From positions 1-64,000 of the forward strand of contig JAPLDP010000071.1 in NCBI GenBank assembly GCA_026391695.1: 64,000 nt of DNA, given 5' to 3'. This DNA is from Bacteroidota bacterium (GTDB lineage: Bacteria; Bacteroidota; Bacteroidia; Bacteroidales; JAGONC01). The translations under genes were made by a program, and so were the position numbers. The notes under the pieces are model-generated. The model did no database searches. It was not told the origin of the DNA and saw only the letters and a list, made by a program, of their open reading frames with translations. Positions 1-64,000 of the stretch are shown piece by piece. Within the stretch, counting starts at the first letter, position 1; each line of letters opens with the position of its first letter.

Positions 1-137
1 CTTTCGCAAACTTGGTCTTTCCGGTCTTTCCGAGGTTTACTCTAAATCTTTATCTTTACGAACCGCCGTATGCCGAACGGCACATACGGTGGTGTGAGAG
101 GACAGTGAGTGAATTAATCACTCACTTCCTACTCGAT
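1..137 (+). mobile_element. 3' end of a group II intron (domains V and VI)
   Basis: Positions 60-94 fold as a domain V hairpin: ACCGCC.. pairs with ..GGTGGT, there is a G-T wobble at 65/90, a CGC catalytic-triad candidate at 64-66, a two-base A-C bulge at 82-83 and a four-base loop at 75-78. Positions 96-134 fold as domain VI: GAG, AGGA and GTGAGTGA pair with TCACTCAC, TCCT and CTC. This leaves a single bulged A131 as the branch point, seven bases from an AT 3' end at 137. The intron body and any reverse transcriptase lie left of the window. Bases 1-59 hold a tandem GGTCTTTCC pair (14-22, 23-31) and no gene I can support. The exact 3' boundary is inferred. Confidence 0.8.
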
Positions 138-214
138 TATATCATAAGTTTATTTATTACAGCATTTTTTTATCTTTAAAGGGTCAAATTATAGAATATA
201 TCAATCAATCTTTA

Positions 215-2203
215 ATGAAAACTGTACACTCAACCCAAGGCCGGTCCGAATTATTGGATAAAGCAGATTCGTGGATTACAAAATACAGCTCCATATTTCT
301 ATGGGCGGCAATGCTGCTGACTACCATTTTTACTCTGTTAATGATGGACATAAAAGTAAGCACAGGAGGGGACGATGCCACCTATATTCTTCGGGCATAT
401 GACTTTATCCATCATTTCTTCTATCCCTCATTTCAGGGACCCCTTTACCCCATCATTTTAAGCCCTTTCATTCTGATTTTCGGTATCAATTTGCTGGTAT
501 TAAAGGCATTATCTTTTTTATTCCTGCTTGGTTTTATGTACTTTTTTTATAAATTATTTATCGGGAAAGTGCCGTCAGTAATCCTCATTTCTGCACTGAT
601 TATTAGTTCAGTGTGTGGTTTGCTTTTGTATTATGGAATCCAGACTTATTCTGAAACGTTTTTTATGTTTTTGCAAATACTTCTGTTCTATGTATTCTTT
701 AAATACTTTATCAACAGGGAAGTACAGAAGTTATCATTGAAAGAAAATTATAGGGCTTATTTACTTTTAGGTTTCATGATATTTGTTTCATCCCTGGCAC
801 GCAGCATCGGTTACGCCACTATTATAGCAGTTATATTGTATTTTATCCTGAAAAAACAATGGAAGCCTGTTCTTTGGATCATCATCAGCTTCCTGTTGTT
901 CACTCTCACCTTCAGCGCTCTGAGGACCATCATTTGGCATACTAACCAGATACAATTTCAGTCACAAGCCCTGACATTATTCTTAAAACATCCTTACAAT
1001 CCTGAATATGGGAATGAAAATGTGGCTGGATTTATTAAGCGATTTTATGATAACTCCCAGTCTTATCTTTCAAAAGATCTCTATATCTTTCTGGGACTCA
1101 CCTCAGAATCAAGCAAACCATTCATTTTACTGTCCATTATTGCTTTTTTATTATTTATTCTTGCTTTCTATCATGCATTTCGTAGAAACAGATACCTGCT
1201 TTTCACGGGAATTTATCTTCTATTGATGATCGGCATCACATTTATTATTTTACAGAACCTCTGGCATCAATATCGGCTTATTGTCATTTTTCTTCCTTGG
1301 ATATTATTGTTTTGTTTTTCAGGGATTTATTTTCTGACTAAAAGTAAAATGTTAAGAAAGCTGCAGTTTTTACCGATAATACTTATGATATGCCTTTTTC
1401 TGACTTCCTTTTCAAGAACTGTTCATTTATCTGTACTGAATATGCCTGCTCTTAAAGCGTATATAATGGGTAATAACCTGTATGGATATACACCTGATTG
1501 GATTAATTATATAAAAATCAGTCAGTGGGCCTCAAAAAATATACCCCAGGATAAAGTAATCGGCTGCAGGAAAGCATCGGTATCATTTATCCATACAAAT
1601 GGCAGATATTTCGCCTCAATAGATAAGGTGCCCAGTACGAACCTGAAAAGCTACCTTGATAAGCTTAGTACTTTAAGAGGGAAATACATCATCATAAATG
1701 AGGATGATCTGGGGAAAATTCCCTCTACTGGCAGGTTCACTATTGATCTGATACAAAGCACAGATGCCTTGCTTCAGAGCATTACTTATGATCAAACCGG
1801 CATAGGTTTTCACACTTACAATTTCAGAGTCTATTTACTGCCAGATAGTCTCAGCGATGTCCTGAAATTTGGCCTAAGTGATTATGGCATTCCCTTTGAA
1901 ACTGATATTGATATTTTGTTCAATAAACTGCGTAATGAAGTCAAAGATTATCTCGTGTATGAACCTGATCAATTGCTCGGTAATCTGAGAAATAGGAAAA
2001 TTGACTATCTCATTCTGGCCAGCCTGCGAAGAAATCCTAACCAAAAAACAAACATAACAATCAATACTGTGGAACGATATGTCAGCTTTATTCAGTCCAA
2101 ATACCCTAATCTCTTCCGAAAAATCCATCAGATTGGTTCAGAAGATGATGAACCGGCCGCTGTTATTGAGATATTATATAACAGTATCTCAGGCAATAAG
2201 TGA
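215..2203 (+). CDS. GT39-like polytopic glycosyltransferase
   Basis: A 662-residue integral membrane protein. A first transmembrane helix near residues 27-45 is followed by an acidic loop with GGDD at 51-54, the position where ArnT/PMT-type GT-C enzymes carry their catalytic Asp. About ten further hydrophobic helices follow, then a soluble C-terminal domain from about residue 420. Family knowledge implies transfer of a sugar from a polyprenyl-phosphate donor on the periplasmic side; donor and acceptor cannot be read from sequence. The next gene, a methyltransferase-GT2 fusion, starts 46 bp downstream, and its GT2 half resembles polyprenyl-phosphate sugar synthases, so the pair may supply and use one lipid-linked sugar. 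The ATG at 215 is the first in frame. Confidence 0.8.
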   Translation: MKTVHSTQGRSELLDKADSWITKYSSIFLWAAMLLTTIFTLLMMDIKVSTGGDDATYILRAYDFIHHFFYPSFQGPLYPIILSPFILIFGINLLVLKALSFLFLLGFMYFFYKLFIGKVPSVILISALIISSVCGLLLYYGIQTYSETFFMFLQILLFYVFFKYFINREVQKLSLKENYRAYLLLGFMIFVSSLARSIGYATIIAVILYFILKKQWKPVLWIIISFLLFTLTFSALRTIIWHTNQIQFQSQALTLFLKHPYNPEYGNENVAGFIKRFYDNSQSYLSKDLYIFLGLTSESSKPFILLSIIAFLLFILAFYHAFRRNRYLLFTGIYLLLMIGITFIILQNLWHQYRLIVIFLPWILLFCFSGIYFLTKSKMLRKLQFLPIILMICLFLTSFSRTVHLSVLNMPALKAYIMGNNLYGYTPDWINYIKISQWASKNIPQDKVIGCRKASVSFIHTNGRYFASIDKVPSTNLKSYLDKLSTLRGKYIIINEDDLGKIPSTGRFTIDLIQSTDALLQSITYDQTGIGFHTYNFRVYLLPDSLSDVLKFGLSDYGIPFETDIDILFNKLRNEVKDYLVYEPDQLLGNLRNRKIDYLILASLRRNPNQKTNITINTVERYVSFIQSKYPNLFRKIHQIGSEDDEPAAVIEILYNSISGNK

Positions 2204-2249
2204 AAAAATATACATTCGGGATTCGAAAATAAGTAAACATGGATAATTG

Positions 2250-3662
2250 ATGAAAATGAATAAGGACTATTTTGATTTACAGGCAACAACAAGAATCAAA
2301 TACCGGAAAAATAGATCCTATTATTGGGATTCTATCACTCGTTATTGTAATTATTTTTTGCATGATGATCTTTCAGTCCTTGAAATTGGCTGTGGTACCG
2401 GTGAACTTATAGCATCTGTAAAGGGAAAACGCAAGGTTGGGATTGATTTCAGCGATGCCATGGTGTCAAAAGCCAGGGAGCAGTTCCCGCAAACCGAGTT
2501 CCATGTGATGGAAGCCGAACATCTCCATCTGGATGAAAAGTTCGATGTGATTATACTCTCCAATCTGATCGGCTACCTGAATGATATCCAGGGAGCATTC
2601 CATGAACTTCACAAAGTTTGCCACGATCGCACAAGAATCATTATCACCTATTATAGTTTTCTCTGGGAGCCATTCATCCGTCTGGCGGAATTCATTCATA
2701 TCAAGAAAAGGGCTCCATACCAAAACTGGCTTTCGACAAAAGATATTATTAATTTACTTTATCTCTCAGGCTTTGAGACATACCGGTACAACCGCAGTCT
2801 GCTTGTCCCCTTTAACATTCCGCTTCTCAGCTGGTTCTTTAATAATTTTCTTGGCCGGCTTCCCCTGTTCAATCTTCTGACATTGAACAGGTATGTCTTT
2901 GCCAGGCCATTTCCTGATACCAACAGGCTCTCAGATAAAAAGTATTCGGTTTCTGTTGTAATTCCTGCACGGAATGAAATGGGTAATATAGGGACTGCCT
3001 TAGAACGTCTTCCGGAATTTGGCAAACATCTGGAAATCATTTTTATAGAAGGTCACTCTTCAGATAATACATGGGATGGGATACAGGCTGTTCAAAAAAA
3101 CCATTTGCTTACACATGATATTAAAATAGCCCGTCAGGATGGCAAAGGAAAAGGAGATGCGGTGCGCAAGGGTTTCTCTCTGGCAACAGGCGATATCCTG
3201 ATGATTCTTGATGCTGATCTCACAGTTCGCCCTGAGGATCTTCCAAAATTTTATGATGCCATTGCCTCAGGAAAAGGTGAATTTATCAATGGCTCAAGGT
3301 TAGTTTATCCCCTTGAAAAACATGCCATGCGTTTTCTTAATACCCTTGGGAATAAATTCTTCAGCGTCATGTTCTCATGGATACTTGAACAACCCATTAA
3401 AGATACATTATGCGGAACGAAGGTTCTCTTTAGGGAGGATTATATGAAACTGATCAAAAACAGGATCTTTTTTGGGGATTTTGATCCTTTCAGCGATTTC
3501 GACCTGTTATTTGGAGCTTTTAAATTGAATCTTAAGATTGTTGATTTGCCTGTACGATATCATGAGCGAAAATATGGCTCTACGAATATATCAAGATTTA
3601 AGCATGGCTTGTTATTGCTGCGTATGTTGGTATATGCAGCAGGTAAGATCAAATTTTATTGA
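2250..3662 (+). CDS. Methyltransferase-GT2 glycosyltransferase fusion
   Basis: Two domains in one 470-residue chain. Residues 1-215 are a class I SAM methyltransferase with motif I LEIGCGTG at 44-51. Residues 234-470 are a family 2 glycosyltransferase (DPM1/DPG-synthase-like) opening with VSVVIPARNE at 234-243 and carrying the metal-binding DAD at 321-323. The frame opens with a TTG at 2247; I prefer the ATG at 2250 (a further ATG lies at 2256). The gene follows the GT39 protein by 46 bp, so donor synthesis and transfer are probably linked. The methyl acceptor is unknown. The last 7 bp overlap the convergent DUF3109 gene. Confidence 0.8.
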   Translation: MKMNKDYFDLQATTRIKYRKNRSYYWDSITRYCNYFLHDDLSVLEIGCGTGELIASVKGKRKVGIDFSDAMVSKAREQFPQTEFHVMEAEHLHLDEKFDVIILSNLIGYLNDIQGAFHELHKVCHDRTRIIITYYSFLWEPFIRLAEFIHIKKRAPYQNWLSTKDIINLLYLSGFETYRYNRSLLVPFNIPLLSWFFNNFLGRLPLFNLLTLNRYVFARPFPDTNRLSDKKYSVSVVIPARNEMGNIGTALERLPEFGKHLEIIFIEGHSSDNTWDGIQAVQKNHLLTHDIKIARQDGKGKGDAVRKGFSLATGDILMILDADLTVRPEDLPKFYDAIASGKGEFINGSRLVYPLEKHAMRFLNTLGNKFFSVMFSWILEQPIKDTLCGTKVLFREDYMKLIKNRIFFGDFDPFSDFDLLFGAFKLNLKIVDLPVRYHERKYGSTNISRFKHGLLLLRMLVYAAGKIKFY

Positions 3663-4228
3663 TTTCCGGCTTTATCGTTTTTAATCCGCAGTATCTTCTT
3701 GAACCATTTATCTCCATATTTCCTGATAAGAGGCTCTTTTAAAAACTGAAATATATAGGTGTCATCCTTTATACCCTTTTTTAGTGCACTGGAACAAACT
3801 GACCAGGAATGATAATTCAAAGCATCGCAATTGTTAAAACATTGTATTCGTATGGGATAGAGATGGCAGGAAACAGGCTTCCGGAACCTGATTTTCTTTT
3901 CGTCATAGGCTTTTTCAATAGCACATCGGGCAACACCATTTTCGAAAAAAACAAAAGCACATTCCAAATCATTGACAAGAGGGGTGACGAAATGTCCATG
4001 AATGTCATAGTCAAAAACTCCGGATCGGGCAATAACACTAATCCCTGCAGGAGTCATGAAGGATTTTATTTGTTCGATATAATCTTCCAGGAGTGAAATC
4101 TCTTCAATTTCCAGGGGAGCACCGGCATCACCTTCAACACAGCAGGCTCCATGACAAGTCCCCAGATCGCAGGCAAATTTTACGTTCAGAATATCTTCTG
4201 AAATACTGGTATTTTCAATAATAATCAT
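3656..4228 (-). CDS. DUF3109 cysteine-rich protein
   Basis: A 190-residue protein recognisable as DUF3109, a Bacteroidota family related to YkgJ-type cysteine-cluster proteins. The conserved Cys are visible: CDLGTCHGACC near residues 20-30, a Cys pair in CAFVFFENGVARC, and Cys in PVSCHLYP. They probably bind an Fe-S cluster or zinc. There is no signal peptide, so it is cytoplasmic. Function is unknown. It sits 9 bp downstream of a Nudix gene on the same strand, which suggests cotranscription. Its 3' end overlaps the opposite-strand fusion gene by 7 bp. Confidence 0.8.
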   Translation of the reverse strand: MIIIENTSISEDILNVKFACDLGTCHGACCVEGDAGAPLEIEEISLLEDYIEQIKSFMTPAGISVIARSGVFDYDIHGHFVTPLVNDLECAFVFFENGVARCAIEKAYDEKKIRFRKPVSCHLYPIRIQCFNNCDALNYHSWSVCSSALKKGIKDDTYIFQFLKEPLIRKYGDKWFKKILRIKNDKAGNQ

Positions 4229-4237
4229 TTAAACAAG

Positions 4238-4696
4238 TCAGAAAGTTGGGTCTTGTATCTTTCCATTGAATACGAGTCGATGTAATGCCATATTCACAAT
4301 TTGATTATGGTCAAAAGCCATTAACGGTAAATAATTGATAGAATACCATTGGGCATCGCGAGCATCATCACCAGCTTTCGGAATCGTCACGGCATCTGCA
4401 AAGCCATAATAGGCTACCGATATGGTTCTACCGCGTGGATCACGGCCTAATGCGCTAAAAGTATGAAACTGATGAAGATGGATGCCGGTCAATCCCGTTT
4501 CCTCCCATAGCTCACGCTCAATGGCTTCCTCAAGGGTCTCATTGATATCCATAAAACCACCGGGAAGTGCCCACATACCCTCAAAGGGAGGCTTGTCACG
4601 CTGAATAAGCAGAATTGACAGCTGACCACTCTCCTTTCGTAAAATTATCGCATCAACTGTTAATGCAGGCCGTTGATAATCATAGGTATAAGGCAT
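4238..4696 (-). CDS. Nudix hydrolase
   Basis: A 152-residue single-domain protein with a complete Nudix box at residues 47-69 (G, five residues, E, seven residues, RELWEETGL). The family hydrolyses nucleoside diphosphates linked to another moiety. The N-terminal region with LTVDAIIL and the downstream GRDPRGRTISVAYYGF segment resemble the ADP-ribose pyrophosphatase/NrtR Nudix branch. There is no C-terminal winged helix, so an enzyme is more likely than a regulator. DUF3109 follows 9 bp downstream. Substrate is uncertain. Confidence 0.85.
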   Translation of the reverse strand: MPYTYDYQRPALTVDAIILRKESGQLSILLIQRDKPPFEGMWALPGGFMDINETLEEAIERELWEETGLTGIHLHQFHTFSALGRDPRGRTISVAYYGFADAVTIPKAGDDARDAQWYSINYLPLMAFDHNQIVNMALHRLVFNGKIQDPTF

Positions 4697-4793
4697 ATTA
4701 TTAAATTATGACCACAATTCACCATATGCACTCTATATTATTTGCTGATGATCAACTTTGTGTTTTATATAAACATCGGCTCCTTCGACTTGT

Positions 4794-4814
4794 AATCCCG
4801 ACTAAGTCGGGATT
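4794..4814. repeat. Perfect 21-bp palindrome
   Basis: AATCCCGACT and AGTCGGGATT are exact reverse complements around a single A at 4804. It lies in the spacer downstream of the umuD-like gene. No T-run follows on either strand, so it does not look like an intrinsic terminator. It is probably a dispersed palindromic repeat. Confidence 0.65.
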
Positions 4815-4861
4815 TCGCTCAACTGCGTTTCGCTCAACTTGTAGCTTGTAGCTTGAAGCTT
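4814..4861. repeat. Quasi-periodic intergenic repeat
   Basis: TTTCGCTCAACT occurs twice (starts near 4814 and 4828). It is followed by CTTGTAG, CTTGTAG and CTTGAAG units up to 4861. The reverse complement of the last part recurs at 35608-35627. It resembles other short word-like repeats in this window. Confidence 0.6.
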
Positions 4862-4864
4862 ACT

Positions 4865-5323
4865 TTATAATTTATGAACAGCAAATGTTACAATACCCCA
4901 AATCTTAAAATCCATCTCGGCCGTTATTTCGATGGCTTTGAATTCCTCATTCTCCGGAACAAGAAAATACTTATTTCCTCTTTTGCTGATTCTTTTTACT
5001 GTAAATTCACCATCTATCACACCAATGACAATTTTTCCATCTCTGGATTCAAGAGAACGGTCGACAACCAGCAAATCTCCATCATAAATACCCGCTTTTA
5101 TCATAGAGTTTCCATGTACCTTGACAATGAATGTGGCAGCTGGATTTTTAATAAGGTATTCGTTGATATCCAGTTTCTTATCTATAAAATCTTCCGCAGG
5201 TGAAGGGAACCCGGCTGAAATTCTTGTAGAATATAATGGCAACTCCTTTGGATCAATATTATCCGTTTTGGAAATCTCGAGGATTGGATTTTCAGTAATT
5301 CCCTGATGTTTTTTTAAGGCCAT
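4865..5323 (-). CDS. umuD: UmuD/LexA-like S24 autoprotease (lone UmuD)
   Basis: 152 residues from the chosen ATG, close to the usual UmuD length. The self-cleavage site Ala37-Gly38 lies in RISAGFP, the nucleophile Ser73 in HGNSMIKAG, and the general-base Lys110 in FTVKRIS. There is no N-terminal DNA-binding domain, so it is UmuD rather than LexA. After RecA-stimulated cleavage UmuD assists polymerase V (UmuC), but no umuC lies beside it. The open frame extends upstream to a TTG at 5386, but that codon overlaps a TAACTTTG promoter box at 5384-5391, so the ATG at 5323 is the better start. Confidence 0.85.
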   Translation of the reverse strand: MALKKHQGITENPILEISKTDNIDPKELPLYSTRISAGFPSPAEDFIDKKLDINEYLIKNPAATFIVKVHGNSMIKAGIYDGDLLVVDRSLESRDGKIVIGVIDGEFTVKRISKRGNKYFLVPENEEFKAIEITAEMDFKIWGIVTFAVHKL

Positions 5324-5383
5324 GCGCTTATGCTTTATAAAGATAAACTGTATGTTGCCAATTCTGGAGATGGTTGCCAGACA

Positions 5384-5418
5384 CAAAGTTACTTAAATGA
5401 TAAAGTGACAGTCACCAA
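5384..5418 (-). promoter_or_regulatory. Promoter -7 box and palindromic operator for umuD
   Basis: On the minus strand TAACTTTG (5384-5391) matches the Bacteroidetes -7 consensus. An 11-bp perfect palindrome, GTGACAGTCAC on the plus strand, lies just upstream at 5405-5415. A TTG at 5416-5418 sits 24 nt from the -7 box, longer than usual. The palindrome is placed where a repressor would block RNA polymerase; that LexA binds it is inference. Confidence 0.45.
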
Positions 5419-5427
5419 GTCAGTAAA

Positions 5428-5456
5428 ATAAAAAAAATCCCGCCTTTCGACGGGAG
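5428..5456 (-). terminator. Intrinsic terminator of the repeat-protein gene
   Basis: On the minus strand TCCCG and CGGGA (arms at 5438-5442 and 5451-5455) form a short stem followed by eight T residues. It begins about 33 bp after the stop codon at 5489. Confidence 0.65.
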
Positions 5457-5488
5457 GAGATATATAGGGAGATAAACAGGGAAAAAGG

Positions 5489-6259
5489 TCATTGTAACCT
5501 GAAGTCGAATCGGGCATAGTAGTCTTTGCCAACTTCAACTATTCCTTTTGTGAGCCTGATTTCTTCGAGGATCCCAACAACATAATTTTTTAATTCGTCA
5601 CTGTTTGAGCTGGCTTCACCAACCTCAATGTAACCCTCTTCATTATATGAAAAATTGACTGCCACAGAGCCTTCAATCTGGAACTTTCGGGTATTCTCGG
5701 GATATTTGAGATACTCCGCAAACATTTGTTTTGTATCCCAAGGGATGTCATCAATATATCCTTCGTCCTGTAAATCAAATGATTCAATAAGATAATTTTT
5801 ATCGTTTTTTTCAGTGAAAATGACTAATGAATCAAATGATTTATAAATGCTTTCCGTATCAAATGGAATATCATCGATGTATGCCTCTTCCTCAACATCG
5901 AAAGTTCTCAATGCTGGATTGATGACGAAAAATCCATAGTTTGTATTACTGGCAATATCATAAGAATTGAATGGGATATCATCAATGTATTTTTCTTCCT
6001 CAAGCAAAGGAGAATAACCATAAATGACATGGCAACCAAGTTCATCATTCGCCTCCGCGAAAATCCTTTTTGTATCAAAGGGAATGTCATTAATATAGGC
6101 TTCTTCCTTTAGTTCAAATTTAGCCGATAATGCCGCAACATTTAATGAAATGGCATTATAAGGATATGATTTACCGGGATCATGATCTGAATCAGCCTGC
6201 AAGCTGAAAGGAAATGTGAAGATAATGGTGAATAAAAGTAAGGCAATTATTGTTTTCAT
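5489..6259 (-). CDS. Exported protein with four YIDDIPF repeats
   Basis: 256 residues starting at MKTIIALLLF; an alternative start four codons earlier (6271) is less signal-like. A signal peptide ends near QADSDHD. The body has four spaced copies of an E-x-x-Y-I-[ND]-D-I-P-[FW]-[DN]-[TS] motif: EEAYINDIPFDT, EEKYIDDIPFNS, EEAYIDDIPFDT and DEGYIDDIPWDT. A degenerate fifth, NEEGYIEVGEA, follows. Spacing is about 40 residues between neighbours, each motif followed by a short amphipathic stretch. The C-terminal part after the fifth copy resembles the end of a TonB-C/energy-transducer fold (an impression only). I do not recognise a characterised family. It probably acts in the periplasm or on the surface. 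Confidence 0.7.
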   Translation of the reverse strand: MKTIIALLLFTIIFTFPFSLQADSDHDPGKSYPYNAISLNVAALSAKFELKEEAYINDIPFDTKRIFAEANDELGCHVIYGYSPLLEEEKYIDDIPFNSYDIASNTNYGFFVINPALRTFDVEEEAYIDDIPFDTESIYKSFDSLVIFTEKNDKNYLIESFDLQDEGYIDDIPWDTKQMFAEYLKYPENTRKFQIEGSVAVNFSYNEEGYIEVGEASSNSDELKNYVVGILEEIRLTKGIVEVGKDYYARFDFRLQ

Positions 6260-6417
6260 GGCTGGTGGCATTTAAGGATGATCACACGAAGGCCATAACA
6301 ACATCTATAATGCCACAGTTGGTAAATTACTGAAATACAATTTATTATAAATTATACTACCTCGTTTTATTATATATTTTTGTGTTCACTTGGTAACACT
6401 TTTGTTCAGATTCGAAC

Positions 6418-6437
6418 AAAAAAAGCCTGAGAAAGGC
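6418..6437 (-). terminator. Intrinsic terminator of rsmI
   Basis: On the minus strand GCCT (6434-6437) pairs with AGGC (6425-6428), followed by a run of seven T residues. It lies about 38 bp past the rsmI stop. Confidence 0.55.
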
Positions 6438-6474
6438 GATACTTACGGGTTTTTCGGCAATTATTATGAAAACA

Positions 6475-7146
6475 CTATTTTTTCCCCTCGACGATGATAA
6501 CGATTTCTCCTTTGATTTTTTTTTCTTTAAAATATTCTATCAATTCTGAAAGGAGGCCTCGCTTTGTTTCTTCATGGATTTTAGTGATTTCACGTGATAC
6601 TGATGCTTTCCTGTTGTCGCCAAAATATTCTGCCAGTTGTTTAAGGGTTCTTAACAGACGGTAGGGTGATTCAAAGAACACTATCGTATATGGCTGTTTA
6701 GCCAACTCTTTCAGTTCCTTCTGTCGTCCCTTTTTCTGAGGCAGGAAGCCCTCAAAAAGGAAGCAATCATTCGGAATTCCTGAGTTGACAAGAGCAGGGA
6801 CAAATGCAGTTGGACCAGGAAGACATTCCACAATAATATCTTTTTTGATGCATTCCCTGACTAACAAAAATCCCGGATCAGAGATGCCTGGTGTGCCTGC
6901 ATCACTCACCAGTGCGATATTTTCCCCGTTTAAAATCCTTTCGGTAATTGTTTCCAGGCTGCGGTGTTCATTGAACTTGTGATGGGACATAAGCCTGGTA
7001 GTGATTGCATAATGTTTAAGTAAAATCCCTGTTGTCCGTGTGTCTTCGGCCAGGATTATATCGACTTCTTTCAGTACTCTGAGAGCCCTTAATGTAATGT
7101 CCTCCAAATTACCTATTGGAGTGGGAACAAGGTACAATTTACTCAT
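6475..7146 (-). CDS. rsmI: 16S rRNA (cytidine1402-2'-O)-methyltransferase
   Basis: A 223-residue tetrapyrrole-methylase-fold enzyme. Diagnostic segments are LVPTPIGNLEDITLRAL at the N-terminus, the AEDTR loop, and SDAGTPGISDPG, which binds SAM. It methylates the 2'-OH of C1402 in 16S rRNA at the ribosomal decoding centre. It ends after the core domain and lacks the longer C-terminal extension of some homologues, as is common in Bacteroidota. The M28 peptidase gene ends 6 bp upstream, so they may be cotranscribed. A T-run hairpin follows. Confidence 0.93.
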   Translation of the reverse strand: MSKLYLVPTPIGNLEDITLRALRVLKEVDIILAEDTRTTGILLKHYAITTRLMSHHKFNEHRSLETITERILNGENIALVSDAGTPGISDPGFLLVRECIKKDIIVECLPGPTAFVPALVNSGIPNDCFLFEGFLPQKKGRQKELKELAKQPYTIVFFESPYRLLRTLKQLAEYFGDNRKASVSREITKIHEETKRGLLSELIEYFKEKKIKGEIVIIVEGKK

Positions 7147-7152
7147 GCATAT

Positions 7153-8427
7153 TTATTTTGCTATCAACGACACAAAGTTTGTCATTAAGCGGAAAAGATC
7201 ATCATATTTTGTAAATGGCAATCCGCATGCCTTATCATTTAAATTATGATATTCAGAATATTCATTTCCCAGCGAATAAATAAAAAATGCCGGTACTCCT
7301 TTTTCGAAGAAAAAGTACTGATCACTGTTTGGGGCAGCAGGTCGTTTCTTGATTTCTTTCAGCAGCTTGTATTCTTCATTAATTTTTGTCAGAAGCTCGA
7401 ATGGATTCTCCAGATTTGATCCATTGACCACCATGATACCATCGCTGCCTGTGCCAACTAGGTCAAGATTAATGAGGAAGCAGATATCTTCAAGGGGGAA
7501 AACAGGATGTTCAGTGTAATATTTTGATCCGCGTAATCCCAGTTCTTCACCACCAAATAGAATGAATGCAATAGAAATATCAGGCTGATTCTCGGGTCGT
7601 GCATAATACCTCGCCAGGTTGAGTACCATTGCCACACCGCTGCCATTATCATGTGCTCCGGGAAAATAGGTCTTTCCCCCCATTTTGCCCAGATGATCAT
7701 AATGAGCAGTAAAGACAATAAAATTTTTTGTATCGGTTTTTCCTTTGATATACCCGATAATATTTTGGGATATGTAATCCGGATAGAAGCGGTTCTTTAT
7801 CTTAAGAGTAATTGTTTTTAAAGTCGCCGGAAAAATGTCTCTCCTGGCTTCAATCACAACAAAATCCCTGATGTGATAACTATCAGACATTCGCCAGGAT
7901 AGTTTACTGTCGGTGAGAAAAATAACTCCTTTCTCATGAAACCAGTTGGTATCTCGTAATCCTGCATTTTTAATATCCGTAATGATGAACTTTTCATGTA
8001 AGTCGGATGTATCGATTAATTCATTAATCCTTCTGTTGCTATCGGGGAATTTTTCAAGGTACACCGTTTTGAAGGTTCCTGAGATACCAGGTGATGATGA
8101 GGCTATCAGGTAATCAATGCCCGGTATGAGGGATTGTCCATCGATCCTGAAAGTGAGTTTGAAGGGAAATGTGTTGACAGGGAAAGAGAAGTGTTGAAGG
8201 TATCCCAAGGGAAATGATTGTACCCCGTTTTTTATTAATTCGTTTTGAATGAACTGTGCTGACTTTTTATCCCCTTTATTCACGTATCCCCTTCCTTTCA
8301 GAGCCGGGGATGAAAGTATACTAACAACATGGCGGACATATTCAATATCCTGAGCTGAAGTAAATAAATTCACTAGGGTTAAAATAACTACCGCCAGGAT
8401 CTTGAACATCTTTTCAGGGATTTTCAC
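7153..8427 (-). CDS. Secreted M28-family zinc aminopeptidase
   Basis: 424 residues with a signal peptide ending at FTSAQ (residue 26). The co-catalytic dizinc site is complete: H242 in TAHYDHLG, D260 in GAHDNGSG, the catalytic Glu pair in GGEELGL (294-295), D322 in NLDLVG and a C-terminal His in YSEYHNL. The family removes N-terminal amino acids or dipeptides. The GTG start at 8427 overlaps the upstream stop in a GTGA arrangement (8424-8427), which suggests translational coupling; an internal ATG at 8409 is possible. Peptide scavenging in the periplasm is the likely role. Confidence 0.88.
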   Translation of the reverse strand: MKIPEKMFKILAVVILTLVNLFTSAQDIEYVRHVVSILSSPALKGRGYVNKGDKKSAQFIQNELIKNGVQSFPLGYLQHFSFPVNTFPFKLTFRIDGQSLIPGIDYLIASSSPGISGTFKTVYLEKFPDSNRRINELIDTSDLHEKFIITDIKNAGLRDTNWFHEKGVIFLTDSKLSWRMSDSYHIRDFVVIEARRDIFPATLKTITLKIKNRFYPDYISQNIIGYIKGKTDTKNFIVFTAHYDHLGKMGGKTYFPGAHDNGSGVAMVLNLARYYARPENQPDISIAFILFGGEELGLRGSKYYTEHPVFPLEDICFLINLDLVGTGSDGIMVVNGSNLENPFELLTKINEEYKLLKEIKKRPAAPNSDQYFFFEKGVPAFFIYSLGNEYSEYHNLNDKACGLPFTKYDDLFRLMTNFVSLIAK

Positions 8428-9245
8428 TTTTGGTATTTACGATGGATGAACTCCAGCAGACGTTTATATGACTCAAGTTTATCATTCAAACCATAATGTT
8501 CTTTCATCCACCTGAAGTAAGTCATCGCTTCATCAAACTCAGTGAAAGTATTTAATTTATTGATACAGTCATCATAAACTTTCATATTACCCCCAAAAAG
8601 TTCATTCATAAAGATAAACCTGTCATTGATGCCGATAAATGATTTTATGTCAGCAATTGGAGTTTTCTGCATTTTAGCGGCAAGGCTTTTATCTTCTTTT
8701 TCTTTTGAGAATTTATCACTGACCGTCTTTTGAGAAGATTTCAATTTATCAGCAAGGGTAACAGTTTGCTCGGAGAACAGATCAAGGGTGAATTCGTCGG
8801 TGGTTTTCTCCAGTTCTTCTGGAATGCCTGGAGAATTTTCCGGCATTATATCTTCTTCTGGTGCATCTTTTTCTTCAGTATGATTAGCCTTCTCGAGGAC
8901 TTCATTTTCTTCTTTTTTGCTAAATCCGATATCAATTATTTTCAATGGTCGATTCTCATCTGTTTCAGCTTCTACCTGCACTTCGCTGATATTGGGTTCG
9001 TTGGAGACAATGCGGGGAGCTGGTTGTTTTTTTTGCTTGAATGTTTCCTGAATCCGTATTTTTTCCTCCCTGTTCTGATCGTTCAACTGATGATAGTTTT
9101 CATAAAGTTTACGAATGTTATCCATGATGATATCGAGCTCTATTTGGGGGATTTGGCCTTTATGGTTTCGGATTATGGTATCCTGCTCGGTGATAGCCTC
9201 CAGTGTCTGCTGGATGACCTCAAGAATGATTTCTTTGTCGTTCAT
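8424..9245 (-). CDS. Hypothetical cytoplasmic protein, coiled-coil N-terminus
   Basis: 273 residues, no signal peptide or membrane helix. Residues 1-75 are helical and charged (possible coiled coil). Residues 75-180 are acidic and low in complexity, typical of a disordered linker. The last 90 residues form a compact conserved-looking domain containing SFIGINDRFIFMNELFGG and FRWMKEHYGL. I have seen this type of C-terminus in Bacteroidota proteins of unknown function and cannot assign a role. It is translationally coupled to the M28 peptidase gene and divergent from tdk. Confidence 0.7.
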   Translation of the reverse strand: MNDKEIILEVIQQTLEAITEQDTIIRNHKGQIPQIELDIIMDNIRKLYENYHQLNDQNREEKIRIQETFKQKKQPAPRIVSNEPNISEVQVEAETDENRPLKIIDIGFSKKEENEVLEKANHTEEKDAPEEDIMPENSPGIPEELEKTTDEFTLDLFSEQTVTLADKLKSSQKTVSDKFSKEKEDKSLAAKMQKTPIADIKSFIGINDRFIFMNELFGGNMKVYDDCINKLNTFTEFDEAMTYFRWMKEHYGLNDKLESYKRLLEFIHRKYQK

Positions 9246-9341
9246 GTCTTTTTATTGAACTGTTAAGGTTTTCCTCGGGTTTTTTTTAAATTTGTAAAAA
9301 TTACCATATAAAATTATAAAGATTATCCGATCTCACTAAAT

Positions 9342-9935
9342 ATGTTTTTGGAAAATAAGAACAATAACAGCCGGACTGGCTGGATAGAAGTGATATGCGG
9401 TTCTATGTTCTCAGGCAAGACTGAAGAATTGATACGTCGTTTAAACAGGGCTAAAATTGCCAAACAGCGGGTTGAAATCTTTAAACCCGAGATAGATAAA
9501 CGATATGACTTGCTAAAAGTTGTATCCCATGATGAAAAAAGCATCAACTCAACCCCGGTGCAATCTGCATCACAAGTTCTATTACTGGCTAATGAAGTCG
9601 ATGTGGTCGGTATTGATGAAGCCCAGTTTTTTGATTCCGAACTCGTACCGGTTTGCAATCAGCTTGCTAATACCGGAATCAGAGTCATTGTGGCCGGCCT
9701 CGATATGGATTACCTTGGCAAACCGTTTGGCCCCATCCCTGAACTTATGGCAATTGCTGAATATGTAACCAAGGTTCACGCAATTTGTATTGCCTGTGGC
9801 AACCTGGCCCACTATTCTCACCGTACATCCTCAGAAGAGAAACTTGTATTGCTTGGTGAACGGGACAACTATGAGCCCCTCTGCAGAAGTTGCTATAATG
9901 AAAAACGGAATCAGGGTTTTATTAAAAAGACTTAG
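9342..9935 (+). CDS. tdk: Thymidine kinase (type II)
   Basis: 197 residues. The P-loop [11 protein letters not shown] lies near residues 21-31, the Walker B-like DEAQFFD near 95, and four zinc-ribbon cysteines at CIACG and CRSCY near the C-terminus. These mark the TK1-like tetrameric family, which phosphorylates thymidine with ATP in the salvage pathway. Length is normal (about 190-200). It is followed by a cyclophilin and pheS on the same strand, but the 95-bp gap carries a possible separate promoter. Confidence 0.95.
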
Positions 9936-9978
9936 GCAGATTATCCCTGTTATAAATTTATTCCGATGTATTGAAGAC

Positions 9979-10008
9979 TTTGTTAATTTTACGGGCTAAT
10001 TAAATTTT
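9979..10008 (+). promoter_or_regulatory. Possible promoter of the cyclophilin gene
   Basis: TTTG at 9979-9982, an 18-nt spacer, then TAAATTTT at 10001-10008, which matches TAnnTTTG in seven of eight positions. The start codon follows 22 bp later. Confidence 0.35.
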
Positions 10009-10030
10009 ATCGTAAACCTTGTTAAAGATT

Positions 10031-10672
10031 ATGAAGACAACCATAAGATTATTTAACCTTTTTATTGCAGTGATGATGCTCTCAACTATTTCTTCCTGTC
10101 AGACAGATAAACGGATCAAAATCATCATTTCAACCGAATATGGTGATATCAAAGTGGCATTATATGATGAAACCCCAAAACATCGTGATAATTTTATCAA
10201 ACTGGTGAATAATGGTTGGTATAATGGTTCGATATTTCACAGGATAATCAGGAATTTTATGATTCAGGGCGGGCAGGGTGCTGATGGGAAGCCTGACCCG
10301 GGATATACTTTACCTGCCGAAATTGTCAGCAAGTATTATCATAAAAAAGGTGCTCTTGCGGCAGCCCGCATGAGTGATCAGGTAAATCCCGAACGAAAAT
10401 CATCAGGGAGTCAGTTTTATATTGTTCAGGGCAAGAAATTTACCGATCAGGAACTAGCTGATATAGAAAAGCGTGTAGGGAAGCCATTTACGCAAGAACA
10501 AAGAGATACCTATAAAACTATTGGTGGGGCACCACATTTAGATGGAGCATATACCGTGTTTGGTGAGGTGGTCTCTGGCCTGGATGTCGTCGATAAAATT
10601 GCCTCGGTTCAAACTGGTACAGGCGACCGTCCTTTGAAAGATATTAAGATGACCATGAAAATTGTCAAATAG
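10031..10672 (+). CDS. Peptidyl-prolyl cis-trans isomerase lipoprotein (cyclophilin)
   Basis: 213 residues from the ATG at 10031 (a TTG four codons earlier also keeps the frame). The signal peptide ends in a lipobox LSTISSC, so it is a lipoprotein. The cyclophilin fold is shown by VALYDETPKHRDNFIKLV, GSIFHRIIRNFMIQGG, GSQFYIVQG and YTVFGEVVSGLDVVDKI. It carries a long insertion after the QFYIV strand, common in Bacteroidetes cyclophilins. It isomerises X-Pro bonds of exported proteins. pheS starts 44 bp downstream. Confidence 0.9.
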   Translation: MKTTIRLFNLFIAVMMLSTISSCQTDKRIKIIISTEYGDIKVALYDETPKHRDNFIKLVNNGWYNGSIFHRIIRNFMIQGGQGADGKPDPGYTLPAEIVSKYYHKKGALAAARMSDQVNPERKSSGSQFYIVQGKKFTDQELADIEKRVGKPFTQEQRDTYKTIGGAPHLDGAYTVFGEVVSGLDVVDKIASVQTGTGDRPLKDIKMTMKIVK

Positions 10673-10716
10673 GACATAAAGGTCCTCTTTGATTATCCAA
10701 AGATTTCAAAGGCCAT

Positions 10717-11739
10717 ATGCAGCAAAAAATTAAACAATATATTGAAGAGGTCAGTCTGTTCACGGCTGATAATATCGAGCAACTTGAGCAGTTCAGGATA
10801 AGGTTTCTCGGTAAAAAAGGTATTCTTGCAGGGCTTTTTGAAGAGTTTAAAACCATTGCTCCTGATGAGCGAAAAGAAACAGGACAATTGATCAACCTGT
10901 TGAAAAATGCCACGCAGGATAAAGTGAACAGGTTAAAAGAGGCTATAGAATTAAATGTCAGTACCGATATTAAACAAACCGACCTCACACTCCCCGCCGA
11001 TTTTATTGAGATAGGATCACGTCATCCAATTTCAATCATCAGTAACCAGATCATTGGAATTTTTTCAAGAATAGGATTTACCGTTGCTGAAGGGCCGGAG
11101 ATTGAGGATGACTGGCATAATTTCACCGCATTAAATTTCCCGGAAGAACACCCGGCAAGAGATATGCAGGACACGTTTTTCATTGATGAGTATCCTCCGG
11201 TCTCTCTTCGTACCCATACCTCATCTGTCCAGATACGGGTGATGGAAAAAACCAAGCCTCCAATTAGGATTTTGTTGCCAGGCCGTGTCTTCCGTAATGA
11301 AGCCATTTCAGCCAGGGCTCACTGCTTTTTCCATCAGGTAGAAGGATTATATGTGGATATCAATATATCATTCGCCGACCTCAAGCAGACCCTTTTGTAT
11401 TTTGCCAAAGAAATGTTCGGTGAGAAGACGGATATTCGCCTGCGACCTTCCTACTTCCCGTTTACTGAACCTTCAGCTGAAATGGATATCCATTGTAATA
11501 TATGCGGAGGCAAAGGTTGCAATATCTGTAAATATACAGGATGGGTCGAAATCCTTGGCTGTGGCATGGTTGACCCAAATGTATTTGAGAATTGTGGAAT
11601 TGACGGTAACAAATACACTGGCTTTGCCTTTGGTATGGGCATCGAGCGAATTACCATCCTAAAATACCAGATCAAGGATATCAGGTTATTCTTTGAAAAT
11701 GATTTGAGGTTTTTAAAGCAGTTTGGTTCCGCAATATGA
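10717..11739 (+). CDS. pheS: Phenylalanyl-tRNA synthetase alpha subunit
   Basis: 340 residues, the normal length. An N-terminal helical tRNA-binding arm (about 1-85, with FLGKKG) precedes the class II catalytic core: motif 2 around LRTHTSSVQIRVME and GRVFRNEAISARAHCFFHQVEGL, and motif 3 in FAFGMGIERITIL. A zinc-knuckle-like CNICGGKGCNICKYTGW insertion is visible and typical of many bacterial PheS. The beta subunit gene pheT does not follow, so the subunits are encoded apart in this genome. Confidence 0.95.
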   Translation: MQQKIKQYIEEVSLFTADNIEQLEQFRIRFLGKKGILAGLFEEFKTIAPDERKETGQLINLLKNATQDKVNRLKEAIELNVSTDIKQTDLTLPADFIEIGSRHPISIISNQIIGIFSRIGFTVAEGPEIEDDWHNFTALNFPEEHPARDMQDTFFIDEYPPVSLRTHTSSVQIRVMEKTKPPIRILLPGRVFRNEAISARAHCFFHQVEGLYVDINISFADLKQTLLYFAKEMFGEKTDIRLRPSYFPFTEPSAEMDIHCNICGGKGCNICKYTGWVEILGCGMVDPNVFENCGIDGNKYTGFAFGMGIERITILKYQIKDIRLFFENDLRFLKQFGSAI

Positions 11740-11784
11740 CCTTATTTTTCCTCTCATTTATTCCGATGGATTTTGGTGGAGGTC

Positions 11785-12534
11785 TTAAAAATGATATGCG
11801 ATTCCTATACCGACTTGCAAAGCTCCTACAGGCTGGTTGTAATTGTTATAGATTAAATCAGGTGGAAGTCCGGATTCCTCTGTGATACTATCATTGATCT
11901 CGATAGAGGCGATGGCGTATGTATAATTTATGACTAAACGCAGGATATAACGGTTTGACATAAGGTACCGGAATCCTGCCCCTAGTGTATATCCCCATGA
12001 TATGGCCTCTTTATTTTCACTGGTGGACCTGAATTCCTGATGGGTTTCTTTATTTAAAAAATACAGTTCGTTGCTGGGAGGCAAAACAAAGCTCAGACCT
12101 CCCAATGCTCTGAAATCAATGTTTAAGCGTTCCAATGGAAGGCTAACCTGAGGTCCGATATGCAATCCGATATGATTCCAGACCCCAAGATTGTAACTGA
12201 TATCAAGATCCTCTGGAATGACCAGATCAGGGTATTCACTATGAATCCGTTTCTTAAGATTCTCCTTGAGCATCGTGGTATTTAGAGTATTATTGGCAAA
12301 TGAGAACATCCCATTTATGCCAATGTAGGGTGTAAACAGATAGGCCCCGTCAAAACTCAGAAAGAAACTTGACATAGCATAGCCGGCCGACTTGTTATTT
12401 AAATCCGTGCTGGCAAAATCGCTTAAAGGTACAGATACTCCCATACTTATCCCCGAATAGTTATTATAGTGCTTTTGCCCGAATATCGAAATGTTTATAA
12501 ATATTATGCTAAGGAATAAAAGTAGTTTTTTCAT
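11785..12534 (-). CDS. Outer-membrane beta-barrel protein
   Basis: 249 residues with a signal peptide ending near NISIFGQ. The rest alternates polar and hydrophobic residues in amphipathic strands and ends with aromatic YHF, the classical barrel signature. It is homologous along much of its length to the barrel protein at 26585-27268 (shared SG-x-S-x-PL start and TDL/AG segments). Substrate unknown; probably an eight-stranded small barrel. Confidence 0.75.
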   Translation of the reverse strand: MKKLLLFLSIIFINISIFGQKHYNNYSGISMGVSVPLSDFASTDLNNKSAGYAMSSFFLSFDGAYLFTPYIGINGMFSFANNTLNTTMLKENLKKRIHSEYPDLVIPEDLDISYNLGVWNHIGLHIGPQVSLPLERLNIDFRALGGLSFVLPPSNELYFLNKETHQEFRSTSENKEAISWGYTLGAGFRYLMSNRYILRLVINYTYAIASIEINDSITEESGLPPDLIYNNYNQPVGALQVGIGIAYHF

Positions 12535-12640
12535 AAAAAAAAGTTTTCAAAATGAATCATGACTTTGAAGATGTAAAGATAATTGATTTGGCAACTGCAT
12601 TCATCTCCTCATGGTTTCAGCTTGTTAGTCAGTTATCATA

Positions 12641-14989
12641 TTATTTCAGCACGATAACCTTTTCAGTAGACAGAATCTCATTATTCAGGTTTTTGAACTG
12701 GATGAAATAGGTGCCATTGGGAAGATTATTGACATGCCAATTTAATTTTTGCTGCCACGGGCTGATTGGTATACTATCTAATGTTTTACCTTCATTATTA
12801 AATATCAGAATGGAGCCTTGCTGTAATTTTAAAAATTCTATGGTGATCTGGTTATACGTGGGATTGGGATAAATCTTCATGAAGCTCTTATCTGCAGGTT
12901 TTAACTCTATTGTCCCAACAGAATGATCCCAAACAGCCAGAGTATATTCGCCCATCTGTAGGTTGGGAACGTATAGGTATCCAATACTCCATATTCCCAT
13001 TTGTGTAAAATCTATGGATTGCCAGTCATGACCCGCATTTTCCCGGTATAATATAACAACTGAATCCTCGGAATTTACGATGAGGGTATTATCCAGGTAA
13101 TTGTTCCTGTTATACTGAAATATACCTGTAGCATTAATTCCTGGCTCACATATTCCTTCAATTTTCCAATACCGGTAGTCGGATAATTTTAGACCATTCA
13201 CCGGATTTTTAAGACTGTCAGGAGCAACCCAGTTGTGTGAAACTCTGATATAGGCAGAATCATTGATAGACACGACATTTAGTTTGAAAAAAGTATCGGA
13301 GAAATCGAACTCTCCAGAATTTTTTATAACCATCTCATCATCAGTTGTGGCATCACAAATTTCATCTTCAACATCAACCATAACGATCTTAGGTTCAAAA
13401 GGAACCGGGAAGACCTGATTTCCAGTTAGCCCCGAGAAATTCAGAGTGCCGGTAAATACGTTCCATTGGCTATCCATAAATGTAATATCGATCTTATTGG
13501 AATTGGCAAGAATGCATCCACCTTTTGATTTCTGCCGGGCATAAACCCTGACATCATAATTATTACCAACGGGTGATACAGTGAACGAATCAACTGAATA
13601 GTGAGGAAATCCGGGCGAAAAGACCCAGGCATCAAAAAAATCAGTGACATCCACACTGGTGTGGGAATTGATATAATCTCGCAAATCAAAGGACGACATA
13701 TAATTATACGCATATTCCTCCAGAAATCCTTTACTGACATTAAAAAACAGGCTATCTCCGAGATATCCTCGAAGGGTATGCAGGATGATTCCTCCTTTTT
13801 TATAGGCTGTCATACCATAAGTATATTCGGGTGGAATACCGTATAATGCAAAATATTGTCCGTCCCCTTGCGGAGTGTGGCAATACTGAAGGACTTCTTT
13901 GTGCATAGTGTTGACATTTTCAATATAGTCTTCATAGCTATATAGATCCTCCAGGTAAAACATCTCACAAAATGTTCCCCAACCTTCATTAAGCCACATA
14001 TCCTCTGCAGATGCACAGGTCACTTTATCACCGAACCACATATGGGAGATTTCATGTGCATAAAGGTACTCATAGGTCAGACCTCCATTGATACAACCAT
14101 ATGGATAGGCAATGTTTGCAGCGTGTTCCATAGCTCCAAGAGCTGTACTGACATATCCAACCTGTGGCCAGGGATAGGGGCCGAAATGTTCTTCGAAAAT
14201 AGCCAGAATTTCTTTAAGATTTATAAATGAACCATATACATGTATTGAATCGGAAGGTCTAACATAGAAATTGATGGGGATATTGGATCGGATTCCGTTA
14301 TAGGTATCGGTGATAAGATCGTAGTGACCAACTGCAACTGATGCCAGGTATGCAGGTATCGTGTTTCTCATCTGCCAGTGAAAGGTCTTGGTATTGTCAC
14401 CGTTAGTGGTGACAGACATCAGGATCCCACCGCAGACAGCAGTTTTATCTTCTTCAACGGTGATGTAATAATCATAAGTCGCCCGGTCATGAAAATCATC
14501 AATACAGGGGAACCAGGCTTTACCGAGGTTATGAGAAATTAATTCAAAGCCAACACCCAGGTTGAAACAATATTGCCCAGCCCAGTGAAAACCACCCCAT
14601 CCTTCATGAAAAGGGATTCCGTGATAGCGAATTCTGACTTTAATAGTATCTCCTGTATTTGCCGGTTCTGGTAGAGGGATGTTTATCAATGGATCAGAAT
14701 ATGTGTAGTTATTGACCTGAAAACCATTTACTATCACAGAATCAATAGCTAACTGAAGTAGTTCCAGCTGAATGTCGTTAATATTGTCATATTTTGGAAT
14801 GATTGAAACTTCGGTATACCCAATGAGGTTTTGTGAAGGTAAATCAACAATATTTAGATAGATTGAATAATGGACTGCATCGAGGGTGTCGCTGATAAGA
14901 ATTCGTGCAACATCGGGATTATTATTCTGTGGATGGCCTGATATTGCTATCCACAAGAATAGTATAAAGACAAAATTTTTGCGACGCAT
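12641..14989 (-). CDS. T9SS-sorted M1-family metallopeptidase
   Basis: 782 residues from the ATG at 14989; the frame extends upstream but this start gives a proper signal peptide (MRRKNFVFILFLWIAISG). M1 features: HEISHMWFGD near residues 309-318 with the third zinc ligand in LNEGWGTF, and GAMEH where the family usually has GAMEN, the exopeptidase motif. The last 80 residues, from KIYPNPTYNQITIEF to the basic end, form a type A T9SS sorting domain, so the enzyme is secreted or anchored to the surface. It presumably trims N-terminal residues from extracellular peptides. Divergent from tolC across a region rich in inverted repeats. Confidence 0.88.
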   Translation of the reverse strand: MRRKNFVFILFLWIAISGHPQNNNPDVARILISDTLDAVHYSIYLNIVDLPSQNLIGYTEVSIIPKYDNINDIQLELLQLAIDSVIVNGFQVNNYTYSDPLINIPLPEPANTGDTIKVRIRYHGIPFHEGWGGFHWAGQYCFNLGVGFELISHNLGKAWFPCIDDFHDRATYDYYITVEEDKTAVCGGILMSVTTNGDNTKTFHWQMRNTIPAYLASVAVGHYDLITDTYNGIRSNIPINFYVRPSDSIHVYGSFINLKEILAIFEEHFGPYPWPQVGYVSTALGAMEHAANIAYPYGCINGGLTYEYLYAHEISHMWFGDKVTCASAEDMWLNEGWGTFCEMFYLEDLYSYEDYIENVNTMHKEVLQYCHTPQGDGQYFALYGIPPEYTYGMTAYKKGGIILHTLRGYLGDSLFFNVSKGFLEEYAYNYMSSFDLRDYINSHTSVDVTDFFDAWVFSPGFPHYSVDSFTVSPVGNNYDVRVYARQKSKGGCILANSNKIDITFMDSQWNVFTGTLNFSGLTGNQVFPVPFEPKIVMVDVEDEICDATTDDEMVIKNSGEFDFSDTFFKLNVVSINDSAYIRVSHNWVAPDSLKNPVNGLKLSDYRYWKIEGICEPGINATGIFQYNRNNYLDNTLIVNSEDSVVILYRENAGHDWQSIDFTQMGIWSIGYLYVPNLQMGEYTLAVWDHSVGTIELKPADKSFMKIYPNPTYNQITIEFLKLQQGSILIFNNEGKTLDSIPISPWQQKLNWHVNNLPNGTYFIQFKNLNNEILSTEKVIVLK

Positions 14990-15055
14990 TTCAATTACCC
15001 TTCTATAATGATTCAATAAAGATAAAAAATAATGCGGTTGTATAAAACAAGTTAC

Positions 15056-15063
15056 TAACTTTG
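15056..15063 (+). promoter_or_regulatory. Candidate -7 box (TAACTTTG) toward tolC
   Basis: TAACTTTG matches the Bacteroidetes -7 consensus exactly. No good TTG lies at the right distance upstream (the nearest leaves 15 nt). If used, it would give the tolC transcript a leader of about 180 nt containing three inverted repeats. Confidence 0.3.
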
Positions 15064-15071
15064 GCATCCAG

Positions 15072-15089
15072 TCACTGCGATATCAGTGA
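15072..15089. promoter_or_regulatory. Inverted repeat, six-base arms
   Basis: TCACTG and CAGTGA are separated by six bases. First of three symmetrical elements in the divergent spacer between the M1 peptidase and tolC. Confidence 0.4.
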
Positions 15090-15098
15090 TTTTCTTTA

Positions 15099-15137
15099 AT
15101 GTCCATATTCGAACTTGAGTTGAACGATTATGGACAT
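15099..15137. promoter_or_regulatory. Inverted repeat with ATGTCCATA / TATGGACAT arms
   Basis: The nine-base arms at 15099-15107 and 15129-15137 are exact complements, and the symmetry continues inward with one mismatch (TCG/CGA). It could form a stable hairpin in the tolC leader or bind a dimeric regulator. Confidence 0.5.
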
Positions 15138-15167
15138 TATAGTTCCTCAATCCAATCATAAATATCA

Positions 15168-15185
15168 TGTAATCATTTGATTACA
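15168..15185. promoter_or_regulatory. Perfect 18-bp inverted repeat upstream of tolC
   Basis: TGTAATCA, two T residues, then TGATTACA. The size and symmetry are those of an operator for a homodimeric repressor such as a TetR or MarR protein. It lies 58 bp before the tolC start. No regulator gene is adjacent. Confidence 0.5.
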
Positions 15186-15243
15186 AATATGGCATAATAT
15201 TTATTCAGTGAATGATTCAGTTTTTAATAAAATCCGGATTCCA

Positions 15244-16683
15244 ATGAAAAAGATTCTTTTGTTTTTCGCCGTTATTGCGGCGGGGACTATCCTTGCAAAT
15301 GCCCAGAATAAATGGTCGTTAGAGGATTGCATTAACTATGCTCTGACAAACAACGTGGATATCAAGCAACAGATGTTGAATATTCAGATGGGAGAAGAGG
15401 ATGTGCTTAAGGACAAGTTAGGTTATCTGCCTGATCTGAATGGTTATGCATCGCATGGATATAACTGGGGGCAGACAATAGACCCTTATACCAATTGGTT
15501 TGCTACTGAGAGAGTCCGGTCAAATAATTTTTATCTGTCAGCATCATTCGTGATCTTCAATGGATTACAAAAGTACAACACCATGAAGCAAGATCAGTTT
15601 AATCTTCTTGCTTATAGATATTCTGTTGATAAATTTATGGATGATGTGTCAATGAGTATTGCCGCTGGCTATTTGCAGATCCTTTTTGATAAAGAGTTAC
15701 TGAAGATAGCCCAATCTCAGCTTGATATAACTCACCAGCAGGTTGAACGTACTAAAAAGCTTGTTGATGCCGGTACACTTGCACGTGGTGATCTTTTACT
15801 GGTTGAAGCCCAGGCTTCTACCGAGGAGCTCCAGGTCATCACTGCCCAGAATAATCTGGATATAGCTTATCTGACCCTGGCTCAATTACTTGACCTGCCA
15901 TCTGCTGAAGGTTTTGAAATTGAGGAACCGGATATCAGTTTGGTTGATAAGCCACAATCTCCGCTGGGGCCGGATGAGATTTTTATTTTTGCCACTGCAA
16001 ACCAGCCTGATATAAAGAGTGCCGAATTAAGACTTCAAGCATCCGAAAAAACTCTTGCCATTGCCCGTGGATCCTTAAGTCCAAATCTGAATGTATCCGG
16101 ATCATGGGGAACCGGTTATTCAGGCGCCGCCAAGGACCTTAATAAAGGTTTTAATCCTATTACTATTGAATCAGCAGCGATAGGTTTTACGGCATCCGGT
16201 GAGACCGTCTTTAGCAATCCCTATGAAAAATTTCTGGATTATCCTATCAAATCCTTTGATAGTCAGTTGTCGGATAACCTGAACAAATCACTCATGCTGC
16301 ACCTGAATATTCCGATTTTTAATGGATGGATGGCAAGATCAAATATTGCCAAAGCCAAAATCGGGATAGAGAATGCCAATTATACCCTTGAACTGACTAA
16401 AATTCGGCTGAGAAAAACCATCCAGCAGGCTTATGCGGATGCAGTGGCAGCGCTAAAGACTCACAGCGCCGCTGAAAAAAAGGTGGAAGCCACCACTGAA
16501 TCATACAAGTATGCCGAGCAGAAATTCAATGTAGGTTTAATAAACTCTGTGGATTATAATCAGGCAAAAAAGGATTTAACCCGAGCCCAGGCCGAATTGC
16601 TTCAAGCAAAATATGATTATTTATTTAAGACCGTTGTTCTCGATTTTTATATGGGAAAACCAATCACACTCAAAAATCAATAA
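15244..16683 (+). CDS. TolC-family outer-membrane efflux protein
   Basis: 479 residues from the ATG at 15244, which begins a clean signal peptide ending at ILANAQ; the frame opens 12 codons earlier. Two OEP repeats with long helices are visible (WSLEDCINYALTNNVDIKQ, VERTKKLVDAGTLARGDLL and, in the second half, AEQKFNVGLINSVDYNQAKKDLTRAQAELLQAKYDY, split here only by description). It forms the trimeric outer-membrane exit duct. The membrane-fusion gene starts 130 bp later; no inner-membrane pump gene follows. Confidence 0.9.
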   Translation: MKKILLFFAVIAAGTILANAQNKWSLEDCINYALTNNVDIKQQMLNIQMGEEDVLKDKLGYLPDLNGYASHGYNWGQTIDPYTNWFATERVRSNNFYLSASFVIFNGLQKYNTMKQDQFNLLAYRYSVDKFMDDVSMSIAAGYLQILFDKELLKIAQSQLDITHQQVERTKKLVDAGTLARGDLLLVEAQASTEELQVITAQNNLDIAYLTLAQLLDLPSAEGFEIEEPDISLVDKPQSPLGPDEIFIFATANQPDIKSAELRLQASEKTLAIARGSLSPNLNVSGSWGTGYSGAAKDLNKGFNPITIESAAIGFTASGETVFSNPYEKFLDYPIKSFDSQLSDNLNKSLMLHLNIPIFNGWMARSNIAKAKIGIENANYTLELTKIRLRKTIQQAYADAVAALKTHSAAEKKVEATTESYKYAEQKFNVGLINSVDYNQAKKDLTRAQAELLQAKYDYLFKTVVLDFYMGKPITLKNQ

Positions 16684-16813
16684 GCCGTTCATATTAGCCG
16701 TTATTCTCATTCGAATTTCTTTTTATAAGCACATTTGCTTCATGTCGAATAACAGAAATTTATTATTTTTACAACGTTATATTTATTTCTAAATAATATC
16801 AATCCAAAACTGA

Positions 16814-18205
16814 ATGAGTAAGAAAGCAAAAATCCGGATTATCGTTATTGCAGCGATTGTCCTGATAGCCGTTTTTGCAGTGGCAAAGAAAAAAGGCCTT
16901 ATAGGTAGTGATACATCTGTAAAGGTCAGTACAGAGCTTGTACAAAAACGGACTATCATAGAAACCGTATCGGCGAATGGTAAAATTCAGCCTGAAACTG
17001 AAGTTAAAATCACACCTTATATCTCAGGAGAGGTTGTTGAATTAAATGTAAAGGAAGGGCAGGAGATAAAAGAGGGCGATCTGCTGGCAAAAATCGACCC
17101 GGAGATTTATATATCCAGCTATGAGCGTCAGGTGGCTAACCTTAACACTATTAAGGCTAATCAAGCCAATGCCAAAGCCAGAGTATCACAGGTTAAATCA
17201 CAGTTTATAAATGCGGAAGAATCATATAAGCGCAGTAAAAAACTCTGGGAGCAGCGTGTCATTTCGCAGTCTGACTGGGATGCTGCCCAGTCAGCATACG
17301 AGGTAGCCAAAGCAGAGGTGGATGCTGCCGAACAGAACCTTGTCGCTGCTGATTACACCATTAACAGTGCTGAAGCTTCTGTTAAGGAGGCAAAGGAAAA
17401 TCTGACAAAAACATCCATATTCTCGCCTACTGATGGTACAGTATCCAAACTGAGTGTTGAAAAAGGTGAACGCGTAGCCGGTGCATCACAGTTCTCGGCG
17501 GGAACTGAACTCATGCGTATTGCTAATCTTAGTTTAATGGAAGTCAATGTAGAGGTTAATGAAAATGACATTGTCCGTGTAAAATTAAGTGATACTGCAT
17601 TGATCGAAGTAGATGCATATTTAAATAAAAAATTCAAAGGATTGGTGACAGAGATTGCCACTTCTGCAAATGTGACCGGCGTGAGTGTGGATCAGGTAAC
17701 CAATTTTACGGTAAAAATCAGGATATTGAAAGAGTCATATCAGGATCTGATTCCTGCTGATAATCCTAAATTCACTCCTTTCCTTCCTGGCATGTCAGCC
17801 ACTGTTGATATCCAAACCGAGACCCTGAAAGATGTTCTGACAGTTCCTATACAGGCTGTGACGACCCGTGCAGATACTACAGGTAAGGTGCTCTCTGTTA
17901 AAACGAATACTGGCGGTGAAGAAACCCCTGATGAAAATGCGACTGACAGCCAACAGCAAGCTAAACAAAAGGAAAAGAAGGCCGAAGAATTCCAGGAGTA
18001 TGTTTTCCTTTATGACAATGGGATTGCGAAATTGCAAAAGGTTAAATCAGGCATTCAGGATAACACTTACATTCAAATTACTGAAGGACTTACTGAGGGA
18101 CAGGAAATTATTGTTGCCCCTTATAGTGCCGTCACCAAGTTTTTAAAAAATGGGCAGCAGGTGAAGAAGGTCGATAAGGAGGATTTATTCAAGGAAGAAA
18201 AATAA
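16814..18205 (+). CDS. Periplasmic adaptor (membrane fusion protein, HlyD/MacA type)
   Basis: 463 residues. The N-terminal anchor is at 7-24. A lipoyl half-motif (VVELNVKEGQEIKEGDLLAKI) precedes a long alpha-hairpin rich in Ala and Gln (about 95-195). The second lipoyl half, IFSPTDGTVSKLSVEKGERV, follows, then beta-barrel and membrane-proximal domains. An unusual acidic/lysine-rich insertion at about 365-395 interrupts the last domain. It should link TolC to an inner-membrane transporter, and the MacA-like layout suggests an ABC (MacB) partner, but the next gene is tsaB, 4 bp on. Confidence 0.9.
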   Translation: MSKKAKIRIIVIAAIVLIAVFAVAKKKGLIGSDTSVKVSTELVQKRTIIETVSANGKIQPETEVKITPYISGEVVELNVKEGQEIKEGDLLAKIDPEIYISSYERQVANLNTIKANQANAKARVSQVKSQFINAEESYKRSKKLWEQRVISQSDWDAAQSAYEVAKAEVDAAEQNLVAADYTINSAEASVKEAKENLTKTSIFSPTDGTVSKLSVEKGERVAGASQFSAGTELMRIANLSLMEVNVEVNENDIVRVKLSDTALIEVDAYLNKKFKGLVTEIATSANVTGVSVDQVTNFTVKIRILKESYQDLIPADNPKFTPFLPGMSATVDIQTETLKDVLTVPIQAVTTRADTTGKVLSVKTNTGGEETPDENATDSQQQAKQKEKKAEEFQEYVFLYDNGIAKLQKVKSGIQDNTYIQITEGLTEGQEIIVAPYSAVTKFLKNGQQVKKVDKEDLFKEEK

Positions 18206-18209
18206 CAAC

Positions 18210-18923
18210 ATGGCTTACATCCTGTGTTTGGAAACAGCAACATCCGTATGTTCTGTGGCTTTATCCAGGGATGGTGAAGTAGTATCTCTCAAAGAATCTG
18301 ATGTCAGGTATTCTCATTCTGCATTAATCACATCATATATTCAGGACGTTACCCATCTGGCAGGCATTAGCCTTCAGGAGATTGATGCTATAGCCGTGAG
18401 CAAAGGTCCCGGATCTTATACCGGACTCAGAATAGGTGTCAGCACAGCCAAAGGCTTATGTTATGCTCTGGATTTGCCACTGGTAGCCATCGGTACATTA
18501 CAGTCCCTGGCCTATGGCCTGATTAAGAAATACAAAGAAGACCATCCGGGAGACCAAATCAATATATTGTTTTGTCCTATGATTGATGCCAGGAGAATGG
18601 AAGTTTATGACGCCATTTATACGATCGATCATATTGAAGTGAAATCGGTTGCAGCGGAAATCATCAGGGAAGATTCCTTTACAGAATATTTGAACGGGAA
18701 TAAATTATTTATTTTTGGAGATAATGCCATAAAGTGTAAACCTTTGCTAACACACCAGCCGGATATTGTTTTTATTGAAGATTTTATGCCTTCAGCCAGT
18801 TATATGGTTCAACTGGCACTGCAACGGTATAATGAGAAAAAATTTGAAGATCTGGCCTATTTTGAACCATTCTATCTGAAAGATTTTATTGCAGGTAAAC
18901 CTCATGTAAAAGGATTGAAATGA
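18210..18923 (+). CDS. tsaB: tRNA threonylcarbamoyladenosine biosynthesis protein TsaB
   Basis: 237 residues of the ASKHA fold: LCLETATSVCSVALS at the N-terminus and VSKGPGSYTGLRIGVSTAKGL, the signature of TsaB. With TsaD and TsaE it makes the t6A37 modification of ANN-decoding tRNAs. It starts 4 bp after the adaptor stop, so it is probably read from the same transcript although functionally unrelated. Confidence 0.93.
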   Translation: MAYILCLETATSVCSVALSRDGEVVSLKESDVRYSHSALITSYIQDVTHLAGISLQEIDAIAVSKGPGSYTGLRIGVSTAKGLCYALDLPLVAIGTLQSLAYGLIKKYKEDHPGDQINILFCPMIDARRMEVYDAIYTIDHIEVKSVAAEIIREDSFTEYLNGNKLFIFGDNAIKCKPLLTHQPDIVFIEDFMPSASYMVQLALQRYNEKKFEDLAYFEPFYLKDFIAGKPHVKGLK

Positions 18924-18948
18924 CCTTTGAAAAAGAAAATGAGGTCAT
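18920..18948. terminator. Possible bidirectional hairpin between convergent genes
   Basis: ATGACCT and AGGTCAT (seven-base arms, 15-nt loop) flank an A-rich loop between the tsaB stop and the end of the barrel gene. No clear T-run follows, so termination is uncertain. Confidence 0.3.
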
Positions 18949-18949
18949 A

Positions 18950-20374
18950 CTAAAAGTGATAGCTTATGCCCGTAAAGATCGAAAATGAATATGGATAGTA
19001 CTCAATAGAATGATCTCTTCTGATGGACTGGAGAGAATATTTGAATGTGGGCGAAAGATTCACTTTTAAATTTTTATTGACAGAATAATCTAATCCCATA
19101 CCTACCACGCTGTTGTATATCACCGGGTAAAAATCTTCCGATCTATCCAGATCGTAGCGTTGATCCTGGTATTGGAAATAGGCATGATTACCGATCATAA
19201 TCCCGGGGCTTAGCCCTCCTGAAAGATTCATTGACAGACGTTTATTTAATATCCGGTACTTCAGGATCAAAGGGATTTCAATGTACTCAAAATTCTGATA
19301 GATGTTTGAGTTAATGTACAGAAGGTTTTCGGCCGTGTCACGTACAGAAACTTCTTTAATCTGCGAAGGCATAGCAAGAGGATTGAAAGGAATGATACCG
19401 ACTGATGTGTTGGCATAATAAAGAACCTTATCATCAGGCAGCTGGAAAGCGACAATATCTTCATTCATCTGGCCTACTTTCGAATAGTATATTCCGGTTT
19501 GCAGGCTAATGTTATCTTTCAACAAATAACCGACATCTATTCCTCCGGCATATGAGTACATACCGCTTTCTACATTATCATAATAATTTTCGTCGGCTAT
19601 GACATTTGACGGTAGATCTTCACTTTTGATCTTGATGTTGCGATAAGAATATACTGGAGAGAATCCCCCGCCAATAATCCATTTTTCTCTTCCCTGGTTT
19701 TTGTCCTGGACTAAAGGATCTTCATACGTATAAATCTTCTGTTTTGGTTGTAGATTTTTGTTCTCTGATTTGATTTGTTCCCCGCCTATTTGTTCTTCTT
19801 TGATTATGATCGTTTCTTCAGACCGGATTTCACTTACAGGTATCTCAGGCTGATTAGCAATATCCGCTACCTGACCGGATGTCGCATTTTCAGAAGCGAC
19901 AGATGTTTTGCTATCTGCCATGGCATACTCCTGTTTGCTTTCTGAAAGCTTTTCGATTTCATCAGATGTAACAGATGGAATGGCATTATTTTTATCAGCT
20001 GGTGTTTTTAAGACCGAATGGTCGGTTTGATTTCCGACAATGGTTTTTTGATCTTTAGATATAACTGATTCATTAGAGTTATCCGATAAAGTGCTTACAG
20101 ATATTGGATTCTTTGTAACATCCTGCCGGGAAATAGCCATACCCTCATCAGATTTTTCATTTAAATTGAAAGTAGCGTAGAAATAGCCTGATATAAATGC
20201 GAAAATGAACACAGCTGCAACTGCTGCCCATCGGTAAAGGATAGCCCTTCTTTTCTTCCTGGCTATCATAATGTCGTCTTTCAATTTATCCCAGGCGTAA
20301 ACAGGTGGCGTTTCTTCATATCCTGACAGATTATCCCTGAAAAGCTGGTCAATATTTTTTTCATTAACCGACAT
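18950..20374 (-). CDS. Dma-like dual-membrane-spanning anti-sigma/beta-barrel protein
   Basis: 474 residues in four parts. Residues 1-40 are cytoplasmic (NIDQLFRDNLSGYEETPP..WDKL), a segment typical of proteins encoded next to Bacteroidetes sigma factors. A single inner-membrane helix is at about 45-67. A polar, low-complexity linker runs from 68 to about 230. An outer-membrane beta-barrel of amphipathic strands follows, ending in ISYHF. The protein could therefore span both membranes. This matches the dual-membrane anti-sigma (Dma) architecture described for Bacteroides, as I recall it. It lies 5 bp after an ECF sigma gene, its likely partner. No cleavable signal peptide is apparent. Confidence 0.75.
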   Translation of the reverse strand: MSVNEKNIDQLFRDNLSGYEETPPVYAWDKLKDDIMIARKKRRAILYRWAAVAAVFIFAFISGYFYATFNLNEKSDEGMAISRQDVTKNPISVSTLSDNSNESVISKDQKTIVGNQTDHSVLKTPADKNNAIPSVTSDEIEKLSESKQEYAMADSKTSVASENATSGQVADIANQPEIPVSEIRSEETIIIKEEQIGGEQIKSENKNLQPKQKIYTYEDPLVQDKNQGREKWIIGGGFSPVYSYRNIKIKSEDLPSNVIADENYYDNVESGMYSYAGGIDVGYLLKDNISLQTGIYYSKVGQMNEDIVAFQLPDDKVLYYANTSVGIIPFNPLAMPSQIKEVSVRDTAENLLYINSNIYQNFEYIEIPLILKYRILNKRLSMNLSGGLSPGIMIGNHAYFQYQDQRYDLDRSEDFYPVIYNSVVGMGLDYSVNKNLKVNLSPTFKYSLQSIRRDHSIEYYPYSFSIFTGISYHF

Positions 20375-20379
20375 GATCC

Positions 20380-20952
20380 TTATTTTACTTTTTTAGTAGA
20401 AGAATAAAAATATTTATTCACATTACGTTGCAATACAACTCTCGCTCTGGCGAGATTTGACTTGGATGTGCCCTCTGAAATACCCAGCTTGACACTGATC
20501 TCTTTATGTGTATACCCCTCCACAGCAAAGAGGTTAAAGACCAGACGGTATTTCGGAGACAGGTTCTGGATCATCTTCACCAGGTCGCCTGCAGAAATTG
20601 CACTGATGGTATCTTCAGCATAGAGTTCTTCTTCTTGATCATCAATCGCAGATAAAGGATGCAGGTGTTTTTCCCTGCGAAATTTTTCCAGCGATGTATT
20701 AATCATGATCTTTCGCATCCATCCTTCAAAAGAGCCTTTATACCTGAATGAAGAAATGTTGGTGAAGATTTTCATAAATCCTTCATGCATAAGGTCTTCC
20801 GCTTCAGTGCGGTCTTTGGAATAATAAAGACACACTCCAAACATCCCCCTGGAGTAAAGATTATATAATCTTTCCTGGTCTTTGATTTTACCGGCTTTAC
20901 AGCCTTTTATAATATCATCCAGTATCTCCGGGCTAGCCTCATTCATTTGCAT
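20380..20952 (-). CDS. ECF RNA polymerase sigma factor
   Basis: 190 residues from the ATG at 20952 (MQMNEASPE); the frame is open to 21111 but a -7 box at 20970-20977 makes the shorter start more likely. Region 2 is seen in ERLYNLYSRGMFGVCLYYSKDRTEAEDLMHEGFMKIF, described here only in outline; region 4 is the helix-turn-helix YTHKEISVKLGISEGTSKSNLARAR, likewise. It directs transcription of an envelope-related regulon. The barrel protein immediately downstream probably holds it inactive. Confidence 0.88.
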   Translation of the reverse strand: MQMNEASPEILDDIIKGCKAGKIKDQERLYNLYSRGMFGVCLYYSKDRTEAEDLMHEGFMKIFTNISSFRYKGSFEGWMRKIMINTSLEKFRREKHLHPLSAIDDQEEELYAEDTISAISAGDLVKMIQNLSPKYRLVFNLFAVEGYTHKEISVKLGISEGTSKSNLARARVVLQRNVNKYFYSSTKKVK

Positions 20953-20969
20953 TGGTTCAAAACCAGTTA

Positions 20970-20977
20970 CAAAGGTA
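20970..20977 (-). promoter_or_regulatory. Candidate -7 box for the sigma-factor operon
   Basis: TACCTTTG on the minus strand matches TAnnTTTG, 18 bp before the preferred ATG. The -33 element is poor, as expected if the gene is read by an alternative sigma factor. Confidence 0.4.
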
Positions 20978-21167
20978 GCGCTTTTCAGGCTTAAAAAAAG
21001 AACGTTTTTGAGTAGATGATAATAGACAGTTATTGGTTGCGTAATGTAACAGTTTTTTTTAACACAGGAATGTTGAGCCCGGCAAAATTTCCTTAAAAAT
21101 TTATTTACCAACGCAACTTTCAGAATAGAATAAACATCTTTAGGATAAGATTAGTTTACTGAAGGTT

Positions 21168-21308
21168 ATGAGAGGTATTGTATTACAAGTGAGAAGATAT
21201 TTTTACCTGCTGGTTAAGTCAAAAGCGATTTTTTTCATCCTGATAGTGGCATTATTTTTACTGACTATTGCCGTGAAGGATATCGTTGAAAAAACGCTTT
21301 TACAATAG
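21168..21308 (+). CDS. Small single-pass membrane protein
   Basis: A 46-residue frame (MRGIVLQVRRYFYLLVKSKA and onward) with a basic N-terminus and one strong hydrophobic helix at about 20-36, ending TLLQ. A purine-rich GAAGG lies just before the ATG. It is divergent from the sigma gene and fills the only gene-sized gap here. It is not long enough for standard gene calling. Charge bias suggests N-in, C-out topology. Function unknown; it could be a chance frame. Confidence 0.45.
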   Translation: MRGIVLQVRRYFYLLVKSKAIFFILIVALFLLTIAVKDIVEKTLLQ

Positions 21309-21362
21309 CCGGAATCAGCCACAGGTGAAAAGAGTTTATGTTTCATTTTGGTTTTAGGCATT

Positions 21363-21416
21363 AAAAGGGCAAATTTAATATCCGTACAGTAATGGATTAG
21401 AGTTTGCCTTTTTATT
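21363..21416. terminator. Weak hairpin with T-run before the response-regulator end
   Basis: AAAAGGGCAAA and TTTGCCTTTTT pair with one bulge, separated by about 30 bases, and run into TTTATTTT. It could serve the small plus-strand gene. The rest of 21309-21501 shows nothing recognisable. Confidence 0.3.
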
Positions 21417-21501
21417 TTAGGGATTTACATTTATAGTCTGTGCCCTGTCCATATCATAAGTTCCAAGCCATCTCAGGATCCAGCCATGTAGGGAAAGATC
21501 A

Positions 21502-22203
21502 CTATGTGTTGCAAATCAGTTTAAATCCCACTCCGTGTACATTGATTAATTCAATCCGGGGATCATCTTTCAAATACTTACGTAGTTTGGCGATGTAAAC
21601 ATCCATACTCCTGGCGTTGAAGTAACTGTCGTCGAACCAAATTTTGGTCAGAGCATAGCGGCGGTCGAGGGTATCATTTAAATTTTCGCAGAGAAGCTTT
21701 AACAGGTCAGCTTCCTTGGATGTCAGTTTTTGCTCTTTGTTTCTGAAGTGAAGCATCTGGTGGTTATAGTCAAACGTATAACCGCCAATGATAAATGTAT
21801 TATCTCCGGGCATGTTTTTCTTTCCATCCTTCACGCGACGGATAATGGCATTCATCCGAGCCAGGAGTTCCTCCATACTGAAGGGCTTGGTAAGGTAATC
21901 GTCAGCGCCGATTTCAAAGCCTTTGAGCTTATCTTCCGGTAATGATTTTGCCGTGAGGAACAGGATAGGGATTTTTTTATCGATAACTCTGATCTCCCTG
22001 GCGAGGGTAAAGCCATCCTTGATGGGCATCATCACATCGATGATGCAAAAGTTAAAATCTTCCTTCTTATACATATTAAAGGCTTCTTCGCCATTGATAG
22101 ACAGATGGGTAGGATACCCTTTGGCTTCGAGATAAGCTTTGAGAATATTCCCTAGATTACGGTCATCTTCAGCCAGTAAAACTTTGATATTCTGTTTTGT
22201 CAT
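21502..22203 (-). CDS. OmpR-family response regulator, RprY-like
   Basis: 233 residues. Receiver domain 1-120: acidic pocket AEDD near 11-14, phospho-acceptor D56 in IIDVMMP, conserved Lys in LTAKS and the GADDYLTKPF loop. A winged-helix DNA-binding domain at about 135-230 includes LTSKEADLLKLL and SMDVYIAKLRKYL. It closely resembles RprY of Bacteroides by memory of that family. It is encoded after, and 35 bp from, its kinase gene on the same strand. Confidence 0.9.
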   Translation of the reverse strand: MTKQNIKVLLAEDDRNLGNILKAYLEAKGYPTHLSINGEEAFNMYKKEDFNFCIIDVMMPIKDGFTLAREIRVIDKKIPILFLTAKSLPEDKLKGFEIGADDYLTKPFSMEELLARMNAIIRRVKDGKKNMPGDNTFIIGGYTFDYNHQMLHFRNKEQKLTSKEADLLKLLCENLNDTLDRRYALTKIWFDDSYFNARSMDVYIAKLRKYLKDDPRIELINVHGVGFKLICNT

Positions 22204-22238
22204 AAGATTACTTTTGAGTCATTTTCTTGATTCAGAGG

Positions 22239-23666
22239 TCATCCTTCAGGGATAAAGAACGTAAATTTACTTCCTTTATTGAGTTCGCTATCGATGCTTA
22301 TCCGTCCACCGTGCTTGTCGATGATGGCTTTAACATAGCTCAGACCAAGACCGAAGCCTTTGAAATTATGAACATCGCCTGTAGGAACACGATAGAGTTT
22401 ATCAAAGATCTTTTTTTGGTCGGCTTTGTTAATGCCAATACCGTTATCTTTCACTGATATCTCCACACCGCCCGGCACATTTTGGGTGGAGACAACAATG
22501 ACTGGTTTCTTGGGTGAATACTTATTGGCATTTTCGAGTAAATTATAGATGACATTAGTAAGGTGCATCCGGTCGGCATTGATCACCGGTAATACTGCAT
22601 GAAATTCCTTTATGATAATACCGTCGTTGATCTCTACTTGTATGCCGATATTTTTGACCACCTCCTCGATGATCTCATGAATGTTTACCTGTTCTTTTTT
22701 AAGTTTTAACTTACCCTTTTCCAATACAGCTGTCTGCAGGATTTTTTCTGCCATGGTTCCAAGACGTCTGTTCTCGTCGCTGATTATCCGGATATAATTG
22801 TTAGAAACACCCTCAATTTTGTTAATGTCCTTATCCATGAGTGCTTCGCATGCCAATGCTATAGTAGACACAGGCGTCTTGAATTCATGGGTCATATTAT
22901 TAATAAAATCGGTTTTCATTTCTGTGAGACGTTTTTGTTTAATGACTGAATTGAGTGACAGGAAGAAAGAGATGATGATAACCAGTATGAGAAGGATTGA
23001 AATGATGAGCATACTGGCCATCTGGGTGACAAGAAACGTTTTCTCATGAGGGAAATAAATCATCAGGTAGTCGGGCTGGGAAAACATATCACTTGGGAAG
23101 AGTGTATATCCAAAACTTTTGTCTATCAACTCCTCGCCATAATTCCCTGTATTACTGAGCACTAACCTGTTTTTTGAAGAACTGTAAATGCCAAATTCGT
23201 ATTCTGTGTTTATTCCTTTAGTTGATAACTGATTGGATATCAAAGAGTCAAGAACCTTTATATCGATCCTTTTCTCAATATCCATAAAATGTCGGAAAGC
23301 AAACATGTCTTCCATAACATCATTAAAAAGAGAAGATTTCTTTTGAAGAAGTGCGTTGACACGTTCGTCGGTTGAGCCATTTCTGAAGGATTCAATCTCT
23401 TGATAATAAAAAAGGTTAAGAGAGTCAATTTCGTGGAAAATATCTTTGCTGCTTTCGAAGAATTTAGATTTCTGTCGGATCTGGTTAGCTATCTCTATTT
23501 TTTCGAGCTTATCTACGACATTTGACATTGCTTCACTGACACTGCGTTTAAAAGTTGCCTGCTTAACCAGAATTGCATTCCTGATCCAGTAGACCTGAAT
23601 GCTGACCAATCCAACCAGGGCGAGGGTAATAATTATCCCGATAAGGATGATGTAATGCTTTTTCAT
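22239..23666 (-). CDS. Sensor histidine kinase, RprX-like
   Basis: 475 residues. Transmembrane helices at about 7-29 and 217-238 enclose a periplasmic sensor of about 185 residues that I cannot match to a known fold. The dimerisation domain carries the phosphorylated His in MTHEFKTPVSTIALACEAL. The HATPase domain has the N box NVIYNLLENANKYS, G1 VKDNGIGI and G2 GFGLGLSYVKAI. It phosphorylates the response regulator encoded just downstream. There is no HAMP domain, as in RprX-type kinases. Confidence 0.9.
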   Translation of the reverse strand: MKKHYIILIGIIITLALVGLVSIQVYWIRNAILVKQATFKRSVSEAMSNVVDKLEKIEIANQIRQKSKFFESSKDIFHEIDSLNLFYYQEIESFRNGSTDERVNALLQKKSSLFNDVMEDMFAFRHFMDIEKRIDIKVLDSLISNQLSTKGINTEYEFGIYSSSKNRLVLSNTGNYGEELIDKSFGYTLFPSDMFSQPDYLMIYFPHEKTFLVTQMASMLIISILLILVIIISFFLSLNSVIKQKRLTEMKTDFINNMTHEFKTPVSTIALACEALMDKDINKIEGVSNNYIRIISDENRRLGTMAEKILQTAVLEKGKLKLKKEQVNIHEIIEEVVKNIGIQVEINDGIIIKEFHAVLPVINADRMHLTNVIYNLLENANKYSPKKPVIVVSTQNVPGGVEISVKDNGIGINKADQKKIFDKLYRVPTGDVHNFKGFGLGLSYVKAIIDKHGGRISIDSELNKGSKFTFFIPEG

Positions 23667-23851
23667 TCTGACAAAATTACTGATTGATAAGCAATTGTTA
23701 TTTGTTTTAACAATAATTAACGATTATGATTAATGTGACAGGTAGCAGGTTGCAAGTTACATGGCTAATGAATAAAATTTATTTTATTAACCTGTAAATT
23801 ATGACCTTAGTTAGGGTTGCCTGATGCAGACAGGTGTGTGGCATTTTTAGC

Positions 23852-23859
23852 TAATTTTG
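23852..23859 (+). promoter_or_regulatory. Candidate -7 box of pgi
   Basis: TAATTTTG matches TAnnTTTG and lies 25 bp before the pgi ATG. No convincing TTG at the expected distance. Confidence 0.35.
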
Positions 23860-23884
23860 TAATTTTATAAGAAAAATCGGAATC

Positions 23885-25234
23885 ATGGTCAATTTAGCAT
23901 TGGATATCAGTAAGGTGTTTGATTTTGTGAGCAGGGATGAGATATTTTCTTTACAAAAGGAAATGACGGAACATCATAAAGCACTTTTAAACAGGACAGG
24001 GAAGGGTGGTGATTTTTTAGGCTGGATGACGCTTCCAAGGGATATTGATGAGAATTTGATACAGAGCATTGAGTCGGATGCCAGGCGTGTGGCAGAAATG
24101 GCCGATATATTTGTAGTGATCGGAATAGGAGGTTCTTATCTGGGTTCCAGGGCAGTCATTGAAGCACTGAGTGGTTATTTTGAGCATTTCAGGTCCGGGC
24201 GGGAACATCCTTTGGTGTTATTCGCAGGCCATCAAATTGACGAAGATTATCACCATGACCTGCTGGAAATCCTTGACAAAAGGGATTATGCTCTGACGGT
24301 CATCTCAAAGTCGGGCACAACAACAGAACCGGCTATCGCTTTTCGTCTGCTCAAAAGTCACCTGGAAAAAAAATATGGTGATAAAGGGGCAGGTGAACGT
24401 ATCATTGCCATTAGCGATAAAAGCAGAGGTGCTCTCAAGAACCTCGCTGATATTGAAGGCTATAAGACCTATGTGGTTCCTGATGATGTTGGAGGACGAT
24501 ATTCGGTATTGACACCTGTTGGATTATTGCCCATTGCCGTTTCCGGTTTTGATATCCGGGAGCTTCTTCATGGGGCTGAACACATGATGAAGCTGAATGA
24601 AAAATCCAGCATATTTGATAAGAATCCGGCAGCTCTTTACGCAGCAACTCGTAATGCATTGTTCCGTAAAGGAAAGACCACCGAGATATTTGTAAATTAC
24701 TCACCGGCATTATCTTATTTCACTGAGTGGTGGAAACAGTTATACGGTGAAAGTGAAGGTAAAGAAAACAAAGGTATTTTCCCGGCAGGAGCCAGTTTTA
24801 CAACCGACCTGCATTCCATGGGACAATACATCCAGGAAGGATTGAGATTGCTTTTTGAAACAGTTTTACTAGTAGATAAGCCGCGCAGTGAACTTATCAT
24901 TCCATATGAAACAGAGGATATGGATGGTTTGAATTACATTGCAGGACGAAGGATGCATGAAGTTAATCAAATGGCATCGCTGGGTACCATACTGGCACAT
25001 ACCGACGGAGGCGTGCCTAATATATCCATTACAATTCCAGTCATCGATGAATTACGCCTGGGTGAATTAATCTATTTCTTTGAAATATCCTGTGCATTGA
25101 GTGGTTACATGCTGGGAGTGAATCCCTTTGATCAGCCTGGTGTTGAAGCTTATAAAAAAAATATGTTTGCCTTATTAGGTAAACCAGGATTTGAACAGAA
25201 TACAACAGAGCTGAAGAAAAGGTTAAAGGGCTGA
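23885..25234 (+). CDS. pgi: Glucose-6-phosphate isomerase
   Basis: 449 residues, the length of the shorter bacterial PGI branch. Sugar-phosphate and catalytic segments visible: VIGIGGSYLGSRAV, VISKSGTTTEPAIAF, DDVGGRYSVLTPVGLLP, LYGESEGKENKGIFP, DLHSMGQYIQEG and NPFDQPGVEAYKKNMF. It interconverts glucose-6-P and fructose-6-P in the cytoplasm. Followed 75 bp later by a cytidylate-kinase-like gene. Confidence 0.95.
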   Translation: MVNLALDISKVFDFVSRDEIFSLQKEMTEHHKALLNRTGKGGDFLGWMTLPRDIDENLIQSIESDARRVAEMADIFVVIGIGGSYLGSRAVIEALSGYFEHFRSGREHPLVLFAGHQIDEDYHHDLLEILDKRDYALTVISKSGTTTEPAIAFRLLKSHLEKKYGDKGAGERIIAISDKSRGALKNLADIEGYKTYVVPDDVGGRYSVLTPVGLLPIAVSGFDIRELLHGAEHMMKLNEKSSIFDKNPAALYAATRNALFRKGKTTEIFVNYSPALSYFTEWWKQLYGESEGKENKGIFPAGASFTTDLHSMGQYIQEGLRLLFETVLLVDKPRSELIIPYETEDMDGLNYIAGRRMHEVNQMASLGTILAHTDGGVPNISITIPVIDELRLGELIYFFEISCALSGYMLGVNPFDQPGVEAYKKNMFALLGKPGFEQNTTELKKRLKG

Positions 25235-25309
25235 CAGAAAGACGTTCCTACAAAGGTTTTGATAACTTTAGCAATACTTAAATAACAACATTTTTAACCG
25301 GAGGGCAAC

Positions 25310-26011
25310 ATGCAGAGCTTTTTAAGTAAATATATGGAACAAAGGTTCAGGGATAAGGACATGGTTTATTCCGACGAACATGAGTCTTTGCCGGTAGTTA
25401 CTATTTCGCGTGAGGCAGGGTGTGCTGGCACAGAGATTGCCGGCATGCTGGCACTCAGGCTGGATGCCCTGCATAAAGGTAAAGGGAAAAGCCAGACATG
25501 GCGGGTAGTGAACAAGGAGATCATTCATGACTCAGCTAAAGCACTTGACCTGGACCCTTCAATGATAAGTCAGTTATTCAAAGGTGAGAAGAAAGGAATC
25601 ATCGATGATATGGTGTCATCGATGTCGAGAAAGTATTACAAGAGTGATTGGAAGATAAGGAAGACCATCACCGATATTATCCGGACCATTGCTGACCTGG
25701 GATATGTCATCATTGTTGGCCGCGCCGGGGTTGTTATAGCAAGAGACTATCCAAAGTCGTTGCATATCAAACTTCATGCACCTCAGGAGTGGAGAACGGA
25801 GGTGATCCAGGCCAGGCATAATATATCTTACCAGGAAGCCAGAGATTATGTAAATGAAACAGATAAAAGCCGTATCAAGCTGTTATCAGATTTCAAATGT
25901 GATAAAGCGGATTGTTATTTATTTGATGCCGTGCTTAACTGTAAGTCGCTATCGAAGGAACAAATTGTTGAGATAATTATCAAACTGATGGAAGTCAAAA
26001 AAATCATTTAA
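25310..26011 (+). CDS. Cytidylate kinase-like protein
   Basis: 233 residues of the cytidylate-kinase-like family. The nucleotide-binding loop is atypical: SREAGCAGTEIAGMLA replaces a standard Walker A. Later segments, IIVGRAGVVIARDYP and HIKLHAPQEWR, match the family. The substrate is unknown; it is not the housekeeping Cmk. The start is unusually well supported, with GGAGG eight bases before the ATG, rare for this phylum. A nitroreductase starts 12 bp after its stop. Confidence 0.8.
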   Translation: MQSFLSKYMEQRFRDKDMVYSDEHESLPVVTISREAGCAGTEIAGMLALRLDALHKGKGKSQTWRVVNKEIIHDSAKALDLDPSMISQLFKGEKKGIIDDMVSSMSRKYYKSDWKIRKTITDIIRTIADLGYVIIVGRAGVVIARDYPKSLHIKLHAPQEWRTEVIQARHNISYQEARDYVNETDKSRIKLLSDFKCDKADCYLFDAVLNCKSLSKEQIVEIIIKLMEVKKII

Positions 26012-26023
26012 ATAAACACAAGA

Positions 26024-26572
26024 TTGGCAAGTTTTTCGGAATTGATTCATTTCAGGCAGAGCGTAAGGAAGTACAGCAACAGGCCTGTGGAAAAGGAAAA
26101 GTTATTGAAGTGCGTCGAGGCGGCACGCATAGCGCCTTCGGCCAGTAATTCACAACCATGGAAGTTCATTATTGTAGATGATCTGGGACTTAAAGACAAA
26201 GTGGCGAGGGCAACCTATAATCTAATCATTCTCTTCAATAAGTTCACACAGCAGGCCCCGGTGATGGTGGTCATTGTGATGGAAAAGCCCAGGTTAATCA
26301 CACAGATAGGGGTAGCTGTGAAGAAGAAGGAATGGCCGTTAATCGATATCGGTATTGCAGCGGAGCATTTTTGTCTGCAGGCTGAAGAGGAAGGCCTTGG
26401 TACATGCATGATTGGATGGTTCAACGAGAAAAAAGTAAAACGTATATTGAACATTCCTTTCAGAAAAACCGTTGCCTTATTAATCAGTGTCGGGTATGCT
26501 GTTGATGATTACCCCCTGAGGGCTAAGATCAGAAAGGATATCCAGCATATGAGTGTCTTTAATCATTATTGA
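26024..26572 (+). CDS. Nitroreductase-family protein
   Basis: 182 residues. The FMN-binding N-terminus is RQSVRKYSNRPV and AARIAPSASNSQPWKFIIV. The C-terminal part, AEEEGLGTCMIGWF and ALLISVGYAVDDY, completes the fold. It uses NAD(P)H to reduce a nitro, quinone or flavin-like substrate that cannot be predicted. The only in-frame start near the beginning of homology is TTG at 26024; no upstream in-frame ATG exists in the 12-bp gap. Confidence 0.85.
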   Translation: MASFSELIHFRQSVRKYSNRPVEKEKLLKCVEAARIAPSASNSQPWKFIIVDDLGLKDKVARATYNLIILFNKFTQQAPVMVVIVMEKPRLITQIGVAVKKKEWPLIDIGIAAEHFCLQAEEEGLGTCMIGWFNEKKVKRILNIPFRKTVALLISVGYAVDDYPLRAKIRKDIQHMSVFNHY

Positions 26573-26584
26573 TCATCCTTAAAA

Positions 26585-27268
26585 ATGAAACCAATTCTAA
26601 TTACAATACTCTTTTCTTTCAATATCCTATCGGTATTTGCTCAGGAGAAATCTTCATTTGTAGCCGTACGCAGCGGAGTCTCTTGTCCTCTGGGGGCATA
26701 TTATTCTGCTGATCTTCAGGAAGGTTCATTTACTATGGCCGGATTTAACGCAACCTTAGAGGGAGCATGGTTTTTTAAGAGATGGCTCGGGGTGGGGGCT
26801 TCTGCCGGATTAAATCTTCACCCCATAGATGCAGGTGCTTTGGCAACAGCCACAATGGCAAGTGATGCCTTTATGACTAATCTGTCGGTTCGGTCGGATC
26901 CCTTCAGAGTGCTGACCTTCATGGCAGGTCCCTATGCATGTTTGGATTTACGGAAAAATTTTTCATTGACCTGTAAATTGCTTGGCGGCATGATACAGGC
27001 CTCTACACCTTATCAGCTTTATAAAGCCGAATATTTCATGATCGGGCGATACTGGTATGAGATTACCAGCTCCAGGGACTGGGAAGTGTCGTTCATGGCG
27101 GGTATTGGTGTCAGATACGATGTTTCAGATTGTATAGGAATTATGTTCGACACTGACTTCACTTATAATCAGTGTGAGTTTGGATTTATAACCTATAACG
27201 GGAGCATAACAGAACACAAAAAGATTCTCTTTTTAAATTCTACATTGGGGATTATAATTATTTTATAA
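26585..27268 (+). CDS. Outer-membrane beta-barrel protein (paralogue of 11785-12534)
   Basis: 227 residues with a signal peptide ending at LSVFAQ. Amphipathic strands run throughout. The first third aligns by eye with the barrel at 11785-12534 (SGVSCPLG against SGISMGVSVPL, then TDL/ADL and a Phe-rich strand), so the two are paralogues. The C-terminus ends in LGIIIIL rather than an aromatic residue, which is atypical for a barrel. It lies 12 bp after the nitroreductase and is convergent with the C25 peptidase. Confidence 0.7.
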   Translation: MKPILITILFSFNILSVFAQEKSSFVAVRSGVSCPLGAYYSADLQEGSFTMAGFNATLEGAWFFKRWLGVGASAGLNLHPIDAGALATATMASDAFMTNLSVRSDPFRVLTFMAGPYACLDLRKNFSLTCKLLGGMIQASTPYQLYKAEYFMIGRYWYEITSSRDWEVSFMAGIGVRYDVSDCIGIMFDTDFTYNQCEFGFITYNGSITEHKKILFLNSTLGIIIIL

Positions 27269-27282
27269 TCTCTGACCTCAGA

Positions 27283-30200
27283 CTATTTAATGATTATTTT
27301 TTTGATCAGCTTAAAGTCATCGCCTTCAATAAACATCAAATACATACCCTTGTTTAAGTTTTTCAGGTCAATTAGCTGGTTGAAATTCTTGTCGGCGACG
27401 ATATGATCATTCTCAAATACTTTATTTCCAAGCAGGTCAATGATGCGAATGCTGATCTGTTCGTCTTTTGCTGAGTTTATGGTTACTTTAAACAGTCCAT
27501 TATTCGGATTAGGCATGATTTGAACATTCATTTCCTGTTCAGCCAATCCGACGGTATTATCAATGGTGATCTCAAGGATTTGCGAAAATGGGCCGTCGCC
27601 ACAATCATTATAACCATTCAGGCGGATGGTAGCAACACCAACGTAACCATTATTCCAGTTGACCATGCATGATGTGCCGTCGCTGAGCAGGCTGCCGGCA
27701 TACTCCGGATCAAGTTTCCAGTTGAATGCTACAGCATAGGCAGAGCCATCAGAAGTATATTCAGAAGTGCTTGTATAATAAAGATCGACGTATGTTGGTC
27801 CTTCCGGGGCAGCAGGTATCTCCGGCAGTGGATCGAAATTCAGCGCCATCTCATCGCTGACGGTTTTTGTTGAAGTGTAAATAGTCAGCGTGAGTGCAAC
27901 AGCGCCTGATTCATAATCTGCCTGGCTGGGTGTGTAAACAGGATTAAGTATGGCTGGATCATCAAAGGTGCCGCTTCCTGATGTAGTCCATTCCAGGTAA
28001 CTGTAATTGATAGCCTGTGCTGAAAGTGAATAATTCATTCCTTCACAAACACTTGCATCATCACCTGCAAAGACTTCAGGATCACTCAATGGTGGGAAAT
28101 AAATATAATCGATCCAGGCACAATCATCACCAGCCGAGCCACCGGCATCTTTAATATATTTCCATTCAAATGTATGCAGACCTGCTGTGACGGTGTATGT
28201 TTCAAGGCTGTAAGCGGTCAGTCCCGCCCATTCGTCAACGATTATCCCATCAATAAGGAATTGCAGCTTATCACCAAAATTGGAAGAGATCATTTTATAA
28301 AAACTGATGGGAACAGAAAAAACAGCGTCGATATCAAGCTGCAGGCAGATTGAGCTGGACTGGTTGTCGCCAATCATACCGGATTTTGCACAGAATAGTC
28401 CGTTGAATGGATTTTCTGAATCAATAGTCCATGGGATATCACCATTAAAAGTCCATGCGAATGCTGTGAAGTTGCCGGTTTCGAAGTTTTCATCCGGAGA
28501 CCTTGCTGTTGTGAATGACCAGACAGGCCCGACAGAGGTGCCATATTGATTAGTAGCTTCAATGCGCCAGAAAAACTGGGTTTGGAATTCGAGTTCCATG
28601 GCGGGTGTGAACATTTTGCTATATACTACCTCGCCATTCACCACATTGGAGGGGGGATTATCGGTACCCAGAAATACTGCATACTGAGCAGGTACACCAC
28701 CCAGTCCATCTTCCCAGTATAATTTTGTAAATGGAGCGATAATGCCTTGTCCGTCGGCAGGAGTAGGATTTATCACCTGTCCCGGTTCTCCAACGACGGT
28801 AAGTGTGCCAAGGTAGGGTATACGATTATAGGAAGTCACGGTGAGTGTGAGTTCATCAAGACTATTAAGAGGATCAAAAGTCAATGAAGCCTCTCCGCCG
28901 GAGATGTAAGCTGTTGCGATAATTTGGTTTTGAAAGGTGAGGGAAACCAGACCTTCAGGTGTATTGGCACTGACAGTCAACTCAGAGGTTCCGAGCGGAA
29001 CAGGATTCGGATAGGTGACTGACAGAGATAAAGGGAAGGCAGTTCTGACCATGACTGACGGATCGCCGAAGCAATTCCATGTATCGGTCATTTGATCACC
29101 GTCGATACCATAGGTGTCGTTCATTTTCATGCAGCCATTCATCGACAGTCCGCCGAAAGTTCTCTTGATATTGTCAGAATAGGATTCCACTAGAATATCT
29201 ACCATCTCATCCTCTCCTTCCATCGGTGGGTTCCAGCTCTGATTAATGGTTGACATAAGTGCGGCGATGGCGCCTGTGGGTTGCCCATTCTGTTTGGCTC
29301 TCAGCCAGTTTTCAGCAAAGCAGGTATTACCAACAAAATCGCCATTTACACAAGCCACTGACCATATAAAAGGATATTTGCCATAATTAATCAGGTTGTT
29401 GACATCACTACTGGAAAAGCCCGATGTGCTCCAGGCGTCGACACTTCCATGACCCGTATAGAGTATGATGCCATTGCCGGTATTGACTTCATTGGACACC
29501 ATGGAAGGATTTGGATTGCCAGGTTCGTCGTTACCGCCCTGGCTGCCATCAAAAAGTTCGGCATTGTAAGTATAAGTATAGTTCAGTAATTTGCTTTGCA
29601 AATCCCGGATATGTTCAAAGTCATATTCATTATCATCACCGGGGCCCTGGTCGGAGCCAATGCCTGTTGACCGGGTAAACCAGTTGTATGATACATCGGG
29701 ATTCTTTTCATATTCAATAGTACGTTGCACCTGAATGGTCACCTGGTCAGGAATTTCAGCAGAGAAACGTCCAACGAACAAGTCCGGATAATGGTCATCA
29801 CCGACTACATAGCCGTAGTCATTATCTGAATCGCCACTTGCATAACTCGACGGCACCTGGGCAGCATCACCCACAAGAAGGAGGTAAGCCAGGCCATAAG
29901 TATCATAATAATTGTGCACATAGGTTTTAATAGCTGAAGAGTTACCTATTGTTGCAACATCAACAATTACCACCGGTCTGCCGATCTGTTTTTTCCAGTT
30001 GATAAAAGGTTGCATGTATGGTATAAAATCACCATAGGAGATAATCAGCATATTACCCTCTTCTTCAACAGGTGTATAGCGCAAAGTGGAAGCATTGAGG
30101 AAATGGTCTTTATAAAGGGTATTGAAATCTTTATCCACTTTTGAGAATTCTTTTTTGCGGATCAGAATATTTATGCCTTCTTCACTGGTGCTGCTGACTT

Positions 30201-30771
30201 TAACAGTGATATCTGTATAAACTCTTAACGTTCTGGTTACCGGATTATACTGGAAGGGATAAACAATAACAGCCTGTCCCCGGCAATCTCTCAGGATATA
30301 TGGATCACGCATGCTGGCAAGAGTGCCCGGATAGAATGCATTTGTACGATAAGCATCGCTATAAATATATGGAACTGTGGCCGGATCAATATCCCTGGTG
30401 AAATTACCTTTGGACGGAGCCACATCAATATCGTTGAACTCTTTGTATTGTGAAGAAATGATTTCCAGCGACATGGCAGCTCTGTCAGGAATAATGATTG
30501 AAGTGCTGAGTTTGGCAAGATCAGGGGCTCCGGCTTCCAGAACCGGCGTGGCCTCATCAAGTGTTATGATGAAAGCATTGCCACGCGGAGTGATGACCTC
30601 ATTCATAAGGTAACCATCCAGAGTGAAACGGATGACCGATGTTTCAATATTTGACGATATAAGCGTAATATTTGCCGGTGTGGGATCCGGTGTGGAGATG
30701 GCTACCCATTTTGTGCCGTATCCTGAAAAAAGTGCAAAAAGGAAAATCAGCGTAAGAGTAAATTTTTTCAT
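27283..30771 (-). CDS. Gingipain-like C25 cysteine peptidase with cleaved-adhesin-like and T9SS domains
   Basis: 1162 residues. The signal peptide ends near FSGYGTK; a propeptide follows to about residue 225. The C25 catalytic domain holds the dyad His in LYTGHGS (about 439) and Cys in SVACVNGDF (about 473), spaced as in gingipains. After an Ig-like module come a cleaved-adhesin-type domain (about 760-893), a PKD/SprB-like region (VFAGDDASVCEG) and a type A T9SS sorting tail (MPNPNNGLFKV to the end). It is a surface or secreted endopeptidase. The adhesin-like module is clearly homologous to one in the neighbouring M14 peptidase. Confidence 0.92.
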   Translation of the reverse strand: MKKFTLTLIFLFALFSGYGTKWVAISTPDPTPANITLISSNIETSVIRFTLDGYLMNEVITPRGNAFIITLDEATPVLEAGAPDLAKLSTSIIIPDRAAMSLEIISSQYKEFNDIDVAPSKGNFTRDIDPATVPYIYSDAYRTNAFYPGTLASMRDPYILRDCRGQAVIVYPFQYNPVTRTLRVYTDITVKVSSTSEEGINILIRKKEFSKVDKDFNTLYKDHFLNASTLRYTPVEEEGNMLIISYGDFIPYMQPFINWKKQIGRPVVIVDVATIGNSSAIKTYVHNYYDTYGLAYLLLVGDAAQVPSSYASGDSDNDYGYVVGDDHYPDLFVGRFSAEIPDQVTIQVQRTIEYEKNPDVSYNWFTRSTGIGSDQGPGDDNEYDFEHIRDLQSKLLNYTYTYNAELFDGSQGGNDEPGNPNPSMVSNEVNTGNGIILYTGHGSVDAWSTSGFSSSDVNNLINYGKYPFIWSVACVNGDFVGNTCFAENWLRAKQNGQPTGAIAALMSTINQSWNPPMEGEDEMVDILVESYSDNIKRTFGGLSMNGCMKMNDTYGIDGDQMTDTWNCFGDPSVMVRTAFPLSLSVTYPNPVPLGTSELTVSANTPEGLVSLTFQNQIIATAYISGGEASLTFDPLNSLDELTLTVTSYNRIPYLGTLTVVGEPGQVINPTPADGQGIIAPFTKLYWEDGLGGVPAQYAVFLGTDNPPSNVVNGEVVYSKMFTPAMELEFQTQFFWRIEATNQYGTSVGPVWSFTTARSPDENFETGNFTAFAWTFNGDIPWTIDSENPFNGLFCAKSGMIGDNQSSSICLQLDIDAVFSVPISFYKMISSNFGDKLQFLIDGIIVDEWAGLTAYSLETYTVTAGLHTFEWKYIKDAGGSAGDDCAWIDYIYFPPLSDPEVFAGDDASVCEGMNYSLSAQAINYSYLEWTTSGSGTFDDPAILNPVYTPSQADYESGAVALTLTIYTSTKTVSDEMALNFDPLPEIPAAPEGPTYVDLYYTSTSEYTSDGSAYAVAFNWKLDPEYAGSLLSDGTSCMVNWNNGYVGVATIRLNGYNDCGDGPFSQILEITIDNTVGLAEQEMNVQIMPNPNNGLFKVTINSAKDEQISIRIIDLLGNKVFENDHIVADKNFNQLIDLKNLNKGMYLMFIEGDDFKLIKKIIIK

Positions 30772-30817
30772 GGTCCGGAATAATTAATATTATAAGTAGA
30801 TTCATTTCAGGTAAGTA

Positions 30818-30825
30818 CAAAAATA
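30818..30825 (-). promoter_or_regulatory. Candidate -7 box of the C25 peptidase gene
   Basis: TATTTTTG on the minus strand fits TAnnTTTG, with a T-rich but imperfect -33 region about 21 bases upstream. A TGCCT-G-AGGCA palindrome sits further upstream at 30857-30867. The leader to the ATG at 30771 would be about 40 nt. Confidence 0.4.
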
Positions 30826-30912
30826 CAAATAATTTACATGAAATAGAAAAAATGTCTGCCTGAGGCAACTGATTTTCGGGATTGACAATAACTGTTACCT
30901 GCAGTCGGATTC

Positions 30913-30946
30913 AAATAAAAGAACCCTGGTGGATGACCAGGGTTCT
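30913..30946 (-). terminator. Strong intrinsic terminator of a deleted gene
   Basis: On the minus strand AGAACCCTGGT (30936-30946) pairs exactly with ACCAGGGTTCT (30920-30930), followed by TTTTATTT. The 11-bp stem is the strongest terminator seen in the window, yet it serves only the T9SS gene remnant just upstream. Confidence 0.8.
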
Positions 30947-30994
30947 TGAGGGTTGCAATGTATTGAGGTTTGAGAAACTTCAGCAAGTATCGAT

Positions 30995-31111
30995 TTATTT
31001 CTGAATCACAAACTTCCGGGATACAGTTGTCTTTCCATCGTTGATCAGCATGAGATAAACTCCTTCGTAAATGCTGCCGAGCGTAATCTTCTTTACAAGG
31101 GTCTGATTTTG
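30995..31111 (-). pseudogene. 3' remnant of a T9SS-sorted protein gene
   Basis: The minus-strand frame encodes 38 residues that include ITLGSIYEGVYLMLINDG and then KTTVSRKFVIQK before TAA. That is a textbook end of a T9SS type A sorting domain (L..G-x-Y..V....G....KF-V-x-K). There is no start codon: a TAA at 31112-31114 closes the frame upstream. A start-like TTG followed by MKNAVNTLLTK in another frame (from 31139) and a promoter box at 31201-31208 remain upstream, so the gene body appears to have been deleted. Confidence 0.6.
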
Positions 31112-31200
31112 TTAATAAAGTGTTCACTGCATTTTTCAAAAATCAGAACAATAAATCAGTGTTTTCAAGGATTTCGGAGTATAAAAGGGCCAATGAGTGT

Positions 31201-31233
31201 CAAAGTTAGGAGAAAAGGGCGAATATTCCCGCC
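31201..31233 (-). promoter_or_regulatory. Orphan promoter box and inverted repeat
   Basis: On the minus strand TAACTTTG (31201-31208) matches the -7 consensus. Just upstream, GGGCGAATATTCCCGCC (31217-31233) is nearly symmetrical around GAATATTC. No intact gene follows, only the T9SS remnant, so this is probably the promoter of the lost gene. Confidence 0.4.
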
Positions 31234-31314
31234 AGCATCATTCTTCGTCCTGTGATTCGTTTTATGTGTATTTCTGAAATTTTAGACGTTAATAAATAGT
31301 TTTGATTATCTGTA

Positions 31315-34300
31315 TTATCTCGAAAGAATTAATTTTCCTGTCCTTGTCACCTTATCAGTAACCAGTTTATATATATATAATCGATCAGGTAACAGATGGT
31401 AGTGACTGTCGTCTCCCTGCCAGATAAAGGTGTGGGATCCATTGGCAAGTGTACCGTTGTATAATGTTTTTATCATTTTTCCCCTTGAATCGAAAATTTC
31501 CAGGGAAATTTTACCGGCATCCTGAAGAGTGACTATAAATGCCGTTGCCGCATTGAAAGGATTAGGCCTGACAATTATATCAGGCCATTGTTCTTTCGTT
31601 TCGCTGAATCCGGATGTAGGCATAAGTTCATAATTCACTTCTGTGGTATCATTCTCATAGATAACAGCTTCCATGCAAAGAGTATCATACTCTGGATGTG
31701 TAACGCAAATGGTATAAGTGCCTTGAATCAGGTCCAGTAAATAGTTGCCATCGGTCCCGGTAATCATCGCTCCGCCAACAGATGCACCTTCAACCGGAAT
31801 CCCTGTAGTGACATTGGTCACAAGGCCTTTTACGACGCCCAAGTGATCAGGTGTAAGAGGTGGAAACATGATCAGGTCGATCCAGCCGCAATCGCTACCG
31901 CTGCTTGTCGTGACATCTTTTAGATACTGCCATTTGAACGTGTGTGTCCCATCTGAAACCGGGTAAGTGACCATTGCCCAATCCTTTTCGCCTGACCATC
32001 GGTCCATAAAAATATTATCGATGTAAAATTCCAGGTAGTCATAATCAGCTTCTGAAGATACTTTCCTGTAAAAGGAAATATCACCATTGGTCAGAATATC
32101 AAGTGTGAGGGTAAGAACCGACATCTGGAAGTCATTAATGCTGCCTGACTGAGCGCAATACAGACCCTGGAAAGGATTATTCTGAGTAATCAGCCATGGC
32201 GTATTTCCACCCTGTTGCCAATCATATGCAGAAAAGTCTCCTGTTTCCCAGTTCTCGAGGATTTGTCCGACGATAAAGGTCATTTGGTAACTATTGATGT
32301 AGGAACCATTGTTTGCAGTAGCTGCCAGATCGGTGTTGAACAAGTAACCGGATGGAGTGAGATCGCTGGCGGTAATAAGGAAAACGGCTTCGGCAGTCTG
32401 CCCCTGAGAGAGATTACCAAAGTCAGCAGGCAGACCGGAGACGCTAATGAACGTAGCATTCGTCGTGAGTGTCCCTGTTATATTTTCGGCTGCAGCATCG
32501 CCGTTGTTTCTGAGTGTAATATGCAATTCCACTGTTTCACCCGGATCAATGTGGCCATTGTTGTTGCCGGTTTCATCGGTGATATAATGATCAATTAATG
32601 CCAGGTAAACGCCTGATATTTGACCGATGGATTCGATAGCATCGAGGTCGAAGCCGGCATCAGGTGATGAGGATGTTCCATCGCCGTCATCTACAACTTT
32701 AAGGTATTGTGCCTCCACCATCCCGGTATTCATGAGGTCAAAGCCGGAAGTGCCGCTGCCTTCGCCAACAAGCGTCCATGGTCCATCCATCGTTTGGCCT
32801 GCATAGCAGGTATAACCCTCCGCTGAGGCATCGCCTTCATGAATGATGAAGTCATCACCCGGACCATCAGGAACGGGATATTGCATGTCGGCGATAAGCC
32901 ATCCATTTTTACCGATAGAGTAGTATACATTGTCAGGCTGGCCAAGCATGGCAGGAGTATTGCCTTCATCGTGAAAGTTATTGTTGGGTATCTGACAGGC
33001 AATAAGCCGGTAAATATATTTTCCCGTGGCAGGCTGTAGCGCAAAGTCGGTGACGGTTGAATTTTCGGATGTGACAACAATATTATCTATCGCCTGGCTT
33101 TCATAACCGTTTGCCATGACTTTAATGCTAAAGGTTCCGGGAAGGACATACTTGTGGTAATCGCCGGCCTGTGGATCGATATATACCGGGTAAAAATCAC
33201 TGACCAGCACGATGGCAGCAATGGGCTCGCCCGTTGTGAGGTCGGTCACCGTACCCTCCAGTCCATAGCCTGCCTGTTCTATCATAGCCAGCATGGCGGG
33301 TTTGTTGTAGGTATAATACATCATGATCTGTGATGGCGGGGGTTGTTTATCAAAAGATATTTCAATACTCCAGCTCACAGCACCCATGATGCCATAGGCT
33401 GCATCCTTGGAGCTGCCGTTGATAGGATACATACCTGTATAACCCTGGCTATATGGAAGACTGGAGTAGCCTGATGTGGAGGAGTATATGGATGCAAGAT
33501 GGTTTATTGGATCATAATCGGGGCAGGGATCACTCCTGTAGCTCCAGGAAAAGGCGAGGAATTCACTTCCACTGTGGTAGCTGGTATACACCACAAACTG
33601 GTTGTCGTAAAGGCAGTTTCTCATAGCCTTAGTTTCTATCTGGGAGTAAGGTGAAGAGGTTCCACACGAGGCATCCCACATGTAACCCCAGTTGCGGTTA
33701 AGGTCAACACCGTTGGCATTATCGCGGGTCATGTTGGCCCTGCCGTCGGGATTGGCCATCAGGTACAACCATATCTCCCTGTTATTAATAAGATTCGTAA
33801 TATAAGGGTCCACGGTATAGGCCTGGCAGAGATCGAGGGCAAAACGGATGATATTTTCGGCACCACCGATCTCATCACCATGTGTGCCGCCATCGAAATA
33901 AACTTCAGCTTCGTTCTCATCGGTCAGCACATTATCACTGATTTTCAAAGCAGCGAGCTGACGGCCCTGAACAGAGGTTCCTAACAGGTACTTATGGCAG
34001 ATGCCAGGGAAATTGTCCGACAGGCTGTCGGCGAGATCAATGATCTGCTGATAGGAGTGGTAGGCATCGCGGTTTAGCCAGAAATCTTTATAGTATGCAT
34101 TCAGGTCTTCCTTAAGGATATGATAGTTTAGACCAAGAAGGCGGATCTTCTCCAGTTCCGACGGCACAGCATATACAACGGCATACCGACCTTCGGGCAG
34201 GGTGTAAACATCGCCGTCAAGGTGAAGGGCGTACAATTTCTGAATTGCCTGCAGGTCAGGAAGAAATACCCTGACCTCCATCTCTTTATCCCGCCAGCCG

Positions 34301-34362
34301 GGCTGGCTGAATAATGAAAAACAGGAAAACAACATCAACAGAAAAAGCAGGTATTTCTTCAT
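31315..34362 (-). CDS. T9SS-secreted M14 zinc carboxypeptidase with accessory domains
   Basis: 1015 residues. The signal peptide ends at CFSLFSQ. The M14 domain (about 105-365) has the zinc ligands His and Glu in GGTHGDEIGG (about 160), DLNRNWGYMWD for substrate, the third ligand in TSYHSGSEF, and the general-base Glu in SWSIEISFD. Then come a carboxypeptidase-regulatory domain (GLEGTVTDLTTGEPIA), a further beta region, a cleaved-adhesin-like module (about 702-832), a second regulatory domain and a FlgD/T9SS-like C-terminus ending TGKLILSR. It removes C-terminal residues from extracellular peptides, complementing the C25 endopeptidase next door. Confidence 0.92.
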   Translation of the reverse strand: MKKYLLFLLMLFSCFSLFSQPGWRDKEMEVRVFLPDLQAIQKLYALHLDGDVYTLPEGRYAVVYAVPSELEKIRLLGLNYHILKEDLNAYYKDFWLNRDAYHSYQQIIDLADSLSDNFPGICHKYLLGTSVQGRQLAALKISDNVLTDENEAEVYFDGGTHGDEIGGAENIIRFALDLCQAYTVDPYITNLINNREIWLYLMANPDGRANMTRDNANGVDLNRNWGYMWDASCGTSSPYSQIETKAMRNCLYDNQFVVYTSYHSGSEFLAFSWSYRSDPCPDYDPINHLASIYSSTSGYSSLPYSQGYTGMYPINGSSKDAAYGIMGAVSWSIEISFDKQPPPSQIMMYYTYNKPAMLAMIEQAGYGLEGTVTDLTTGEPIAAIVLVSDFYPVYIDPQAGDYHKYVLPGTFSIKVMANGYESQAIDNIVVTSENSTVTDFALQPATGKYIYRLIACQIPNNNFHDEGNTPAMLGQPDNVYYSIGKNGWLIADMQYPVPDGPGDDFIIHEGDASAEGYTCYAGQTMDGPWTLVGEGSGTSGFDLMNTGMVEAQYLKVVDDGDGTSSSPDAGFDLDAIESIGQISGVYLALIDHYITDETGNNNGHIDPGETVELHITLRNNGDAAAENITGTLTTNATFISVSGLPADFGNLSQGQTAEAVFLITASDLTPSGYLFNTDLAATANNGSYINSYQMTFIVGQILENWETGDFSAYDWQQGGNTPWLITQNNPFQGLYCAQSGSINDFQMSVLTLTLDILTNGDISFYRKVSSEADYDYLEFYIDNIFMDRWSGEKDWAMVTYPVSDGTHTFKWQYLKDVTTSSGSDCGWIDLIMFPPLTPDHLGVVKGLVTNVTTGIPVEGASVGGAMITGTDGNYLLDLIQGTYTICVTHPEYDTLCMEAVIYENDTTEVNYELMPTSGFSETKEQWPDIIVRPNPFNAATAFIVTLQDAGKISLEIFDSRGKMIKTLYNGTLANGSHTFIWQGDDSHYHLLPDRLYIYKLVTDKVTRTGKLILSR

Positions 34363-34375
34363 GATTTTTCAGCAA

Positions 34376-34431
34376 TGAATTTGGAATTTATTTAGGATTT
34401 GGTAATTGGAATTTGGAATTTTTTGAAAAAG
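34376..34431. repeat. GGAATTT / GGATTTGG quasi-periodic repeat
   Basis: Imperfect 7-9 bp units (GAATTTG, GAATTTA, GGATTTGG, GGAATTTGGAATTT) occupy the spacer between the M14 and ROK genes. Not coding. Confidence 0.55.
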
Positions 34432-34437
34432 ATGTCA

Positions 34438-35547
34438 TCACTGAATACCTTTATCCAGTTTATTCAGTGCAAAGGCATAAGCGCCTATCGACACTGCACG
34501 GCTGGTGCCCAGGCGCCGGAATCCTACTCCTATGCGTTTCGCCGGATCATATCTAATCCTCTTTTTACTGAAGGGCACCTGTATCTCACGCGTGTCGCCT
34601 TTAAGGAAAAGTTCCAGCTCTTTAGGATCTTCCAGGTTGAAGGCTTTGATTTCCATGCGTGGCAGGGATTTGCCCTGTGCTGTATCAAAGGCTGCATTCA
34701 TCTCCTCGACGAGGCACGACAGGAATAGGGGATAAGCCTTTGAAAGTCCGCCGCCTATGACCACCAGCCCGTCGAAAAGGGTAATGGCATTGGCGAAGGA
34801 ATCACCGGCAACAATGGCCAGTTCCTCAAAGGCTTTCTCCGCTGCCTGCCGGTTGCCCGGTTTCAGTCCCATGCCTATTTCATAGATATCCTTTGGTGAA
34901 AGACTGGAATGATCACCTGACTCCCTGGCATAGACACGTTGCACACCGCGAATGCTGGTGCTTTCCTCCACGCTGAAATTATTATATAGCCTGTTTCGCA
35001 TGCGGTTGAGCTCGCCCTGTGCCGAGTTGTCACCGGTGAAGAGTTCACCTTTTGAAACAATGCCACCGCCGAAGCCTGTCCCAAATGTCGCACCGAAAAG
35101 ATTATGATAATATTTAGGACTGCCACGCTGAACAAGCAGGTCATTGATATATGGCAATAAACCTGCGAGAGCTTCGCCATACGTAAAGAGGTCACCATCG
35201 TTATTGATAAATACCGGTATGCCGAATTGTTCCTGCAGGGCGGGACCAAGGGCAACACCACCACGGAAGGTGGGCAGGTTCTCCAGGTCGCCGATGATGC
35301 CTGACTCATATTCAGCAGGTCCCGGAAATGCAAAACTGATGGCCACAGGTCTCTCCTTAAGCTGGTTGCTGACTTGGCTAAAACCGTCAATAATGGTCTT
35401 AATCACTTTTTCAAGAGTGTCGTGTCGCGATGGAAGGATGATGGAAGAGAGAATCTCGCTCTCGCCTTGAACTGCATTGAAAACCAAATTTGTACCACCG
35501 GCGTCAAGAGTCATGACGATGCGGTTATCGTGGCTGAAATGTCCCAT
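34438..35547 (-). CDS. ROK-family sugar kinase/regulator-type protein
   Basis: 369 residues from the ATG at 35547; the frame opens with a TTG six codons earlier. The ATPase-fold signature TLDAGGTNLVFNAV is near the N-terminus, and VVIGGGLSKAYPLFLSCL near the C-terminus is the ROK adenosine site. There is no N-terminal helix-turn-helix, so it is a kinase rather than a repressor. The usual ROK zinc motif (CxCGxxGCxE) is not apparent. Candidate substrates are glucose, N-acetylglucosamine or allose; the nearby GH20 makes an amino-sugar role plausible but unproven. Confidence 0.82.
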   Translation of the reverse strand: MGHFSHDNRIVMTLDAGGTNLVFNAVQGESEILSSIILPSRHDTLEKVIKTIIDGFSQVSNQLKERPVAISFAFPGPAEYESGIIGDLENLPTFRGGVALGPALQEQFGIPVFINNDGDLFTYGEALAGLLPYINDLLVQRGSPKYYHNLFGATFGTGFGGGIVSKGELFTGDNSAQGELNRMRNRLYNNFSVEESTSIRGVQRVYARESGDHSSLSPKDIYEIGMGLKPGNRQAAEKAFEELAIVAGDSFANAITLFDGLVVIGGGLSKAYPLFLSCLVEEMNAAFDTAQGKSLPRMEIKAFNLEDPKELELFLKGDTREIQVPFSKKRIRYDPAKRIGVGFRRLGTSRAVSIGAYAFALNKLDKGIQ

Positions 35548-35550
35548 AGT

Positions 35551-35632
35551 TAAATTAAAAATCAAAAATTAAATATCAAAAACACAGATCAAATATATAA
35601 AAGCAACAAGCTTCAAGCTACAAGCTCGTGGC
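35551..35632. repeat. Quasi-periodic intergenic repeats between polA and ROK
   Basis: AAATTAAAAATCAAAAATT-type units (35551-35582) are followed by CAAGCTTCAAGCTACAAGCT (35608-35627). The latter is the exact reverse complement of part of the repeat at 4838-4861, 31 kb away. Confidence 0.6.
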
Positions 35633-35643
35633 TTTTTTATTCA

Positions 35644-38439
35644 TCAATGTGCGTCAAGCCAGTTGTCGCCTGTCTTCATTTCTACATCTATCTGTACCCG
35701 CATGGGTATAGCGGTGGTCATTTTTTCACGGATGACTGGCATGATGATGTTGGCTTCATCCTTTGGCATATCGAAGACCAATTCGTCATGGACCTGAAGT
35801 ATCATCTTTGTCCTGAGCCCGCGTTTCTGCAATTCATTAAAGATGCTGATCATGGCAATTTTAATCATATCGGCTGCTGAGCCCTGTATAGGGGCGTTGA
35901 TGGCATTTCGTTCGGCGAAGCCCCTGACCACGGCATTGCCTGATGTGATGTCGCGTATATATCGCCTCCGTTTCATGATCGTTTCTACATATCCGTTAGC
36001 GCGGGCAAAGGCAATGGTGTCATCCATATATTGTTTTATTCGCGGATACTGGGTAAAATACTGGGCAATGATGTCGGCAGATTCTTTCCGCGGGATATTC
36101 AATCGTTCCGACAGGCCGAAGGCGGAAATGCCATAGATGATGCCGAAGTTCACGGTTTTAGCCTTACGGCGCATGTCACCATTGACTTCGCTGAGGGGCA
36201 CGCCAAATACCCTGGCAGCTGTGGCAGCATGTATGTCGAGCCCCTGGCGGAAGGCTTCGATCATACCTTCATCACCGCTCATTTCGGCGATGATGCGCAG
36301 TTCTATCTGGGAATAGTCCACAGATAAAAGGGTATAATCGCTATTTCTGGGAACAAAAGCCTTACGTATTTCCCGCCCTTTCTCGGTCCGCACTGGGATG
36401 TTCTGCATGTTGGGATTGTTGGAGCTCAGCCGCCCTGTTGCCGCCACTGCCTGGTTGAAAGAGGAGTGGATACGTCCTGTACGTGGGTTGGCAAGTGCCG
36501 GCAAAACATCCACATAGGTCGATTTCAGTTTCGTGAGTGAACGATAGTCAAGGATATTCTGAATGATCGGATGCCTGTACGACATTTTTTGCAGCACATC
36601 TTCACTGGTTGAATATTGTTTTGTTTTGGTCAGCTTCGGATTGCCCGATATCTGAAGCTTTTCATAGAGCACTTCACCCAGTTGTTTCGGCGAGGAGATG
36701 TTAAATTCCATGCCTGCCTGCTCATGAATGATCCTCTCCAGATCCTTAATCTGATCCCTGAGCTGAACAGAGTATTCGGTGAGCACATTGGGATCGATGT
36801 TAATTCCTTCAGCTTCCATGGCTGCCAGCACCGGCACAAGGGGCATCTCAATTGTGTCGAAAAGCTCACGGGTATTGGCTTCCTGCATCATGGGTTCAAA
36901 CACATATTTGAGCTGAAGCGTGACGTCGGCATCCTCGGCCGAATAGTCTTTTACCGTTTCAATATCAATAACCCGCATGCTGAGCTGCCCCTCACTCTTT
37001 TTTCCTATCAGGCTTTCAATGGGAACCGGTTTATAGTTGAGGTATGTCTCCGAAAGGAAGTCCATGTTATGACGCAAGTCGGGCTGAATGACATAATGCG
37101 CCAGCATGGTGTCGAATAACTTACCTTTTACTTCCATGTCATACCATTTCAGGATGGAAATATCAAACTTCAGGTTTTGCCCGATTTTTTCAATGGACGG
37201 ATCTTCAAACACGCATCTGAATTCATTAACCACCTGGCAGGCTTCGTGGTAGTTGCCGGGGATGGTCACATACCAGGCTTCATGAGGCTTGAAGGAAAAA
37301 GAGATGCCGATGAGTTCCGAGTTATTCGGATCCAGCCCCGTTGTTTCAGTGTCAAAACATACCGAGGACTGTTGTATGAGATCAGTGATCAGGTTTTGCC
37401 TCGTTTCAGGAGTATCGGCGAGGACATACCGGTGAGGTGTCGTGACGATGGTATTCTTCTCAAGGGAAGGCAGGGTTTTTTCAGTTATTTCATGCACATC
37501 GGCAAAAAGTTCCTCCTTTTGTGTGGGTGCCTCTGCTGTTTCATCAGTGACCTTCAATGACAGGTCGGTAAAAACCCTGTTGGCAAATGTCCGGAATTCA
37601 AGTTCATAGAAAATCTCTTTAAGAGCTGTGATATCCGGATTGGATAATCTCAGGTGTTCTTCATCGAAGTTGATGGGAACATCAAGGATAATGGTGGCCA
37701 TTTTTTTTGAGAAAAGTGCCTGTTCGGCGTGGTTCTCGACGATTTCCCTGAGGCGGCCTTTCATCTTGTCCCTATTTTTCAGGACATTTTCGACGGAACC
37801 AAATTCTTCAACAAGTTTTTTTGCCGTGACTTCGCCGACGTTAGGCAGGCCGGGAATATTATCCGATGCGTCGCCCATCAGTCCGAGGATGTCGATAACC
37901 TGTTCAGGACGCCGGATATTGTATTTTTCACAGATCTCCTTCACGCCCAATATTTCGGGCTTATCGCCCATTCGACCGGGTTTATATATAAAGCTTTTAT
38001 CCGTGACCAGCTGACCAAAGTCCTTATCCGGGGTCATCATATAGGTGATAAATCCGTTTCTTTCAGCTTTTTTGGCGATTGTGCCGATAATATCATCAGC
38101 TTCATAACCGGCGACAATGAGAACAGGAATGTTGAATGCATCCAGGAGACGCCGGATATATGGTAACGAAGTGCCGATATCTTCAGGCATTTCCTGCCTG
38201 TGCGCTTTATATTCGGCAAACTCTTCATGCCTGACAGTGGGTACCCGTGAGTCAAAGGCAACACCCAGGTGTGTAGGTTTCTCATTTTTAATCACATCCC
38301 ACAGGCTGTTGGCGAAACCATAAATGGCGGAAGTGTTAAGGCCAAATGATGTCATCCGCGGTGACTTGCTGAGGGCAAAATAGGCCCTGTAGATAAGGGC
38401 CATGGCATCAAGGAGGAAAAGCTTTTTTTGCTGTGACAT
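35644..38439 (-). CDS. polA: DNA polymerase I
   Basis: 931 residues with all three domains. The 5' nuclease is at 1-300 (LDAMALIYRAYFAL, GYEADDIIGT, GDASDNIPGLPNVG). An intact proofreading 3'-5' exonuclease at about 355-540 has the metal-binding CFDTETTGLDP and later DAD. The polymerase domain has LSVDYSQIELRIIAEMSGD (motif A), RRKAKTVNFGIIYG (O helix) and QVHDELVFD (motif C). It functions in repair and Okazaki fragment processing. Length is normal. Confidence 0.96.
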   Translation of the reverse strand: MSQQKKLFLLDAMALIYRAYFALSKSPRMTSFGLNTSAIYGFANSLWDVIKNEKPTHLGVAFDSRVPTVRHEEFAEYKAHRQEMPEDIGTSLPYIRRLLDAFNIPVLIVAGYEADDIIGTIAKKAERNGFITYMMTPDKDFGQLVTDKSFIYKPGRMGDKPEILGVKEICEKYNIRRPEQVIDILGLMGDASDNIPGLPNVGEVTAKKLVEEFGSVENVLKNRDKMKGRLREIVENHAEQALFSKKMATIILDVPINFDEEHLRLSNPDITALKEIFYELEFRTFANRVFTDLSLKVTDETAEAPTQKEELFADVHEITEKTLPSLEKNTIVTTPHRYVLADTPETRQNLITDLIQQSSVCFDTETTGLDPNNSELIGISFSFKPHEAWYVTIPGNYHEACQVVNEFRCVFEDPSIEKIGQNLKFDISILKWYDMEVKGKLFDTMLAHYVIQPDLRHNMDFLSETYLNYKPVPIESLIGKKSEGQLSMRVIDIETVKDYSAEDADVTLQLKYVFEPMMQEANTRELFDTIEMPLVPVLAAMEAEGINIDPNVLTEYSVQLRDQIKDLERIIHEQAGMEFNISSPKQLGEVLYEKLQISGNPKLTKTKQYSTSEDVLQKMSYRHPIIQNILDYRSLTKLKSTYVDVLPALANPRTGRIHSSFNQAVAATGRLSSNNPNMQNIPVRTEKGREIRKAFVPRNSDYTLLSVDYSQIELRIIAEMSGDEGMIEAFRQGLDIHAATAARVFGVPLSEVNGDMRRKAKTVNFGIIYGISAFGLSERLNIPRKESADIIAQYFTQYPRIKQYMDDTIAFARANGYVETIMKRRRYIRDITSGNAVVRGFAERNAINAPIQGSAADMIKIAMISIFNELQKRGLRTKMILQVHDELVFDMPKDEANIIMPVIREKMTTAIPMRVQIDVEMKTGDNWLDAH

Positions 38440-38488
38440 ACAACTGATAATAAACCTGTTACAAATATATACAAGAAAATGTCCCTAT

Positions 38489-40763
38489 TTAGTCGATCAT
38501 AATCTCATCAGCAAATATCCATGCCTTTTCTCCGGCACCTGGATGCCATTTGGGACAAACACCCATGTTCCTGGCCAGAATTTTCACATACCGCGCTTTT
38601 ACCGGCTTGAACTCGGCTGTGAAGTCTTTGATAATCGGCTTTTCCTCTGCCGGAGAGATGTTATTTACAATTGTCGCAAGCGGATTAAACTGATTTCCAT
38701 TCATTGAACTTAAATACTCGACGGAGACAGGAAGAAAGATCCAGCCAGCAGCCATCATTGAAATAATCAGAACCTCTGATACCGTCAAAGAGAGTGCGGT
38801 CTCCGTCGCCCGGGTACTTATGACTGTATGGTTCGGTATAAATCACCTTTTTCCCGATACCTTCATGAAGGACAAGCGTTTTTTCAGACAGTCCTCCAAG
38901 GAGAGTATCATTTTGAAAGATTCCTGCTTTGACGGTCGTATTGGCTATTACATTGACCGGTTCGCCGTAAATTTTGGATTTCAGATCCGGATCCTTGCCA
39001 TTGATTGTATAGCGTATGACAGGTTTATAGATCTCTGATTCGAAGAGAATATGCATGCTGCTTTTCAGGGTGTCGAAGCGTGTTTTCATACCAATTTTAA
39101 AAGATCCCCTGCAATAGTTTACATTTAGCATGTTGAACCGTATAAATTGTTGTTGCAGGCGTTCATTAAAGTCGTCCCAGTTGCGTGATGCTTTATCTGA
39201 CCATACCACTTCGGCCAGGGCTGTCATTCTGGGGACAGCCATATATTCAGCATGTTCTGGTGTGACAATATATTCCGTCCAGACATTACCCTGGGCGCCA
39301 AGGACATGGGCTGCCTCTTCACCGTTTAATTCCGGCGGCGTCGGCTCAAAAGAATATACTTTTTTGAGTGTTGTGTTACCTCCGATGGCTTTAGGCTGGG
39401 TTTCAGGATCACCCTGGTAGTAGTCGAAATAACAATACGATACAGGGCACATGATCACATCATGCTGCATCTTTGCAGCCTCAATGCCACCTTCAAAACC
39501 ACGCCATGACATCACCGTTGCTTCCGGTGCCAGTCCACCTTCCAGAATCTCATCCCAGCCTATCATCTTTTTGCCTTTGGCATTGATGAATGCTTCTATT
39601 CGTTTGATGAAGTAACTCTGGAGTTCTTTTTCATCCTTAAGTCCTTCTTCTCTTATTCTTTTCTGACATTTCGGACATACCTTCCAGAGGGTCTTATCAG
39701 CTTCATCACCGCCTATATGGATGTATTCTGATGGAAATAATGCGAAGACCTCAGTAAGGACATCTTCGAGGAATGTGAATACCTGTTCATTGCCGGCGCA
39801 GAAAATATCGATGTTAGGCCAGTAGGAGCCCGGGAAAACGGTTAGTTTCTCTCCTCTGCATGACAGCTCGGGGTATGCGGCAAACACCTCCGATGTGTGG
39901 CCTGGCATTTCTATCTCAGGCACCACTGTCACATAACGTTTTTTTGCATAATCAACAATCTCTTTGATATCATCCTGGGTATAGAAACCTCCATAGGTAG
40001 CTTCTTCACCCTCTTTTTGCAGCTCGCGTTCATTCCAGGGTTTATCTTCCCTGTCGACACGCCAGGCTGAAATATCTGTCAACTTTGGATATTTTTTTAT
40101 TTCGATGCGCCAGCCATTGTCATCGGTCAGATGCCAGTGAAAGACGTTCATTTTATGCATAGCGATGAGGTCAATGTATTTTTTTATGAATTCCTTTGGG
40201 AAGAAATGCCTGGAAACATCCAGGTGCATGCCCCGCCATGCATATCGTGGCTTATCGGTGATCTTCACACACGGTACTGTCCATGAAATAGCCGGAGTGA
40301 CCAGTTCCTTGCTGTAAATTTGACAAGGTAATAACTGAAGAATGCTCTGCATACCATAAAATATTCCGGCCGGATCGTCAGCAGTGACTTCAATGTGGTT
40401 TTCATCCACCGCAAGAGCATAGCCTTCTTTTCCAAGTGTGTTAACAGAAGGATGATTAAGCCTGAAGACGATGGCATTTGTCGCTGGTATAGAGATCATG
40501 TTCCTGAGCACCGGATTAAATCCCGTTGAGGTTTGTATGATAAGCTGCGCCATGCCGGCTATTTGAGAGACCTCCTCATTACCCGGTTCAGCCAGGATTA
40601 CCGTACTGTCGTTAAGAGTAAATACTCCCTCTGATGTTTCTATGCTCATGGGTTTTGGAATGATGCTGATATCAGGAGATTCTAATCCATGCTTTTGCCG
40701 GCACGACCAACCGGTAAGCATGACTATCATGATCAATAAAAGTTGAAGGAATGGCTTTTTCAT
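38489..40763 (-). pseudogene. GH20 beta-N-acetylhexosaminidase, C-terminal frameshift/deletion
   Basis: The catalytic part is intact. A lipoprotein signal (LTGWSC), a GH20b domain and the TIM barrel with HIGGDEADK (catalytic Asp-Glu near 349-350) lie in a 692-codon frame ending at 38685. After residue W673 (..SDYFNDGCW) the frame runs into unrelated residues. The proper continuation WIFLPVSVEYLSSMNG to KAWIFADEIMID lies in another frame (38740 down to 38489). About 30 residues of the discoidin-like accessory domain that should lie between are missing. The junction is at a GCTGGCTGG microhomology (about 38741-38752). The enzyme core may still work. Confidence 0.8.
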
Positions 40764-40802
40764 TTTATTTAGTTGTAATAGGATATGATTTCATCCTAAG
40801 CT

Positions 40803-43988
<3,186 letters not shown>

Positions 43989-44009
43989 TCAATATAAAAT
44001 TTTTCTAAT

Positions 44010-44034
44010 ATAAGCCCTATTTATATTGGCTTAT
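44010..44034. promoter_or_regulatory. Inverted repeat in the GH2 leader
   Basis: ATAAGCC (44010-44016) and GGCTTAT (44028-44034), seven-base arms, lie about 10-35 nt downstream of the predicted GH2 start of transcription. It could be an operator or a leader hairpin. Confidence 0.4.
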
Positions 44035-44049
44035 CAGTGTCACAAAAGG

Positions 44050-44081
44050 CAAAAGTAACACAATTTTCTTATGCGCCTCAA
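44050..44081 (-). promoter_or_regulatory. Promoter of the GH2-GH20 operon
   Basis: On the minus strand TTG (44079-44081), a 21-nt spacer, then TACTTTTG (44050-44057), a full match to TAnnTTTG. Predicted leader about 55 nt. Confidence 0.55.
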
Positions 44082-44233
44082 GCCGCAGTTATATTCTGAA
44101 GGCAATTATTTATTGCAGACAGACAGGTGAGCTGCTTGCTGAATTTTCTGATCCTTTTACTATCGTTGACAGATATTTCATATTCTGATATATCCAGGCT
44201 TCCCATTTTCACTTCAGGATTCTGGAAGATCAT
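44078..44233 (-). CDS. Possible small protein or gene remnant (51 residues)
   Basis: ATG at 44233 opens a 51-codon frame (MIFQNPEVKMGSLDIS and onward, ending QNITAA) with protein-like composition, no membrane helix and two Cys. It occupies most of the 311-bp gap between GH2 and the C69 gene, and its stop codon overlaps the -33 element of the GH2 promoter. No recognised homologue; it may be chance or the tail of a lost gene. Confidence 0.3.
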   Translation of the reverse strand: MIFQNPEVKMGSLDISEYEISVNDSKRIRKFSKQLTCLSAINNCLQNITAA

Positions 44234-44299
44234 TCAGCTTTCTGTCTTATTGCGAAAAGAGATTTGATTTTCAATGGTTTTTGTGATAATAGCCTTTTA

Positions 44300-45918
44300 C
44301 TATAACCCTTGCTTGTTATTAGTATACTTCGAAATCAACCGATTCCTGAGATCGTGGTACATCCTGACTGTTTTCTCCATGCAATCCTGTGTGTAATTGG
44401 TAAGATACTCCTTCACCTTGGCAGGATCTTCATTATACAGCTTCAGCGCTTCCTGTTCTATACCGGCTTGGTCGCCAAAGAATGTCTGTTCAAGCGGATC
44501 CCTCACAGCCTTCAGATCATTGATGGCCTCCTGCCATTTCAGGTAAAGCAGGTTATCGACAAAATCGATGGCCCATCGCGCAGAGCCTTCATCAAATTGA
44601 TCAGGATTATAGGTCATATATAGGGGGGATATTTTTAGTACACCGGTATATATGGGGACATAGTTGCTGATATATGGGTTATCGAGATAAATCCAATATA
44701 CACCGCCTATGGCGTCAGGAAGCCAGCTGCGTAATTGCGCCACCATACCGTAGCCGGTGCGGGGTACCATTCGGTGGTAGGTGATATTCAATAATTCACG
44801 CATGTCCCTGGTTGGAAATGGGGTTGCCAGCGCACTGCGTTTCATGCCTCCCTGTGCGTCGGGAATATACCAGTTGGGATCGGCTGTCATGTCGTATATC
44901 GTTCCCTCAAATAGCGAACGCTGAAAAGCGATGACATCCTGAACGGAGAGTTTCTTTTCGGGTTTGACAGAGAAAGGATAAATCGATAAAGGTTCCACAT
45001 ATTGTACATAGGGTCGCTGACCATCGAAAGGGGTTTTAAGAGACCTGTCAGGCCATTTGTAATAGTTGGGAGCATAGGTTTTAAAGAACAGCCAGAACCG
45101 GCTTGTAGCCCATTCACGTGGCAGGGGAGAATATACATCTTGCCAGATGAAGGGTTTGGTTCCTTTTGGATCGTACCATCCGAAGTCTATAGCTATCTGC
45201 ATGTAATTTTTTGAGGCCATGAAAAAGTCCGATCTGCTCAGGTCGATTTCCTTGATGATGCTCCAGTTGGGAACGATAGCGATGTGGTCGTCGGGTACAC
45301 GCTGTGCAGCCCAGATAGCACCTGGTTTACCGTAACCGGGTTCCCAGCCAGGTCCGACGCTGAAGATCTCCATCACCCAGGCTTCATGGGGATCGGCAAT
45401 ACACAAGGCTTCCGGCTCAGGTCCGCACGATGGCAGGAACCCATATTCTTCAACAAGCGATGCTATCAGCCTGATGGCTTCCCGTGCTGTCTTGCAGCGC
45501 TGCAAAGCAAAAACCATGACCTGCTCAATGGTCATAATCTGTTTTCCGTTCTCACGTGACACTTTCAGTTCATCTTTCTGGCTCATTGTGGTCTCACCGA
45601 TCGCCAGCTGATACTCATTGATGTGTGAATACCCGGAATGAAAATAGGTGTATGTTCTTTCCACCTGGGGAATATAACCAATGATCTCACCATACTGGTC
45701 CAGCGGATTTTTAACATCCTGTATGCCCCAATAAACCGGAGCCATCGATCCTTTTGGGAAAGTCTGTCCTGGAATAACCCTCACCCGGCAGTCAGGAGCT
45801 GCCTCTGTATGTGAGGTGATGACCGAGCCATCGGCCGAAGCATTTTTACCGACAATAATATCGGTGCAGGCAAGGGCGGAATGAAGAATGAAAGAGTAAA
45901 AATGAAGAATGTTCTCAT
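44300..45918 (-). pseudogene. C69 (PepD) dipeptidase with frameshifted signal peptide
   Basis: The body is a peptidase family C69 Ntn-hydrolase. After the expected cleavage point the sequence reads CTDIIVGKNASADGSVITSH, with the nucleophile Cys codon at 45866-45868, and continues MAPVYWGIQDVKNPLDQYGE to the stop. The longest frame with a conventional start begins only at a GTG (45784), which would omit the nucleophile. A signal peptide (MRTFFIFTLSFF) starts at ATG 45918 but is one base out of frame with the body. Restoring one base in the A-run at 45898-45902 would join them. Either a real inactivating indel, a slippage site or an assembly error. Confidence 0.75.
45879..45911. repeat. GAATGAAGAATGAAAGA repeat inside the C69 signal-peptide region
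   Basis: Repeated GAATGAA/AATGAAG words. On the complementary strand the segment shares a CATTCTTCATTTTT core with the intergenic repeat at 62493-62536. Confidence 0.5.
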
Positions 45919-45972
45919 AATTATCTTAATTTTAACCATAGATGGACACAGAAGTATGAATGGGCTGAAAAA

Positions 45973-47304
45973 TTATAATTTCAACTCCATGTTCAGCCAT
46001 TGCTCCAATGTTTTTTTAACAAGCTGTTTCTGTTGTTCAGGCAGGTTGCCGATTCTTGAGGAGTGGGCTCCACCCGGCCTTACCACCTTGATCACATTAT
46101 TATCTCCCGACACCTGAACAGATGTAGATGACCATGGATCATATTCACCATAAATGAACATCATATTTTTTGCCTTATGCCTGACAAACTGATCTACCTC
46201 TTCCATGGGAACTGGATTATATACACATTGAGTTCCTTTCGGGCAGGTGAAGGTGAAAGTCGGATTATCCAGAAATTTGATGAGATTACCAAAAGGCCGG
46301 GTATCATAACCATAGAAGCCAATTTCAGTAAGAGCCTGATAATAGAATGGTTCATAACGTTTTATTCCCTGGTCGGAAACCCAGTCGATACCTGCTACTT
46401 CATTTACGTGATTCATGACCTGCTCCGTCGTTGCATCCGGTCCGGGTATGGAGTCACAGCTCCACCCTCCCCACTGCCAGAAGGCAAAAGCATATTCCAT
46501 GGCCGTTATTTCATAGGCTTTTTCCTCACCAATGGAATAGACCAGCTTTTGTTCCTTTGCCATATCAAGAAATTTTGGGAAATATTGGTCTCTTCTTTCA
46601 AGAAGCTGTTTCTGAAAGTCAAATATCCTGGCCCTGCATAATGAGTCACCCACATTCTGCATGAAGGGAGACACCCTGGAATCGGCAATGGAGAAATTCA
46701 GAGGACACACATAACCGACGGTCACATCCACATCTTCAGGGAAGAAGTAGCGGTGATACATGGCTGTTTGTCCTCCCTTGCTGATTCCCGTGTTGACCCA
46801 TTTACCCCTATAAAGACCTTTAAACAGTTCCACTATCCTGTGATGGTCGCTGGCAGCCTGGAATATATCAAGATACTCCCACTGTAATGTATCCGGCACC
46901 GATGTTCCAAAAAAACGGTGCTCGACAACGATCTGGTTTGCGTCAAGCATGCCAGCCAGTTCATACATCATCTTTGGATGCCTGGCATAGTCAGCACCAT
47001 AGCCTTCGGTCACAAAAACAACAGGCCTGTTGAAATCCCTGTGAAATAGATAGATCCGCTGGGTAAATTTTTTTCCGTCAGGATTATTGTGATCAAGGGG
47101 CTGGGTAAAATACAGCACATAAGCTGACTTGAAGTGCTCATTATGATCTATTTTTTCAAATTTTATGTCCCTGAGGCCTGACAGCCATTCCTCTAAAAAA
47201 AGAGTGTCTTTGTCTTCCTGTGCAGCGACAGTTGAGGCTGTTATCCCGTTGAAAATGCATAGGATAATCAAAAATGCGCTGACGAATCTCATGCTGTTTT
47301 TCAT
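45973..47304 (-). CDS. S37 (PS-10-like) secreted serine aminopeptidase
   Basis: 443 residues from the ATG at 47304, which begins a signal peptide (MKNSMRFVSAFLIILCIF); the frame opens 26 codons earlier. The alpha/beta-hydrolase nucleophile lies in NTGISKGGQTAMYH. Later YGEYDPWSSTSVQ contains the likely acid and GGAHSSRI the His. The family comprises tripeptidyl/prolyl-type aminopeptidases. It sits between the trans-3-hydroxyproline dehydratase and the C69 dipeptidase on one strand, fitting a role in releasing small peptides. Confidence 0.82.
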   Translation of the reverse strand: MKNSMRFVSAFLIILCIFNGITASTVAAQEDKDTLFLEEWLSGLRDIKFEKIDHNEHFKSAYVLYFTQPLDHNNPDGKKFTQRIYLFHRDFNRPVVFVTEGYGADYARHPKMMYELAGMLDANQIVVEHRFFGTSVPDTLQWEYLDIFQAASDHHRIVELFKGLYRGKWVNTGISKGGQTAMYHRYFFPEDVDVTVGYVCPLNFSIADSRVSPFMQNVGDSLCRARIFDFQKQLLERRDQYFPKFLDMAKEQKLVYSIGEEKAYEITAMEYAFAFWQWGGWSCDSIPGPDATTEQVMNHVNEVAGIDWVSDQGIKRYEPFYYQALTEIGFYGYDTRPFGNLIKFLDNPTFTFTCPKGTQCVYNPVPMEEVDQFVRHKAKNMMFIYGEYDPWSSTSVQVSGDNNVIKVVRPGGAHSSRIGNLPEQQKQLVKKTLEQWLNMELKL

Positions 47305-47343
47305 GCTGTTTATTTTGTATTTCAATAAATTACTGTGACATTT

Positions 47344-47375
47344 TAAAAATAACCGATAATGAATATAAAGCACAA
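47344..47375 (-). promoter_or_regulatory. Possible promoter of the S37 peptidase gene
   Basis: TTG (47373-47375), 21-nt spacer, then TATTTTTA (47344-47351), seven of eight matches to the -7 consensus; 40 bp before the ATG. Confidence 0.4.
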
Positions 47376-47408
47376 TGGCCATTTGTCATTTAATCGGCCG
47401 TAAAATTT

Positions 47409-48443
47409 TTATCTCAGGATAAATCCCTTTTTCAATGGATCTTCCGGATCAAAATAAAATGTATTTGTTCCCGTAAAATGGGATGTTCCGCTCACTTCAG
47501 GGATGACTGCCGAATGAGGGCCGAACGATGTTACCTCTTTGATACATACATCCATTGTAGTTCCGAGTATGCTCTCGATGGTAATGGTTTCCCCAGGCTT
47601 CAGCCCGTCTTTTGCGAAATGTAAAGCTGCCCGCGCGCTGACACCGGAACCCGTAGCTGAACGGTCCAGCTCACCGTCGGCGAAGATACATACATTCCGG
47701 CTGTGATGCGATCTGTCAACAGGATCCCCGATAAAAATGGTCCCGTATAAAAAGCTTAAATCCTCCTCAAATGGATGTTTGATCACATATTGGTCCATGA
47801 CAGCATATTTAATCCGCCTCCCATAATCGATCAGCTGATCATGGTCAGTGATTTCCATTCCTAACCGGAGATCAGCAGCTTTGACAAAAGCATAGAATGC
47901 ACCTCCAAATGCTACATCAAATTTTACATCTCCAATACCGGCAACATGAACATTTTGATCTTTCAGCAGGACGAATGAGGGTACATTCCGAAATGATACT
48001 TTTCTGACTACTCTGCCTTCTCTATGACCTTTTGAATAGATTTTACCGGGAGGCGCATTGATAATCAGTTCAGGAACATCCCCTTCCTTCTGAATAAATC
48101 CTGTATCCAAAACCAGCTTGGTCAGGGCAATGATTGCATGGCCGCACATGGTGCTGTAGCCTTCATTGTGCATGAAGAAGACACCGAAATCAGCATCCGG
48201 TGTTGTTGGCTCTGTGAGAATAGCGCCATACATATCGGCATGTCCGCGTGGTTCCCACATCAGACCGGTGCGGATATGATCAAGGTGATCGCGGAAATAA
48301 CGTCGTTTATCCAGGATGGTGTCGCCTTTTATCTCCGGAAGGCCTCCTGTGATGACACGCAGCGGTTCACCTCCGGTATGCATGTCGATGGTGGCAATGG
48401 CCGGCCAGTGCGAAGGAGCAGAAAGACGAAGGGATTTTGACAT
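47409..48443 (-). CDS. trans-3-hydroxy-L-proline dehydratase (proline racemase superfamily)
   Basis: 344 residues from the ATG at 48443 (an ATG two codons earlier is also possible; the longer frame runs through a tandem repeat). The first active-site Cys is C100 in STMCGHA. The second, in racemases and epimerases a Cys in a SPCGTGT context, is T264 in RSATGSGVSAR. A Cys/Thr pair is the hallmark of trans-3-hydroxy-L-proline dehydratase (human L3HYPDH), which forms pyrroline-2-carboxylate, rather than 4-hydroxyproline epimerase or proline racemase. The neighbouring glycyl-radical hydroxyproline dehydratase supports the assignment. Confidence 0.85.
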   Translation of the reverse strand: MSKSLRLSAPSHWPAIATIDMHTGGEPLRVITGGLPEIKGDTILDKRRYFRDHLDHIRTGLMWEPRGHADMYGAILTEPTTPDADFGVFFMHNEGYSTMCGHAIIALTKLVLDTGFIQKEGDVPELIINAPPGKIYSKGHREGRVVRKVSFRNVPSFVLLKDQNVHVAGIGDVKFDVAFGGAFYAFVKAADLRLGMEITDHDQLIDYGRRIKYAVMDQYVIKHPFEEDLSFLYGTIFIGDPVDRSHHSRNVCIFADGELDRSATGSGVSARAALHFAKDGLKPGETITIESILGTTMDVCIKEVTSFGPHSAVIPEVSGTSHFTGTNTFYFDPEDPLKKGFILR

Positions 48444-48460
48444 AAACATGTAAAATATAA

Positions 48461-48485
48461 CGATGTAACGATGTAACGATGTAAC
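48461..48485. repeat. Tandem repeat CGATGTAA x3
   Basis: Three exact 8-bp copies just upstream of the trans-3-hydroxyproline dehydratase start; a related GCGATGTAGCGAAG word lies on the minus strand at the end of the EamA gene. It can affect the upstream reading frame by copy-number change. Confidence 0.7.
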
Positions 48486-48545
48486 GAAAGTAGTATTTTT
48501 TTTGAATTTTTGATGGAATAACAAGATTCGATTTGAGTCACTTCG

Positions 48546-49445
48546 CTACATCGCCACATTATCCCGCCTTCTCACCTGGGCCAGGATCATTCCGGCCAGC
48601 ATAAGCGCACATCCCACCAGTGCCCGCGGTGTAAGCATTTCATCGATGATCAGCCAGCCGCCGAAGGCTGCAAAAACGGCTTCAGAGCTCAGGATGATGG
48701 CTGCATGCGCCGGAGGAGACTTTTTCTGCCCTACAATCTGTAGGGTATAGGCTATGCCCACTGAAAAAAACCCACCATAAAGTAAGGGAATAGCTGCATT
48801 CAGAATAGCCTCAGCATGGATCTCTTCGAAAAACAGGGCCATCACTAGGCTCAGAAGGGAAGTGATAAAGTACTGAATCACAGCCAGCTTTAACGCATCA
48901 ACCCTGGGGGATACCACCCCGATGAACAACACATGGAAAGCCCAGACAAAGGCGCAGCCCAGTACGAGCAAGTCACCTCTGGAGATCTGGAATTTTTCAG
49001 TAACGCTTAGAAAATACATACCCCCTGCTGCCAGCAGAGCCCCGAGCCATACATTTACCCGCGGTCTTTGACGGACAAACAATCCTATGATCGGCACAAA
49101 AACAACATACAATCCAGTGATAAATCCGGCATTGCCTGCTGTTGTATAAACCATTCCGGTTTGCTGCAGCGAAGCACCGGCAAATACCAGCAATCCGGCA
49201 ATAATTCCGCCTATAAGCAGGGTCATTTTATGGTTATGAATGTGGTCGGGATGGATATCCACCTGGCGGTTTTTCCTGATAGCAATGTACATCCACAGCA
49301 CTGCCCCTCCCAAGCCAAAACGGATGCCATTGAAAAGGAACGGCCCCATAAATTCCATGCCTACCCTTTGTGCTGTAAAGGCAAAACCCCAGATCACCGC
49401 AGCAAAGAGCAGGAGTAAGTCGGATTTGAGCGTGGCTGAACGCAT
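48546..49445 (-). CDS. EamA-family (DMT) permease
   Basis: 299 residues from the ATG at 49445 (the frame opens at a TTG seven codons earlier). Ten hydrophobic helices form two EamA repeats: LLLLFAAVIWGFAFTAQRV at the start and LLYGGFFSVGIAYTLQIVGQK in the second half. Members move amino acids or related metabolites, usually as exporters. Its place between the two hydroxyproline dehydratase genes suggests a substrate or product of that pathway, by inference. Confidence 0.88.
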   Translation of the reverse strand: MRSATLKSDLLLLFAAVIWGFAFTAQRVGMEFMGPFLFNGIRFGLGGAVLWMYIAIRKNRQVDIHPDHIHNHKMTLLIGGIIAGLLVFAGASLQQTGMVYTTAGNAGFITGLYVVFVPIIGLFVRQRPRVNVWLGALLAAGGMYFLSVTEKFQISRGDLLVLGCAFVWAFHVLFIGVVSPRVDALKLAVIQYFITSLLSLVMALFFEEIHAEAILNAAIPLLYGGFFSVGIAYTLQIVGQKKSPPAHAAIILSSEAVFAAFGGWLIIDEMLTPRALVGCALMLAGMILAQVRRRDNVAM

Positions 49446-49455
49446 CGATCGGAAA

Positions 49456-49530
49456 TCAATAATCAATATTCAATATTCGACATTCAATATTCAACTTTAA
49501 ATTGTAAAATGAATATTCAATGTTGAAAAT
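49456..49530. repeat. AATATTCAAT quasi-periodic repeat
   Basis: Imperfect copies of TCAATATTCAA and variants (CGACATTCAA, GAATATTCAATGTTGAA) fill the spacer between EamA and the glycyl-radical enzyme. Confidence 0.55.
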
Positions 49531-49531
49531 T

Positions 49532-51895
49532 TTAAAAGGTCTCATGTTCTGTCCTGCGGATGATCTCATCCTGGAGATCCTTGCCCAGGTCATTGAAGTA
49601 ATCGCTATATCCGGCAACCCTAACGATCAGATCCTGATATTTTTCGGGATATTTCTGGGCTTCCCGCAGTGTATGCGCTGACACCACGTTGAACTGAATG
49701 TGATGTCCGTCCATCCGGAAATATCCCCTGATGAGCTGGGCCAGGCTGTCGATGCCCTTTTCATCCTGCAACACGTGAGGTGTGAACTTTTGGTTCAGCA
49801 GAGTGCCTCCGGTTTTCAGGTGATCGATTTTGGCCGCTGATTTAATGACGGCTGTAGGTCCTTTTCTATCGGCACCCTGGAATGGAGAGATGCCTTCTGA
49901 TAAGGGTTGCCAGGCTTTCCTGCCATCAGGCATGGCACCGATCACACTGCCAAAATATATATGGCTTGTCGTAGGAAGCATGTTAATCCTGTAAGTACCA
50001 CCGCGAGTTGTTTGGCGGCCATCCACTGCGTCATAAAACAGATCAAATACCCTTACAGCCTGCGCATCAGCATAGTCCTCATCATTGCCATATTTGGGCG
50101 TATTATAGATAAGGTCTTTCCTTAGCTCTTCAAAGCCCTTAAAATCACACTGAATGGCTTTCAGCATCTCCTCCATGTTCACCTTTTTCTGATCGAAAAT
50201 ATTATATTTCAATGACGTGAGTATGTCGGTCATGCTCCCCAGTCCAACACCCTGAACATAACTGGTGTTATAGCGTGCACCACCGGCATTGTAATCCTTT
50301 GCATTGCTGATACAATCATCTATTAATAATGACAGAAATGGCACAGGCATGTAATCGATAAACAGACGTTCGATGATATTATTTCCCTTGATCTTGATAT
50401 CGATGAAATACCGGAGTTGTTTCTCAAAAGCCTGCATAAGTTCTGCAAGACTTTTAAAAGAGGCCGGGTCTCCGGTTTTAAGACCGATCTGTTTTTGTGT
50501 TCTCGCATCATATCCATTGTGAAGTGTCAGCTCAAGTACCTTAGTCAGGTTGAAATAACCGGTGAGGAAATATGCTTCAGTTCCAAAGGCACCGCTTTCG
50601 ACGCAGCCGCTGGCGCCGCCTTTCCGGGCATCTTCGATGGATTTTCCCTGGCGCATCAGCTCTTGGACTATGGCATCGGTGTTAAAAATGGAAGGTTGCC
50701 CGAATCCGGTGCGGATGATTTTTATGGCTCGTTTTATCAGGTTGTCAGGATTCTGCTTGCTGAGCTGCACCATTGAGCTGGGTTGCAGCAAACGCATCTC
50801 TTCGATGACATCTAAAATCAGAAAACTTATCTCATTCACAGCATCTTTACCTTCCTTGTTAAGTCCGCCGATATTGATGAGGGCAAAGTCGGTGTACGTA
50901 TTACTTTCAAGGGCTGTGACTCCCACTTTTGGTGGTGCAGGGTGGTTGTTAAATTTTATCCAGAATGCCTGCAGCAGTTCTCTGGCTCTTTCTTTGGTAA
51001 GACTACCTTCTAAAAGACCTTTCTTATACAAAGGATAAAGGTGCTGGTCTAAACGTCCCGGATTGAATGAATCCCAGGGATTCAGCTCTGTGATGACGCC
51101 AAGATGTACAAACCAGTAATATTGCAAAGCTTCATGAAACGTGCGCGGGGCATGCGCTGGAACATGACGGCAAACGCCAGCCATTTCTATCAATTCTTCT
51201 TTTCTTGTCGCATCCTTCTCCTGATCGGCCAGTTTTTCAAGTATATCAGCATGACGGTTGGCAAAAAGAATGATGGCATCGGCCGCAATATCCATTGCTT
51301 TGAGCTCTTCTCTTTTTTCATAAGCTGTGGGATCATTGAAGAAGTCAAGCGCTGCCGTGCTTCGCTGTATATCCTCTTTAAAGTCGAGCATCCCTCTCTT
51401 ATAAATTTTGTCTCCAAGTACAGTATGTCCAGGTGCACGTTGTTCCTGGAATTCTGTGAAGACACCGGCCTTATAGGCTGAGATCCATTCTGTATCCATA
51501 TTATGGAATAACCTGTCCCTGTGAGTCTTACCTGCCCAGAACGGAATGACTATATCTCTGTAGATCTGTTTTGTTTCTTCATCGACCTTGAACGCCACTT
51601 TTGATCTGAAATTCAGAATCTCAAGGTCTTCCAATGAATGAAGACATATCTCGGGATAGGTTGGAGTTGCTTTGGGAGCCGGTCCTCTTTCTCCGACAAC
51701 CAGTTCACCATCATTTATACAGATGGATTTATGCTCCAGGATATATTTAAACGACAAAGCCCTTTTTACAGGAATAGAAACCTCCTGGGCTATATCACTT
51801 TTATAGAATTCTGTTATCAGCAAAGCTCTTTCAGGAGAAATCCGGTTTATGGCCTTCAGGCTTCGCTCACGTAATTTTTTGATTCTCTCGTTCAT
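49532..51895 (-). CDS. hypD: Glycyl-radical trans-4-hydroxy-L-proline dehydratase
   Basis: 787 residues. The radical glycine is G762 in VRVAGYSDYF. The thiyl Cys C431 and base E433 lie in GASGCVESG; this C-x-E arrangement marks glycyl-radical dehydratases rather than pyruvate formate-lyase. Further residues match those I recall from Clostridioides difficile HypD at a constant offset of three: F149, H157, D275, S331, D336, Y447. HypD converts trans-4-hydroxyproline to pyrroline-5-carboxylate, which P5C reductase turns into proline. It is oxygen-sensitive. The activating enzyme gene lies 35 bp upstream; no proC is in the window. Confidence 0.9.
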   Translation of the reverse strand: MNERIKKLRERSLKAINRISPERALLITEFYKSDIAQEVSIPVKRALSFKYILEHKSICINDGELVVGERGPAPKATPTYPEICLHSLEDLEILNFRSKVAFKVDEETKQIYRDIVIPFWAGKTHRDRLFHNMDTEWISAYKAGVFTEFQEQRAPGHTVLGDKIYKRGMLDFKEDIQRSTAALDFFNDPTAYEKREELKAMDIAADAIILFANRHADILEKLADQEKDATRKEELIEMAGVCRHVPAHAPRTFHEALQYYWFVHLGVITELNPWDSFNPGRLDQHLYPLYKKGLLEGSLTKERARELLQAFWIKFNNHPAPPKVGVTALESNTYTDFALINIGGLNKEGKDAVNEISFLILDVIEEMRLLQPSSMVQLSKQNPDNLIKRAIKIIRTGFGQPSIFNTDAIVQELMRQGKSIEDARKGGASGCVESGAFGTEAYFLTGYFNLTKVLELTLHNGYDARTQKQIGLKTGDPASFKSLAELMQAFEKQLRYFIDIKIKGNNIIERLFIDYMPVPFLSLLIDDCISNAKDYNAGGARYNTSYVQGVGLGSMTDILTSLKYNIFDQKKVNMEEMLKAIQCDFKGFEELRKDLIYNTPKYGNDEDYADAQAVRVFDLFYDAVDGRQTTRGGTYRINMLPTTSHIYFGSVIGAMPDGRKAWQPLSEGISPFQGADRKGPTAVIKSAAKIDHLKTGGTLLNQKFTPHVLQDEKGIDSLAQLIRGYFRMDGHHIQFNVVSAHTLREAQKYPEKYQDLIVRVAGYSDYFNDLGKDLQDEIIRRTEHETF

Positions 51896-51930
51896 ATCTG
51901 ATCATTTTATTATCACATGTTATAGTTACT

Positions 51931-52725
51931 TTAACCACCAATGTTTATTTCATATCCAGATTCAGAAAAATAACTTTTGATTTCATCCATTTTCCCCTCT
52001 GAAACTTTTCCTGCAGCAGGCAGTTTGTATTCTCTTCCTAGTCTTATGTATTTATTTCTGGCAATGTCATGATAGGGCAGAAGATCTATTTTCTTTATTG
52101 AAGGGAGTGTCAACAGAAATTCCCTGATATCATTAAGATTTACTTCTGTATCGGTAATGCCTGGTATCAGCGGTATCCTGATCCATATCTGACAGTGTTC
52201 AGAGGCCAGGAACCTGAGGTTCTCGAGAACTGGTGTATTGGAAACACCGGTATATTTTAAATGTAAGTCATCATCTATAAATTTAAGATCATAAAGAAAA
52301 AGATCGACTTTGTCCGTCAATCCTGCCAGTACTTCAGTGGATTCAATTCCACAGGTGTCGAGGGTGGTATGGACATGTTCAGTCTTACACAGGCTCAGTA
52401 TTTCCTCAAGGAATTCCGGTTGCATCAAGGGCTCACCACCTGAAAAGGTCACACCTCCTCCCGATTCATCATAAAAAACCCTGTCTTTTTTAATGACTTC
52501 CATCACTTCTTCAGCGTCCATCCATTTTCCGGTGATTTCGATATCTTCAAACACAATTCCGTCGAGCGTTCTTTGCCGGTTGATTTGTTCGGGCTCTGAA
52601 AGCTGGCTTTCCGGATTATGACACCACCAGCAACGCATCGGGCAACCTTTCATAAAAACTGTAGTGCGTATACCGGGCCCGTCATGAATCGCATAACGCA
52701 TAATATTGAAAATCAGACCTTTCAT
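51931..52725 (-). CDS. Glycyl-radical enzyme activating protein (radical SAM)
   Basis: 264 residues. The [4Fe-4S] cluster motif C-x3-C-x2-C uses C28, C32 and C35 (GCPMRCWWCHNP). GGGVTFSGGEPLMQ binds SAM. It abstracts hydrogen from the glycine of the enzyme encoded next. Most dehydratase activases carry an inserted ferredoxin-like domain with eight Cys after the radical-SAM motif; here residues 36-100 contain no Cys, so the protein has the short PFL-activase layout. First gene of the hydroxyproline operon behind a good promoter. Confidence 0.9.
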   Translation of the reverse strand: MKGLIFNIMRYAIHDGPGIRTTVFMKGCPMRCWWCHNPESQLSEPEQINRQRTLDGIVFEDIEITGKWMDAEEVMEVIKKDRVFYDESGGGVTFSGGEPLMQPEFLEEILSLCKTEHVHTTLDTCGIESTEVLAGLTDKVDLFLYDLKFIDDDLHLKYTGVSNTPVLENLRFLASEHCQIWIRIPLIPGITDTEVNLNDIREFLLTLPSIKKIDLLPYHDIARNKYIRLGREYKLPAAGKVSEGKMDEIKSYFSESGYEINIGG

Positions 52726-52888
52726 AAAAAAATGAAATAAATAACAACTACTGTAAGCCCTGTGAAAAAAGGATGGGAAAGATTGAGGGAAAAGCTATAT
52801 CATCCAGCAATGGTATAAACCCCTGCCGAATTTTGAGTACATTTTAAGACAAAGATTACGTGGGAACATGCCAAGCATATAATTTGCA

Positions 52889-52920
52889 CAAAGTTACAAT
52901 GATTATCACATAAATGCAAC
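52889..52920 (-). promoter_or_regulatory. Promoter of the hydroxyproline operon
   Basis: On the minus strand GTTG (52917-52920), a 20-nt spacer, then TAACTTTG (52889-52896): an almost ideal Bacteroidetes promoter. The predicted leader to the activase ATG at 52725 is about 155 nt, long enough for regulation, but I see no known riboswitch in it. Confidence 0.6.
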
Positions 52921-52927
52921 AGTTATT

Positions 52928-53590
52928 TTATTCCACAATTCTTTTATCAAAGGAATACCCTCCTGAATATTTAGCCAGATTATCTATCAGCATATCGATA
53001 GTACTATTCAGATCAGTTTTTCCGGAGAACGAAATGATAACAGTCAGAAAGCGTTCTGCCTCTGGGGTAACCATGGCTCGTTCCGAATCACTGGTCGGAC
53101 TCCCGAAAGGGCCATCCGTATCGCGGAAGACAGGCAAATCTTCAATATTTATCAACCCTTTCCCTATTCCTGTATATGTTTCGTTTTCTTTGCCGATGTC
53201 AAATTCAATGGGAGGTTGAATCTTATCGAGATTAAATGTGCCAAGTGAAAAATGGGATAGGATGGATACAAGATTGTTGATATCAACTATTGAATTCACT
53301 TTATAGAGACCCTTTCCTTGTATAATCCTGCGAAGCAAGGCTTCAGATGATACTCTGTAACGGCTGGGTTTCTTCCCGACCGCCTTATAGGCTTCACGGG
53401 TATCATGTACATGTGGCAAATGGGCAATATCTTCAATTGATAATTCTTTAATGATCTGGTCACAAATAGCATTTATTTCATTCCATAAATCTGACTGGTG
53501 CTGGCCAACTCTGGCAAAATATTGTAAACACCCTACAGCGGTCATTGGCCAGAGTTTTTTTAGCTGATCAGAGATGGCTATTTCAATCAT
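52928..53590 (-). CDS. B3/B4 tRNA-binding-domain protein
   Basis: 220 residues that resemble the stand-alone B3/B4 domain of the phenylalanyl-tRNA synthetase beta subunit. Recognisable parts are HVHDTREAYKAVGKKPSRYR and VSSEALLRRI, with VDINNLVSILSHFSLGTFNLDKI in the middle and DTDGPFGSPTSDSERAMVT near the end. Stand-alone members may edit or sense aminoacyl-tRNA or amino acids; the precise role is unproven. It ends just upstream of the hydroxyproline operon promoter. Confidence 0.8.
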   Translation of the reverse strand: MIEIAISDQLKKLWPMTAVGCLQYFARVGQHQSDLWNEINAICDQIIKELSIEDIAHLPHVHDTREAYKAVGKKPSRYRVSSEALLRRIIQGKGLYKVNSIVDINNLVSILSHFSLGTFNLDKIQPPIEFDIGKENETYTGIGKGLINIEDLPVFRDTDGPFGSPTSDSERAMVTPEAERFLTVIISFSGKTDLNSTIDMLIDNLAKYSGGYSFDKRIVE

Positions 53591-53600
53591 AATTGATGAT

Positions 53601-54041
53601 TCAGCAGGTTTTCGTATTTTTTGGATATGGCTTGCATGAATTCCTTAAAGCCCTGCCTTTCATAATTTTTTCTTTGATCTCTTCTTCAATAGGAATTGCT
53701 GTGCCTTCGTCGTTTATTTTCACAAAGATGATCCGTGTTGAACAAACCGGATCTTCCTCCTTCAGAAGAAAATCAAAAAGCCGGGCCTCAAGAAACAGGG
53801 TGAGAGAAGTTCGGCCTATACGTTCCGCTTTACCATAAATGCGGATGTGCTGTCCCACTTTAACCGGCTTTTTGAAAAGGACCTCTTCCATTTTCAAGGT
53901 GATCATGTTGGGCGTGCAACACAAGGAGCAGGCCAGGGTTGCACCAGCCTCGTCCAGCCAGGCCATCATAGTCCCTCCGAACAGGTTACCGCTGACACCA
54001 ATGTCGCTTGTCTTACATACTTTAGTTGAAATGTACCACAT
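53601..54041 (-). CDS. Acyl-CoA thioesterase (hotdog fold)
   Basis: 146 residues of the YciA/BFIT-like hotdog family: GNLFGGTMMAWLDEAGATLA carries the catalytic Asp, and FKKPVKVGQHIRIYGKAERIG is the central strand pair. It hydrolyses acyl-CoA thioesters in the cytoplasm; chain length is not predictable. It lies 10 bp before the B3/B4 gene and 28 bp after the GT39 gene. Confidence 0.85.
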   Translation of the reverse strand: MWYISTKVCKTSDIGVSGNLFGGTMMAWLDEAGATLACSLCCTPNMITLKMEEVLFKKPVKVGQHIRIYGKAERIGRTSLTLFLEARLFDFLLKEEDPVCSTRIIFVKINDEGTAIPIEEEIKEKIMKGRALRNSCKPYPKNTKTC

Positions 54042-54069
54042 GGTTTAGATTTAATTCATGGTCGTTTTG

Positions 54070-55620
54070 TCACTTATACCTGTTTTTGTATCGCTTTACT
54101 TTTTCCGCATAGATTTGATATAGAGCTGGTTTGGGATTCCAGCAATAGTATACCGGTAATCCATATTCACGGGCATAGGGATTGGTTATGGTGCCGATCA
54201 GCTCATAATTATTGACCAGTTGATCCATATCATCAGTTTCCCCGACTTTGATGAGTTTGTCGGCGGTAAGTCGATCCGGTGCCCAGAAAATAAGGCTTTC
54301 ATGAAAACTCAAGGGTTCCGGCAGGCCATATTTCTTGCCATAAAAATACAGGGCTCCCGCCTCACCATAATTTTCAGTAAATATCACACATGAATCTTTT
54401 TCCTCATCGCTCAGAGTTTGATACTTGCTGGCAACAATTCTGACAAGTTCCTCCCATCCCTGCATATCAGCATAATCCTGCGGCAGGCTGTGTATCTCTC
54501 CATCTTCCCATTTTAGAAACTCAGGTGACAGATATTCGCTGAATACATGGCCATATTTGACCATTTTATCCGGTTTTAAGACAGGCAAACCAACAGGCAC
54601 CAGAGGCAATGAAATAATAATAACCAAGGCAACCATTACGTACTTTAGAAAAGCCGTTTTCCCGCTGAAATATTTTTCAGCTGCAAAACCCCCGGCAGCC
54701 ATCAAGACCGGATAAATTCCAACGGTGTAATAATGTTTACCTTTTAAGAGGAGAAAGGTGGCGATAATTAAAATGAACAGATAACCGATAAACCGATATG
54801 GCCTGGCAGTTTTGAAGAAAAGGAGATATACGACACCGAATACCCATATGATCAAAACAGGGAAGTTCATCATCACCTGCATCAAAAGAAAACTTCCGGG
54901 GTCGACATTTACTAGCTGGGTATCCCTCAGTTCAGACATATGATGAATAACGGGGAACCCATGTGTGATCTGCCACATCACATTTGGAAGTATGATTATA
55001 AATCCGGCCAGCATGCCAATCAGAAAATACCATGACCTGATCAGTTTTCTGTGAGGCGATAGGAAAAAAGCCACAAAAAAACTTATGACAAAAAATACGA
55101 TCATATACTTGTTTAAGAAGGCTAATCCCCATACGATGAATAAATAAATCCATATTTTTGGGTCGCGGGAGTTGATAAGCCGGATGATCAGATAACACGA
55201 AAATATCCAGTAGAAGACGTCAAAACATACAGGCTGGAATAGTGAAAAAATTCTCAGTGAGGCAGTAGTCAGCAGAAACGAAAGCCCTGTAATAAAAACA
55301 GCCCAGTTCCGGCCTCCGAGTTCCTTAGCAATTAAACAGGTAAAAATAAGCGAAACAGCACCAATAACAGCAGGGAAAAATCCGATGGCGAATGTCGTAT
55401 CTCCAAAGATACCTCTGGCTACAGCGGCAAAGAAGGCAATCGAAGGAGGAACCGTTGCATATCCCCATGCCAGATGATCACCTAATGATGCATACAATAA
55501 CTCATCCCGGTGCAGATCATATAATCCTTTGCTGATAATGTGAATAATCATCCCGATCAGAGCAATTGGAATGATAATCCACCAGCTATTAATACGGGAG
55601 GGTAATCTCAGGTCGCCCAT
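54070..55620 (-). CDS. GT39-family membrane glycosyltransferase
   Basis: 516 residues, about 11 membrane helices. The first periplasmic loop contains LYDLHRDELLYASLGDHLAWGY with the Asp-Glu pair typical of ArnT/PMT-like GT-C enzymes. A soluble C-terminal domain follows from about 370. It transfers a sugar from a polyprenyl-phosphate donor, substrate unknown. It is a second enzyme of this class besides the one at 215-2203, to which it has only distant similarity. Confidence 0.85.
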   Translation of the reverse strand: MGDLRLPSRINSWWIIIPIALIGMIIHIISKGLYDLHRDELLYASLGDHLAWGYATVPPSIAFFAAVARGIFGDTTFAIGFFPAVIGAVSLIFTCLIAKELGGRNWAVFITGLSFLLTTASLRIFSLFQPVCFDVFYWIFSCYLIIRLINSRDPKIWIYLFIVWGLAFLNKYMIVFFVISFFVAFFLSPHRKLIRSWYFLIGMLAGFIIILPNVMWQITHGFPVIHHMSELRDTQLVNVDPGSFLLMQVMMNFPVLIIWVFGVVYLLFFKTARPYRFIGYLFILIIATFLLLKGKHYYTVGIYPVLMAAGGFAAEKYFSGKTAFLKYVMVALVIIISLPLVPVGLPVLKPDKMVKYGHVFSEYLSPEFLKWEDGEIHSLPQDYADMQGWEELVRIVASKYQTLSDEEKDSCVIFTENYGEAGALYFYGKKYGLPEPLSFHESLIFWAPDRLTADKLIKVGETDDMDQLVNNYELIGTITNPYAREYGLPVYYCWNPKPALYQIYAEKVKRYKNRYK

Positions 55621-55741
55621 GTGAATATTTTATGGTTTTCTGTTTCCGATAAAAATATACAGTACCTATAACCTGACCGAAATTAATACTTTTTCACATT
55701 CGAATTGATAAGGTAGTTTTTTCGTTTTGATGATTATTTCT

Positions 55742-55861
55742 TTACAATAGGGGAAATGTCCAGTTCAACAATAATCGTCGCTTTTTTATTACATCTATCC
55801 TGACTACAGCATTCTTAATTTTGTCAACAGCATTGATGACGATTTTCGAAAAATCATCCAT
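55742..55861 (-). pseudogene. 5' remnant of a trypsin-like (HtrA-type) protease gene
   Basis: ATG at 55861 with AGGAAG upstream opens MDDFSKIVINAVDKIKNAVV followed by RIDVIKK. This resembles the start of Bacteroidetes HtrA/S1C proteases, which continue into a GSGSGF..GYIFTNSHV core. Here it runs into RRLLLNWTFPLL and stops after 39 residues, with no catalytic residues. It looks like a truncated 5' end. The identification rests on the short match only. Confidence 0.35.
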
Positions 55862-56008
55862 AATAACTTCCTATTGGTTTAACCCTCGATATTGAAGGGA
55901 TCAGGTGAATAGTCAAAATCTGCACCATCCGGAAATCCGTGCCAAAAGAACAGATAACATGATAGGGTTCAGGAAAAATGGTCAAAATGACAGGGAGGTT
56001 AACAGAAT
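55862..56008 (-). other. Spacer with a possible 3' tail of a lost gene
   Basis: One minus-strand frame ends GFPDGADFDYSPDPFNIEG and TAA at about 55881, 19 nt before the remnant start codon at 55861. The spacing is that of two genes in an operon. Nothing else is recognisable; 55621-55741 is A/T-rich and empty. Confidence 0.25.
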
Positions 56009-56746
56009 TTAGTAACTGTCTCTTAGATCGCTTTTGAGGAATAATGCAGCCGATATATTAGCCAGGGCAAACTTAATATCCCCGGGTACATCATTTTTCA
56101 TGATAACACGGCCATGACCGGTAAAATCAATGGCACCAATCACTTCGTTATTAAGGATATACTCATATCCTAACCTTTCGTCCTCAGTCATATGGCCTGA
56201 CATATACACATTCACCTGTTCAATGCTGATTCTTAGCGATCCGTTTGACAGGTATCCTAACGATGTGTCACCTCCCAGGCTGTATGAATTGATGATCAGA
56301 AAATGCCATTTACTTTCACTATTTTGATAATCAATTGTGCCTTTAAAAGTGTTGTTTTGTTTATTTGTCAGATTTTCCACATCCTCTTCTTCATCGTCTT
56401 GTCTCCCGGCGAGTGAGAGGTCTTCTTTACCCAGTTTTCCGATACAATAAACATTGGATTTATTCGTCGAGCCATCCTTCATTTCAAATCTGATGTCTTC
56501 TTTCAGGGTCTTTACATCCATTTCAGTGTTCAGAATACTACTGAGTGTCGGCGTCCTGTCGACCTTTCCGGTATAATATGTTCCGAATGAAACGATTTCT
56601 TTACCTAAGAAAAGAGCAGTCCTTTTAACCGGCATAATTGTAGCATCTGTCTTAAGATTAGTGTCAATCAGCATAGTCGTGCCACAGGATGCAGTCATTA
56701 TTAGTGTAAATGTACAGGCAACATATTTGACACAAGAATAGCCCAT
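56009..56746 (-). CDS. Hypothetical lipoprotein
   Basis: 245 residues. A lipobox, IMTASC, at about residue 21 predicts a lipoprotein. The mature part has an acidic stretch (RQDDEEEDVENL) at about 115-127 and otherwise mixed alpha/beta composition. No family recognised. Its start lies 1 bp after the stop of the PD40 lipoprotein gene, so the two are surely cotranscribed and may work together at the membrane. Confidence 0.7.
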   Translation of the reverse strand: MGYSCVKYVACTFTLIMTASCGTTMLIDTNLKTDATIMPVKRTALFLGKEIVSFGTYYTGKVDRTPTLSSILNTEMDVKTLKEDIRFEMKDGSTNKSNVYCIGKLGKEDLSLAGRQDDEEEDVENLTNKQNNTFKGTIDYQNSESKWHFLIINSYSLGGDTSLGYLSNGSLRISIEQVNVYMSGHMTEDERLGYEYILNNEVIGAIDFTGHGRVIMKNDVPGDIKFALANISAALFLKSDLRDSY

Positions 56747-56747
56747 T

Positions 56748-57701
56748 TTATTTTATTCTTTTCAGGATGCCGGTCTCAGCCCAATAAATATGCATATTTT
56801 CCCCTGCCACTGAATCTGCCCTGGCAGAAGTAAAGAAGATGTATTTTCCACCGGCAGAAAAATGTGCTGAGTTTTCATCACCCTCACTATTAAACTTCCT
56901 GCCCATATTGGCAGGAATACTCCAATTCCCATCTTCATCACGGAAAGAAATATAATAATCCATCATTCCCAGCCCTTCCCTTTTTGAAGAAATGAACACC
57001 AGCAAACTCTCATCCGGAGCGATACAGGCTGTTAAGGCATCTCCCATTCCGTTAAAAGTATCTGTCAATCGTTCGGGTGCCGAAAATTTTCCTTCCTTAA
57101 ATGAAGCCCGGTATATTTTATTAAATGATTTATTACGAGTCTGTCTGATGAAATAGAGGGTGCCATCTTTTGTTACAGAGGGGGATAATTCCGGTTCAGG
57201 AGTGTTGACCTGTGGGCCCAGATTCATTGGCTCAGCCCAGCCCTCCATGGTTTTATAAGTATACCATATATCGTAATTGCTCGTGTCTTTTGCACCTTTC
57301 TCCAATGGCCTGTTGGATACAAAATAAAGACCTTTTCCATAGGGGCCGGTGCAGGTTTGCAGATCATTGTAAGTGCCTGAAAAAGACGCTATCACAGGAA
57401 CAATCCATTTCCCGTCCTCCTCGTATGTGTGCATGATGGCCCTATGGTTATCCTGCGAAATCGTGTAGAAAAGTTCTTTGCCTTCATACGAAAAAGAAAT
57501 GTCACGCTCCTGTTTTCCTGCCGAAAGTATGTCAGCAGCAAACAGGCGCGGTTCACTGCTGGACTCACCCTGACCCAGAAATTCTCCGGTTATATCCAGG
57601 TATCTGATATCAGCTTCATCAGGCTGTCGTGGGTTGCAGCCTGAAATGATAATCAGCACTATCAGTATTATTAATGAGCAGAAGTTAAGTTGTGTGTACA
57701 C
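56748..57701 (-). CDS. PD40 beta-propeller lipoprotein
   Basis: 317 residues with the lipobox LIIISGC at about residue 22. Four or five WD40-like PD40 repeats are visible (DISFSYEGKELFYTIS, LYFVSNRP, ELSPSVTKDGTLYFIRQT, SLLVFISSKREGLGMMDYY, HFSAGGKYIFFTSAR), as in TolB or the N-terminal parts of OmpA-family proteins. It starts with GTG at 57701; no in-frame ATG precedes it. It is probably a periplasm-facing binding protein in a two-gene operon. Confidence 0.8.
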   Translation of the reverse strand: MYTQLNFCSLIILIVLIIISGCNPRQPDEADIRYLDITGEFLGQGESSSEPRLFAADILSAGKQERDISFSYEGKELFYTISQDNHRAIMHTYEEDGKWIVPVIASFSGTYNDLQTCTGPYGKGLYFVSNRPLEKGAKDTSNYDIWYTYKTMEGWAEPMNLGPQVNTPEPELSPSVTKDGTLYFIRQTRNKSFNKIYRASFKEGKFSAPERLTDTFNGMGDALTACIAPDESLLVFISSKREGLGMMDYYISFRDEDGNWSIPANMGRKFNSEGDENSAHFSAGGKYIFFTSARADSVAGENMHIYWAETGILKRIK

Positions 57702-57720
57702 AATAAATCAAAAAATTCAT

Positions 57721-57792
57721 GGTACTAATTTTAGGGTACTAAATTATAAAGATTTTTGGGTCATCTGCGTCTTCATCTGCATCATCTGTATG
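57721..57792. repeat. Direct repeats upstream of the GH38 gene
   Basis: GGTACTAA occurs at 57721-57728 and 57735-57742, then CATCTG three times (57762-57788) in word-like spacing. Non-coding. Confidence 0.5.
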
Positions 57793-57823
57793 AAAATATA
57801 TTTTCAATTATTTGGTTTTTTGC

Positions 57824-57846
57824 CATGTAATTCTCAGCTTTACATG
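57824..57846. promoter_or_regulatory. Inverted repeat upstream of the GH38 mannosidase
   Basis: CATGTAA and TTACATG (seven-base arms, nine-base spacer) lie 58 bp before the ATG at 57904. Candidate operator; no -7 consensus was found nearby. Confidence 0.4.
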
Positions 57847-57903
57847 TTAAATTCACTGATTGAAATAATTTATCTTATGATGTCCCAAATAAATTCCTGA
57901 AAA

Positions 57904-60900
57904 ATGAAAAAGCCTGCAATCATTATTTTTATTTTATCCATCTGGTGGACCTCTCAAGCACAGGAAAAACAATTCATCAGCAACTGGCTTGTGGTAGGAT
58001 CATTTCCAAATGTCAATACCGAGTCATTGCTGGATAATGAATACATTTATGATGAATCAAAGATCACACCCTCTGCAGGGGATATCTATGAAAGTTATAC
58101 TTGGTTTACGGCAAAGACCGGGCAGCATGGATCTCTCGATTTTCTGTCGATGGATTTTGAGCAGACTGAATACTGCGCGGTCTATGCTTTCTCCTTTATT
58201 TATTCAAATCTGGAGCAGAATGTAAACATACTTGTCGGATCCGATGACGGCAATGCCATTTACATCAATGGTCAAAAGATAGCCTCCAAAATGGCCTGGA
58301 GAGGCTGGCGGCCCGATCAGGATACGGTCATTGCCCGTCTCGGCAAAGGCTGGAATAGGTTACTGGTAAAAGTCGTTAATGGCGTAGGTGACTTTGCACT
58401 GTCAGTGCGCCTGACCGATAACAAAGGTTCCGGTCTTTCTGATATTATTTATAGTACGGAAAATCCTTATAAGGGCGGTATATGGCAGAAACCAGAAGTC
58501 CACCCGTGGATTTATGCTAAATCCCTTGCCTTTAATAATAAATTCATCAGGGAAGCCGACAGCAGGTGTATTAAGCTTGGACTATCATGTCAGGTTTTAG
58601 GGCAGCCTTATCCCGACAATATCCAATTGAAGTTACAGTGCCTCGGAACAGGTGGTGTTAAAGTGTACGAAAAAGACGTCATGATGACCTCACCTGAGGG
58701 ATGTGCCTATGATTTTACTTTTGGTATAAACAACCTCCTTCCTGTTCTGCAGGAAGGGAAAATATTTCTCGTCAATCTCTCCTGGTCAGGTCAGGATGCC
58801 TCTTATTCTTTCCCGCTGAAAAGAGAGGATATATTTTACGCGATCATTAATGATGACTTGGGAAATATGCCGCCGGAACTAGCAGAAAAATTAACATATA
58901 TCCGTACCAACCTTGGCTATGCACACCTGTTTTATCCCGACAGCTTACAGCTGAATGATATGTCCGTATTTAACCTTACCAAGGCTTACCTGCTTTCACA
59001 ATGGGCAGAATTTGACCGGCTTCTGGCTCCATTTTATAATGAAATGAAAGGTATGGCTGAAGGATTGAAGAAGAATACGATCTATTTTGCCGGCAATGCT
59101 CACATTGACATGGCCTGGTTATGGAAATTCGAAGAGACCGTGCAGGTTTGTTATGAAACTTTTGAGTCAGTATTGAATTTTGCAGATAAATATCCCGGAT
59201 TCATTTACAGTCAATCTCAGGCTCAGACATATTGGTGGATGGAAAACCGCTTCCCTGACTATTTTGAAAAGATCAGGAAGAAGATTGATGGTGGTCAGTG
59301 GGAGATCGTCGGTGGAATGTGGGTGGAACCTGACCTGAATATTCCTTCAGGAGAATCTCTTGTGAGGCAGCTCCTTTATGGCAAACGCTATTTTATGAAG
59401 AAATTCGGCGTCGATGTCAAAATCGGTTACGATCCCGATACTTTCGGATACTGCTGGACATTACCGCAAATATTGAGAAAAGCCGGCATCACTTCGTTTA
59501 TTACTCAAAAGCTGACATGGAACGATACCAATGAATTTCCATATAAGATTTTCTGGTGGGAAGCTCCTGACGGTTCACGCGTCCTTGCTATATTCCCTTT
59601 TACCTATGTTCATTCAGGAGAACCCAACAGGGTAGCAAAGGAATTCATCAAACATAAAGAGGTTTCCGGCACTTCCGATCAACTGGTTCTTTATGGTGTG
59701 GGAAATCATGGCGGAGGCCCAACACAGGAAAATATTGATAACATTCAGACCATGAAGAATGTCGATGCTTTTCCTAAAGTAAAGGAATCCTCGATACAGA
59801 ATTTCAGTGATGTCATCATGAATAAATATAAAAGCCTGCCGGAATGGAATAGTGAACTTTACCTTGAATACCACAGGGGAACATATACCACCCAGGCCCA
59901 CAACAAAAAAAATAACCGCCTCAGCGAGATATCTCTTGAAGAAGCTGAAAAACTCTCGGTGATTTCAGGGATTATCTATCCAAAAGATGAATTGAATGAG
60001 GCCTGGCGCCTCACCCTGTTTAATCAGTTCCATGATATACTACCGGGATCAAGCATCGGTGAAGTGTATGACGATTCAAAAGTACAATATGAGAATGTTC
60101 AGAAACTGACCGGAAGAGTGATTAACTGGTCATTGGATAATCTGATTAAATCCTCTCCCGGAACCAACACAGGAATCCCTCTGATCGTTTATAATCCATT
60201 GACACATGCGCGGAAAGATGCTGTGGAAATAAACACGCCATTGAACTATAAACAGACAATGGGACTTTATGATGCAGAAGAAACAGAAATACCATATGAA
60301 ATCGTTAATGGTAAAATAGTTATCACAGGCCTTGATATACCGGCCACGGGTTATAAAATGCTCTATCTAAGAGAAGGCCGGAACAGGACAGGTAGTGACT
60401 CACCTTTAAAGATCGGAAATGATTTCCTTGAAAATGAGTTCCTTCGGGTTACAGTAAATCCTGTAAATGGAAATATCAGCAGTATCTTTGACAAGATTAA
60501 CAACCGGCAGGTACTGCAGGAAAACTGTGAAGGGAACATACTTCAAATCTTTGGGGATAAACCTGCCTATTGGGATGCATGGGATATCGGATATACTGGT
60601 GAGGAATGGAATGCTGACTCAGTGCTGGCAATCAAGGTCGTCACAAACTCTTCACAGAAAGTTGCATTACGCATTGAAAAAGCATATAACAAATCCCGTT
60701 TCATTCAGGATCTGATACTTTATCGTGGTATAGCACGGTTGGATATTGCTAATGATGTGGACTGGAACGAGGATCATAAAATGTTAAAAGCAGCTTTTAA
60801 TTTGTCGGTAGTTAATGACAGCGCAACCTATGAGATACCTTTCGGTTATATTGTCAGACCGACAGTCTATCGTAATTCCTTTGATTCAGCCCGCTATGAG

Positions 60901-61482
60901 GTAAGCGGGCATAAATGGATTGACCTTACTGATAAGGATGGGAAATATGGTGTCAGTATGTTAAATGATTGCAAATATGGTTTTGATGTAAAAGGCAGTA
61001 TGATGCGGATCACCCTTCTCCGCTCACCAAAATGGCCTGATAAAGAAGCCGACATGGGCAAACATACTTTTACATACTCAATTTATCCTCATACCGGTGG
61101 ATGGCGCGAAGGCAACACCTATCAGCGTGCTTATGAACTCAATTATCCGGTATTGTCAAAAACGGGGATGCCTGAAACAACCAGTCATCAGCGACCAGAA
61201 TCACTACCGGCATCCCGTTCCTTTGTGACCGTCAGCAAACCCAATATCATCATATCTGCTATTAAAAAAGCCGAGGATTCTGATGAGGTCATCATCAGGT
61301 TCTATGAGATTTGGGGAAAGGAGGACAATGTAGAATTTACCTTTTACAGCGACTTGATTTCAGTCAGACAAACTGACTTGCTGGAGCGAACTGAGAAGGC
61401 ACTGTCATTTCAGGGAAATAAACTGACCTTTCATGTAAAGCCATTCGAAATAAATACAGTGGCTTTAAAATTTAAAGAATGA
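57904..61482 (+). CDS. Secreted GH38 alpha-mannosidase
   Basis: 1192 residues, with a signal peptide ending at WTSQAQ. An N-terminal PA14-like/jelly-roll region (about 20-165) precedes the GH38 catalytic domain. NAHIDMAWLW (about 398) supplies the first zinc His and Asp, and the nucleophile Asp lies in GYDPDTFGY (about 509). The mid helical domain (LFNQFHDILPGSSIGEVY) and C-terminal beta domains follow. It removes alpha-mannose, for example from N-glycans. With GH2 and GH20 in the window it could strip complex glycans. Divergent from the PD40 gene. Confidence 0.93.
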   Translation: MKKPAIIIFILSIWWTSQAQEKQFISNWLVVGSFPNVNTESLLDNEYIYDESKITPSAGDIYESYTWFTAKTGQHGSLDFLSMDFEQTEYCAVYAFSFIYSNLEQNVNILVGSDDGNAIYINGQKIASKMAWRGWRPDQDTVIARLGKGWNRLLVKVVNGVGDFALSVRLTDNKGSGLSDIIYSTENPYKGGIWQKPEVHPWIYAKSLAFNNKFIREADSRCIKLGLSCQVLGQPYPDNIQLKLQCLGTGGVKVYEKDVMMTSPEGCAYDFTFGINNLLPVLQEGKIFLVNLSWSGQDASYSFPLKREDIFYAIINDDLGNMPPELAEKLTYIRTNLGYAHLFYPDSLQLNDMSVFNLTKAYLLSQWAEFDRLLAPFYNEMKGMAEGLKKNTIYFAGNAHIDMAWLWKFEETVQVCYETFESVLNFADKYPGFIYSQSQAQTYWWMENRFPDYFEKIRKKIDGGQWEIVGGMWVEPDLNIPSGESLVRQLLYGKRYFMKKFGVDVKIGYDPDTFGYCWTLPQILRKAGITSFITQKLTWNDTNEFPYKIFWWEAPDGSRVLAIFPFTYVHSGEPNRVAKEFIKHKEVSGTSDQLVLYGVGNHGGGPTQENIDNIQTMKNVDAFPKVKESSIQNFSDVIMNKYKSLPEWNSELYLEYHRGTYTTQAHNKKNNRLSEISLEEAEKLSVISGIIYPKDELNEAWRLTLFNQFHDILPGSSIGEVYDDSKVQYENVQKLTGRVINWSLDNLIKSSPGTNTGIPLIVYNPLTHARKDAVEINTPLNYKQTMGLYDAEETEIPYEIVNGKIVITGLDIPATGYKMLYLREGRNRTGSDSPLKIGNDFLENEFLRVTVNPVNGNISSIFDKINNRQVLQENCEGNILQIFGDKPAYWDAWDIGYTGEEWNADSVLAIKVVTNSSQKVALRIEKAYNKSRFIQDLILYRGIARLDIANDVDWNEDHKMLKAAFNLSVVNDSATYEIPFGYIVRPTVYRNSFDSARYEVSGHKWIDLTDKDGKYGVSMLNDCKYGFDVKGSMMRITLLRSPKWPDKEADMGKHTFTYSIYPHTGGWREGNTYQRAYELNYPVLSKTGMPETTSHQRPESLPASRSFVTVSKPNIIISAIKKAEDSDEVIIRFYEIWGKEDNVEFTFYSDLISVRQTDLLERTEKALSFQGNKLTFHVKPFEINTVALKFKE

Positions 61483-61531
61483 AAGCAATTCTTCAAGATT
61501 TCGGTCTTTATAAAATCCCTGTGCTATATTA

Positions 61532-62419
61532 TTATTGATACCTGATCTTCCTGCCGATTCGCAGGATAGTCTTGGATGACATATTATTCAGTCTGCAAAG
61601 CTTGCTGACCGATGTGTGATAACGGGCAGCAATACCAGATAAGGTGTCTCCGCTTTTTATTGTGTGATATTTCGCTTTGCGTAGTTCAATCAGATATTCA
61701 AAATTCGCGCTGGTGATGGTCAGGGTATCTACCTTCAGTTCGAAACTGGAGAAATCAATAAAACAATTGGGATCAAAAGGCTCACCGTGGTACCGGGTTT
61801 CAAAGTGCAGGTGGCTGCCTGTCGACCGGCCTGAATTTCCGCCTAAACCGATGAGGTCTCCGGCATCGACTTTCTGGTTGGCCTCTACCAGCACCCTTGA
61901 CAAATGGCCGTAAATGGTTTCAAGACCCTGTGGATGCCTGATGACCACAACTCTTCCAAAACCATGCCGGTCATATTTTGTCAGCCTGACTATTCCGTCA
62001 GTCGCTGCAAAAATTGAGTCCCCTGTAAATACCTTAATATCCACTCCATAGTGCCATATCCGCCGGCTGGGGCCAAACTTAAAGGATACATAGTTCTTAT
62101 GCGGAAAGACAAAATGTAACCCATTTATACTGTCGCATAAAACTATTCGTACCGTATCTATCATGTTCTTCGAATCGAAACATCCTGAGTTAATTCTGAC
62201 GTTGTCCCAACCAAATGTATCGATGTTGGAATAAATATCCTGGTATAGCGTGTCGAGATATGCCTGAAACGATTCTTCCTGTATATCACTGTTGCCAAGT
62301 GTATCAGCTTCCGGAGTATGTCTTATCACAGAATCAACAGCGACTGAATCAGCTTGCGACATGACCCTGCTGATAATCATTATACAAACCAAAAAGACAG
62401 AAATAAACCGTTTTAACAA
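61532..62419 (-). CDS. M23 metallopeptidase with C-terminal LysM
   Basis: 295 residues, with a signal peptide ending near RVMSQA. The lytic M23 domain has zinc ligands H123 and D127 (HYGVDIKV) and H205 with catalytic H203 in GSHLHFE. A LysM peptidoglycan-binding domain is at about 248-295. The site is complete, so it should be an active murein endopeptidase in the periplasm. The LysM follows rather than precedes the peptidase. The start is TTG at 62419; no ATG is available upstream in frame. Confidence 0.9.
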   Translation of the reverse strand: MLKRFISVFLVCIMIISRVMSQADSVAVDSVIRHTPEADTLGNSDIQEESFQAYLDTLYQDIYSNIDTFGWDNVRINSGCFDSKNMIDTVRIVLCDSINGLHFVFPHKNYVSFKFGPSRRIWHYGVDIKVFTGDSIFAATDGIVRLTKYDRHGFGRVVVIRHPQGLETIYGHLSRVLVEANQKVDAGDLIGLGGNSGRSTGSHLHFETRYHGEPFDPNCFIDFSSFELKVDTLTITSANFEYLIELRKAKYHTIKSGDTLSGIAARYHTSVSKLCRLNNMSSKTILRIGRKIRYQ

Positions 62420-62492
62420 TGATCGGGAGAGTTAAAGAGTTTTAAAATTTTATTTGCGAAAATAACCTAAATCCCTAAAAGAATGTTTAAAT

Positions 62493-62536
62493 TTTCTTCA
62501 TTCTTCATTTTTCATGCTTCATGTTTCATTCTTTAT
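62493..62536. repeat. TTCATTCTTCA quasi-periodic repeat
   Basis: CTTCATTCTTCATTTTTCATG and variants, imperfect words of 7-9 bp, intergenic. It shares a 14-base core with the segment at 45879-45911. The rest of 62537-62689 shows nothing recognisable. Confidence 0.5.
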
Positions 62537-62689
62537 ATCCGCCAGTGTCCACTACCGAACATGGTATTGTACACTATCATAACAAAGCTGATTGAAATTT
62601 TTCAAAAGTTTTGTTGTAAAATAAAGACTATTAATACATTAAAAATATTGGAATAATATTGGTGGAGAGCATATTTTCTTCTAATTATT

Positions 62690-63169
62690 ATGGATATAAA
62701 TCCGAACACTATGAAACTGTATAATTACCCCATGCTCTTATTGATAGTGGTTTTCTTTCTGCTGGGTGCATTTTTTCAGGGTTGGGAAAACCTCTATGGC
62801 TTCAGCTCCGGAAGTGATAATTCGGCCTCATGCAGGGCTACTCACAGGTACGCCGAATCTGATCCCGATATGATATATTCACCATGGTATACCGGCGAAG
62901 ATTACCTGCTGATTAACCCAACTCCAATGGGCACTGCAGATAAAAAAATTTTCGGTATTTTCGGACTGAATCAGGTTGAACTGGTGATTATTTCACCGGA
63001 TGGGAAGTCTATACGTGATTTGATTTTTAACAAGGAACAATTTGACGGACGTCCGATATACTGGGATAAAAGAGATCAGAATGGTTATAAGGTCACTCCC
63101 GGAATATATTATTGCATGCTCAAGGTAAACGAAATGACCATATCTAAAAGAATCCTCTTAGTCAGATAA
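62690..63169 (+). CDS. Mini-protein: signal anchor plus FlgD/T9SS-like C-terminal domain
   Basis: 159 residues. A hydrophobic segment at about 13-30 (YPMLLLIVVFFLLGAFF) is a signal peptide or anchor. After a 50-residue linker, residues 75-159 form a FlgD-Ig-like/T9SS-tail-like domain: LVIISPDGKSIRDLI, YWDKRDQNGYKVTPGIYY, and an end in KRILLVR. Normally such a domain terminates a large cargo protein; here there is no cargo. A start at 62711 is also possible. It precedes the carboxypeptidase-regulatory gene by 104 bp, which has its own promoter. Confidence 0.65.
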   Translation: MDINPNTMKLYNYPMLLLIVVFFLLGAFFQGWENLYGFSSGSDNSASCRATHRYAESDPDMIYSPWYTGEDYLLINPTPMGTADKKIFGIFGLNQVELVIISPDGKSIRDLIFNKEQFDGRPIYWDKRDQNGYKVTPGIYYCMLKVNEMTISKRILLVR

Positions 63170-63212
63170 CGTAAAATCAATCATCCTGCAAACCTCATGT
63201 GTACCGGTCAGA

Positions 63213-63243
63213 TTGTTTACAATATTAAAAATTATTATATTTG
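63213..63243 (+). promoter_or_regulatory. Promoter of the partial gene at the right edge
   Basis: TTG (63213-63215), a 20-nt spacer, then TATATTTG (63236-63243), a full match. The predicted leader is about 25 nt to the ATG at 63274. Confidence 0.6.
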
Positions 63244-63273
63244 AAGTGGTCTGGGAAATTTAAAGGGATACCC

Positions 63274-64000
63274 ATGTATTTCATTCAAGCATTTTATAGT
63301 AAGCATAAATGGGGATTATTCCTGGTTTTTCTTTTCTTCTGCTCCTTTAACCTTTCAGCTCAATATTTACCATCACTCTTCTCCGGAATTGTCACCGACA
63401 GCACCACTCAAAAGCCATTGCCGATGGTCCACCTCTATCTTAAATCAACGGGAGCAGGTGTGGTGACTGACCTTGAAGGTAAATATATTCTACGTGTCCC
63501 GGCTTTACCCGATACCATGATTATATCGTGCATTGGTTATGAAACAAAAAGAATCAGGTTATCACTGAGTATCAAAGCCAAGCAGAATATATCACTTTCG
63601 CCAAAAATTATGACGCTGAAAGAGGTGACCATAACATCAGAGAAGGCAGTACCATTTTTCAAAGATGAACATTATTCTGTGCTGGATTATGCTCTCGATG
63701 GTATGAATGTCTACCTCCTGATATACAGGAATACCCTCTCCCGGTCAGAACTCCTCCTGCTAAATCAGCAGGGTGATACAATTGCCAGGAAAACAGACCT
63801 GCCCGGCCTGCCCAATTTCCTCTTTAAGGATTGCCTCGATTGTATTCATCTGGTGACGAACGACGCAGCCTGGCAGATTATCTATGCTGGCGATTCACTC
63901 GACCTGCGCTACAAAACCGATCTTCAGCGATTCATTGGAACCATGGGCAATTGTGTTACAAGTGTAGGAGAAAAACTGATCTTTAAAAGATATTTCAATT
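63274..64000 (+). CDS. Carboxypeptidase-regulatory-like domain protein (partial, runs off the end)
   Basis: The frame is open from ATG 63274 to the window end (242 codons). The signal peptide ends near FNLSAQY. Residues 36-110 are a CarboxypepD_reg-like beta-sandwich: SGIVTDSTTQKPLPMVHLYL, TDLEGKYILRVP, ISCIGYETKRIRLSL and LKEVTI. Unlike a TonB-dependent receptor there is no plug domain within the visible part. The following residues look like beta-propeller strands (DYALDGMNVYLLIYRN, SELLLLNQQGDTIARK). Similar proteins in this phylum are of unknown function. Confidence 0.8.
   Translation, partial: MYFIQAFYSKHKWGLFLVFLFFCSFNLSAQYLPSLFSGIVTDSTTQKPLPMVHLYLKSTGAGVVTDLEGKYILRVPALPDTMIISCIGYETKRIRLSLSIKAKQNISLSPKIMTLKEVTITSEKAVPFFKDEHYSVLDYALDGMNVYLLIYRNTLSRSELLLLNQQGDTIARKTDLPGLPNFLFKDCLDCIHLVTNDAAWQIIYAGDSLDLRYKTDLQRFIGTMGNCVTSVGEKLIFKRYFN

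Follow-up and report, generated by a model that had tools for sequence, protein, structure and literature searches.

The founding paper for Dma1-Das1 and Dma2-Das2 is said to be Pardue 2024. Dma1-3 of Bacteroides thetaiotaomicron are dual-membrane anti-sigma factors, a type confined to Bacteroidota, and Dma1 and Dma2, which have the same architecture as the protein described here, repress their sigma factor (PMC13088901). Reo of Phocaeicola vulgatus also has this architecture and represses its sigma factor (PMC9308784, PMC13114119). We analyzed a 64-kb stretch of DNA (64,000 nucleotides, hereafter the window) from a Bacteroidota bacterium, in which an ECF sigma factor gene is followed by a candidate partner of this type. 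The effects ascribed to Dma1-Das1 and Dma2-Das2 include vesiculation and changes at PULs. For the pair in the window, a promoter element predicts a regulon that in this lineage comprises a 157-aa lipoprotein as well as a 46-aa membrane protein. Related genomes further hint at which genes are controlled, often a protease inhibitor, and they show that the two halves of the partner may also occur as separate genes.

As in EcfO-Reo of P. vulgatus and Bacteroides fragilis (PMC9308784, PMC13114119), the sigma gene lies upstream and the partner combines one inner-membrane TM helix with a C-terminal barrel. EcfO-Reo is an envelope-stress response in which NigD is an experimentally established target (PMC13114119; also PMC9308784). 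One relative of our locus (L109) also has a NigD gene divergent from sigma, suggesting that these loci and Reo share a type of regulon, but the window itself, unlike EcfO-Reo, has no adjacent nigD. In the accessible parts of the two papers we found neither serpins nor microproteins named as targets of Reo. The locus also recalls FecA-FecR and FoxA-FoxR, in which an outer-membrane barrel signals to an inner-membrane anti-sigma factor (PMC11637429) and which the split three-gene form described below resembles. However, those systems consist of separate proteins with a TonB-dependent receptor, whereas the window protein joins anti-sigma factor and 8-strand barrel in one chain. It has no FecR Pfam match and its barrel is OmpA-like, not a TonB-dependent receptor, which sets it apart from the FecR type.

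The sigma factor gene and its partner

The pair and the predicted parts of the partner are as follows.

20380..20952, minus strand: ECF sigma factor gene, ATG at 20952 (or 20946), stop at 20380; Pfam Sigma70_r2 and Sigma70_r4, TIGR02937
18950..20374, minus strand: Dma/Reo-type anti-sigma factor gene (474 aa), beginning 5 nt downstream of the sigma stop
20246..20374, minus strand: predicted cytoplasmic anti-sigma-like domain, aa 1-43, with the motif IDxLFxxxLxxxxxxPPxxxWxxI, conserved in 69 homologues
20177..20245, minus strand: predicted inner-membrane helix, about aa 44-66; hydropathy in 68/69 homologues, K/R bias, AlphaFold2 (AF2) helix 27-72
19682..20158, minus strand: predicted periplasmic linker, polar and disordered, aa 73-231 (159 aa); pLDDT about 41-55, without secondary structure
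18953..19681, minus strand: predicted 8-stranded outer-membrane beta-barrel, aa 232-474, with a long loop at ~305-356; PF13568, AF2, fold searches

The coordinates given for the pair by the sequence-only reading (18950-20952) hold, and so does its pairing of the two genes: the Sigma70_r2 and Sigma70_r4 matches are clear, the gap is 5 nt and the arrangement is conserved. The sigma protein is 44-68% identical to 13 family members, and among the 25 matches listed the TIGR02937 superfamily was the only NCBIfam model above cut-off. A longer sigma ORF from a TTG at 21111, which appeared in the ORF list, is improbable because the predicted ECF promoter falls inside it.

A search for related loci with the anti-sigma protein as query found none, and the sigma alignment as query succeeded. 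We gathered 80 homologous loci by the sigma alignment alone. In 73 the next gene after sigma matched the N-terminal profile and the barrel profile, each with E below 0.01. Of the remaining seven, five end at a contig edge and two (L131, L132) have no partner gene. Because the loci were retrieved through sigma, this frequency indicates an arrangement beyond chance. The family profile was matched in 139 of the 395 genomes sampled across the phylum. Homology searches returned other Bacteroidota, with no named Dma or Reo sequence among them.

The cognate-type ECF sigma gene thus lies directly upstream of the anti-sigma gene, as in Dma/Reo pairs. The fit to the dual-membrane-spanning anti-sigma type of Bacteroides, which the sequence-only reading had put forward, extends to every architectural feature examined. 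This supports placing the pair with the Dma/Reo dual-membrane anti-sigma factors, an assignment made by architecture that sets it beside Dma and Reo by description, not by sequence or ECF21 grouping.

The pair adjoins tsaB in the four relatives of the window's family, in one of them with an intervening gene. An OmpR-type response regulator and a histidine kinase adjoin the sigma locus (21502-23666, minus strand), and in three relatives (L003, L004, L005) the regulator is likewise a neighbour of sigma. Farther away, at 12641-15067 on the minus strand, is a large protein that, judged by eye, resembles an M1-type aminopeptidase and seems to carry a sorting tail for type IX secretion. The same genome has a second sigma/Dma-like pair (L041, G000:C82:20209-21621), followed by a gene for a PKD-like protein; no GCAACC promoter element was found at this second pair.

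Architecture of the partner and its split and tandem forms

Pfam recognized the barrel alone in the 474-aa partner (PF13568, aa 272-449, E 1.2e-9), and the anti-sigma domain of aa 1-43 had no Pfam or NCBIfam match. The region ahead of the helix measures 40-44 residues in the 69 members, a single hydrophobic segment lies near aa 44-66 in 68 of them, and K/R residues are richer before than after it, again in 68/69. This agrees with the cytoplasmic anti-sigma-like N-terminus and single inner-membrane helix that had been suggested, the orientation being a prediction. Over aa 67-232 the linker varies from 117 to 219 aa (median 146), with no clear second hydrophobic segment by family hydropathy (median peak 0.49), and an aromatic residue stands within the last two positions in 67/69 members.

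Structure prediction, proposed earlier as a check, recovered helix, disorder and barrel. The AF2 model, built with 68 homologues from public genomes (mean pLDDT 73.8), shows a short helix, a long helix at 27-72, disorder at ~73-231 and barrel strands at 232-473. The barrel has pLDDT mostly of 82-98, and the linker is of low confidence, so that its position in the model is not interpretable. The polar linker of about 160 residues read from the sequence corresponds to the 159 disordered residues. That the barrel belongs to the same chain is borne out by PF13568, by the model and by fold searches: Foldseek matched the modelled barrel to OmpA (E 1.9e-8), and VIA-align matched it to the OprF barrel (Z 19.1, rmsd 2.1 over 131) and to OmpA (Z 17.4, rmsd 2.6 over 132).

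In other lineages, the N-terminal domain is also found on barrel-less proteins of 225-317 aa. Sigma lies directly upstream in 28 of the 30 loci retrieved with the short-form profile, and behind every one of the 27 short anti-sigma proteins comes a gene that matches the separate-barrel profile; some of these loci had been in the training alignments. The separate barrels generally start signal-peptide-like, and three of them pass the PF13568 cut-off. Profile comparison related the short proteins to aa 1-75 of the window protein (probability 98.7%, E 1.8e-16); the match of the separate barrels to the C-terminus of that protein is weaker (81%, E 1.2e-5). Split three-gene operons of sigma, short one-TM anti-sigma factor and separate outer-membrane barrel were seen at L239-L247, L249-L271 and L274-L277. 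Since they keep both halves with sigma in one operon, they give independent support for the proposed link. These sequence comparisons suggest that the window protein arose by fusion of two neighbouring genes in a cell-surface signalling operon, or that such genes arose by its fission. With barrel and anti-sigma half separable, the split operons offer a natural experiment in the passage of a signal across two membranes. Other chains carry tandem anti-sigma domains before the helix (six in L006:868-2874, four in L099:4558-6285 and four in L108:2989-4779) and could hold several sigma molecules each.

These data bear on whether the hydrophobic segment might instead be an ordinary export signal, the mature protein being located in the outer membrane only and unconnected to sigma. 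A small-x-small pattern does occur just past the segment in 53/69 members, which is uninformative. However, the segment is preceded by some 43 residues that include a conserved motif, the split operons place the same N-terminus on a barrel-less protein and generally give the barrel a signal-peptide-like start of its own, and sigma is adjacent in 73/80 loci, all of which makes an export signal highly improbable. A cleaved signal peptide, which would count against the two-membrane topology, fits poorly because IDxLFxxxL...PPxxxWxxI precedes the hydrophobic segment and its residues are among the conserved ones.

Promoter element and predicted regulon

The pattern ACGCAACC-N16-CATCT was seen by eye upstream of sigma in a first set of loci, several of which had a divergent second copy. 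It was then tried on a separately retrieved set of 78 loci, at least two of which (L087, L104) are repeats from the first set. GCAACC-N16-CATCT stands ahead of sigma in 68/78 loci, as against 0/78 for the reversed control pattern, and a divergent copy is present in 32/78. A looser pattern, GCAACN{16,18}CATCW, gave matches far too numerous for interpretation and was dropped. The corresponding features of the window are given below.

21014..21040, minus strand: predicted ECF promoter of the sigma-dma operon, GCAACC-N16-CATCT, 26.3 bits (weight matrix)
20970..20977, minus strand: box TACCTTTG of a housekeeping-type promoter (TAnnTTTG), downstream of the ECF promoter and ahead of the sigma start
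21113..21139, plus strand: predicted divergent ECF promoter, GCAACT-N16-CATCT, 25.2 bits (weight matrix)
21168..21308, plus strand: gene for a 46-aa single-TM protein, putative regulon member, behind the divergent ECF promoter; easily missed by annotation

The sigma site and the divergent site are the only two that score above 8 bits by weight matrix in the 64-kb window, and the sigma-dma promoter is, from its sequence, probably autoregulatory. TAnnTTTG is the housekeeping promoter consensus of Bacteroidota. Such a box lies between element and sigma start in 29/68 loci, compared with 4.1 expected from shuffles.

Behind the divergent promoter, the 46-aa protein has homologues of 46-57 aa at the same position in the four relatives of the window's family. 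Nucleotide differences in its ORF fall on codon positions 1/2/3 as 243/136/457, as expected for a protein-coding gene. Small membrane proteins resembling it were seen in L088, L089, L090 and L093. Elsewhere in the genome there are 19 further matches to the exact pattern, mostly within genes. Only one of these scores strongly by weight matrix (29.9 bits, L048), and it lies upstream of the gene for the 157-aa lipoprotein (G000:C15:4422). In L126 a homologue of this lipoprotein (38% identity, E 9e-36) is encoded next to sigma in divergent orientation, with the same element ahead of it. The predicted regulon is a minimum, since sites with a mismatch in the core would escape the exact pattern. The element offers a ready reporter and a predicted regulon for Dma/Reo-type systems. 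In the literature that was searched, which lay outside the founding Dma paper, we found no description of the promoter element and regulon, the split form or the tandem form.

Proposed mechanism and candidate triggers

We consider the pair very probably to be an envelope-stress switch of the Dma/Reo type. Architecture, operon, promoter and conservation come from sequence and structure prediction; we infer sigma binding, location in two membranes, release, the signal and promoter recognition. At rest, basal transcription from the housekeeping-type promoter would yield both sigma and anti-sigma factor, and the N-terminus of the latter would retain sigma at the inner membrane. The same chain would span the periplasm as a disordered tether and terminate as the 8-strand barrel in the outer membrane. 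Disturbance of the barrel by surface attack, a ligand, failed folding or proteolysis may then alter or cut the chain and free the sigma factor, which would read GCAACC-N16-CATCT promoters, namely those of its own operon (positive autoregulation), of the divergent 46-aa membrane protein and of the distant 157-aa lipoprotein gene.

Two variants of this explanation are the leading alternatives for the trigger. External or periplasmic proteases could cut the exposed loop or the linker and so free sigma, and protease inhibitors, which are serpins in the relatives, would close a negative feedback. Consistent with this, 25 of the 36 longer divergent genes in the homologous loci encode serpins by Pfam (another encodes NigD and another PagL). 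Of the serpin loci, 20/25 have the divergent promoter, versus 12/53 of the others (Fisher p 3.5e-6, which is overstated as the loci are related). In genome G011 the element also stands upstream of two serpins located apart from the sigma locus (L237, L238). The linker is long and disordered, and regulated proteolysis of anti-sigma factors is established, FoxR being a case (PMC11637429). The serpin link thereby puts forward a concrete signal, proteolysis. However, the element is absent upstream of the one serpin found in the genome of the window (G000:C73), which was rejected as a target, the divergent gene in the window's lineage encodes a 46-aa membrane protein, and the known relatives respond to antibacterial toxins and oxygen (PMC9308784, PMC13114119). 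On this balance proteolysis is an unlikely trigger for the window pair. Alternatively, the barrel may sense its own assembly, such that failure of BAM or of outer-membrane lipid leaves an unfolded barrel in the periplasm, which alters the chain or exposes it to degradation and frees sigma with no surface ligand involved. Two antibacterial toxins, BcpT and the BamA inhibitor bacteroidetocin A, induce the Reo pair (PMC9308784, PMC13114119), and the barrel and C-terminal aromatic residue are conserved in the family despite low overall identity. Such sensing would not obviously need the long extracellular loop (~305-356), and we regard it as a real possibility that falls somewhat short of an even chance.

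Beyond the window pair, a wider reading is conceivable, though doubtful as a whole: a Bacteroidota-wide family might guard the outer membrane against proteolytic or similar attack, sigma inducing through GCAACC-N16-CATCT both itself and a lineage-variable divergent effector (serpin, NigD, small membrane protein or lipoprotein). The single chain would then represent a fused form of the sigma/inner-membrane anti-sigma/outer-membrane barrel operon, and the chains with four to six tandem domains seen in some lineages could each hold several sigma molecules. A literature search for a serpin linked with an ECF sigma factor gave nothing relevant.

Serpins divergent from sigma were seen at L101, L102, L105, L106, L116-L119, L121-L123, L134, L137-L140, L145, L151, L158, L159 and others, many with lipoprotein-like starts. 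A PagL gene behind a degenerate match (L203:1545-2684) was rejected as a target, there being no site above 5 bits. Another gene for a PagL-type lipid A deacylase (L090:2243-3376) sits behind a small membrane protein gene, near the promoter element.
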